In this document: positions 1 to 38,451 of the stretch, in pieces | How positions within the stretch are numbered: the stretch's first letter is position 1 | Layout of the letters: every line of letters begins with the position of its first letter | Assembly (NCBI GenBank): GCA_902727895.1 | Contig: CACVAP010000035.1 | Coordinates: 1 to 38,451 of the forward strand | Length of the DNA: 38,451 nt | Reading direction: 5' to 3' | DNA from: an uncultured Sulfurovum sp. | GTDB taxonomy: Bacteria > Campylobacterota > Campylobacteria > Campylobacterales > Sulfurovaceae | Made by a program: the position numbers and the translations under genes | The notes under the pieces: generated by a model | The model's database searches: none | What the model saw: the letters and a program-made list of their open reading frames with translations, nothing else | What the model was told of the DNA's origin: nothing

Positions 1-79
1 CTCTATATTTCGGATGATTCTTTTTTATATCGTTTAAATTAGCTTCTTCTAACTTATTTATTTTCTCTACTCTTTTCAT
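1..79 (-). CDS. Possible partial CDS, N-terminus only
   Basis: An open frame begins at an ATG whose complement is at 77-79 and runs off the left edge after 26 codons, starting MKRVEKINKLEEANLNDIKK. It is lysine- and glutamate-rich and probably helical. There is only a weak ribosome site upstream. It is divergent from the Crp/Fnr-type gene at 216, with the palindrome at 148-166 between them. The N-terminus is too short to assign; such charged starts occur in IS630-type transposases among others, but that is a guess. It may not be a real gene. Confidence 0.3.
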   Translation of the reverse strand, partial: MKRVEKINKLEEANLNDIKKNHPKYR

Positions 80-147
80 TCTGATATTTTATCTTATTTT
101 GAATTTAATTTTAGGTAGGTACTTATTAGCATTTCTCTGCGAAAAAT

Positions 148-186
148 AAGAACAAAAATTGTTCTTTTTAGTTAAGTAAGTATAAT
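148..186 (+). promoter_or_regulatory. Promoter with 19-bp palindromic operator for the 216 regulator
   Basis: A perfect inverted repeat AAGAACAA / TTGTTCTT separated by AAA covers 148-166. Its right arm contains TTGTTC (159-164), which serves as a plausible -35 element 16 bp before a perfect TATAAT (181-186). A protein bound to the palindrome would block the promoter, so repression or autoregulation is likely. The palindrome does not resemble the classical TTGAT-N4-ATCAA Fnr site. It lies in a divergent intergenic region and could also affect the leftward frame at 1-79. Confidence 0.5.
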
Positions 187-215
187 AAAATAAAAAGTAT
201 ATTATTAGGATTTCG

Positions 216-983
216 ATGCGAGAAGATTCACCGTATTATGAACAAAGTTTAGAGGTCATGCGTAACTCTTTATTATTTAAAAATTTAGAAGAAGATTTTT
301 TAAAAGAGACGCTCTCTTGGTTTGAGTTAAAACATTTAAAAAAGGGAACAGTTATTGACTCGGAGGAGACCTTAAATTGGATGTATATGCCAATTTCTGG
401 TCGGGTTAAAGCTTCACAAGTAAATTCGTATACAGGAAAAGAGTACATTATTCTTTTGCTTTCTGCTGGTGATATTTTTGATGTTATTGCTCTTTTGGAA
501 AAACGCGAACATATAGTCATATTAGAAGCCATAGATAATGTAGATAATGTAGATAATGTAGATAATGTAGATATTTTACGGGTGAATGCTGATGCTGCTA
601 GAGTATGGTTAGACGAACATCCTCAGTTTAATAAAAACTTTTTACCTTATCTTGGAAAACGAATGCGTTATCTCGAAGAGAATGCTACAGATTTAGCATT
701 GTCAGATACAACTACGCGACTTTCTAAACTTATTCTACGAAATATTGATGAAGTAGAATCCTCTAAAACGAACAATCATACAGTCTCTTTAATTGACGAT
801 TTATCCAATGATATTATGGCTAAGATGATAGGCTCAGTCAGGGCTGTGGTTAATCGAAGTATTCAAATATTGAAAAGTGATGAAATCCTTGAAACAAGCC
901 GTAAAGATAAACGGGTCAAAAATTTAAAAGAACTTATTCAGCGTTGTGAAGATACTCCTTTTAATAAAATAGCCAAGAAATAA
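216..983 (+). CDS. Crp/Fnr-family transcriptional regulator
   Basis: The 255-residue protein has an N-terminal cyclic-nucleotide-binding-type beta-roll (about residues 15-125), a long dimerisation helix (about 125-160) and a C-terminal winged helix (about 190-250) with the segment SNDIMAKMIGSVRAVVNRSI, where the family has its recognition helix. Proteins of this family sense small ligands, haem or redox state and bind promoter palindromes; the ligand here cannot be told. There are no cysteines in an Fnr-type Fe-S arrangement. The ATG at 216 is preceded by AGGA at 207-210. An unusual DNV tandem repeat (residues 107-118) sits at the end of the sensor domain. A palindromic operator lies over the promoter and a hairpin terminator follows the stop. 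The outer-membrane gene downstream at 1100 is separate but could be a target. Confidence 0.85.
   Translation: MREDSPYYEQSLEVMRNSLLFKNLEEDFLKETLSWFELKHLKKGTVIDSEETLNWMYMPISGRVKASQVNSYTGKEYIILLLSAGDIFDVIALLEKREHIVILEAIDNVDNVDNVDNVDILRVNADAARVWLDEHPQFNKNFLPYLGKRMRYLEENATDLALSDTTTRLSKLILRNIDEVESSKTNNHTVSLIDDLSNDIMAKMIGSVRAVVNRSIQILKSDEILETSRKDKRVKNLKELIQRCEDTPFNKIAKK
534..569 (+). repeat. 9-bp tandem repeat, four copies, inside the regulator gene
   Basis: GATAATGTA is repeated four times without error and followed by a partial copy (GATA). Because the unit is 9 bp, gain or loss of copies inserts or deletes Asp-Asn-Val without shifting the frame. The repeat falls where the beta-roll meets the long helix of the regulator. 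Confidence 0.9.
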
Positions 984-1013
984 AATTAGTTACTATTTAT
1001 TCTCATACTAACA

Positions 1014-1048
1014 TCTGCTACTTAAGTAGCAGACAACTTTCTTTTTTT
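1014..1048 (+). terminator. Intrinsic terminator after the Crp/Fnr gene
   Basis: The perfect palindrome TCTGCTACTTAAGTAGCAGA (1014-1033) can form an 8-bp stem with a TTAA loop. It is followed by a T-rich tract ending in seven T residues near 1042-1048. Confidence 0.7.
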
Positions 1049-1099
1049 CACCTATACTTTCGTCATAAAATAAAATATTATAAAACATAGGAATATAAA

Positions 1100-2269
1100 A
1101 TGACAAAATTAAAATTATCTGTTTTAACAGCAGGTATCATATTTACTGTACAAGGTATCAATGCCATTGAAATGACAGATTATAAAGTTGTTGAAGGAAC
1201 TTACGAGGAAGCATATATTAATGGTGCTTTAACCATTGAAGGTGGAAATCAAGATCAAACCAGTTATAACGGACACTTAGATGCCAATACAAAAACCATA
1301 CATACAACAGCACCTTACTCATGGGAGTTCTCGCTTCAAGGTAATAGCGACTTTTCAAAAGGTGCAACAGATGGAGACAGCAGTGAGAAAAGTTATGATG
1401 TAGGAGCTTCAACAAGATTTGATAAATACCTTTATAATGATGACACTTGGTTTGTTTATGGTGGTGGTGATTTAGGTTATCGTAAACAGGTAACAGCAGA
1501 TGAAGCTGATGATCCATTTGTAAAAGTGGGTGCAGGTATGGGTTATGGTCGTATGTACGATGCAACACCTTTAGCTGTAGCATTTAGGATTGTTGAAGAC
1601 CTTCAATCTTATAAAATTTTAAGTAAAGGTATTTCAGATGAGGGTATGTTAGCTTTAGCCAAAGTAATAGACTTGGAAGAAGAATATATTAGTAAACATG
1701 GTTTAGCTGACTATAAAAAATATTGGTACACTGATATGGAAAAATCATTAAAAGCAACAGGTGCTTTAGCTTCTGACTCATTGGGTGCATTTGGTATTGT
1801 AAGAATTAATGAAATTATTGATCTTGAAAAAATCTCTGGAAGATTCCATGGTTGGAAAGTAAGAGGTGGTTTAGGAGAAATTATTTCCAACTTTGATGGT
1901 GTAAGTGAAAGCACAACGGTTGATGCAGAGTTTGAATATGGTTTACCAATAGGTTATGAATCACAGTTTACTGAAAGAGCAATTTTTTCAAAAGTATTGG
2001 ATGACAAAGAACCAATTGATTTTCAATTTACAAATACAGCATCATATACTTATGAATTAGCAGATAGAGTAGATTGGGAAAATGCATGGACTTTAGGATA
2101 TGATGCTTATGATCAAGGTGATGATGTTATTACCAATACACTTTCAACTGGGTTTAGATACTACTTAGCAAATAGATTAACAGTTGATACAACATTGTCT
2201 TTAAGTAAAACAAATGGAACGAATGGTCAGAGTATAGAAACTCCTGAATGGGACAGTTTCCACCTTTAA
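1100..2269 (+). pseudogene. Outer-membrane beta-barrel protein gene, 3' end split off by IS110 insertion
   Basis: The frame encodes 389 residues. It starts with a signal peptide (MTKLKLSVLTAGIIFTVQGINA, cleavage about residue 22). A long body of alternating hydrophobic and aromatic residues follows, typical of an outer-membrane barrel (for example around TASYTYELADRVDWENAWTL). AGGA at 1089-1092 supports the ATG. The present stop at 2267-2269 lies inside the IS-derived sequence, and the protein ends SFHL rather than with the aromatic terminal strand expected of a barrel. The natural C-terminus (VYLYYTSKFFTGVRYRLK) is in frame on the other side of the IS at 3517-3579. The truncated barrel would lack its closing strand and its assembly signal for the BAM machinery, so it is probably non-functional. 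The exact transport or adhesion role is unknown. Confidence 0.8.
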
Positions 2270-2284
2270 AATCACTTAAAAAAC

Positions 2285-3289
2285 CTAAGAAGGTTTCTGT
2301 AAATTATTCCATTTTTCATAGCGTGTTTCATCATACAACGTATTTGTTTTGTATAAAGAATAGGTAATAGTCACAATCTTTCTCATCACAGCAATTTGAG
2401 CAGAGGTTGTATGCTTACCATTGGTTTTTAACCTATCAAAAAAATTCCTCATTTCAGCATTGTATTGAATAGAAATAAGTGTTCCCATAAAAAGTGTATT
2501 CCGAATAAGTTTAGAGCCTTGCTTAGATATACGTGATTTCTTATGTATGGATGAACCTGAACTTATTTCTATTGGGTCAAGACCAGCAAGTGCTGTTATT
2601 TCTTTTGCTGATGCATCTTTATATCTCATAAAAAACTCAAGTAAGACAATACCTGACAAATTACCAACACCCTTAAATGAAGTAATAGACTCTAACTGTT
2701 TTTTGTATTTTGGCACAAGTGCAATGAGTCCAAGCATTTTTTCTACTATCTCTTTTTCTTCTTTTTTTAAAGCTTTTATTTTAGAACGTAATTTACGTAC
2801 TATAAATACTTCATCTTCTCTAGCCAGTGAAGCTTCTAGTTGATTTGTTTTTACCACACGTTCACGTACAAGTGACTTATAGTAACGTATATGGTTCTGT
2901 AGCTGTATTTGAGCTACATCATGAGTTGGGATAGATATATTTTCTTTGTTGGCTATTGTATGCATACGATAAAGCATTCTTGCATCTACAATATCTGTTT
3001 TGTTTCTGTTTTTAGTAGTCTTCGCAAAGGCTGCACTTTGTGAAGGTTTTACTATAAAACAAGAAATATTGTTGTCATGACAATATTTTTTAATTGTTGT
3101 CCAATAACTACCTGTTGGCTCATAAATCCAAACCAAACTACTAGTTGTGTTTCCATATAATTTTTTGAGTTTAGCAGTGAGCTTTTTTAACCCTTGTTTT
3201 GTATTATCTATTTCTAAATCGATATTGCCTTTAGGTATATATACTTGAAGACTTGATTTAGAGATATCTATTCCGATATAATCATTCAT
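2285..3289 (-). CDS. IS110-family transposase (bridge-RNA-type recombinase)
   Basis: The 334-residue protein begins MNDYIGIDISKSSLQVYIP, the RuvC-like DEDD domain start of IS110 transposases with the first acidic residue in GIDISK. Further acidic positions follow in the WIYEPTGSYW and KTDIVDARML segments. The C-terminal Transposase_20 domain includes SFKGVGNLSGIVLL and the segment ALAGLDPIEISSG, which leads to the catalytic serine region. The length is normal for the family. A strong AGGAGG at 3293-3299 fixes the start. In characterised relatives (IS621) the enzyme uses an RNA from the element's own non-coding end to pair with target and donor DNA. The gene looks intact, so the element may still be active. 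Confidence 0.92.
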   Translation of the reverse strand: MNDYIGIDISKSSLQVYIPKGNIDLEIDNTKQGLKKLTAKLKKLYGNTTSSLVWIYEPTGSYWTTIKKYCHDNNISCFIVKPSQSAAFAKTTKNRNKTDIVDARMLYRMHTIANKENISIPTHDVAQIQLQNHIRYYKSLVRERVVKTNQLEASLAREDEVFIVRKLRSKIKALKKEEKEIVEKMLGLIALVPKYKKQLESITSFKGVGNLSGIVLLEFFMRYKDASAKEITALAGLDPIEISSGSSIHKKSRISKQGSKLIRNTLFMGTLISIQYNAEMRNFFDRLKTNGKHTTSAQIAVMRKIVTITYSLYKTNTLYDETRYEKWNNLQKPS

Positions 3290-3299
3290 AGGAACCTCC

Positions 3300-3480
3300 T
3301 TTTATTTGGAGAGTTCGGTAGGGTCACATATTATTTGACCTGATCATCGAACCTTGCTTTGACTCGTCAAATTCGGTCTACTTTATGTGACCCTGTTTCC
3401 ACTCAAGCTTCTTAGGTTCGATTGTTTAACTGTCCCACAGGCTAATACTTTTTATATCGCCTCGGCTAATTCCAACTTAT
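3300..3480 (-). ncRNA. Candidate bridge RNA of the IS110 element
   Basis: The roughly 225-bp non-coding region upstream of the transposase is rich in nested stems. One hairpin pairs 3321-3330 (GGGTCACATA) with 3384-3393. Inside it 3333-3339 pairs with 3366-3372, enclosing a 26-nt loop. A second hairpin closes with CCTGT/ACAGG (3437-3441 with 3392-3396). In the RNA, the two sides of its large loop read TGGGACAGTT (from 3437-3428) and GTGGAAAC (from 3402-3395). Together these match opposite strands of the contiguous site 2249-2263 at the insertion point. This is the architecture known for IS110 bridge RNAs. The RNA ends, the promoter and which loop is target- or donor-binding are inferred and not resolved. 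Confidence 0.6.
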
Positions 3481-3516
3481 CGTGAACTCTCACTTTTATT
3501 TTATCCTAATTGCTTC

Positions 3517-3579
3517 TTTAGAGTGTATTTGTATTATACGAGTAAATTCTTTACTGGTGTAAGATACCGTTTAAAATAA
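3517..3579 (+). pseudogene. Displaced C-terminal end of the outer-membrane protein gene
   Basis: In the frame ending at TAA 3577-3579 the sequence reads VYLYYTSKFFTGVRYRLK, with alternating aromatic and polar residues typical of the last two strands of an outer-membrane barrel. It has no start codon of its own and lies immediately beyond the IS110 element. It is followed by a terminator hairpin, as expected for the original gene's end. Confidence 0.75.
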
Positions 3580-3591
3580 TAGTTATATAGC

Positions 3592-3630
3592 ATACAAGGG
3601 GACTTCTCCTTGTATCAGTTATTTTTCTTT
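3592..3630 (+). terminator. Intrinsic terminator of the original outer-membrane gene
   Basis: ATACAAGG (3592-3599) pairs with CCTTGTAT (3608-3615) around an 8-nt loop and is followed by a T-rich tract (TTATTTTTCTTT). Confidence 0.65.
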
Positions 3631-3635
3631 GATTG

Positions 3636-3840
3636 ACCTTCGTTATGATAAGCTGTCTAAAATATAAACACCCTAAGCAAATAAGAAATCAAAAAAAAGA
3701 CTATAATATAATCATATCTACTCCAAAGGTACTTTATGAGCAAGCAAACCATTAAAACTTCAGGGTTTGCTCTGGCTAAGGGAAAAAAGCTAACAGGTGT
3801 ATCGAGGCTATTTTTCAGGGTGAAGGTTGAGCCAAAGTAG
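3636..3840 (+). pseudogene. Duplicated promoter and first 22 codons of the phosphatase-kinase gene
   Basis: Bases 3692-3799 match 6432-6539 with a single difference (3769 G versus 6509 T). The copy includes the TATAAT box (3702-3707), the ribosome site and codons 1-21 of the PP2C-kinase gene. Upstream, 3658-3691 is a more diverged copy, and 3636-3651 matches 6310-6325 (15 of 16), the middle of the palindrome before the neighbouring ATPase gene. After 3799 the identity stops abruptly. The frame from ATG 3736 then continues for 13 unrelated codons to a TAG at 3838-3840, giving a 34-residue peptide. It is a truncated duplicate. The retained promoter may still be active and would drive a short peptide. 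Confidence 0.8.
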
Positions 3841-3972
3841 AGGGTGGATTTAGAGAAGTTTGGAAAGTATATGAATCTTTCATAAGTCTAATTAACTTAA
3901 ATTCACCATCGTAACAAGGGAACAAATATTCCACTCCTCTATTTTAAAAAACCGAAAAACTTCATTTATAAA

Positions 3973-4533
3973 TTAAGCAGATTGTTTAAAATCATGCCAT
4001 GCCTGCAAGACAACTTTCTCTTCAAATTTAACACCATCGGTATGCATCACCACATCAATAATATCTTCAAAGACTGACATCTCAACTTTAGTATCTTTTG
4101 CTAGTAAAAAAGCTTTGTTTAGAGGTAATGGATTTACATAAATTTCATCTATTTTTTCTTTAATAGAGGAAGGAACTTCTTTATTTGGATTTATTTTTTG
4201 AATAAATGTTTTAATTTTTTCACGTTCTTTGTCTGAAAAATTTTTGTCACTAGAAGCACAAGAAGTTGCAACAGCTTCTATGGCAACAATAGCTTCCCAA
4301 TATTCCTCCATAGATGTTAAGTTATTAAATGTACTAGATAACTCTTTTTTTAGAGCATCTATTTCGCTAAGAACTTTTACTTCTTCTTTAGGTTCTATTT
4401 TTTCTTCAGTTTCTACTTTTTCTTCAATCTTTAGCTTTTCCTGTAGTACCTCTTTAACTTCTTTGTTTTCTTCTTTTGTATCTTTGTTAAAAATACCGAA
4501 TACACTGTTACTTAATTTACTTAAAAAGCTCAT
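3973..4533 (-). CDS. TerB-like domain protein with charged N-terminal region
   Basis: The 186-residue protein has a short amphipathic start (MSFLSKLSNSVFGIFN). Residues about 17-65 are a highly charged, Glu/Lys-rich probable coiled region. The rest is an all-helical domain (about 75-186) with two acidic helices (ASSDKNFSDKEREKIKTFI and DIIDVVMHTDGVKFEEKVVL). Paired acidic helices of this kind are characteristic of TerB-like proteins, which bind metal at membrane-associated stress complexes. There is no signal peptide or membrane span. AAGGA precedes the start by 7 nt. TerB-type proteins often accompany PP2C-kinase proteins, and one lies 2 kb away at 6476, so a shared pathway is plausible but unproven. 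Confidence 0.65.
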   Translation of the reverse strand: MSFLSKLSNSVFGIFNKDTKEENKEVKEVLQEKLKIEEKVETEEKIEPKEEVKVLSEIDALKKELSSTFNNLTSMEEYWEAIVAIEAVATSCASSDKNFSDKEREKIKTFIQKINPNKEVPSSIKEKIDEIYVNPLPLNKAFLLAKDTKVEMSVFEDIIDVVMHTDGVKFEEKVVLQAWHDFKQSA

Positions 4534-4986
4534 ATTTAATCCTTGTTTATATATTTTATCTAATTATATGATAATATTTATAAATATATTAAATAATAAA
4601 ATTAATTTTTAATTTAAAAATATATTTACTTCTTTCACTTTAGATTTTCCAAGACAATTATAAAAATGTAAATATAATAAACTCTTCTATGTTGGAAGAT
4701 GTCATTGGTGTACGGAGGCTATCTTCCAGTCATTAATAGGTGTGTACTTAAAGTAGAGCAAGGCTTCAACAGCCAGTGAAGCACTAAATAGTTCACTATG
4801 ATACTTCGCTCATTTCACTTGATGTTCTTAGAGAAATACACCTTTGCACCGATAATGCTACTTCTCCCCATAGTTTTAGATAAAAGTACGGTTCTGCTGA
4901 CAGGATTATTGATTATTTTGTTTTTATTAGGACTAGTTCACTAATAAGCTATGCTTTCTATTCATACTTTGCTATGAGTAGTTAAT
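4534..4986. other. Intergenic region with decayed sequence
   Basis: This stretch contains the promoter side of the TerB-like gene and then sequence that looks degenerate. Bases 4707-4729 resemble 3796-3818 (19 of 23 identical), and both are followed within 35 bases by AAAGTAGAG. GGAAGAT/ATCTTCC (about 4694-4700 and 4720-4726) is a short inverted repeat around the same segment. One short frame at 4798-4944 is listed separately. No RNA gene was recognised. Confidence 0.5.
4798..4944 (+). CDS. Possible 48-residue membrane peptide or gene remnant
   Basis: The frame opens with ATG 4798 (second ATG at 4822) and encodes a peptide whose second half is very hydrophobic (DKSTVLLTGLLIILFLLGLVH). This fits one transmembrane helix, preceded by another hydrophobic segment (FAPIMLLLPIVL). 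There is no convincing ribosome site. It could be a small membrane protein or the C-terminal relic of a larger one, since the surrounding region looks decayed. Confidence 0.25.
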   Translation: MILRSFHLMFLEKYTFAPIMLLLPIVLDKSTVLLTGLLIILFLLGLVH

Positions 4987-6303
4987 CTAAAACCCCTCTA
5001 TATCCTCAACTGATAAAAGTCGATATTGCACTTCATAGCCATCATATTTTTTAAGTAAATTAATTGACTTTTGAACTAACTCATTTTTATTTAAACGCTT
5101 AGCAGAAAGTTTGACTTCACAGAGAAGTATTTTTTTATCTATCTCATCAATGGCTACTATGTCTATTTCATTTTTATTTCCTCTTTCCCAATAGTTTCCG
5201 ATACTTGTATATGTTTGTTTTTCTTTTAGAAGTTCTATAAAAAGCTTTTCTAAAAATCGTCCTTTAAAAGTAGAAAAATCTCGTTTGATTATTTCTTTTA
5301 ATCGGTCATAAGCTTCTGCTTCTACTATGGATTTGTATTTGTAGATAAATCGAAACCAAAAAGCTAAAAAATTGTCAATAATTTCATATTTTTGTACTTT
5401 TGCATTTACTTTGGAACCCATAGGTTTAACACTCTTTATGATGTTATAATCATTTTCTAGTCGGCTCAGGTGTCCTGATATATTTTTTTCTAAAATAGAT
5501 TCTATTTCTGTTTTGGAAGTTTTAGAAGAGGCAATAAGACTTAAAATAGAAAAATAGGTTCCGTACTCTTTTCCAAATTCTTCTATGAGTCGGTTTTTAC
5601 CTTCTTCTAAAAAGAGTGAATTAGGAGAAATGATTGCATTTATCATTGCTTCTTGATCTAAACTCTCATAGAGAACAAAAAGTTCAATATATTTAGCAAC
5701 GCCTCCTGTCAATACATAGAAGTCGAGTAGGTTTTTAGGGTTATAGGCATTATGGTCTGTAAGTATCTCTTTTAATACAGATACCTTTAAAGGTTTTAAA
5801 TCTATTTTAAAATCTGCTCTGCCAAAAAGTGGCTCTTTTTTATCTTCATATATTTTTTTCATAAGCGAATAGATGGAACCAGAAGCTATAAAATGGATAT
5901 GACTCTGTTCTTTATTGGCATCCCATAGTTTTTGAATAGAAGAGTAAATGGAACTATTAATTCTATGAAACTCTTGAAACTCATCAATAATGAGTGTAAA
6001 TGATTTGGTTTTTCCTAATTCTAGCAGATAAGAAAATAGTTCTTCAAATTTTGTCATTTTCCCAAAAAGGGTAACTTCTAGCTTAGAGCTTATTTCTTCA
6101 CTAAACTCTTCACATAATAGAGCTTCACTTTTTTTTGAAACAAATAAGTATAATGTAGGTTCTTTACTAAATGGTTGTAGTGCTAAAGTAGTTTTTCCTA
6201 CCCTTCTTCGACCAATGAGTATGGTCATAATAGAATGTTTCTTTTTTAGTCTGTCTGCTTTTTTGAGTATGGATAATTCAGTTTCTCTGTTATAAAATTT
6301 CAT
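4987..6303 (-). CDS. ATPase_2/DUF234-type ATPase with winged helix and nuclease-like C-terminus
   Basis: The 438-residue protein has a Walker A motif GRRRVGKTT (31-39) and a Walker B IIDEFQEF (about 105-112), the layout of the ATPase_2 STAND-like group. A winged-helix segment follows (about 250-295, KTSKTEIESILEKNISGHLS). The C-terminal domain carries NEIDIVAID...LLCEVKLS (about 378-402), a PD-(D/E)XK-like pattern. Such proteins are common in archaea and scattered bacteria, and their function is unknown. A paralogue of the same architecture is at 32553. AAAGG at 6310-6314 is the ribosome site, and it lies inside a 37-bp palindrome touching the start codon. Divergent from the PP2C-kinase gene. 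Autoregulation by the winged helix is inferred. Confidence 0.75.
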   Translation of the reverse strand: MKFYNRETELSILKKADRLKKKHSIMTILIGRRRVGKTTLALQPFSKEPTLYLFVSKKSEALLCEEFSEEISSKLEVTLFGKMTKFEELFSYLLELGKTKSFTLIIDEFQEFHRINSSIYSSIQKLWDANKEQSHIHFIASGSIYSLMKKIYEDKKEPLFGRADFKIDLKPLKVSVLKEILTDHNAYNPKNLLDFYVLTGGVAKYIELFVLYESLDQEAMINAIISPNSLFLEEGKNRLIEEFGKEYGTYFSILSLIASSKTSKTEIESILEKNISGHLSRLENDYNIIKSVKPMGSKVNAKVQKYEIIDNFLAFWFRFIYKYKSIVEAEAYDRLKEIIKRDFSTFKGRFLEKLFIELLKEKQTYTSIGNYWERGNKNEIDIVAIDEIDKKILLCEVKLSAKRLNKNELVQKSINLLKKYDGYEVQYRLLSVEDIEGF

Positions 6304-6339
6304 ATAATAACCTTTGTTATGATAACAGTGGTTATTATA
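6303..6339 (-). promoter_or_regulatory. 37-bp nested palindrome over the ATPase ribosome site
   Basis: The outer arms TATAATAACC (6303-6312) and GGTTATTATA (6330-6339) are perfect inverted repeats. The inner 13-bp palindrome TGTTATGATAACA (6315-6327) shares the same centre, 6321. Four ATAAC/GTTAT half-sites result. The ribosome site AAAGG lies in the arm next to the start codon, so the element could act as a DNA operator or as an mRNA hairpin that hides the ribosome site. Confidence 0.7.
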
Positions 6340-6441
6340 ACATAAAAGTCCATTTATAAAAAAGTGAATTTTTTTAATAAAACAACATACCTATGCCCAA
6401 AATATAAACACTCTAGACAATTCAAAAACCCAAAAAAAGAC

Positions 6442-6447
6442 TATAAT
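6442..6447 (+). promoter_or_regulatory. -10 box of the PP2C-kinase gene
   Basis: A perfect TATAAT lies 29 bp before the ATG. The -35 region is A-rich and has no clear consensus. The same box is kept in the duplicated copy at 3702-3707. Confidence 0.5.
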
Positions 6448-6475
6448 ATAATCATATCTACTCCAAAGGTACTTT

Positions 6476-8110
6476 ATGAGCAAGCAAACCATTAAAACTT
6501 CAGGGTTTTCTCTGGCTAAGGGAAAAAAGCTAACAGGTGATGATTATTTTGATGTAAAAACCATAGGTAACCTTACCATTGCGATTGTTTGTGATGGGGT
6601 AGGTTCTGCTGATGAAGGAGCTGAGGCTGCTAAACGGGTGACTACCCATCTTATGAGTAATTTTAAAAATCGTCCTCTTTCTTGGAGTATTGAAAAATCT
6701 ATCAAAACATTTACTAAGTCTATTAACGCTATTTTGTATGAAGAATCCATGGTTAATTATGAACGACCTGAGTTAGTGACAACGTTAACGATTGTGATTA
6801 TTGAAGGGAACAGACTTTATGGCGCGAATGTTGGGGACAGTCGCGTTTATTTGAAACGTGAAGATGTTTTAACACAGCTTTCTAAAGATCATGCAATGGA
6901 AGAAGAAGGCTATGAAGGGGTTCTAACTCAAGCTATGGGAATAGGTAAAGAAGTTGATCCTTATTATTTTGAAAACATTATTAATGAAAAAGATAAAATA
7001 TTACTTTGTTCAGATGGACTTTATACCATTATGAGTAACAATCGACTTGAGAATGGCATTGAAAATGGTTCACACTACTTGGTAAAACAAGCTTCTAAAC
7101 TTATGGAAGACAATCTCCCCGATGATACAACGGCTGTAACCATTGATATTTTAGGAATTGATCAAGTGGAAGAGTTGAAACAGCAAAAGCTTATTATTCC
7201 TGAGGATTTAGAAGTAGGGATGGTCATAGATGGTTATACACTTGAAAAATCACTCATTCAAAATGACCGAACTTGGCTTTGTTCCAATAAGGGAAAGAAC
7301 TATGTGTTAAAGTTTGCACCCATTGAAGCAATAGAAAGCCCTAAAATACTTGATCTTTTTGTGAAAGAAGCGTGGAATGCTAAACGGCTTAAAGCAGGCT
7401 TCTTTCCAAAGTCGGTTATTCCTAAAAATCGTACACATCGTTATTATGTGATGCAGTTGGTTGAAGGGGTTGACTTAAAAGAGTACTTGAAGAAGCGTAA
7501 ACTCTCAGTTGAAGATACAATCAACCTTGCTAAAACATTGTTAAAGATGAATCAGTATCTTCTAAAGTTTGACCTTGTTCATGGCGACATAAAACCTGAA
7601 AATATCATGGTAAAGGAACGTGATGGAAAACAAGTGTTTAAAGTAATTGATTTTGGTTCTATGACAGAGCTTTATAGTATAGACTCCAATGCAGGTACGC
7701 CTTCTTATTTGGCTCCTGAACGTTTTTCTGGTTCAAGTATTAATGAATCGAGTGAAATCTATTCTATTGGGGTAACCCTTTATGAGTCTTTAACGCAAGC
7801 TTTTCCTTTTGGGGAGATTGAGCCTTTTCAAACACCTAGTTTTAAGAAGGTGACGCCTCTTAGTAAATATAATAAAAATATTCCTTCTTGGGTGAGTTCT
7901 ATTATTTTTAGAGCGATTGAAAAAGAGAGTGATTTAAGATATAAGCATTATTCGGAAATGATGTTTGAAACTACTAATCCTTTAAAGGTAAAGCCTTACT
8001 TTAAAAAAGGAGCGTCTCTTTTAGAGCGTGAACCTGTACTTTTTTATCGTTCTTTATTTACGGTTTCGTTTATTGTTAATATGTTTTTAGTTGGCTATAT
8101 ATTACGCTAG
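6476..8110 (+). CDS. Bifunctional PP2C phosphatase-Ser/Thr protein kinase, membrane-anchored
   Basis: In this 544-residue fusion residues 1-226 are a PP2C phosphatase domain with metal-binding motifs CDG (39-41), GD (120-121), CSDG (178-181) and PDDTT (216-220). Residues about 245-510 are a protein kinase domain with Lys279, Glu298, HGDIKPEN (369-376, Asp371 catalytic), DFG (392-394) and APE (413-415). HGD replaces the usual HRD and the glycine-rich loop is degenerate. A single C-terminal transmembrane helix (about 525-543) would anchor it with the catalytic domains in the cytoplasm. Enzymes of this type can both phosphorylate and dephosphorylate a partner. It lies just upstream of amtB-glnK, which hints at control of nitrogen uptake, but a TerB-like gene is also near. 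The 5' end is duplicated at 3736. Confidence 0.88.
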   Translation: MSKQTIKTSGFSLAKGKKLTGDDYFDVKTIGNLTIAIVCDGVGSADEGAEAAKRVTTHLMSNFKNRPLSWSIEKSIKTFTKSINAILYEESMVNYERPELVTTLTIVIIEGNRLYGANVGDSRVYLKREDVLTQLSKDHAMEEEGYEGVLTQAMGIGKEVDPYYFENIINEKDKILLCSDGLYTIMSNNRLENGIENGSHYLVKQASKLMEDNLPDDTTAVTIDILGIDQVEELKQQKLIIPEDLEVGMVIDGYTLEKSLIQNDRTWLCSNKGKNYVLKFAPIEAIESPKILDLFVKEAWNAKRLKAGFFPKSVIPKNRTHRYYVMQLVEGVDLKEYLKKRKLSVEDTINLAKTLLKMNQYLLKFDLVHGDIKPENIMVKERDGKQVFKVIDFGSMTELYSIDSNAGTPSYLAPERFSGSSINESSEIYSIGVTLYESLTQAFPFGEIEPFQTPSFKKVTPLSKYNKNIPSWVSSIIFRAIEKESDLRYKHYSEMMFETTNPLKVKPYFKKGASLLEREPVLFYRSLFTVSFIVNMFLVGYILR

Positions 8111-8219
8111 CTTATTTTTTTATTAATTTTATATTGTTTATTTTTTATACAATTTACTTCTATACTATTGTTTAATTATGAGTTAAACTATGGGTATAAA
8201 AAATCAAAGGAGTAAATTT

Positions 8220-9530
8220 ATGAAAAATAAATTTCTAGCACTGCTAACATTGTTAGCTTTACCAATTTTTGCTTTTGCAGAAGATACACTTAACTCGGGT
8301 GATACAGCGTGGATGATGATGTCAACTGCACTTGTATTGCTAATGACACCAGCAGGTCTTGCACTTTTCTACACAGGTATGACAAGATCTAAGAATGCAT
8401 TAAACACATTTACAATGGTTATGGGAGCGTTTGTATTAGCATTTGTTGTATGGATTTCTGTAGGATATTCAATTGCCTTTGGTGCAAATGAAAATGCAAC
8501 CTTACAAAATGTATTTGGTGGATTTAACCATGTAATGCTTTCTGGTATTTCTTGGACTGATCTTTCTGGTTCTTACCCTACTTATGTATTTATTGCATTC
8601 CAAGGTACATTTGCAGCCATTACTGTAGCAATTGCAGCTGGTTCTGTTATTGGTCGTATGAAATTCTCAACATGGATGGTTATTGTAGTTTTATGGGGAA
8701 TTCTTGTTTATGCTCCTATTACACACATGGTATGGGGTGGAGACGGTGCTTACCTTTTTGATGCTGGTGCATTAGACTTTGCTGGTGGTACAGTTGTACA
8801 TATGAATGGTGGTTTAGCTGGTCTTGTTCTTGCTATCTTAGTTGGTAAAAGAGCTGGTCTTAATACGACAGCTATGAAACCTTTCTCAATTATTTTAACA
8901 GCAGTTGGTGCAGCGTTATTATGGTTTGGTTGGTATGGATTTAATGGTGGTTCTGCATTTGGTGCAAACGCTATTGCTGGTCTTGCTGTTCTTACAACAA
9001 CCATTGCTACGGCAGCAGGTGCTGTAACATGGATGTTACTTGAGTGGTTTGTTTATAAAAAAGCAACACTTCTTGGAATTGCGTCTGGTATTATTGCTGG
9101 TCTTGTAGCAATTACTCCTGCTGCTGGTTTTGTTGATGTATCTGGTGCCTTTATTCTTGGTATTGTTGGATCTATTGTTGCTTTCTTTGGTGTTATTAAA
9201 CTTAAAAAGATATTTGGTTACGACGATTCTCTTGATGCATTTGGTATTCACTTCCTAGCTGGTTTATGGGGTGCATTAGCAACAGCTTTCTTAGCACTTA
9301 ATGACAAAGACTTACTATGGGACGGACCTCTTAAAGAATCTGGAGACAGAATGGGACAGTTTTGGGTTCAACTTGAATCAGTAGTTATTGTTGGAGCATG
9401 GACTTTGGTTGGTACAATCGTTGTTTACTACATTGCATCTGCATTAACAGGTGGAGCAAGAGTTAGTGAAGAAGACGAGCATGCTGGTCTTGATGAGTCA
9501 GTACATGGTGAAAAAGGAATGAACCTTTAA
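8220..9530 (+). CDS. amtB: Ammonium transporter AmtB
   Basis: The Amt/Rh-family ammonium channel has 436 residues when started at ATG 8220. AAAGGAG (8206-8212) lies 7 nt upstream, and translation then begins with a good signal peptide (MKNKFLALLTLLALPIFAFA before EDTLNSGDTAW). The in-frame ATG at 8190 has no ribosome site and would put charged residues before the signal. About eleven transmembrane helices follow. Family landmarks include ALVLLMTPAGLALFYTGM, FAGGTVVHMNGGLAGLVLAI (pore histidine) and FGIHFLAGLWGALATAFLA (second pore histidine). It is followed 36 bp later by glnK, the usual pair in which the PII protein plugs the channel when nitrogen is plentiful. Confidence 0.97.
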   Translation: MKNKFLALLTLLALPIFAFAEDTLNSGDTAWMMMSTALVLLMTPAGLALFYTGMTRSKNALNTFTMVMGAFVLAFVVWISVGYSIAFGANENATLQNVFGGFNHVMLSGISWTDLSGSYPTYVFIAFQGTFAAITVAIAAGSVIGRMKFSTWMVIVVLWGILVYAPITHMVWGGDGAYLFDAGALDFAGGTVVHMNGGLAGLVLAILVGKRAGLNTTAMKPFSIILTAVGAALLWFGWYGFNGGSAFGANAIAGLAVLTTTIATAAGAVTWMLLEWFVYKKATLLGIASGIIAGLVAITPAAGFVDVSGAFILGIVGSIVAFFGVIKLKKIFGYDDSLDAFGIHFLAGLWGALATAFLALNDKDLLWDGPLKESGDRMGQFWVQLESVVIVGAWTLVGTIVVYYIASALTGGARVSEEDEHAGLDESVHGEKGMNL

Positions 9531-9545
9531 TAGGTTCGTTTTTAA

Positions 9546-9908
<363 letters not shown>

Positions 9909-9913
9909 TTTTT

Positions 9914-9938
9914 TAATCGGAGTAACATACTCCGATTA
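9914..9938 (+). terminator. Terminator after glnK
   Basis: TAATCGGAGT (9914-9923) pairs perfectly with ACTCCGATTA (9929-9938) around AACAT. There is no long T-run behind it, but a T-tract precedes it, so it may also serve on the minus strand. Confidence 0.65.
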
Positions 9939-9980
9939 TTGACAATTGTCAATTTAACAATTGCTTTTTTTTGTTATATT
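9938..9980 (+). promoter_or_regulatory. Globin promoter with Fnr/NssR-like palindrome at about -41.5
   Basis: ATTGACAATTGTCAAT (9938-9953) is a perfect palindrome of the form TTGAC-N4-GTCAA, close to Fnr sites (TTGAT-N4-ATCAA) and to the TTAAC-N4-GTTAA box bound by Campylobacter NssR. Its centre (9945.5) is about 41.5 bp before the start point predicted from the -10 box TATATT (9975-9980). This is the classical position for activation by a Crp/Fnr protein. The regulator gene at 10460 is the obvious candidate. Confidence 0.6.
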
Positions 9981-10005
9981 TTGCTATCAACAACAAGGAT
10001 AGAAA

Positions 10006-10428
10006 ATGAATGAACAGACAAAAGCAATTATTAAGTCGACAGCACCAGTACTAAAAAATCATGGTGAAGCCATTACCACAGCAATGTATAAAATACTATT
10101 TGCAAAACACCCCGAAGCACAAATCCTTTTTAAAGATGCCAGCAAAGATCAGCATAAAAAACTGGCTGCCATGGTGTATGCGTATGCAGCAAACATTGAT
10201 AACTTAGGAAGCCTACAAAAAGGTATTGATAAAGTTGCAAAGATTCATGTTGAAGTAAAAGTTTTACCTGAACATTATCCCTGGGTAGGTGAGGCACTTC
10301 TAGGCGCTATTAAAGAAGTACTTGGTGATGCAGCAACACCTGAAGTAATGGATGCTTGGGAAGAAGCTTATGGCTTTTTGGCAAAAGTATTTATTGCTAG
10401 AGAAGAAGAAATGTACGCTGGAAACTAG
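10006..10428 (+). CDS. cgb: Single-domain globin (Cgb type)
   Basis: The 140-residue haem protein of the bacterial haemoglobin family resembles Campylobacter jejuni Cgb and Vitreoscilla globin. It has Tyr28 at the B10 position (TTAMYKILF), the CD-corner Phe42 (ILFKD) and the proximal His81 in AKIHVEVKVLPEHYPWVG. There is no reductase domain, so it is not a flavohaemoglobin. In Campylobacter the related protein detoxifies nitric oxide to nitrate in the cytoplasm. The start has AAGGA 6 nt upstream. It is preceded by an Fnr-like palindrome and followed 31 bp later by a Crp/Fnr regulator, the same gene types that form the NO-response pair of Campylobacter. The NO role here is inferred. Confidence 0.92.
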   Translation: MNEQTKAIIKSTAPVLKNHGEAITTAMYKILFAKHPEAQILFKDASKDQHKKLAAMVYAYAANIDNLGSLQKGIDKVAKIHVEVKVLPEHYPWVGEALLGAIKEVLGDAATPEVMDAWEEAYGFLAKVFIAREEEMYAGN

Positions 10429-10447
10429 AAGATTAATCCGTAGATGA

Positions 10448-10453
10448 TATAAT
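10448..10453 (+). promoter_or_regulatory. -10 box giving a leaderless regulator mRNA
   Basis: TATAAT lies so close to the ATG at 10460 that transcription would begin at or next to the start codon. No ribosome site is present between the globin stop and this ATG. Confidence 0.4.
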
Positions 10454-10459
10454 CTTTCT

Positions 10460-11086
10460 ATGGAAAACAAATCAATAATTGACATACTGAAAAAAGTAAG
10501 TATGTTCTCATCTTTAGACGAGAGTGAATTAAAATCTTTAGCAGATATTTCGTATGTAGTGAAATATAAAGATGAAAGTAATGTGTTTTTAAAAGGGGAT
10601 GTCTCTTCTTCTCTTATGCTTCTTATTGAAGGTATTGTCAGTATTTTTAAACATGACAATAAGGGTAATGAGATTGTTATTGGTTATTTTACACGTTACA
10701 AATTATTGGCTGAAGCAGCAACACTAAGGCATACACCTCTTCCTTCATCGGCTACTTTTAAGTCTGATGGAGCAATCTTAAAAATTGATTTAGAGAAGTT
10801 TGAAGAACTCTTTATGTCCCATCCTCGCGTTTCACATGCTATCATCCAATCCTTACTTCATAAGATTGAACTTTTACAACAAAACATACATTTTAACATT
10901 GCTTCAAATTCTTCTGAAAAGATTCTTTTTTTCTATAAACAGAACCCTAAATTGAGTTTAGATTTAAAACAATATGAAATTGCTTCTATACTCGGAATGG
11001 TTCCTGAGACATTCTCTCGTAATGTAAAAAAGCTTCTTAAAGAGGGTAAACTAGAAAAAATAAACACAGGATATAAAGTTATTTAA
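10460..11086 (+). CDS. Crp/Fnr-family regulator, NssR-like
   Basis: The protein has 208 residues. The N-terminal beta-roll runs about 10-120 (VFLKGDVSSSLMLLIEGIVSIF, with the family's GD...M..I..G pattern). A dimer helix follows, and a C-terminal helix-turn-helix (about 165-205) contains YEIASILGMVPETFSRNVKKL, where E-x-x-SR matches the recognition helix of Fnr-type proteins that bind TTGA-like half-sites. It lacks the cysteine cluster of Fnr. Next to a Cgb-type globin this is the position of NssR, the nitrosative-stress activator of Campylobacter, and the palindrome before the globin fits such a protein. No ribosome site is seen; the message may be leaderless. The assignment to NO sensing rests on context. 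Confidence 0.8.
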   Translation: MENKSIIDILKKVSMFSSLDESELKSLADISYVVKYKDESNVFLKGDVSSSLMLLIEGIVSIFKHDNKGNEIVIGYFTRYKLLAEAATLRHTPLPSSATFKSDGAILKIDLEKFEELFMSHPRVSHAIIQSLLHKIELLQQNIHFNIASNSSEKILFFYKQNPKLSLDLKQYEIASILGMVPETFSRNVKKLLKEGKLEKINTGYKVI

Positions 11087-11217
11087 CAATAGCACTTATC
11101 CATTGAGTAGTACTGTAACGTGTCAATATTAATAACTATTGTTTATGTTATATATAAATAAAAATTATAATATTTAGGATAAAATGTCTCCTACAAAAGA
11201 ATATGTTAGGGATAAAG

Positions 11218-12153
11218 ATGCAGTTGATATTTATAGTTATTTTCGGAGCTTTACTGGGCTTTCTTTATGGAGCAAACAGTGATGGTTTTATTTTTTCTTC
11301 AAAGATTTGTCTTTTTGCTGGTTTAACTTTGATTATGCCTTCCCTTTTTAAATTTGAACTCAGTCATGTACAACTTGTGTGGGAACATAAAGCTGTATTA
11401 CTCAAAGGGCTTTTGGTAAACTATATTCTTCTACCTCTCATTGCCATTGGTATTGGTTTTGCAACAGGTGACTTTGGGATTACGGCTGGACTCTTTTTAG
11501 TGGCTGCTCTTTCTGGTGGAGGTATGGTAATGCACTGGATTAAAAAGTCAAAGGGTGATACATCTTTTGGTTTCTTGCTCCTTTTTATTAACTTGTTACT
11601 CATCTCTCTTTCTTTATTGATGTTACATGTTTTTGCAAGCTATGCAGCTGGTTATTTTGATGCTTCTTACGACCAAGAAGTAGGTATTTCACGGTTTGCT
11701 ACAGCTGTTGTTGTACTTTTAATTGTAGTACCATTTATTGCTTCTAGGATAGTTCGTCTTATCAAACCATTGGTAAGTGCTATTCAAACATATCAAAAAT
11801 ACATTTCGCATATTAGTATTTTTATTATTTTATTTTATCTTTTTGGTTTACAAAGTTCTCAAACTTTAGTCGATCTTTATGACTTTGAACCAGAACTATT
11901 TCTCATAGCATTTGGGGCAGTGGTTGTTTTTTATGCCTTAACTTTTTTGCTAGCTAAACTTATTTACAATTTAGAAAATCCTCAAGAACGTGCTGCTTTC
12001 TGGCATAGTATTACCCGTTACTTAACCTTAGCATTGGTTATTGCTACGTTCTCAGCAAGCTCTTTTGGCGTTTCAATGCTTTTACCAATTATGTTTGCAT
12101 ACATAGTACAAATTCCTCTTTCCGTGTACATCGCACAGAAACAGTTTAATTAA
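11218..12153 (+). CDS. SBF/ACR3-like membrane transporter
   Basis: The gene encodes 311 residues and about nine or ten hydrophobic helices, with the pattern of the bile acid:sodium symporter/arsenite ACR3 superfamily: LKGLLVNYILLPLIAIGIG followed by GLFLVAALSGGGMVMHWIKKSKGD, the discontinuous helix region that lines the substrate site. The substrate cannot be told; arsenite, an organic anion or something else is possible. ATG 11218 is preferred because TTAGGGA lies just upstream; the in-frame ATG at 11203 lacks a site. A TATAAT at about 11166 suggests its own promoter. No arsenic-resistance partner genes are adjacent, which argues against a simple ars operon. Confidence 0.65.
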   Translation: MQLIFIVIFGALLGFLYGANSDGFIFSSKICLFAGLTLIMPSLFKFELSHVQLVWEHKAVLLKGLLVNYILLPLIAIGIGFATGDFGITAGLFLVAALSGGGMVMHWIKKSKGDTSFGFLLLFINLLLISLSLLMLHVFASYAAGYFDASYDQEVGISRFATAVVVLLIVVPFIASRIVRLIKPLVSAIQTYQKYISHISIFIILFYLFGLQSSQTLVDLYDFEPELFLIAFGAVVVFYALTFLLAKLIYNLENPQERAAFWHSITRYLTLALVIATFSASSFGVSMLLPIMFAYIVQIPLSVYIAQKQFN

Positions 12154-12337
12154 CTTTTAAATTTTTTGGAAGTTTGTATGAAAGAAAGATATGAGTTAAG
12201 GGTTATACAAAGGGAGGGATGGGAGTCTTAGCTCATAGATAAAACAAGTAAAGGAGTTAAACAAGGTTTATCATCTTTCATAATAGTATTATAACCCATG
12301 GAGATAAACACATAGTCAATCAATAGTTAACTATTTG

Positions 12338-13399
12338 TTAATGACGAGGGGCTTTGACAATGTAGCGTGAATGTACCCAACCAGTTGTCTCTCTATAGTT
12401 GATTTGACACCATTTGATGCCTTCATCATTATGTTTACATTTTATGAGACGAATATGATTGGCACTGGGTAGTAGTTCATCAATGACTTTGTATCCTTGT
12501 CCAGCACCTTTTCTTACATTAAGTGTTTCATGGGAAGGAAGATTGGTAACTTGGTAATATGGGGCTGTGTTAACTTTTTTTGTTTTTTCTGTGCTTACAA
12601 AGCTGTAGACACCATAAAGTGCAAAGACGCTGAGAACTCCTAGGAAAAAATATTTGAGTTTAAAAAGTTTTTTTCTAAGAGACGTTAAAAGATCACTATT
12701 TTCTTTTTTTAATTCATTTATATGAAATATGGCTCTGTTTTTAGGGTTTCTTCTTGTTTGAACAGAAGAGCTTACTTCTTTTTTAAAAGTGGAGAACTTA
12801 AGATAAAATTCCTCATGCTTTTGCATTAAGTCCTCATCATTATTGAGTTGTTCTAAGAGCTTTTTAATACAAGAGATACCTATGGCATAGGCTAAGTTCG
12901 TGCCTTCTTTATTACTAAGCATGGCAATAACATTAGCAGTTTTATTACAAATGATGGGTGCACCACTGTTTCCTCTTGAAAATTTATAGTCTTCATCAGC
13001 TTTAATTTTTTTTATAAGATAAAAAGTATCATCTTCTGTGGAGTGAAGTTCAATAAAGTCTTTAAAAAGAGTAGCATGGATGGTACTCTTTTGCACAAGG
13101 TCTTTTTTAAAATTTGAAAAAGCAATAGTAGTAATGTTTAAGTCATGACAGGGAGCAAGTTGTAAAGTCATCTTTTTATGTTCTACAGAAGGAAGAAAAA
13201 TAATTGCCATATCTAAAAAACTATTTTGAACAACAATCTCTACAGGTTGGGCTTCAATAGTTGCATCTTGGACAGTGCCTAGTACATGTTGGCAAGTTAA
13301 AATATAAGTACCTTCTTGATTACTCTCAATTACAAAACCCGTTCCAAAGCTTTTGTTATCTTTATTGGAACTTTCAATATGCACAATATTCTTTGACAT
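12338..13399 (-). CDS. Membrane-anchored trypsin-like serine protease with bacterial SH3 domain
   Basis: The protein has 353 residues. Residues 1-185 form a trypsin-like protease domain with the triad His38 (TCQHVLG), Asp63 (SFLDMAII) and Ser145 (SRGNSGAPI). A charged linker with basic residues (RKKLFKLKY, 242-250) precedes a single transmembrane helix (about 250-268). Residues about 280-348 are an SH3b domain (ETLNVRKGAGQGYKV...TGWVHSRYI). There is no signal peptide, and the positive-inside rule puts the protease in the cytoplasm and the SH3 domain in the periplasm, where such domains usually bind cell wall. That arrangement suggests an envelope sensor coupled to internal proteolysis (inference). 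AAGGAG precedes the ATG. It is divergent from a lipoprotein-caspase-clostripain gene run. Confidence 0.85.
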   Translation of the reverse strand: MSKNIVHIESSNKDNKSFGTGFVIESNQEGTYILTCQHVLGTVQDATIEAQPVEIVVQNSFLDMAIIFLPSVEHKKMTLQLAPCHDLNITTIAFSNFKKDLVQKSTIHATLFKDFIELHSTEDDTFYLIKKIKADEDYKFSRGNSGAPIICNKTANVIAMLSNKEGTNLAYAIGISCIKKLLEQLNNDEDLMQKHEEFYLKFSTFKKEVSSSVQTRRNPKNRAIFHINELKKENSDLLTSLRKKLFKLKYFFLGVLSVFALYGVYSFVSTEKTKKVNTAPYYQVTNLPSHETLNVRKGAGQGYKVIDELLPSANHIRLIKCKHNDEGIKWCQINYRETTGWVHSRYIVKAPRH

Positions 13400-13776
13400 G
13401 TTGACTCCTTCTTTTATCTATTATTACATTTTAGTAAAACAATTTTAGTTAATTTACTGAAAAAATATGGGATAAATAAGTGGATTAAAAATAAAGAGGA
13501 AAGAACATAACTAGATATTAATAGTCATATGTTTTATTGTTGAAAATATAATAAAACAAATAAAAACTTTAAGTAAAATATTTAATTTTAACTACTATAA
13601 GAATTTACTTATGGTTAAAGTTTATAAGTACTAAAATATATAAAGACGTCTTAACAAACTGTAAGGAGCAAGAACGGTAAAAAAGTTCATAGCGTTAGAG
13701 AATGCTTTAATGATAAAAGTTGCTGTTGAGTCCAAAATCATAAAATAGGAAGTAGTATACTTGAAAGGATTGCGAA
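13400..13776. other. Divergent intergenic region of the protease locus
   Basis: This AT-rich stretch must hold the promoters of the leftward protease and the rightward lipoprotein gene. GAAAGGA at 13763-13769 is the lipoprotein ribosome site. On the minus strand a short frame, open from about 13740 to 13631, encodes a hydrophobic 36-residue tail ending YSLLRRLYIF. It has no ribosome site, so I do not call it a gene. No RNA gene or repeat was recognised. Confidence 0.5.
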
Positions 13777-14916
13777 ATGAATATGAAAAAACTAATGAAA
13801 CAAAGTATTTTGTTTTTGTTTGGAGGTTTATCTTTAGGGTGTGTTGGAAGTAACTCGGTACATCCAACGAATCTTGAAGGCTTGTTTCAGCAGAGGATTT
13901 TTTTTAGTGAGAAACCATTTGTTCAGACAGATGTTGAAGCAACTATTGCTTACCCTACGAATCAAGATAGTGATACAAGCAGAGAGAAAGGTATGGGTTT
14001 AGCAAGTTTAGGAAGTGCAATTGTTGGCAGCATTGCGCCTCAGTTGATTGAGAGAGGAGTTGACATGTTCGCTAACTCTATCGTTGCTTTATCTGGTAAA
14101 GATGATCAGAGTACTCAGATGTATGCAGAAGCATCGAACTTTTTTTATAAAAATGAAATGTTTAATATGCCAAATAAGACTCGACCTCAATTAAATATAC
14201 TTTTTGTTAGTGCTGTGTTTGGTGATTCTAAAGATAGATGGATACCAACTGGTTTAGATCATGATGAAAGAAATGTATTTAAAGCATTAAATATAGTTGG
14301 GAAACCTAACTTTTACATGGAGGCAAAACTTTTTCCAATTCCTGGGAATAAATATATGGAAATAGTTCCTACCTACATATTTTATAATCGATTGTTGAAT
14401 TCAAAGGGTATGGATACAAGAAGAGATTTAGCAATAAACTTTAGTTTTTTTGATTTAGAGAATCAATCGGACAGTAATTTAATTAGTCAGGAAAGTATTG
14501 TTTTTAAAGACATTCTGGTTGGGAAAGAATATGGCTCAAAAGAACTCGCTAAGGTACGGACAAAGTTTATGCAAATGCCTAGTATTTCAAGCGAAAAGCA
14601 AGGCTATAGTGGAGCGTATAATCTAAAAGTAAGTGTCACAGAAACACGTGATATCAATGAGTGGTTAGCTGCTTTAGGTGAAGAGATTTCGAATTCTAAA
14701 AACACAATATCTTCTAAACTCTATGTTACTAAAGAAGAGAAAATTAGATATGAAGAAAATCTTCAAAAGGCAAAATTAGAGTTAAAGTCTGTTCAAGCTC
14801 AAATTATACAAGCAAAAGAAAATGATACGAGTGAGCTTGAAATGCTTGAGTTGGAAACTAAATTAGTAAGTGCTGAAGCGAAAGTTAAGCGTAAACAATT
14901 GGGTTTGACTGATTGA
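13777..14916 (+). CDS. Lipoprotein of unknown function in the protease locus
   Basis: The 379-residue protein has a lipoprotein signal: basic start MNMKKLMKQ, hydrophobic stretch, lipobox LSLGC with Cys22. A helical segment with repeated small residues (GSAIVGSIAPQLIERGVDMF, about 78-97) is followed by a mixed beta domain (about 130-295) and a C-terminal coiled coil (about 315-379, rich in Glu, Lys and Ala). The family is not recognised. The middle part resembles the protein at 16919: both have AP-x-(L/I)-I-(E/D)-(R/K)-G followed by a beta-rich region with a conserved order of strands. The two genes flank two cysteine peptidases, so they may be substrates, scaffolds or sensors for them. It starts an operon with the caspase-like gene 28 bp downstream. 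Confidence 0.7.
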   Translation: MNMKKLMKQSILFLFGGLSLGCVGSNSVHPTNLEGLFQQRIFFSEKPFVQTDVEATIAYPTNQDSDTSREKGMGLASLGSAIVGSIAPQLIERGVDMFANSIVALSGKDDQSTQMYAEASNFFYKNEMFNMPNKTRPQLNILFVSAVFGDSKDRWIPTGLDHDERNVFKALNIVGKPNFYMEAKLFPIPGNKYMEIVPTYIFYNRLLNSKGMDTRRDLAINFSFFDLENQSDSNLISQESIVFKDILVGKEYGSKELAKVRTKFMQMPSISSEKQGYSGAYNLKVSVTETRDINEWLAALGEEISNSKNTISSKLYVTKEEKIRYEENLQKAKLELKSVQAQIIQAKENDTSELEMLELETKLVSAEAKVKRKQLGLTD

Positions 14917-14944
14917 AGTAAATAAAATTGAGAAAGGAAAAGTC

Positions 14945-15778
14945 ATGAAGAAAGGTATATCACTACATATTGGATTAAATGAGGTTGATGTTGGGTACTA
15001 CAAAAATCGATACTTCTTAAGTGCGTGTAAACAAGATACATTAGATATGGAGGAGATTGCTAGCTCTCAAAATTTTGAATTAAGTACTGTACTCCTTGAT
15101 GAAGAAGCAACTAGCGAAGCGATTATTAATGCCATTAAAGAAGCCAGTACACAGTTGATTGATGGGGATATTTTGTTTATTAGTTATTCAGGTCATGGAG
15201 CATATGTACCTGATAATAATAATGACGATAGTGATAAACAAGATGAAGTATGGTGTGTTTATGATAGGTTTCTTTTTGATGATGAATTACATTATTTATG
15301 GACACTCTTTGAAGAGGGTGTTCGCATTTTTATTGTTTCAGATAGTTGTCATAGTGGAACCATTACCAAAGAGATGAGATTTGGCAAAGAACCTATAGTG
15401 ACTAAGTCACTTGATGATTATGTTGCTAAAAATATTTATTTAAACGATGAACAGTTTTATATTAATAAGAAAAAAGAGCTACCTCCTGTTAAAGACGAAG
15501 ATTTAAAAGCCACAGTTAAATTGATTTCTGGATGTAAGGACAGTGAAAAGTCATTGATTTTAGGAGGAGATGAAAATAGTCTTTTAACCAAAGTGCTAAA
15601 AGAGGTATGGGATGCAGGTTATTTTGTAGGTACAACGCAAGAGTTTTTTGAGCAGATACAAGAAAAAGTAGTTGAAGAAGCCAAGAAGGAAGATAAAAAG
15701 CAAACGCCTCAACTCTATACAATTGGTAAGAAAAATGAAGCTTTTGAGACTCAAAAGCCATTTTCTGTTTTTGAATAA
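14945..15778 (+). CDS. Caspase-like cysteine peptidase (family C14, metacaspase type)
   Basis: The 277-residue protein has the caspase p20 fold signature. The catalytic dyad is His84 in FISYSGHGA and Cys135 in VSDSCHSGT, and it opens with the typical strand GISLHIGLNEVD. An Asp/Asn-rich loop directly after the histidine (PDNNNDDSDKQDE, 89-101) could bind calcium, as in some metacaspases. There is no signal peptide, so it should act in the cytoplasm. Such enzymes cleave after basic residues and in bacteria take part in cell death, phage defence or protein turnover. It sits between the lipoprotein gene and a clostripain-like gene, likely co-transcribed. AAAGGA gives a good ribosome site. Confidence 0.88.
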   Translation: MKKGISLHIGLNEVDVGYYKNRYFLSACKQDTLDMEEIASSQNFELSTVLLDEEATSEAIINAIKEASTQLIDGDILFISYSGHGAYVPDNNNDDSDKQDEVWCVYDRFLFDDELHYLWTLFEEGVRIFIVSDSCHSGTITKEMRFGKEPIVTKSLDDYVAKNIYLNDEQFYINKKKELPPVKDEDLKATVKLISGCKDSEKSLILGGDENSLLTKVLKEVWDAGYFVGTTQEFFEQIQEKVVEEAKKEDKKQTPQLYTIGKKNEAFETQKPFSVFE

Positions 15779-15809
15779 ATATTTCATAGAATAGAGGGGA
15801 CTATAACTC

Positions 15810-16928
15810 ATGAAAGTAAAACTAACCCTACTAATTTACATGGCAGCAGACAACAACTTAGACAGTGCAGCATTAAACGACCTAGAATCGATTCGTAAAG
15901 GTTCTATGTTTAGTGAGATGGACATAGTGCTTCAACTTGATCGATGGGAATTTGTGGACGCTAAGGAGACGATTCGTTACCATGTCAAAGAGGGTGAAGT
16001 TAAAGAGATAAAACGGATGGGGGAGAGTAATACAGGTGACCTCCGAATATTAAAAGAGTTCATTGAAGAGTCAGCTAAGGCTTATCCTTCTGAAAAGCTT
16101 ATTGTGATTATTTGGTCACATGGATCTGGAGTGGATGATTATAATGGTTATGAAGGAAAACGGGAACGTTATTTTGTAGAGCCAACGCCAGAGATAGAAG
16201 AGATAGCCATTGCTTTTGATGACTCTGCTAAAGATTTCTTAGACAACATAGAGCTACAAAAAGCACTTGATGTGGATGTTAATATTGATGTACTTGGCTT
16301 TGATGCTTGTCTTATGGGGATGTTTGAGATTGTTTATCAACTGCGTAATGAAGCCGATGTTATTGTGGGGTCACAGTATTTAGAACCTGCTTCTGGATGG
16401 GACTATCCACGTGTTTTAGAAGACTTGTCATTGGATGGAACGTCAAATAAAATGGGTGAAGAGCTGGTAAAGTTTTATGCTGATTACTATAAAAGAGAGT
16501 CTTATGATGTAACGCAGTCGGCATTTGATGTGGATAAGGTTGAGGAAGTTACTAAAAATTTGGATGCATTCGCTAAATCATTGTTAGAGAATTTAGAAAA
16601 AAAGAAAGATTTGAAGTACACCCTTTTAAGTTCTCAGTTGTTTAATAAAAATGACTACATTGATCTTATAGATTTTGTTAAAAATCTGAAAGAACGTTTT
16701 GATGATGAATCGCTTTTATGTTTATCAGACAGGTTATTAGGTTCCTTAGATGACTTAATTATTGCCAATCATAATATGGGAGATGCTATGCGAGATGCTA
16801 ATGGGGTTTCTATTTATTTTCCAACACAACGGAATCCATTTAAAGAGACTTTTGAGATGTATGAAAAGTTGGACTTCTCTAAAGACTATCCAAATTGGAT
16901 AGCTTTGATTCGTTGGTATTACGCTTGA
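15810..16928 (+). CDS. Clostripain-like cysteine peptidase (family C11)
   Basis: The 372-residue protein begins with the family signature LLIYMAADNNLD (7-18). The catalytic dyad is His104 (IIWSHGSG) and Cys167 (GFDACLMG), followed by the usual EIVYQLRNEADVIVGSQ segment and a C-terminal DANGVSIYFPT strand. C11 peptidases share the caspase fold and cut after Arg or Lys. Unlike most secreted clostripains it has no signal peptide, so a cytoplasmic role is likely. It is 31 bp after the caspase-like gene with GAGGGG upstream, so the two related-fold peptidases are probably made together. Its end overlaps the convergent gene at 16919 by 10 bp. Confidence 0.88.
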   Translation: MKVKLTLLIYMAADNNLDSAALNDLESIRKGSMFSEMDIVLQLDRWEFVDAKETIRYHVKEGEVKEIKRMGESNTGDLRILKEFIEESAKAYPSEKLIVIIWSHGSGVDDYNGYEGKRERYFVEPTPEIEEIAIAFDDSAKDFLDNIELQKALDVDVNIDVLGFDACLMGMFEIVYQLRNEADVIVGSQYLEPASGWDYPRVLEDLSLDGTSNKMGEELVKFYADYYKRESYDVTQSAFDVDKVEEVTKNLDAFAKSLLENLEKKKDLKYTLLSSQLFNKNDYIDLIDFVKNLKERFDDESLLCLSDRLLGSLDDLIIANHNMGDAMRDANGVSIYFPTQRNPFKETFEMYEKLDFSKDYPNWIALIRWYYA

Positions 16929-17785
16929 TTTTTTAGATTTTCAACTTCTGTATTAAGTTTCTCTTTAATGTGTTTTTCATTTTCTATGTAGACAGTTTGA
17001 AGTAGTTTTGCAAAAGAGTTTCCTTCACGAATTTCTAGTATTTTTATAACGAGTGTATAGGGTTGCACATCATCAAAAGGAGCATTAATCCAATTAGATT
17101 GAAAAGAAGTGTCATAGCCACGCTTTGATTTAAAAGTATATTGATGGTTTGGGGCTAAAGTTTCAAAGTGTAAAAAGGTAGAAAAGTTTTGTTGAGAAGT
17201 GACAATGCTCTCTCCTGCGCGAAGAAAAGAGAAGGCTAAAACAATTTCATCAATCTTGTCTCCTTGAGGACTCTCTCCAGCGTAAAAGTAAGAAGCTGGT
17301 TGAAAATAGAAGGCTTTTTTGTTTTCTGATTGAATGATGTCCAGTTCAATATGTAACTCTTTTTGATTACCTATAAGTAGGGCTTGGTTATGTGTTTGTT
17401 TTTCACCATCACCAAAAATTTCTCCTTGCATATTTTTGTTTGGAGCAAAGTCTCCACGGACAAGTGTTATTTTGCTAGGTAGCGATAATGTTTTTGGATT
17501 GATAATGTCAAAATTACGTTTGACAGTCGTAGGAAATGCTTTGTCATTGGCAAAAGACTCAATGGTGTCAGCTACAAGTTCTAGCCCTTTATCAATAATT
17601 TTAGGGGCTGCTGTTAAGAGCATTTCAATGGCTACGCCTTGTACTCCCATAGCTGCTGAAATTAATGATGTGTCAATTGATTTTGTTTGAGAGCTTTGTG
17701 TTGTTTTAGTCTCTGAATCTTCAGGTAAATAGTTTACAAACATTTTTGTAGGATAGACTGTTTTCTTGTTAGCGAACCAATTCAT
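16919..17785 (-). CDS. Unknown protein, cytoplasmic paralogue of the lipoprotein at 13777
   Basis: The 288-residue protein has no signal peptide or transmembrane segment. A helical part (about 40-80, with LTAAPKIIDKGLELVADTI) is followed by a beta-rich domain (about 90-260) and a short charged C-terminal helix. The alignment with the 13777 lipoprotein is seen by eye: APKIIDKGLELVAD against APQLIERGVDMFAN, then KAFYFQPASYFYAG against KYMEIVPTYIFYN, and DDVQPYTLVIKILEIREGNS against SGAYNLKVSVTETRDINE. The pair brackets the two cysteine peptidases. The function is unknown; substrate or partner of the proteases is a reasonable inference. Confidence 0.6.
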   Translation of the reverse strand: MNWFANKKTVYPTKMFVNYLPEDSETKTTQSSQTKSIDTSLISAAMGVQGVAIEMLLTAAPKIIDKGLELVADTIESFANDKAFPTTVKRNFDIINPKTLSLPSKITLVRGDFAPNKNMQGEIFGDGEKQTHNQALLIGNQKELHIELDIIQSENKKAFYFQPASYFYAGESPQGDKIDEIVLAFSFLRAGESIVTSQQNFSTFLHFETLAPNHQYTFKSKRGYDTSFQSNWINAPFDDVQPYTLVIKILEIREGNSFAKLLQTVYIENEKHIKEKLNTEVENLKNQA

Positions 17786-17873
17786 AACTTCTCCTTGTTT
17801 ATCTAAAGTTATATATTTTATTATAACTTAGATAGACTTTGTGCTTAAGTAGTTGGCTTTCTCTATGATGAGT

Positions 17874-18491
17874 CTAAAAATTCATTTGCATCTTATCTAC
17901 ATCATCCCAAGACATAGACTTGTTCTGCCCTCTATTTTTTAAAATATGGTCAATATAACGTGCAAATAAATCTGTTTCAACATTTACTTCTGTACCCACT
18001 TTATAGTTACACATTAGGGTTTCTTTTAAAGTGTATGAGATAATTGTAAGTCTAAAGCTATCATTATAAACATCGTTAACAGTCAAAGAAATACCATCAA
18101 TCGTAATAGAACCTTTGGGAACAATATAGTTAATGTATTTTGGTTCAACAGCGATGATGAAGTCTGTGGCATTTTCACGTTTGGTCATGTGCGTTACTTT
18201 TCCAATACAGTCTACATGCCCTTGAACAATATGTCCTTCGAAACGGTCACTTAGTTGCATGGCAGGTTCTATATGTACCCGTCCTGAGATTTTTGAGTCA
18301 TCTATAATAGAGCGTGTTTCATCTGCTAGTTCTAGGTCAAAACCATCTGAGTTTACCTTTACAACAGTAAGACAGATACCATTGATAGCAATGCTGTCTC
18401 CCATCCCAGCTTTGTATTTTGCTTGGATACTTAGAATGTTATTAGTGTAGTTTTTGACAGTGGCGATTTCTCTTATTAGACCTGTGAACAT
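17874..18491 (-). CDS. ribE: Riboflavin synthase alpha chain
   Basis: The 205-residue enzyme joins two molecules of 6,7-dimethyl-8-ribityllumazine to make riboflavin. It has the invariant MFTGLI start and two tandem lumazine-binding barrels, each with a GxSIAINGICLTV- or KGSITIDGISLTV-type segment (about 32-44 and 124-136). The length is normal. GAGGT lies just upstream of the ATG. It runs in the same direction as the 16919 gene but is metabolically unrelated. Confidence 0.96.
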   Translation of the reverse strand: MFTGLIREIATVKNYTNNILSIQAKYKAGMGDSIAINGICLTVVKVNSDGFDLELADETRSIIDDSKISGRVHIEPAMQLSDRFEGHIVQGHVDCIGKVTHMTKRENATDFIIAVEPKYINYIVPKGSITIDGISLTVNDVYNDSFRLTIISYTLKETLMCNYKVGTEVNVETDLFARYIDHILKNRGQNKSMSWDDVDKMQMNF

Positions 18492-18542
18492 ATGACCTCA
18501 ATTTACTTTGATATAATTCCAATAATTATAGCGAAATAATAA

Positions 18543-18612
18543 GTAGCGTGAAACATTCTTGCCTACGATGAATTGCTATTAAACTTCCGTGGGCAGGAAT
18601 GCACCACGCTAC
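18543..18612 (+). repeat. REP/MITE-like long hairpin before mnmG
   Basis: GTAGCGTG (18543-18550) pairs with CACGCTAC (18605-18612). After a 3x3 internal loop a further 14-bp stem (18554-18567 with 18588-18601, two G-T pairs) encloses a 20-nt loop. The structure is GC-rich against an AT-rich background and resembles REP-type palindromes spread by REP-associated transposases. No second copy is in this window. It falsely extends the mnmG reading frame upstream. Confidence 0.6.
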
Positions 18613-18631
18613 AAGAGTGAGTAAAATAAAA

Positions 18632-20500
18632 ATGAATTATGATGTAATAGTAATCGGTGGTGGTCATGCAGGAATAGAAGCAGCGTTAGCTCCTGCACGT
18701 ATGGGTGTGAAAACACTAATGGTAACGATTTTAGCAGAACAGATTGGGGCAAGTTCTTGTAACCCTGCTGTGGGTGGTTTGGCAAAAGGGCATTTGGTTA
18801 AAGAACTTGATGCTATTGGTGGTCAAATGGGATTGGCTACGGATGCAACAGGGATTCAATTTAGAATTCTTAACCAATCTAAAGGTCCAGCTGTTCAAGG
18901 TAGCCGTGCGCAGATAGATATGGATAGATACCGAATCTATATGAAAGATGTGGTTTTAAATACAGACAACTTAGATGTAAAACAAGAGATTGTTGAAGCG
19001 TTAATTATGGAAGATGGAAAAATTTCTGGGGTTGAAACACAGCTTGGAAATAAATACATGGCGCCTAAAGTTATTGTGGCTTCGGGGACGTTCTTAAATG
19101 GTCTTATTCACATTGGTGATAAAAAACAGACAGCAGGAAGACAAGGTGAGTTTGCTTCGGTGGAGTTGGCTGAGTATTTAAAGTCTTTGGGCATTGAGAT
19201 TGGACGTTTGAAAACAGGAACTTGTGCCAGACTTGACGGTTCATCTATCAATTTAGATGTTATGGAAAAGCAGGGTGGAGATGAAAATCCTATTCCTTTT
19301 TCTTTTAGAACTAACAGAGAGACGTTTAATCCAACACAGCTTCCTTGTCATGTGACGTATACGAATGAAACTACACATGATATTATTGAGTCTAACTTTT
19401 ACAGAGCGCCTATGTTTTCAGGGCAAATTTCAGGAATGGGTCCACGTTATTGTCCGAGTATCGAAGACAAAATTAGCCGTTTTAGAGACAGACCTAGACA
19501 CCAGATTTTTGTGGAACCTCAAACAATGGAAGCGAATGAATACTATATCAATGGTATGAGTACTTCATTACCAACAGATGTACAGCTAGAAATGATACAG
19601 TCGATTGAAGGTTTAGAAAATGCGAAAATAGTACGTTATGGTTATGCGATTGAGTATGATTATGTGCAACCTACTGAGTTAAAACATACACTTGAAACTA
19701 AGAAAGTAGAAGGTCTTTACTGTGCTGGTCAGATTAATGGAACGACAGGTTATGAAGAAGCAGCAGCACAAGGGCTTATGGCTGGGATAAATGCTGCACT
19801 TTCTGTACAAGGAAAAGAGCCGTTAATTTTAGGTCGTCATGAAGCATACATTGGGGTACTTATAGATGACTTGGTAACCAAAGGAACGAAAGAGCCGTAC
19901 CGTATGTTTACGAGTCGTTCTGAGTATAGATTGTTGTTACGTGAAGACAATGCTGACAGACGTTTGTATAAGTACGGAAAACAGCTTGGGCTTTTAGATG
20001 AAGCATACTTAGAAAAAGTAACTCAAAAAGATAAAGATGTTTTAGAAGGTGTTGCGTACTTAAAAGAGAATTTTGTTACGCCAAATAAAATATTTATAGA
20101 ATTACTTACTTCACTGGGTGAAGAGAAGATTAATGACAAACTTTGTTTACTTGACCTTTTAGGGCGTGCGTCAATGACAACAGAAAAAATGTTAGGCTTA
20201 GCACCTTTCTTAGAGAAGTACAGTGTTGAAGTTATGAATCAGTTGTTAATAGAAGCAAAATATTCTCGTTATATTGAGAAGCAACAAAATCAAGTAGACA
20301 AAATGAAAGACATGTTGAAAGTTAAAATCCCCGTTGGTTTTGACTTTTCTAAGGTGTCTGGATTGTCAAATGAGATTGTTGAAAAGTTAAACAACATAAC
20401 TCCTCCAACACTTTTTAATGCGTCAGAGATTTCAGGGGTTACCCCTGCTGCTTTGGAGATTTTACATATTTATATTAAGATGGCACAGAAGGCGAAGTAG
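18632..20500 (+). CDS. mnmG: tRNA uridine-5-carboxymethylaminomethyl modification enzyme MnmG
   Basis: The 622-residue FAD enzyme works with MnmE to modify U34 of several tRNAs. The N-terminal dinucleotide-binding motif is [16 protein letters not shown]. Other family signatures are [38 protein letters not shown] and the [16 protein letters not shown] region, followed by the helical C-terminal domain that binds MnmE and tRNA. ATG 18632 is chosen because it gives the standard [11 protein letters not shown] start; the frame extends to ATG 18599, but that part lies in the hairpin repeat. Length matches the family. Confidence 0.97.
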
Positions 20501-20518
20501 AAGTTAAAAACTTCTACT
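20496..20518. terminator. Bidirectional terminator between mnmG and the M14 gene
   Basis: AGTAGAAGTT (20496-20505) and AACTTCTACT (20509-20518) form a perfect 10-bp stem with an AAA loop, overlapping the ends of both convergent genes. Confidence 0.7.
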
Positions 20519-23099
20519 AGTCATATTTCTCTTGTGGGTTGTATTTTATGGTTGCTGGATCAGAAAAGTTTGGTACATCATCATAAGCAAATACTGAATA
20601 GTATTTTTCTTTAGAATAAGAAGCAAAATTATCGTAAGTGTAGGTATCTTTTCCTCCATAGATTTTTACACCATCCATAAAGTGTTTTGGTGTATGGAAA
20701 CTGTTACGCACGACGTAGTAACCATTTAGTGCTTCATCCTCTACTTTATCCCATGAAAGTTTTATCATTTTGTTTTCTTTAGAAATTTTAAGGTTTTCTA
20801 CGTTAGCAACGGCTGTACGTCTTTTTGGAATGTATTTTACAATTAGTTCGACATCCTCATTCCATTCAATAACACGGTTTTTAATACCCAAGGCAGAAGT
20901 AGGTTGAATAACGAGTTTCAACTTCTTTCCTTCTTGATGCATACTATCTAATACTTGTCTCGAAAGGGTATCAAACTTGAAGTATTGAGACTCTTTACTT
21001 TTCATTTCAGACTCAGCTACTTCATAGCCTATGTACTCGATTCTCTCACGGTTTTTCACATCTTCATAGCTTCCAACCTCATCTAAGTCTACTAGTTCTA
21101 CATAAAAACGTACATCTGAATTACTTTTAAAACTGTTATTATTTGAAATACGTAGGGTACATTGGGTAATCATGTTTTCTTGAGGATCTGGTAATTGGGC
21201 TAAGTCAAAATCAAGATAACCATAAATTTTTTCTCCCTCTTTATCAAATCCAGACTTTAACTCGTCTTGAATGGTATCGTCTCGACAAATGGTACTTATG
21301 GTTGATTGTGAAAGTTTTATCTCTTCATTGACCAAGGTATACTTAATGTCAAGAATAGGACGATACTGTATTCCTCCACCATGTTGACCATAACCAATGT
21401 CAAATTGCATCATTTGACTGTCTTCACCCTCGGGTAATGTTTTTGCCCCATCCATTCTAAAGGTTGCCATACCCAGTTCTATCTTATCTTGTAAAAGTCT
21501 ACATTCATGTCGTGAAAAACTCCAATGATTCCAAATACCTTGGGTAAGTTGACTTGACTTGATGGCACGTCCAATAACACCTTTACTCTCAGCATTCTCT
21601 ATTTCATGAAAGTCAGTTACTTCTGTAAAACTTCCTCTATCTAGTAGTGAAAGGTTCCATTGACCATATTTTTCTATTTTAGCACCGACACGGTTCATAG
21701 GATAGATGTAAAAACGTGCAGACTTTATAATGGCATTTGGTGGAATGTTACTCATGTCAAAACTTATGACAGCATCACAGATTCCCTTTGATTTGTTAAC
21801 CCCAACAAAAAGAGAGTTTTGTCCAAAGTGTGAACGGTTTGACTCTTGTGTGAATTCTCCTACATAACCAGTCTTGTCTTTATCAGCAAAAGTAAGTTTA
21901 AAAAATTCATCATCTTCTAGCCATGTACGTACTTTAACTACTGGTGCAAAAGGAGATTTGTATCCTGTTGTTTTGTTAATCGCACGTATGGTGTAATGGT
22001 AGTTGGTAGAGGAGACTAAATCTGTGTCTACAAAACGCTGAGCACCAACAATCCCAACTTTTGTACTTTCGTTACAAGCATCTTTGTCTTTTGTACTTCG
22101 GTAAACTTCAAAATAAATGTCATCTCGTATTTCATAGTTCCACACAAGTGTCACACTGGTAGCATCTCTTGACTCTATGGTGAAGTCACTTACTCTATTT
22201 GGTGCCATAGGTGAGTAGTTAATTACTTCTGAAAAAGCATGCTTTAGAGCAGGAATGTTTTCGTTAATACTTCCAGCCATACTTTTCATATAGTCAGGAA
22301 TGTTCTTCGTTCCTACTTCTGCAACGATGGCTAAAATACCTTTAGAGTAATAGTACTCACGTCCAGAACCAGAGATAAGGTTCGCAGGTGGCTTCCCTCT
22401 ATGGATACCATACTTTCTACCTGTTACTTTAGAGAATTCAGCATTCATGTTTGCACAAAGTACATTCATGTCTGTTCCATCAACTTCTGCTTCGTGCATA
22501 AACTTGTGAGCAGGGAAAAATACATTTCCTTGTGAGTGGTAATCAAAAGCAATGGTAATGTTTTCATGACTGTCAACAAAAGCTTTAATGGCTGATGTTT
22601 CTGCTTCAGAAAAAGGTTCTTCTCCACCGTAAACATTAGATGAAGTATTACTTTGTTTGCTAAAACCTATGGAGAAGTTTCTGTTAAGGTCAACACCGAT
22701 ACTCCCATCATGGTTGACACGTCTATTTTTACGCCAAAAAGAGAAGTGTTTACGTGAGTATTCATATCCATCAGGGTTTAGACAGGGCACCATGTATAAG
22801 GTTGACTGTTCAAGCGATTTTTCTAATACAGGATCAACATTTTGATTGTCTGTTAGGTAGCTAATAAATTTTAATGCCAACTCATGCCCGATCCATTCTC
22901 GTGCGTGGATACTTCCTGTAAAAAGCATGGCAGGTTTACTGTCTGCTGTTTCAACATTTTGACTTATTTTGGCAAGGACAATGTCTCGTCCTTCATAAGT
23001 AGTTCCAATTTTTACTATTTTGATTAGGCTCGGATGGTCTTTTTCCATCTTATATAGAAAGTCTAAACTTTCTGTATAAGACATGTATTGGTTTTTCAT
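20517..23099 (-). CDS. M14-family zinc carboxypeptidase with accessory beta domains
   Basis: The 860-residue protein has a metallocarboxypeptidase domain (about 1-300). The zinc ligands are His65 and Glu68 (SIHAREW) and His188 (DYHSQGN). The LNPDGYEYS and DLNRNF substrate motifs are present, and the catalytic Glu261 is in EVGTKN. There follow an FN3-like domain (about 305-395), two beta-rich modules with an N-R-x-x-F/DNRLRE-like layout (about 397-580 and 585-760) and a last FN3-like domain (about 770-855). No signal peptide is visible, which is unusual for such a modular hydrolase. It may remove C-terminal residues from a peptide made by the adjacent ATP-grasp ligases. It appears to be the last gene of a three-gene run with them. 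Confidence 0.85.
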   Translation of the reverse strand: MKNQYMSYTESLDFLYKMEKDHPSLIKIVKIGTTYEGRDIVLAKISQNVETADSKPAMLFTGSIHAREWIGHELALKFISYLTDNQNVDPVLEKSLEQSTLYMVPCLNPDGYEYSRKHFSFWRKNRRVNHDGSIGVDLNRNFSIGFSKQSNTSSNVYGGEEPFSEAETSAIKAFVDSHENITIAFDYHSQGNVFFPAHKFMHEAEVDGTDMNVLCANMNAEFSKVTGRKYGIHRGKPPANLISGSGREYYYSKGILAIVAEVGTKNIPDYMKSMAGSINENIPALKHAFSEVINYSPMAPNRVSDFTIESRDATSVTLVWNYEIRDDIYFEVYRSTKDKDACNESTKVGIVGAQRFVDTDLVSSTNYHYTIRAINKTTGYKSPFAPVVKVRTWLEDDEFFKLTFADKDKTGYVGEFTQESNRSHFGQNSLFVGVNKSKGICDAVISFDMSNIPPNAIIKSARFYIYPMNRVGAKIEKYGQWNLSLLDRGSFTEVTDFHEIENAESKGVIGRAIKSSQLTQGIWNHWSFSRHECRLLQDKIELGMATFRMDGAKTLPEGEDSQMMQFDIGYGQHGGGIQYRPILDIKYTLVNEEIKLSQSTISTICRDDTIQDELKSGFDKEGEKIYGYLDFDLAQLPDPQENMITQCTLRISNNNSFKSNSDVRFYVELVDLDEVGSYEDVKNRERIEYIGYEVAESEMKSKESQYFKFDTLSRQVLDSMHQEGKKLKLVIQPTSALGIKNRVIEWNEDVELIVKYIPKRRTAVANVENLKISKENKMIKLSWDKVEDEALNGYYVVRNSFHTPKHFMDGVKIYGGKDTYTYDNFASYSKEKYYSVFAYDDVPNFSDPATIKYNPQEKYD

Positions 23100-23122
23100 T
23101 CTTTATTTTCCCCTATATTCTT

Positions 23123-24583
23123 TTATTTGTTTTCTAGCTTTTCTTTAAACTCAGCCCAAAGGTCTTTAAGTTGTTTTAACATCTTCTTTTTGAACCATGG
23201 TAATTCTTCTTTAAGTGTTTCTGGAGAGTTGTCTAAGATTTCTGTTAACTCTGCTGTCTCATACTTTGCTAGAATCTCTTTTGAGTTTTTCTTAGAGATT
23301 CCCTCTACAGAAGTTAAGATTGATTTAAACTCTTTTTTTGTTAAAGGTGCTGGTATTTTTTTGATGTTTCCTAGAACTTCGCTTTCTTGTGCTTCATCAC
23401 TTGCTACTTCAATTATTTCATCAATAGGGTTACTTTTTGCATGTACTTTTCTTATGGATCTTCCATAGTTGTCTTGAAAATTCCATTTTTCACTTGGCCA
23501 CTCTTCTTTGGTTCTTTTTTCTGTTTCAAGAATTGGATAGAGGTTATCAAGTTCGTGTAAGTAGTATTCACCTTCTTCCGTTTGTCTAACTTTTTTGTCA
23601 AGGAAATAGGCCCCATCATGTGAAGGTGTGTATCTTCCAAAAGTAATGTAACGTAATGTTCTAAGTACAGAAGGGTCTAGTTTTCCTAATTCTTCCCAGT
23701 TATAAAGAGGAATGTTTGGTTTTGCAAATCTACCATTTGAGAATTTCCACATAAGGTATTGACCAATCCAGTCTCTTATGTATGGGAAGGCAGCAAAGGC
23801 AGTAGCACACTCTAAGATACGGTATTTTCCATCTTCACCTACAGCAACGTCACATGCCCAGTACTCAGCATTGGCATCTTTAGAAACTTTTACAGCAAGG
23901 TCTAGTAACTCTTTAGGTACATCCATGTAATCCATGCTTCCACCTTGGCTAGTGTTAGTCAACCATTCACCTGCTGGTGGTCTTCTCCAAAAGGCACAGA
24001 CAGGTTTGTGACCTATAAGCATTACCCGAACATCAGCAGACATAGGAACAAAGTCTTGGAAGTAAGCAGGGTGGTATTTTTTCTGTGCTAAAAGGTTTTG
24101 TGCTTCTTGTTCTGAGTCTACTTTATGTACAAAGTATCCACCATAGTTAGACGGTCCATAAGACTTTTTAATGATTTTTGGGAATTCTGTTTTTGTTATG
24201 AACTTTTCAGCTTTTTCTTTGTCGTAAAATACATAAGTCTTGGGAATAGGTATGTCATATTTCCATGCAAAACGGGTTACATTTTCTTTTGATTTGTTAG
24301 AAAATTGTGTGTCCATAGAAGGAATGAACTCTACATTTGGTAAGGCACGGGCAATTTCTCTAAATGTTTCATACGCAGTTGCAGGAATATTACCTACTAA
24401 AATGTCAATCTTTTTACGTTTTACTTCTTTTATAAATCTATCTTTGTCATTCTTCCAGTGGTAGGTAACTGTTTCGATTTTGTCTGGCCAGCCTTTAAAG
24501 TTTGATTTGTCAAAAAATCTTAGTACGTGGTCTAGGTAAAGCATCCCAATTTTTGGTAGTTTCTCATTGTTTTTATTTGCCAT
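23123..24583 (-). CDS. ATP-grasp ligase with C-terminal helix-hairpin-helix-like domain
   Basis: The 486-residue protein has an ATP-grasp domain of the RimK type (about 110-290). FPKIIKKSYGPSNYGG holds the nucleotide-binding lysines, then ADVRVMLIGHKPVCAFWRR, and the metal-binding acidic segment is VGEDGKYRILECATAF, where ECA replaces the usual EVN. A C-terminal part (about 415-486) with KKEFKSILTSVEGISKKNSK looks like a helix-hairpin-helix. Such ligases join an acid to an amine using ATP. ATG 24583 is preferred (GAGG upstream, 25 bp after the preceding stop); an earlier ATG at 24631 would overlap the upstream gene. The substrate is unknown. It is tandem with a second ATP-grasp gene. Confidence 0.8.
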   Translation of the reverse strand: MANKNNEKLPKIGMLYLDHVLRFFDKSNFKGWPDKIETVTYHWKNDKDRFIKEVKRKKIDILVGNIPATAYETFREIARALPNVEFIPSMDTQFSNKSKENVTRFAWKYDIPIPKTYVFYDKEKAEKFITKTEFPKIIKKSYGPSNYGGYFVHKVDSEQEAQNLLAQKKYHPAYFQDFVPMSADVRVMLIGHKPVCAFWRRPPAGEWLTNTSQGGSMDYMDVPKELLDLAVKVSKDANAEYWACDVAVGEDGKYRILECATAFAAFPYIRDWIGQYLMWKFSNGRFAKPNIPLYNWEELGKLDPSVLRTLRYITFGRYTPSHDGAYFLDKKVRQTEEGEYYLHELDNLYPILETEKRTKEEWPSEKWNFQDNYGRSIRKVHAKSNPIDEIIEVASDEAQESEVLGNIKKIPAPLTKKEFKSILTSVEGISKKNSKEILAKYETAELTEILDNSPETLKEELPWFKKKMLKQLKDLWAEFKEKLENK

Positions 24584-24608
24584 TATTATTTTCCTCTGTT
24601 TTAGTTTT

Positions 24609-25508
24609 CTATTTTTGTGTTTTTCTATCAATCATATCCACTATAAGATCGATTTTTTTCTTGTTGAAGTTGAGTCCTTGTTTTTCTTGTTCTGGTGTAG
24701 CAAAAGCAGGGATACCATTAACTTCGAGAACAACATATTCCTCACGTTCTAAGTCGTAGATAACATCTACCCCTGCAATGTCTGTACCACATATCTTGGC
24801 TGCTTTTTTGGCAATGGCGATTACTTCGTCATCAGGCTCACGTAAAAAAACAGAGCCTCCAGAACTAATGTTGGTTCGCCAATCAGATCCAGAAGCTTTA
24901 CGCCCATAACATCCTACAAATTCCCCATCGACAATGTCTACTCTAAAGTCAGTGTTGTCATACTTTACAAATTTCTCGACATAAAAGAAACGTAAGTCCA
25001 TTTGATTTAGGAAAGGCATAAGCATGTCAAGGGTATGTTGGTTTTCTATCTTAGTCAGACCCATTCCACCCCAGCCATCAGTTGGCTTGTAGACCATTTT
25101 TGACCATTTACTCATAATTTTTTCAAGTTGTTTAGAGTTTTCTCTGTGACAAAGTTGGAAGTCAGGAGTCGCAACACCATGCTTTTGTAATAAAAATGAG
25201 GTTTGGAACTTGTCTTCTGTTAATGAAAAAGACTCATAAGAGTTTATCATTGGTATGACACGGTTAAGTGCTTGGTACAAAAACACTTGGTATTGTGTTT
25301 GCTCACCAGCATTATACGAGAAAAAAAGGTCAAGTTCATCTACCACTGTTTTTTCATGGTAAATATGCCCCTTTTTTGCGATGGAGTTGCGAAGATTGAT
25401 ATCTGTTACGGTATCTATTCCTCGTTCTCTTAGTTTTTTCACTATTTTTTTTTGGATTTTATCTCCACCACCATTACTATAGAGCCACATACCAATTTTT
25501 CTGTCCAT
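24609..25508 (-). CDS. RimK-type ATP-grasp ligase
   Basis: The 299-residue protein shows the full ATP-grasp pattern. The pre-grasp domain is about 1-95. KMVYKPTDGWGGMGLTKIE is the phosphate loop. DFRVDIVDGEFVGCYGRKA...SDWRTNISSGGS matches RimK family ligases. The Mg-binding end is AGVDVIYD...YVVLEVNGIPAF with the typical E-V-N-G. RimK relatives add glutamate or other amino acids to a carboxyl group of a protein, peptide or cofactor. No RimK targets (RpsF) are next to it. Its neighbours are a second ATP-grasp gene and two peptidases, so a dedicated small peptide or tag is more likely (inference). AGGA lies 8 nt before the ATG. It is the first gene of the leftward run. Confidence 0.88.
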   Translation of the reverse strand: MDRKIGMWLYSNGGGDKIQKKIVKKLRERGIDTVTDINLRNSIAKKGHIYHEKTVVDELDLFFSYNAGEQTQYQVFLYQALNRVIPMINSYESFSLTEDKFQTSFLLQKHGVATPDFQLCHRENSKQLEKIMSKWSKMVYKPTDGWGGMGLTKIENQHTLDMLMPFLNQMDLRFFYVEKFVKYDNTDFRVDIVDGEFVGCYGRKASGSDWRTNISSGGSVFLREPDDEVIAIAKKAAKICGTDIAGVDVIYDLEREEYVVLEVNGIPAFATPEQEKQGLNFNKKKIDLIVDMIDRKTQK

Positions 25509-25572
25509 AAACTTATCCTAATGCTAATTTTTAATGTAAAATTCTACTATATTTTATTAAAATATATGTTGA

Positions 25573-25605
25573 TATAATGTATAGAAATAAGACAAATCTA
25601 TGGAG
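25573..25605 (+). promoter_or_regulatory. Promoter and ribosome site of the M20 gene
   Basis: TATAAT at 25573-25578 and GGAG at 25602-25605 precede the ATG at 25611. The region is divergent with the ATP-grasp run. Confidence 0.5.
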
Positions 25606-25610
25606 TAAGT

Positions 25611-26720
25611 ATGCCACAACAAAATTTTGATGAACTAAAGCAAATTATAGAGATAAACTCTTGGACAAAGAATAAAGCAGGGGTGGATGAAAATGGAGAG
25701 ATTTTTGCTTCATGGATGCATGCTTTAGGCTATAAGGAAGAGGTTTATCATAGAGAAAGCATTGGAAACCATTTACATTTTATCTCTAAGCATAAAGAAG
25801 GAAAAAAGCTTTTACTGCTTGGACATTTAGATACTGTTTTTCCTCCAGATACTTTTGAGAACTTTAAAGAAGATGAAGAGTGGATATATGGACCAGGTGT
25901 TTGTGATATGAAAGGTGGTAATTATGTTGCCTTAGAAGCACTGCGTCATACACATGAAAAATTTGGAACCATTGAAAATATTGATTTTTTACTCGTAAGT
26001 GATGAAGAGACAGGGAGTGATGATTCTAAATACCTTTCGGGAGAGTTGGGTAAAGCTTATGACTACTGTATGGTTTTTGAAGCAGCAGGTGTTAAAGATG
26101 AGGTAGTTATAGGACGTAAAGGTGTGGGTACATTTTTTGTAGACATTGTGGGAAAAGCAGCTCATGCAGGAAATCATTATACAGCTGGAGCAGATGCCAA
26201 TTTAGAAGCAGCACAAAAACTCATGGCATTGGTAGCTTTGACCAACTTAGAAAAACAAACTACAGTAAATGTAGGGAAAATCTCTGGAGGGATAGGGGCG
26301 AATACCATATCACCTAAAGCCCAATTAACTTTTGAACTGCGTTATACCGTAGCTGATGAACGAGACAGAGTGTTGAAAGCTGTAGATGAAATAGTTGCTG
26401 AGAATTATGTAGAGGGAACTAGTTCAACACTTTCGGGAGGCATACAAAGAGATGTTATGCAACCTTCAGACGAACAGTCTGAGTTTGTGAAGCGTATTAA
26501 CAAACTTTGTAACATTGAATTAGCCACAGAAAAACGTGGTGGCGTAAGTGATGCCAATGTAGTTTCAGCCCAAGGTGTAGCCACGCTTGATGGTTGGGGA
26601 CCATTTGGTGATGGTGACCATACTGTTCATGAACGTGCTTCTAAACAAAGCTTTAAAGAACGGATTGCTTTGGTTTCTGAAATATTGGAACACTTCTCAG
26701 AGGGTGGGTTTGAAAACTGA
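25611..26720 (+). CDS. M20-family zinc peptidase, carboxypeptidase G2-like
   Basis: The 369-residue enzyme has a di-zinc catalytic domain: GHLDTVFPP (about 76-84, first zinc His and general Asp), GVCDMKGGNY (bridging Asp), SDEETGS (catalytic Glu-Glu), and the final His in the GDGDHTVHE segment. A lid/dimer domain about 175-285 contains GKAAHAGNHY. HLDTVFP and DEETGS are typical of glutamate carboxypeptidases of the CPG2 type, which release C-terminal glutamate. No signal peptide is present. It is divergent from the ATP-grasp/M14 genes and could undo what the ligases make. The ribosome site is GGAG. Confidence 0.88.
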   Translation: MPQQNFDELKQIIEINSWTKNKAGVDENGEIFASWMHALGYKEEVYHRESIGNHLHFISKHKEGKKLLLLGHLDTVFPPDTFENFKEDEEWIYGPGVCDMKGGNYVALEALRHTHEKFGTIENIDFLLVSDEETGSDDSKYLSGELGKAYDYCMVFEAAGVKDEVVIGRKGVGTFFVDIVGKAAHAGNHYTAGADANLEAAQKLMALVALTNLEKQTTVNVGKISGGIGANTISPKAQLTFELRYTVADERDRVLKAVDEIVAENYVEGTSSTLSGGIQRDVMQPSDEQSEFVKRINKLCNIELATEKRGGVSDANVVSAQGVATLDGWGPFGDGDHTVHERASKQSFKERIALVSEILEHFSEGGFEN

Positions 26721-26756
26721 CCCTCCAAAAAATATGTTTTAGGCATAAAACATATT
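26700..26756. terminator. Two hairpins between convergent genes
   Basis: GAGGGT/ACCCTC (26700-26705 with 26720-26725) encloses a second small stem and overlaps the M20 stop. AATATGTTTTA (26731-26741) pairs perfectly with TAAAACATATT (26746-26756) and covers the stop codon of the leftward flavoprotein gene. Together they would terminate transcription from both sides. Confidence 0.65.
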
Positions 26757-28046
26757 GTCAAACATTCCTTGCGCCCAAGCGTATTGTGTTTTTTGTGCGC
26801 CTAGACCATTTGTTTCCCATTTCTCGTCTGTAAAAGTACTGTTAAATTGGGTTTCACCTTTTGAACCGTACTTATACTCAGAGACCAATGAGATTTCATG
26901 GATAGGATCTTTAGAGAGGATGGAAATACATACAGTTGTTGGTGATGCCCATGTTGATTTCTTACCATAGATTTCATTGGCAATAACACGTGCTACATTT
27001 GCACCTTCTGTGTAAGCTGTGTTACCCGACTTTGAGAATCCCATTGGTCTAATGTCTCCACAACCATAGATGTTTTTGGTTCCTTTAAATTTATTGCTAT
27101 AAACATCTAAGTTTGCTTCCACACGGTTGTAGGCTGTTTTAATGGTTAAGCCTAAGTCTTCAAGAAGTTTTGGGGCTTTAACATTAGGATAGAATGAAGC
27201 ATCTTCAAACTTAATGGTGTCAAAGTCTGTTTCTACTTCTTTCTTTTCAAGGTCAAACTCTAAAATTTGCGCATCACTTAAGTGAACCAAATGGTCTTTG
27301 TGCAACTTTTTAAAGGCAGAGGCAAACCCTTCTTCTTTAATAGTAATACTGTTGTTTGCATCAAGGAGATAAACCTTACCATCAATCTTATTACGTTTAA
27401 AGTGATCTGCTAAAAGAGCAGCACGTTCATAAGGCGCTGGTAAACAACGGTAGTTTCCAGATGGCACAGTAATGATGAAGTTACCCCCTTTAAAGTTTTT
27501 GATTTTTCTTTTAAGGGTTAAGTGTTCAGAACCTCCAATAAATCCAGCAGGATAAGTTGATCGTAGTTCATTTTCTAGTTTTTTGTCACCATGTGTCCAA
27601 ACATCATAATCATATTCAATACCTGTGGCAAAAACTAAATAATCATAGTTTAGGTCACCTTCTGTGGTATTTAAAATATTTTTCTTTTGGTCTAAGCCAG
27701 TAGCTGTAGCTTGTAAGAAGGTGTAGTCATGTGTTTTAGCTGCATCGATGAAAGAGTGAACCATAAATTCTGTGTCTACCATGTCAAAAAGCCAAGGGTT
27801 AGAAACTGGACAAGAGAAGAAGTGGTCTCGTTTTTCTACTAGGGTAACTTCTGCATTGGGAACAAAGGATTTAACAGACTTTGCCATAGAGAGTCCTGAC
27901 CATCCTCCACCAACAACAACGACTCTAGGGTTGTCACTTTTTTTAGTTTTCGTTTTTTTTTCTTTGCTCTCACCCTCTGCAAAACTTGCTGTTGTTAGTG
28001 CCATAAAGGTCGCTACTGATGTTTTTATCATATTTCTTCTGTTCAT
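26739..28046 (-). CDS. FCSD-type sulfide dehydrogenase flavoprotein (FccB/SoxF-like), Tat-exported
   Basis: The 435-residue protein has a Tat signal (NRRNMIKTS then a hydrophobic stretch to ASFA). FAD-binding VVVVGGGWSGLSMA follows, then a family cysteine in FFSCPVSNPW (about Cys79), CLPAPYERA (about Cys201) and YGCGDIRPMG near the C-terminus. The last two regions hold the redox-active cysteines in flavocytochrome c sulfide dehydrogenases. The enzyme would oxidise sulfide in the periplasm and pass electrons to a cytochrome c. No FccA-type cytochrome gene is adjacent. The start at 28046 is preferred over the ATG at 28052 because AAGGA then lies 5 nt upstream; in the other case the site touches the start codon. 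It is divergent from the bc1-type operon, a likely electron partner. Confidence 0.85.
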   Translation of the reverse strand: MNRRNMIKTSVATFMALTTASFAEGESKEKKTKTKKSDNPRVVVVGGGWSGLSMAKSVKSFVPNAEVTLVEKRDHFFSCPVSNPWLFDMVDTEFMVHSFIDAAKTHDYTFLQATATGLDQKKNILNTTEGDLNYDYLVFATGIEYDYDVWTHGDKKLENELRSTYPAGFIGGSEHLTLKRKIKNFKGGNFIITVPSGNYRCLPAPYERAALLADHFKRNKIDGKVYLLDANNSITIKEEGFASAFKKLHKDHLVHLSDAQILEFDLEKKEVETDFDTIKFEDASFYPNVKAPKLLEDLGLTIKTAYNRVEANLDVYSNKFKGTKNIYGCGDIRPMGFSKSGNTAYTEGANVARVIANEIYGKKSTWASPTTVCISILSKDPIHEISLVSEYKYGSKGETQFNSTFTDEKWETNGLGAQKTQYAWAQGMFDNMFYA

Positions 28047-28052
28047 GTTCAT

Positions 28053-28532
28053 CCTTTATAATTGGACTTCTTAAATAATACCAGCTTATAGTTGAAATAG
28101 CATTATTTAAAAAAGTTGTTGTTATTTAGAGTATAACAAATCATTATTATAATTGATAATATATATGAAAGTTTCTCTCATAATTTAAATTTAAATTAGA
28201 GTTTTACACAATGTTAAAAGAGAATAATAATTGTTTTGATAAAAGGCTAAGTTAGGGACTGCGCGACTTATAAGCGATCTTTATGCTACCTCTATGCTAT
28301 TATAAAAAATTATACTACTTGAGGATAAGTGTTACTTGTTAAGTATAATTGATTAAAAACAGTAAAAACGTGTACTTTCTAAGCAAATATAGATGAAATA
28401 TTCAAGTTTTTTTATGAAAGGTAGTAACAATAATTAGCACTTAATTAATTATAGCTTATAATTGTAACTGACTCGATAGAAGGTGAAATGTGAAAATATT
28501 TTACTTTTTTAAAAAAAGAGGAAAGGAAGAGT
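28053..28532. other. Divergent promoter region of flavoprotein and pet operon
   Basis: This is a 480-bp AT-rich region without a credible gene. AATTATA-GCT-TATAATT (28447-28463) is a palindrome containing a possible -10 box (TATAAT 28457-28462) about 70 bp before petA, and GGAAAGGAAGAG precedes the petA start. AAAGG next to 28053 serves the leftward gene. The remainder shows no repeat or RNA structure that I can support. Confidence 0.45.
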
Positions 28533-29036
28533 ATGAGTACAAGACGTGATTTTATGGGGATGGCTTTAGGTGGTTTTACAGCTGCTGGTGCTATTGGAGG
28601 TCTGTATGCTGCAAAGCGTACATGGGATCCATTACCAAGCGTAAAAGCTGCTGGATCTACAGTAATAGATCTAAGTGAGGCAATAGAAGGTGAACCAATG
28701 ACTGAAAAGTGGAGAGGTAAACCTATTTTTGTATTGAAAAAAACGGCAGAGATGCCAGCACACGACAGAGATGTTGTAGTAGATGGAGCGAGATACCATG
28801 TATCTATCGCACTTTGTACTCACCTTGGATGTATTCCTGCGTATAAAAAAGCAGACCAAACATTTTTCTGTGCTTGTCATGGAGGTGTTTTTGATACATC
28901 AGGTACTAACTTACCTGGTTTACCACCTCCTAGTCCATTAGAAATTCCTCCATTTAAGATTGAGGGAAATACTTTGGTTCTTGGTTCTGAAGGTCCTGAG
29001 TACCTTGAGATGAAAAAAAATAATTTAGTTGTATAG
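28533..29036 (+). CDS. petA: Ubiquinol-cytochrome c reductase, Rieske iron-sulfur subunit
   Basis: The 167-residue protein has a Tat signal/anchor (STRRDFMGMALGGFTAAGAI) and then the Rieske domain. Cluster-binding boxes are CTHLGC (Cys95, His97, Cys100) and CACHGG (Cys113, Cys115, His116); Cys95, His97, Cys115 and His116 would bind the [2Fe-2S] cluster, with Cys100 and Cys113 forming the disulfide. It accepts electrons from quinol in the membrane complex. It is the first gene of petABC, 9 bp before petB. Confidence 0.95.
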   Translation: MSTRRDFMGMALGGFTAAGAIGGLYAAKRTWDPLPSVKAAGSTVIDLSEAIEGEPMTEKWRGKPIFVLKKTAEMPAHDRDVVVDGARYHVSIALCTHLGCIPAYKKADQTFFCACHGGVFDTSGTNLPGLPPPSPLEIPPFKIEGNTLVLGSEGPEYLEMKKNNLVV

Positions 29037-29045
29037 GGAGCGAAA

Positions 29046-30284
29046 ATGGCAAAAATAGACGAAAAAGCATTTCCATTCTCTAAGCAATGGTTAGACGACA
29101 GACTTGCCTTAACTACGGTTATGAAAGTCTTAAATACTGAGTATTGGATTCCAAAAAATATTAACTTCTTATGGGCAATGGGGATGATTCTTGCTGCTAC
29201 ATTTGGTATTTTGTTAATTTCAGGAATCTTTCTTTTAATGTACTATGTACCAACAGTTGAAGGTGCATTTGATTCTGTTAACTACACCATTATGACTGAA
29301 GTTGGTTATGGTTGGTTATGGAGACACATACATGGTATTGGTGCATCACTGGTATTCCTTATTATTTACATTCACATGTTTACAGGGATTTACTATGGTT
29401 CATACAAGCGTGGTCGTGAGATGATTTGGATTTCAGGAATGTTACTTTTTGTACTTTTCTCTGCTGAAGCATTTTCTGGTTACATGTTACCATGGGGACA
29501 AATGTCTTACTGGGCTGGTATGGTTATTACCAACTTATTTTCTGGTGGTTCATTAGAGGCGTATGGTCTTGTTGAGTGGATTCGTGGAGATTACGTTCCT
29601 GGTCAAGCATTCTTAGGTCGTTTCTTTATGTTACACGTATTGCTTTTACCGTTGGTAATTATTGGTGCTATTGTGTTCCACTTTGCGACACTGAGACTAC
29701 CACACGTTAACAACCAAGATGGTGAAGAAGTTGATTTCGAAGAGTCTGCAAGACTTTGGAAAGAAGGAACAGTAGAATCTAGAAAGAAATCAGAAGTAAT
29801 TCCATTCTCTCCAGTATTCTTATCTAAAGATATATTTGTAATGGGTGTATACTTTATTTTATTCTTCTATTTAGTGTTCTATAACTTTAACTTTGCGATG
29901 GATCCAGTAAACTTTGACCCAGCAGATGGGCTTAAAACACCTGCACACATTTATCCAGAGTGGTACTTCTTATGGTCATATGAGATTTTACGTCCTTTCT
30001 CTAAAGATTTAGGTCTCATTGCTTTTGCTATTGCTCAAGTTATTTTCTTTGCACTTCCATTCTTAGATAGAAGTCCAAACGTTGCACCAGCGTCTAAAAG
30101 AGGGTTATTCCAAATTTGGTTCTGGTTAATGCTTGTTGATATTATTGTTCTAACATTTATGGGTAAATTACCACCAACTGATCCTGCGTTTGCATTTATC
30201 GGATTAGTGTCAGCTGTATTGTTCTTTGTATTATGGGCAGCTTTACCATTTATAACAATGTTTGAAAAAAAGATTAAGGAGTAA
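29046..30284 (+). CDS. petB: Ubiquinol-cytochrome c reductase, cytochrome b subunit
   Basis: The 412-residue integral membrane protein has eight or more helices. The N-terminal half binds two b haems (histidines in WRHIHGIGASLVF and RFFMLHVLLLPLVIIGAIVFH). The quinol-site motif PEWYF occurs as HIYPEWYFLWSYEILR in the C-terminal half, so this is the full-length fused form. GGGAGCG lies before the ATG. petC begins 3 bp after its stop. Confidence 0.96.
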   Translation: MAKIDEKAFPFSKQWLDDRLALTTVMKVLNTEYWIPKNINFLWAMGMILAATFGILLISGIFLLMYYVPTVEGAFDSVNYTIMTEVGYGWLWRHIHGIGASLVFLIIYIHMFTGIYYGSYKRGREMIWISGMLLFVLFSAEAFSGYMLPWGQMSYWAGMVITNLFSGGSLEAYGLVEWIRGDYVPGQAFLGRFFMLHVLLLPLVIIGAIVFHFATLRLPHVNNQDGEEVDFEESARLWKEGTVESRKKSEVIPFSPVFLSKDIFVMGVYFILFFYLVFYNFNFAMDPVNFDPADGLKTPAHIYPEWYFLWSYEILRPFSKDLGLIAFAIAQVIFFALPFLDRSPNVAPASKRGLFQIWFWLMLVDIIVLTFMGKLPPTDPAFAFIGLVSAVLFFVLWAALPFITMFEKKIKE

Positions 30285-30287
30285 GGG

Positions 30288-31367
30288 ATGAATAAAGAGT
30301 TAAAAATACTAGCCGTAGTTGTATTCTTTACAGGATTACTTTACTGGGGTGTTGAACCATATGCACACCATGCAATGCATGCAAAATATGACGGGCAAGG
30401 AAATGAGATTAAAATAGAGTCTCATGGTTTTGTTTATGATGGAACAACAGAAGCTAATGTTAATGGTGTAATTGTTGCTGATTTAGAGCGTAAAGTTATG
30501 GAAGAGGGAAGTCCTGAACCCAAAGCTGTTTTAGCAGCAAAGTTAGCAGCAGCTAAAGATATTCAGTCTAAAAAAGCAAGCTTCTGGAAAGAAGTTGGAA
30601 CGATTGCTGAACTTAAAGGTGATGCAACAGCTGGTGAAGCTGGTTTTGCTTCATGTATGGGTTGTCACAATGGTTTAAACATGAATATGGGTGGTGTTAT
30701 ACCACCAAACTTAGACCATGCAGGTGCATTGTATGATAAAAATTACTTAATTGCGCTACTTAAAGATCCAGCAATGGCATCTAACGTAGACCATAAGTAT
30801 GCAGATACATCTATGCATCCAATGGGTTCTATTAAAGGGACTATGTCTCATCAGCAGATTGCAGATGTAGTAGCTTTCATGAAAGAAAAAAAGGCAGCAG
30901 AGCCAACAGCTAAACAAGCGTTTATGGAAGCTTGTGTTCGTTGTCATGCAATGCGTTACGATAAAGTAACTCAGCTAGGTGAAGCACCGAAGACTAAAGA
31001 AAACATTAAAACTGGTCATGACATTGAAGCAATGAAGTATGCTCAAAAAGTAGCTGAAGAACAAGCAACATTAGCAACATACATGGGGAAACTTCCACCT
31101 GACTTGTCAATGATTATTAGAGCGCGTTCTGGTCACTTTATGGAGACTTTCATTGAAGATCCTCAAACTCAACTACCTGGTACATCTATGCCTAGAGTTG
31201 GACTTAGCGAAGAGGGTTATGAAAAAGTACATCAATACCTAATGGATATTGGTGATCCAAGTAAACCAGCACGTGATATCGCTGCACCATGGGTTCTTGG
31301 TTTCTTTGTAATCTTTACAATTTTAGCTTACCTTTGGAAGCGTCATCAGTGGAAAGATTTACATTAA
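30288..31367 (+). CDS. petC: Ubiquinol-cytochrome c reductase, di-haem cytochrome c subunit
   Basis: The 359-residue protein has an N-terminal membrane anchor (LAVVVFFTGLLYWGV), two c-haem sites CMGCH (123-127) and CVRCH (216-220), and a C-terminal transmembrane helix (WVLGFFVIFTILAYLW). The two-haem form is typical of Campylobacterota bc1 complexes, unlike mono-haem cytochrome c1. Methionines such as those in HPMGS and TSMPRVG could be axial ligands. It passes electrons to soluble cytochromes in the periplasm. It ends the operon at two strong hairpins. Confidence 0.93.
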   Translation: MNKELKILAVVVFFTGLLYWGVEPYAHHAMHAKYDGQGNEIKIESHGFVYDGTTEANVNGVIVADLERKVMEEGSPEPKAVLAAKLAAAKDIQSKKASFWKEVGTIAELKGDATAGEAGFASCMGCHNGLNMNMGGVIPPNLDHAGALYDKNYLIALLKDPAMASNVDHKYADTSMHPMGSIKGTMSHQQIADVVAFMKEKKAAEPTAKQAFMEACVRCHAMRYDKVTQLGEAPKTKENIKTGHDIEAMKYAQKVAEEQATLATYMGKLPPDLSMIIRARSGHFMETFIEDPQTQLPGTSMPRVGLSEEGYEKVHQYLMDIGDPSKPARDIAAPWVLGFFVIFTILAYLWKRHQWKDLH

Positions 31368-31376
31368 TCTTCCCCA

Positions 31377-31437
31377 ATAAATGAAGCACCTGCTTCATTT
31401 ATCCGAACTTGACATTTTTGAATGTCAAGTTCTATTT
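31377..31437 (+). terminator. Double terminator after petABC
   Basis: A 12-bp stem (31377-31388 with 31391-31402; ATAAATGAAGCA) is followed by a second 12-bp stem, GAACTTGACATT (31405-31416) with 31421-31432 around TTTG, and then a T-rich tract. Confidence 0.8.
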
Positions 31438-31512
31438 CTTCTTTTAATTTTCATTATCCCACTTTTATCAACATTTAGGTAACCTAAGCAAAAATTATAA
31501 TTTGGAGAAACT

Positions 31513-32487
31513 ATGCTTATAGATGGACACGGGCGAACCGTTGATTACCTTCGTATCTCTCTTACTGAACGCTGTAACTTTAGATGCCAATACTGTATGC
31601 CTGAAAAACCTTTTTCATGGGTACCAAAAGAAAATTTACTGACGTTTGAAGAGCTTTTTGTATTTGTCAAAGTTGCCATAGATGGTGGTGTAACTAAAAT
31701 TCGTTTAACAGGTGGAGAACCATTACTGCGTGAAAACCTTGATGGGTTCATAAAAATGATTCATGACTATAAACCAGACATTGATTTAGCAATAACTACT
31801 AACGCTTTTATGTTAGATAAAGTAGCTCAAAGATTGAAAGATGCTGGGCTTAAACGTCTTAATATTTCACTGGATTCTTTACAAAAAGATGTCAAAGCTA
31901 AGATAGTAGGTAGAGATGTACTTGATGGTGTTTTAAAAGGAATTGACAAAGCACTTGAAGTTGGGCTTGGGGTTAAGATAAATATGGTGCCGTTAAAAGG
32001 CATCAATGATGTTGAAATTTTAGATGTTATGAACTATTGTCGTGAACGTAACATCAAAATACGTTTTATAGAATACATGGAAAATGAACATGCTACCGAC
32101 TCTTTACAAGGGATGCATGGTCGTGAAATTTTGACTAAAGTCAAAGAAAAACATACTATTAAAGCTTTAGGTAGAGAGGGTGCTAGTCCTTCGTTTAACT
32201 ACTTGTTAGATGGTGAGTATGAATTTGGACTTATTGACCCTCATAAACATGACTTTTGTGAGTCTTGTAATCGTATTCGTTTGACAGCTGAAGGAAATTT
32301 GATTCCGTGTTTGTATTTTGATGAAGCGATGAGCATCGCAGAGTCGGTAAAAGCTGGTGACATTGAGGGTGCAGCTGCTGTTTTAGGACAAGTTCTTAAA
32401 GACAAACCAAAAGAGAATAGATGGACAGAGGAAGAGTTAGAAGGTCGAGAGATTTCTAAACGTGCATTTTATGAGACTGGTGGGTAA
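31513..32487 (+). CDS. moaA: GTP 3',8-cyclase MoaA (molybdenum cofactor synthesis)
   Basis: The 324-residue radical-SAM enzyme turns GTP into the cyclic intermediate that MoaC converts to cPMP, the first step of molybdopterin synthesis. Its motifs are CNFRCQYC (Cys21, Cys25, Cys28) for the SAM cluster, [10 protein letters not shown], and the second cluster in [21 protein letters not shown]. It ends in Gly-Gly, which is essential in the family. TTTGGAG precedes the ATG. No other moa genes are nearby. Confidence 0.97.
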
Positions 32488-32503
32488 GGAATAGTTTATA
32501 GAC

Positions 32504-32544
32504 TTTATAGTAATATATATTACAGTAATATAGGTTACTATAAA
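32504..32544 (+). promoter_or_regulatory. 41-bp nested palindrome before the second ATPase gene
   Basis: Outer arms TTTATAGTAA (32504-32513) and TTACTATAAA (32535-32544) are perfect inverted repeats. An inner 17-bp palindrome TATATTACAGTAATATA (32516-32532) has the same centre, 32524. The right arm reaches the AAAGG ribosome site (32542-32546). The layout copies that of the palindrome at 6303-6339, but the half-site is AGTAA/TTACT instead of ATAAC/GTTAT. Confidence 0.7.
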
Positions 32545-32552
32545 GGTAAGAC

Positions 32553-33902
32553 ATGAAATTTTACAATAGAGAAAAAGAACTTCAAAATTTGCAAGAGATT
32601 GAAGAGGGATCAAAAGAAAGCTCAAAAATGACCATCGTCGTTGGAAGACGAAGAATTGGGAAAACGACGCTTATCAAAAAAGCGTATACTAATCAAGTCT
32701 ATCTTTTTGTTTCTAAGAAAAATGAAGCTTTATTATGTGAAGAATTTATTGTTATTATTCAAGACACACTGAAAGTAAAGGTTTTCGGTCAAATTAAGAC
32801 TTTTAAGGAACTATTTGAATATTTGATGGAGCTTTCTAAAACCAAACATTTTACCCTCGTAATTGATGAATTCCAAGAGTTTTTACAGATTAACAATACC
32901 ATCTATTCTGATATGCAAAACATTTGGGACAGTTACAAAGACAATAGCAAGATGAATCTAGTATTAAGTGGGTCTATCTATTCACTTATGAAAAAGATAT
33001 TTGAAGATAAAAAAGAACCTCTTTTTGGTCGAGCAAATAATAAAATCCATCTAAAACCCTTTTCTGTTCAGACGATTAAAGAGATAGTTGAAGAGAATCA
33101 TGCTTCTTATAACGCTGATGATTTACTTTCGTTTTACATGCTTACAGGTGGTGTGGCAAAATATGTAGAGATATTTGTAGACAGTAAAGCCTTTACCTTA
33201 GAAAAACAGTTAGCATTGATTTTTAAAGATTATTCTCTTTTTTTAGAAGAAGGAAAAAACTTATTAATCGAAGAGTTTGGAAAAGAGTATACTACCTATT
33301 TTTCAATTCTTTCACTCATTGCTTCTTCAAAAACTTCTCGTTCTGAATTAGAATCTATTTTAAATAAAAATATTGGTGGATATCTTGATAGACTAGAGAA
33401 TGAATACACCATTATTAAAAAAGTAAAACCTATTTTCGCAAAAGAAGGAAGTAGAACAGTTAAATATGAAATTATTGATAACTTTTTTAACTTTTGGTTT
33501 CGATTTGTCTATAAGTACCGAAGTGCGGTAGAGATAGAAAACTATGAGTATGTTAAAAATATTGTGCTTCGAGACTATGCCACCTATAGTGGTCGCTTTC
33601 TTGAAAAATATTTTATTGAACAGTTAAAACTTTCTTATGAATACAGTAACATCGGTAGTTATTGGGAGCGAGGAAATCAAAATGAAATAGACATCGTGGC
33701 TGTAAATGATGAGAAAAAAACGATGCTATTTGTTGAGGTTAAGCGAAATGTTAAGAAGATAGATTTGAAAGTTCTTGAGGGTAAGGCTTCTAAGTTGATG
33801 GCTAAGTATAGGAAATATGCTTTTGAGTTTGAGGGGTTTTCTTTGGAGGATGTAAAGAATGATGAAAGTTTTAAAGAGATGAAAAAGGATATGCATGGAT
33901 AA
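32553..33902 (+). CDS. ATPase_2/DUF234-type ATPase, paralogue of the 4987 gene
   Basis: The 449-residue protein is clearly homologous along its whole length to the one at 4987. Walker A is GRRRIGKTT (31-39) and Walker B VIDEFQEF. The winged-helix segment is KTSRSELESILNKNIGGYLD and the C-terminal nuclease-like pattern NEIDIVAVND...LFVEVKRN (about 380-405). Identity looks high in the ATPase core and lower in the winged helix surface, in line with their different upstream palindromes. It is the first gene of a run with 8-bp and 4-bp overlaps to a nuclease and an FtsH-like protease. The function is unknown. AAAGG is the ribosome site. Confidence 0.75.
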   Translation: MKFYNREKELQNLQEIEEGSKESSKMTIVVGRRRIGKTTLIKKAYTNQVYLFVSKKNEALLCEEFIVIIQDTLKVKVFGQIKTFKELFEYLMELSKTKHFTLVIDEFQEFLQINNTIYSDMQNIWDSYKDNSKMNLVLSGSIYSLMKKIFEDKKEPLFGRANNKIHLKPFSVQTIKEIVEENHASYNADDLLSFYMLTGGVAKYVEIFVDSKAFTLEKQLALIFKDYSLFLEEGKNLLIEEFGKEYTTYFSILSLIASSKTSRSELESILNKNIGGYLDRLENEYTIIKKVKPIFAKEGSRTVKYEIIDNFFNFWFRFVYKYRSAVEIENYEYVKNIVLRDYATYSGRFLEKYFIEQLKLSYEYSNIGSYWERGNQNEIDIVAVNDEKKTMLFVEVKRNVKKIDLKVLEGKASKLMAKYRKYAFEFEGFSLEDVKNDESFKEMKKDMHG

Positions 33903-35115
33903 AGAATATATAGAACTTTTCAAATTAATAGAAGAGGTTTCAAGTAAGCAAGAAGCACAAAAGATGAGAGGTTTAAATGATTATAATATGGTTAATGTTG
34001 TTCGGAAAGCTTCACATGAAGTAGGTATGCATTCAAATGTTATATATTCATTAATTAATCCTAATGGTTTACATTATCAAAATGATTTATTTTTAAATTT
34101 GTTTATTGAAGAAGTCTTGAATATAAGACTTAATGATTTTGGAAGAATTCTTGAAGTTAATGTTGAAGAGCAAACCAATAAAAATAGGCGAATTGATTTT
34201 ACAATAAAAAGTGAGAATTATTTTATTGGAATAGAAATGAAAGTTAATGCAGGAGATTTAAGAAATCAAATTTCTCATTATGATGAATATTTACTAGAAG
34301 AAGCAGATACTCAAAAAGTGTTGATGTATTATTTAACCAAAGATGGTAAAGATGCACCATTAAGAAGTAAAGGTAGTGTTTTTATTGAGAAGATCTCTTT
34401 TCAAGAGCATATACTAAATTGGTTAGATATATGTCAAAATGAAGTTAAAAATATTACCAATTTAAATGTTGCTTTAGAGGATTATAAAAATATTGTTAAA
34501 AAAATTACCGATAAATATAGGGGGAATGTTGTGAGTATTGAAGAAGAATTGATAAAGTCCAAAAAATATTTAAAAACAGTTTTATTAATAGATTCAAAGA
34601 TTGAGACTATTAAGGGTAGAACTCTTTACAGTTTTTTTGAGGAACTTTCAGAAGTTTTAAAGAATGAGAGTCTTAAATATAGTATTGATAAAATTAAAGA
34701 TATTACTACTGATCTAAATGATGAAGGACGGAAAGTAAGTTTGAATAAGTGTATAAATCTTTATAAAAAAGCAAGAAATAAACCTAAGTTTTTTGGAAAA
34801 ATTTTTGACTGTAGTTTTAATAATAATTTATATTTTAGTGTTGAATTACATGTTGGTTATTTATATTATGGTCTTATTAAGTTAGATGATTTTAATCTTA
34901 TTGCTCTAACTGATGATGATAGAAAACTATTTAAGGGTATTAGTTCAGTTAAAGATACAAGGTATGTAAAAAAAGTTACTAATACTTTACTTAATGATAA
35001 TATTTTATTTTTTGAGAAGTCAGACTTACAAGATGAAATAATGAAATTCATTCATCAAATTAAAGAAAGTCAAAATAGAATGTTACATTCACCCAAGGAG
35101 AAATTAACTATATGA
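33895..35115 (+). CDS. PD-(D/E)XK nuclease-family protein (PDDEXK_4-like)
   Basis: The 406-residue protein has an N-terminal helical segment with HSNVIYSLINPNGLHYQNDLFL (46-67), as in PDDEXK_4 proteins. The nuclease core follows: RRIDFTI (Asp101), then IGIEMKVNAGDLRNQISHYDEYL (Glu114, Lys116, and the D-x-x-x-Q-x-x-x-Y helix). The C-terminal half (about 200-406) is of unknown fold. Proteins of this group are found in phages, islands and defence regions. The gene is markedly AT-rich compared with moaA and overlaps the ATPase gene by 8 bp, so translation is probably coupled. AAAAAGG precedes the ATG. The DNA target is unknown. Confidence 0.75.
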   Translation: MDKEYIELFKLIEEVSSKQEAQKMRGLNDYNMVNVVRKASHEVGMHSNVIYSLINPNGLHYQNDLFLNLFIEEVLNIRLNDFGRILEVNVEEQTNKNRRIDFTIKSENYFIGIEMKVNAGDLRNQISHYDEYLLEEADTQKVLMYYLTKDGKDAPLRSKGSVFIEKISFQEHILNWLDICQNEVKNITNLNVALEDYKNIVKKITDKYRGNVVSIEEELIKSKKYLKTVLLIDSKIETIKGRTLYSFFEELSEVLKNESLKYSIDKIKDITTDLNDEGRKVSLNKCINLYKKARNKPKFFGKIFDCSFNNNLYFSVELHVGYLYYGLIKLDDFNLIALTDDDRKLFKGISSVKDTRYVKKVTNTLLNDNILFFEKSDLQDEIMKFIHQIKESQNRMLHSPKEKLTI

Positions 35116-37085
35116 GCGACTGGCTAAAAAAACTAATAGAGAAAATAAAAAACTCAGAACTTTATAAAAAAATAGAAAAGAAATTGCAAGAGTCAGCTCC
35201 TGCTACGCAAAATATTCCTACGAAACAAAAAGTGATGATGGGAATTATGTTCCTACTTATTATCGACATGAGTATTTTTATTTTTTCTTCTTTGGTAAAC
35301 ATTAATAAAGAAGAGACAGAGCTACAAAAAATTTCTAAGAACTTAGAAGAAGTGAAATATTTTGAGTCCAATAACTCTGCTTTAGGGGATTTGTTAGCTT
35401 CTGACAAAGTCTACTTTATAGTAGATGAAGAACTTAAAGTAGATGTTATTTTTCAAGAGGGAAATCTAAGTAAAGAGATTAAAAATTTACCTATTTACAG
35501 CATTACCCGTAGCATTGAAAAAGAGTTGATAAAAGCGAATATTAACTATCAGTGGATTGAAAAAGAAAGTGTAGCATCTGGTTTTGTGATTTTGACCTTT
35601 ATTTCTGACCATGCTTTGGATTTGATTTTTATTGGGCTTATTTTGTTTTTGTTAAAAAGTTCTGGAATGATGATGCTTGGTGGTGGAGATAAATTTAAAG
35701 TTTATAAACCCAAAGAGATTAAAGGCTCTATGGATGACATCATTGGTTATGAGGACATTAAAGAAGAGATTCAACATCTTGTAGACATGCTTAAAAATAT
35801 TGCTCTTTATTCTAAATATGGGATTGAAGATATTTTTAACATTATGTTCTCTGGAGTGCAAGGAACAGGAAAAACAACCATGGCTGTACAGATTGCTAAG
35901 AAGTTGGAAGTCCCTATTCTGGTGACAACAGGGAATATTGAGACTGGTTTTGTTGGGGGTGGTGCGAATATCGTTAAGAAAATCTATGCAAGAGCCAATG
36001 AACTCGCATCTGAAAACAAATTTCAGACTTGTATAGTTTTCATTGATGAAGCACAAAATTTACTTGTAAAACGGGGACAGTCTCGTGAGAAATGGGCAGA
36101 TGATACGCCTAATGAGTTGCTAACACACCTAGAGGGTGTTAAGACCATTAATGATGTGCGTATTATTACTATTGTGGCTTCCAACTTTGATGAGTCTAAT
36201 ATGCAGTTAGATGAAGCGATGGCTGCACGGTTTAAAAAGAAGATTCACTTTAGATTACCAAATGAAGAAGAACGTGAAGCATTGCTAAAACATTTTATGA
36301 AACCTGTTGAGAATAAAGAAGAGAGCATAGAAATTAAGAAATTGGCTAAAGCCTTTTCTGGAACAAGTCCTCGAACACTTCAGACCATTGTTCAAGAAGC
36401 TTCATTGTTAGCGATTGTTAAGCAAGAAAAAGTAAACCATGCGCACCTTATGAAAGCGTTTGAAGTGGTGATGATCGGTCAGTCAAACCGTAAGACGACA
36501 AAGAACAAAGAGAAAGAGCGACATATTATCTCGATTCATGAGATAGGGCATTTCTTGATGAACTTCAAGCAGACTTTGGTAGAAAATGACAATGACATGG
36601 AGAAGACAGAAGAGCAGATGAAAGTCATCAAAATTTCTTCAGAAAATATTTCTCGTGTTAATGCTTTGGGGTATGTTTTATCTGAGTCGGATGATATGTT
36701 GTTGCATAGTATCTTTGAACTTGAAAAAGAAGTGCGTATACTTTACGGTGGTGTGGCAGCTGAAGAGTTGATTTCTGGTAAGCAGAATATCACAACGGGT
36801 TCAGCCAATGATATTGAGAAGATTACCCATATATTAAAGCATTTGTTCATAGAGACTTCTGCTTATTCTAACTCAAAACTAAAACTTGATGGGATTGAGA
36901 TGCTTCAAAAAGAGGCATACTTAAAAATGGAAGCAAAAGCTGCTGAACTTTATACTGAGAGTTTGGAATTATTAAAAGATGAACAAGCACTTATTGAACA
37001 TTTAGCAGGTTTACTCATTGAACGTTGGGTACTGTCTAAAGAAGAAATATTTGAAGAGATTAGAAAATATAAGGAGCAAAATTAA
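35112..37085 (+). CDS. Divergent FtsH-like AAA+ membrane metalloprotease
   Basis: The 657-residue protein has a transmembrane helix at about 42-62, an extracytoplasmic segment (about 63-155), and a second transmembrane region (about 157-183). The AAA+ domain has GVQGTGKTT (248-256), pore loop TGFVGGG (278-284) and Walker B IVFIDEA (308-314); second-region ASNFD and AARFKKKI follow. The M41 peptidase domain has HEIGH (476-480), GGVAAEELISG (546-556) and a third metal ligand Asp567. All catalytic residues are kept, but GPPGTGKT, HEAGH and the FtsH C-terminus are altered. It is therefore a specialised paralogue rather than the housekeeping FtsH. It overlaps the nuclease gene by ATGA, so co-translation is likely. 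It may degrade membrane proteins or components of the same module. Confidence 0.85.
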   Translation: MSDWLKKLIEKIKNSELYKKIEKKLQESAPATQNIPTKQKVMMGIMFLLIIDMSIFIFSSLVNINKEETELQKISKNLEEVKYFESNNSALGDLLASDKVYFIVDEELKVDVIFQEGNLSKEIKNLPIYSITRSIEKELIKANINYQWIEKESVASGFVILTFISDHALDLIFIGLILFLLKSSGMMMLGGGDKFKVYKPKEIKGSMDDIIGYEDIKEEIQHLVDMLKNIALYSKYGIEDIFNIMFSGVQGTGKTTMAVQIAKKLEVPILVTTGNIETGFVGGGANIVKKIYARANELASENKFQTCIVFIDEAQNLLVKRGQSREKWADDTPNELLTHLEGVKTINDVRIITIVASNFDESNMQLDEAMAARFKKKIHFRLPNEEEREALLKHFMKPVENKEESIEIKKLAKAFSGTSPRTLQTIVQEASLLAIVKQEKVNHAHLMKAFEVVMIGQSNRKTTKNKEKERHIISIHEIGHFLMNFKQTLVENDNDMEKTEEQMKVIKISSENISRVNALGYVLSESDDMLLHSIFELEKEVRILYGGVAAEELISGKQNITTGSANDIEKITHILKHLFIETSAYSNSKLKLDGIEMLQKEAYLKMEAKAAELYTESLELLKDEQALIEHLAGLLIERWVLSKEEIFEEIRKYKEQN

Positions 37086-37086
37086 A

Positions 37087-37533
37087 ATGAAAAAACTAAG
37101 TGAGTTACTAAGTCAATGTCAAAGTGTTGGGTTAAATACAGAAGATGAGAACAATCAATCTTTTTCTTCTTATGCCTCTTTTTACTATGATGGAGAGGTC
37201 GTTTATGTCTCCATTCCTTCTATTTCAATTCATGTAACAAACATTGAAGAGAAGCCAAAGATGTTAGCTTTGTTTATAGAAGCTGCAACACCTAAGAAAA
37301 GTGCGTTAGAACGTTTTAAGGCTACTTTAGAATGTGATGTAAGTAAAGTAAGCGAAGAAGATTCAATATTTAAAGAGATTATGCCAAGGTTTGAAGATGG
37401 AGCATTGGGTATACTTATAGGTACACAAGAGCTTGCACTTTATAAGCTAACGCCTACTTCTGGGGAAGTTACCTATGGTTTGGGTGAGACTTATGCTGTG
37501 GGTGGTGAAAAGATGAATGAGGTAAATGGATGA
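37087..37533 (+). CDS. HugZ/pyridoxamine-oxidase-like protein, diverged copy
   Basis: The 148-residue protein has a split-barrel fold: FSSYASFYYDGEVVYVSIPSI and the final GLGETYAVGGEKMNE segment. It is clearly a tandem paralogue of the next gene. It lacks the arginine-rich ARRRISLQCDV-type strand of the second copy (here ERFKATLECDV) and keeps fewer histidines, so haem or flavin binding may be weakened. The ATG at 37087 has AAGGAG about ten bases upstream; the frame is open further upstream but overlaps the FtsH-like gene. It starts directly after that gene's stop. Confidence 0.75.
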   Translation: MKKLSELLSQCQSVGLNTEDENNQSFSSYASFYYDGEVVYVSIPSISIHVTNIEEKPKMLALFIEAATPKKSALERFKATLECDVSKVSEEDSIFKEIMPRFEDGALGILIGTQELALYKLTPTSGEVTYGLGETYAVGGEKMNEVNG

Positions 37534-38012
37534 AAAAATTAAATGAATTATTGAGTGGATATGAAAGTGCTGTTTTAGGGACGCTGAGTGAAAATGGCTA
37601 TCCTTTTTCTTCTTATGCACCATTTTATTATGATGGTGAGGTTGTTTATGTGTTTATTTCTAACATTGCGACACATGCAAAAAATATGCAAGCACGACCT
37701 AAAGCATCTGCTTTTTTTGTGGATGATGAAGTAAAAACGGAAAATATCTTTGCTAGACGACGTATTTCTTTACAGTGTGATGTAGAAATGATAAGTAAGG
37801 AGTCAGAGAGATACACTTTTGTAATGGATACTTTTCAAGCTAAGTTTGAAGGTGGAACTTTAGGGATGTTGATGGGGATGAAAGATTTTAATCTTTATGC
37901 TTTAACCCCAATGTATGGTGAAGCTACTTTTGGTTTTGGAGAGGCTTATAACATAGGTGGCGAGAAGATGAATGAGTTGGTTACTAGAACAGGTGATAGT
38001 GGACATAAATAG
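37530..38012 (+). CDS. HugZ/pyridoxamine-oxidase-like protein
   Basis: The 160-residue split-barrel protein has the pattern of the HugZ-type haem-handling group: GYPFSSYAPFYYDGEVVYVFISNIATHAKNM, KASAFFVDDE, and NIFARRRISLQCDV, which matches the conserved PFARRR strand. HugZ proteins bind and break down haem in Helicobacter and Campylobacter; other members are flavin reductases. The start overlaps the stop of the first copy (ATGA). Whether it belongs functionally to the nuclease/FtsH-like run or only follows it is unclear. Confidence 0.82.
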   Translation: MKKLNELLSGYESAVLGTLSENGYPFSSYAPFYYDGEVVYVFISNIATHAKNMQARPKASAFFVDDEVKTENIFARRRISLQCDVEMISKESERYTFVMDTFQAKFEGGTLGMLMGMKDFNLYALTPMYGEATFGFGEAYNIGGEKMNELVTRTGDSGHK

Positions 38013-38096
38013 GTGTAAGTTAAATCATTGACAATATGGAAAATTTCTTTAATAAAAATATACTTTTTAAATGATTGTTTAAGGGGATTTGTTAAG

Positions 38097-38145
38097 TGGT
38101 GGCGCCAGACGGAATCGAACCGCCGACACAAGGATTTTCAATCCT
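38097..38145 (-). other. tRNA-Phe 3' fragment, attachment site of an integrated element
   Basis: On the minus strand 49 nt read as the 3' part of tRNA-Phe: anticodon loop TTGAAAA (GAA anticodon) with the 3' side of its stem, variable loop GTGTC, T-arm GGCGG-TTCGATT-CCGTC, acceptor strand TGGCGCC, A and CCA. The 5' half (acceptor GGCGCCA and D-arm) is missing; beyond 38145 the sequence is unrelated. This is what remains at the far end of an element that entered a tRNA-Phe gene. The element must lie to the right, where the integrase begins, and the intact tRNA at its other end. Confidence 0.8.
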
Positions 38146-38293
38146 AAATAGCCCTTTTTTCATGTTTTCGCAAACTTGCTCAAACCTCTCTATAACTCCT
38201 AAAATGTGGTGTTTAGAAAGGTTTGGTGGTATACTATATTTAATCAAATTTTACCATGTTTTTTCAGATATGGTTACTAATAGGTTACTAAAA

Positions 38294-38451
38294 ATGGCAT
38301 ACATCAAATCAAAGAAATACGGTGGTTCCGTGCAGTTTTATCATAAGAAAAATGGGGATTTTACCTATTATATTACCTATAAAGACGCTAATAACAAGCT
38401 AAAAAGGGTTAAAGTTGGGGAAAAATCACAAGGGATTACAGAGCATTATTG
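38294..38451 (+). CDS. Tyrosine integrase, N-terminal part (cut by window end)
   Basis: The frame starts at ATG 38294 and runs off the window after 52 codons. The segment HKKNGDFTYYITYKDANN followed by KVGEKSQGITEHY is the typical N-terminal arm-binding domain of Campylobacterota phage/island integrases. The catalytic domain lies outside the window. It is 148 bp from the tRNA-Phe fragment, the usual position of an integrase next to its attachment site. GGTTACTA occurs twice just upstream (about 38271 and 38283). Confidence 0.8.
   Translation, partial: MAYIKSKKYGGSVQFYHKKNGDFTYYITYKDANNKLKRVKVGEKSQGITEHY

Follow-up and report, generated by a model that had tools for sequence, protein, structure and literature searches.

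In the stretch of DNA analysed here (38,451 nucleotides of an uncultured Sulfurovum sp., contig CACVAP010000035.1, hereafter the window), five open reading frames lie between two housekeeping genes, that of an SBF-family transporter, which ends at 12153, and ribE (17874-18491, minus strand). All five were found where an earlier note on this DNA, made from the sequence alone, had placed them:

12154..17873, no strand: space between the SBF transporter gene and ribE that holds the inserted block; the site is empty or differently filled in relatives
12338..13399, minus strand: TRY, trypsin-fold peptidase with a transmembrane (TM) segment and an SH3 domain (Pfam Trypsin_2 and SH3_3)
13400..13776, no strand: divergent intergenic region between TRY and LIPO, 377 bp, AT-rich (from the coordinates)
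13777..14916, plus strand: LIPO, lipoprotein and CONV paralogue with a long C-terminal coiled coil (signal and lipobox; hhalign)
14945..15778, plus strand: CASP, stand-alone metacaspase-like C14 peptidase (Pfam C14; match to 3bij)
15810..16928, plus strand: C11, clostripain-family peptidase, predicted zymogen (Pfam C11)
16919..17785, minus strand: CONV, beta-sandwich protein without signal peptide, Sulfurovum-specific (13-sequence family; predicted model)

LIPO, CASP and C11 are read in the same direction with spacers of 28 bp (LIPO-CASP) and 31 bp (CASP-C11), a spacing that suggests an operon. TRY is divergent from LIPO, and C11 and CONV converge with a 10-bp overlap. The 377-bp region is presumed to be a promoter region; a promoter scan of the block gave no excess over shuffles, and the promoter and terminator scan as a whole was uninformative. 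The relatives belong, by record titles, to Sulfurovum and other Campylobacterota. With PADLOC, CASP matched the "caspase" model at 1.7e-10 and TRY matched weakly, while C11, LIPO and CONV gave no match. In the five genes, neither Pfam nor PADLOC revealed a STAND or MoxR-vWA module, an EAD, a Trypco, a nuclease or any recognised effector.

The claim that three protease families are present with their catalytic residues was confirmed by direct reading of the sequences and by conservation in homologues. The residues are the triad His38/Asp63/Ser145 in TRY (Trypsin_2, 1.3e-7; SH3_3, 1.4e-9), the dyad His84/Cys135 in CASP (Peptidase_C14, 3.2e-15) and the dyad His104/Cys167 in C11 (Peptidase_C11, 3e-57). 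They are kept in every homologue compared, wherever the residue is covered, the CASP dyad being present in all of them, and their retention in other genomes speaks for active enzymes. The sole apparent catalytic change occurs in a distant C11 fusion, where the alignment is one column off beside the WNHGGG motif. According to Pfam, the clostripain-family domain of that protein (locus L068, 731-3412) is fused to an M15 D,D-carboxypeptidase domain and three peptidoglycan-binding repeats, with Trypco1 adjoining, and we know of no description of such a fusion. A clostripain-family domain was also seen at L084, 5519-8218.

The proposed layout of TRY, protease inside and SH3 domain outside, was likewise borne out. 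Its single TM segment, at about residues 250-270, is preceded on the protease side by a stretch rich in Lys and Arg and followed by the SH3 domain, which supports an N-terminal protease on the cytosolic side and a C-terminal bacterial SH3 domain outside, where it is a likely wall contact. TRY has no export signal, and lipoprotein-type signals are absent from the sequences of TRY, CASP and C11; the earlier note had seen no export signal in any of the three. Across the TRY family, the protease and TM segment are constant and the outer part is exchanged, being an SH3 domain in two members, MORN repeats in one and unrecognised sequence in others; this pattern fits a sensor or receptor family. The full trypsin-SH3 protein was found in two genomes, the closest relative (65%) being that of genome G171, and a search of plasmids for TRY found none. 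Regarding specificity, the residue six positions before the catalytic Ser is Lys139 instead of an S1 Asp of the Asp189 type, as judged by simple spacing only, so that cleavage after Arg or Lys is not to be assumed for TRY.

CASP is a bare 277-residue domain in which Pfam recognised no Ig fold. It matches the Geobacter caspase-like protein GSU0716 (PDB ID 3bij) over its full length at 7.8e-48 and has the caspase fold with the SGHG and DSCHSG motifs that define C14. Its metacaspase motif SDSC places an Asp two residues before the Cys, which we take to be consistent with a basic P1 residue. C11 shows the features that define its family, with H104, C167, the S1 residue D165 and the basic site R118 between His and Cys. 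Asp165, two before the Cys, matches the PmC11 S1 residue Asp177, and Arg118, which is invariant in 8 orthologues, aligns with clostripain Arg190 and corresponds to PmC11 Lys147, both of which are activation cleavage sites. As far as the sequence can tell, C11 is thus predicted to be a zymogen that is cut after Arg118 for activation, and both CASP and C11 are predicted to cut after Arg or Lys. C11 of this type was detected in 10 of 34 genomes of the genus and, at E 1e-30, in no further genome among 397 of the phylum, a sample with few members of the genus. On plasmids, C11 gave one weak match, and a phage search gave one weak caspase. Plasmids of Rhizobium, Sinorhizobium, Deinococcus and Synechocystis also carry caspases of the GSU0716 type; next to the Sinorhizobium one lies a C1 peptidase gene, and no clostripain is annotated near any of them.

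Pfam assigned no family above its cut-off to LIPO or CONV. The earlier note had called them distant paralogues, one anchored outside the cytoplasm and one inside, and both parts of that statement stood. LIPO begins with a lipoprotein-type signal (SILFLFGGLSLGC) and CONV lacks one. BLASTP alone gave a 35-residue match between them, and hhalign of LIPO against the profile of the 13-sequence CONV family gave a score of 49.6 (E 2.7e-6) over 225 colinear columns, compared with 26.5 for the best of 200 LIPO shuffles, at most 26.2 for unrelated window proteins and at most 25.6 for about 290 other ORFs. Their predicted models show the same order of elements (N-terminal strand, helix, beta-rich core, C-terminal helix), the LIPO model being weak. 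On this comparison of profiles, LIPO and CONV are genuine distant paralogues.

The CONV model (pLDDT 73) found no match in the PDB with Foldseek at E <= 0.001, nothing significant in BFVD, and no gasdermin by Pfam or Foldseek. Candidate folds from VIA-align were rejected, as the best Z (6.9 over 67 residues) and that of the SPOP MATH domain (about 5) both fall in the range of common arrangements. In the model, a hydrophobic helix is preceded by a linker of low confidence, which bears 2-7 Lys/Arg in each of the 13 homologues and is a possible cleavage site. LIPO was found only in this genome, whether among 175 genomes of the family or 397 of the phylum, and there was none on plasmids or in viral contigs. 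CONV was seen in about 14 of the 34 genomes of the genus and was not found on plasmids, in viral contigs or, outside the genus, in the phylum sample. The two constitute a new protein family, with CONV restricted to the genus. CONV adjoins proteases in genomes G000, G173, G152 and G150; the other copies, more than half of the contexts, lie beside ribE, porin-like or other genes with no protease. In five such loci (L063, L064, L069, L070 and L072) a CONV homologue is about 3 kb or less from ribE, with a lipoprotein gene adjoining in three, and the family may originally have resided there.

The genomic surroundings show that the block was inserted. In G154, of the same genus, the SBF transporter gene and ribE are adjacent, 180 bp apart, and the left part of that spacer can be recognised by eye in the window, where it reaches as far as the stop codon of TRY. 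Between these flanks, G173 has CASP, C11, an fn3/VWA protein, CONV, a lipoprotein, a different membrane trypsin and a second lipoprotein. Flanks that are adjacent in one genome and hold another cassette in the other show that the block was inserted at a variable site. Searches at its ends for tRNA genes, Rfam elements and long flanking repeats found none. On the SBF side in G171, the TRY-SH3 relative is accompanied by Trypco1, an alpha/beta-hydrolase, muramidase pieces, CASP, a second trypsin and a papain. Elsewhere in the window, an IS110-type transposase gene (2285-3289) lies about 9 kb from the block, and the region 32553-37085, which encodes an AAA/DUF234 ATPase, a PDDEXK_4 nuclease and an AAA+M41-like protein and has a G+C trough of 24%, is possibly a second acquired island.

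Beside the same proteases, sister loci encode Trypco1 (8.2e-12), a trypsin-nSTAND1-TPR protein (nSTAND1, 2.2e-78), DUF900 alpha/beta-hydrolases (8.2e-42), papains and WD40 proteins. They also encode cell-wall hydrolases that lack a signal peptide, among them muramidases and the C11 fusion mentioned above. The trypsin of a sister cassette matches defence trypsins of Hachiman, Lamassu and RT-protease systems. A signal-less muramidase with a peptidoglycan-binding domain adjoins the caspase at L026, 2675-3856, and at L025, 3357-4279, the latter copy being interrupted by N's; in such loci it is a possible effector of suicidal lysis. In G152, the trypsin gene (L023, 2218-3430) is split into two overlapping frames, by a frameshift or an assembly error, and an intact caspase and a papain are nearby.

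When co-occurrence was checked across genomes, as the earlier note had proposed, the exact five-gene set proved unique to this genome. Judged by the refuting condition that the note itself had set, the idea of a fixed five-part system was not supported, as LIPO occurs in 1 of 175 genomes, the trypsin-SH3 protein in two and CONV mostly without proteases. Parts of the set do recur together. In G173, CASP, C11 and CONV occupy the same SBF/ribE site and are oriented to one another as in the window. In nine of the ten loci with readable flanks, to which this count is confined, CASP has a further peptidase gene no more than about 3 kb away, for C11, a trypsin or a papain/alpha-beta-hydrolase protein; and in 7 of 10 genomes C11 and a trypsin are encoded no further than a few kb apart. 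The chance expectation for such peptidase linkage is about 0.4% per pair, and the recurrence is far above it. Moreover, CONV is present in 9 of the 10 genomes with C11 versus 5 of the 24 others (Fisher 3e-4, uncorrected for phylogeny).

CASP and C11 clearly belong to the GSU0716/3bij and PmC11/clostripain enzyme families, whose structures are those of single enzymes; the present set of partners is not described with them in the literature compared. In the type III-B CRISPR proteolytic cascade that Steens et al. reportedly described in 2024, one protease activates another, an idea in common with the relay considered below, although the block has no CRISPR or SAVED component. The Canu caspase-nuclease and gated-nuclease/trypsin defence systems (PMC12799240) set an active caspase or trypsin beside its presumed target, as here, but the block has no nuclease and its CASP no Ig fold recognised by Pfam. 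Bacterial gasdermin operons (PMC9612521) also combine caspase-like and other proteases with a small non-enzymatic protein; unlike these, CONV and LIPO have no recognised gasdermin match, and LIPO is exported.

The closest comparison is with the peptidase-based, NTP-dependent conflict systems of Kaur et al. 2020 (PMC7159879), for which proteolytic cascades were proposed and whose types include the VMAP/iSTAND ternary systems, the NucA-trypsin system 3 and the EACC1-caspase system 4. These share with the block trypsin- and caspase-type peptidases as signalling modules, a TM-anchored trypsin and a peptidoglycan-binding domain past the TM segment, bacterial SH3 being among the domains reported in that position. 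For counter-invader systems, that paper gives as rules that trypsin goes with Trypco and caspase with alpha/beta-hydrolase; both pairs are absent from the block, and Trypco1 from this genome, but sister loci with proteases of these families do have them, as well as the papain and lysozyme-like partners. Although the trypsin and caspase have intact active sites, Pfam found no core module (MoxR-vWA with VMAP/iSTAND, EACC1 or NucA) in the five genes, nor is there an EAD, and in the sister loci nSTAND1 or Trypco1 stands in its place. Lacking that module, the block falls outside the group as defined and looks like an offshoot of the same network. It also adds a clostripain-family peptidase and the CONV/LIPO pair to a scheme in whose description the word clostripain never occurs. 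The kinship with caspase-type conflict systems drawn in the earlier note was thus upheld through the sister loci with Trypco1, nSTAND1 and caspase plus alpha/beta-hydrolase. Its remark that no system of this composition is described holds for the exact composition in the literature searched and fails for the kind of system, which has been described already (PMC7159879).

Three other explanations were weighed. The block might serve envelope protein quality control, with TRY as an HtrA-like stress protease, CASP and C11 as co-transcribed cytosolic clean-up proteases and no role in death or immunity. The TRY protease domain does match HtrA in the PDB, weakly (1.4e-4), and lipoproteins are many in the sister loci, but HtrA proteases are periplasmic whereas TRY lacks an export signal, and patchy presence, a variable insertion site and swapped partners are unlike housekeeping; we consider this explanation unlikely. 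Quite unlikely, in our estimate, is a gasdermin-like arrangement in which the proteases would cut CONV at its disordered Lys/Arg linker, so that a membrane-active helix is set loose and makes the cell permeable. The linker and helix of the CONV homologues are what such an arrangement would need, but CONV also occurs without proteases and has no profile or fold match to gasdermin, itself weak evidence.

The neighbourhood might, finally, be fortuitous, an insertion hotspot having gathered unrelated accessory genes that do not work together. The uniqueness of the five-gene set and the different contents at this site in G173 and on the SBF side in G171 are what a hotspot would produce, whereas the operon-like spacing of LIPO, CASP and C11, the reappearance of CASP, C11 and CONV in G173 and the recurrent peptidase linkages all point the other way and make mere coincidence rather improbable.

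The best explanation, on which our confidence is evenly balanced, is that the block represents a modular version, specific to this lineage, of the peptidase-based conflict systems of prokaryotes, for defence or programmed death, at a variable Sulfurovum site. It draws on the insertion at that site, the recurrent protease linkage, the Trypco1, nSTAND1, DUF900, papain and muramidase partners of the sister loci, the resemblance of a sister trypsin to defence trypsins, the swapped outer part of TRY, residues R118 and D165 of C11 and the co-occurrence of C11 with CONV. Against it, the hallmark parts of such systems are missing from the block itself; CONV need not belong to a protease relay, since it also stands alone beside ribE or a porin-like gene; adjacent proteases could serve housekeeping turnover; and neither immediate neighbour of the block is a known defence gene.

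For such a conflict system we infer a trigger, an order of cleavage (trigger, TRY, CASP, C11, CONV), roles for CONV and LIPO and an outcome, that is, envelope sensing, a cascade and cell death. TRY would span the inner membrane, the protease facing the cytosol and the SH3 domain contacting the cell wall. Phage entry or lysis, or a rival's attack, would disturb the envelope and so release the protease activity of TRY and start cytosolic proteolysis through CASP and C11, the latter becoming active only once cut at Arg118, by itself or by CASP. Cytosolic CONV, with its Lys/Arg-bearing disordered linker before a hydrophobic helix, would be the likeliest substrate or effector, and LIPO, its exported paralogue, may act as a partner or regulator outside. 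In its most specific form, which we regard as a bold and improbable proposal, this would be a new Sulfurovum defence or death system in which a wall-anchored trypsin turns envelope damage into a two-step clan CD relay, metacaspase and then clostripain zymogen, aimed at a new effector family (CONV) under the control of exported LIPO.

If true, caspase-type conflict systems would reach the Campylobacterota, with clostripain-family zymogens and wall-anchored trypsins, in a form outside the mostly multicellular bacteria where such systems were described. The five-gene construct would make envelope-triggered intracellular proteolysis testable, and CONV and LIPO represent a new protein family still to be placed.
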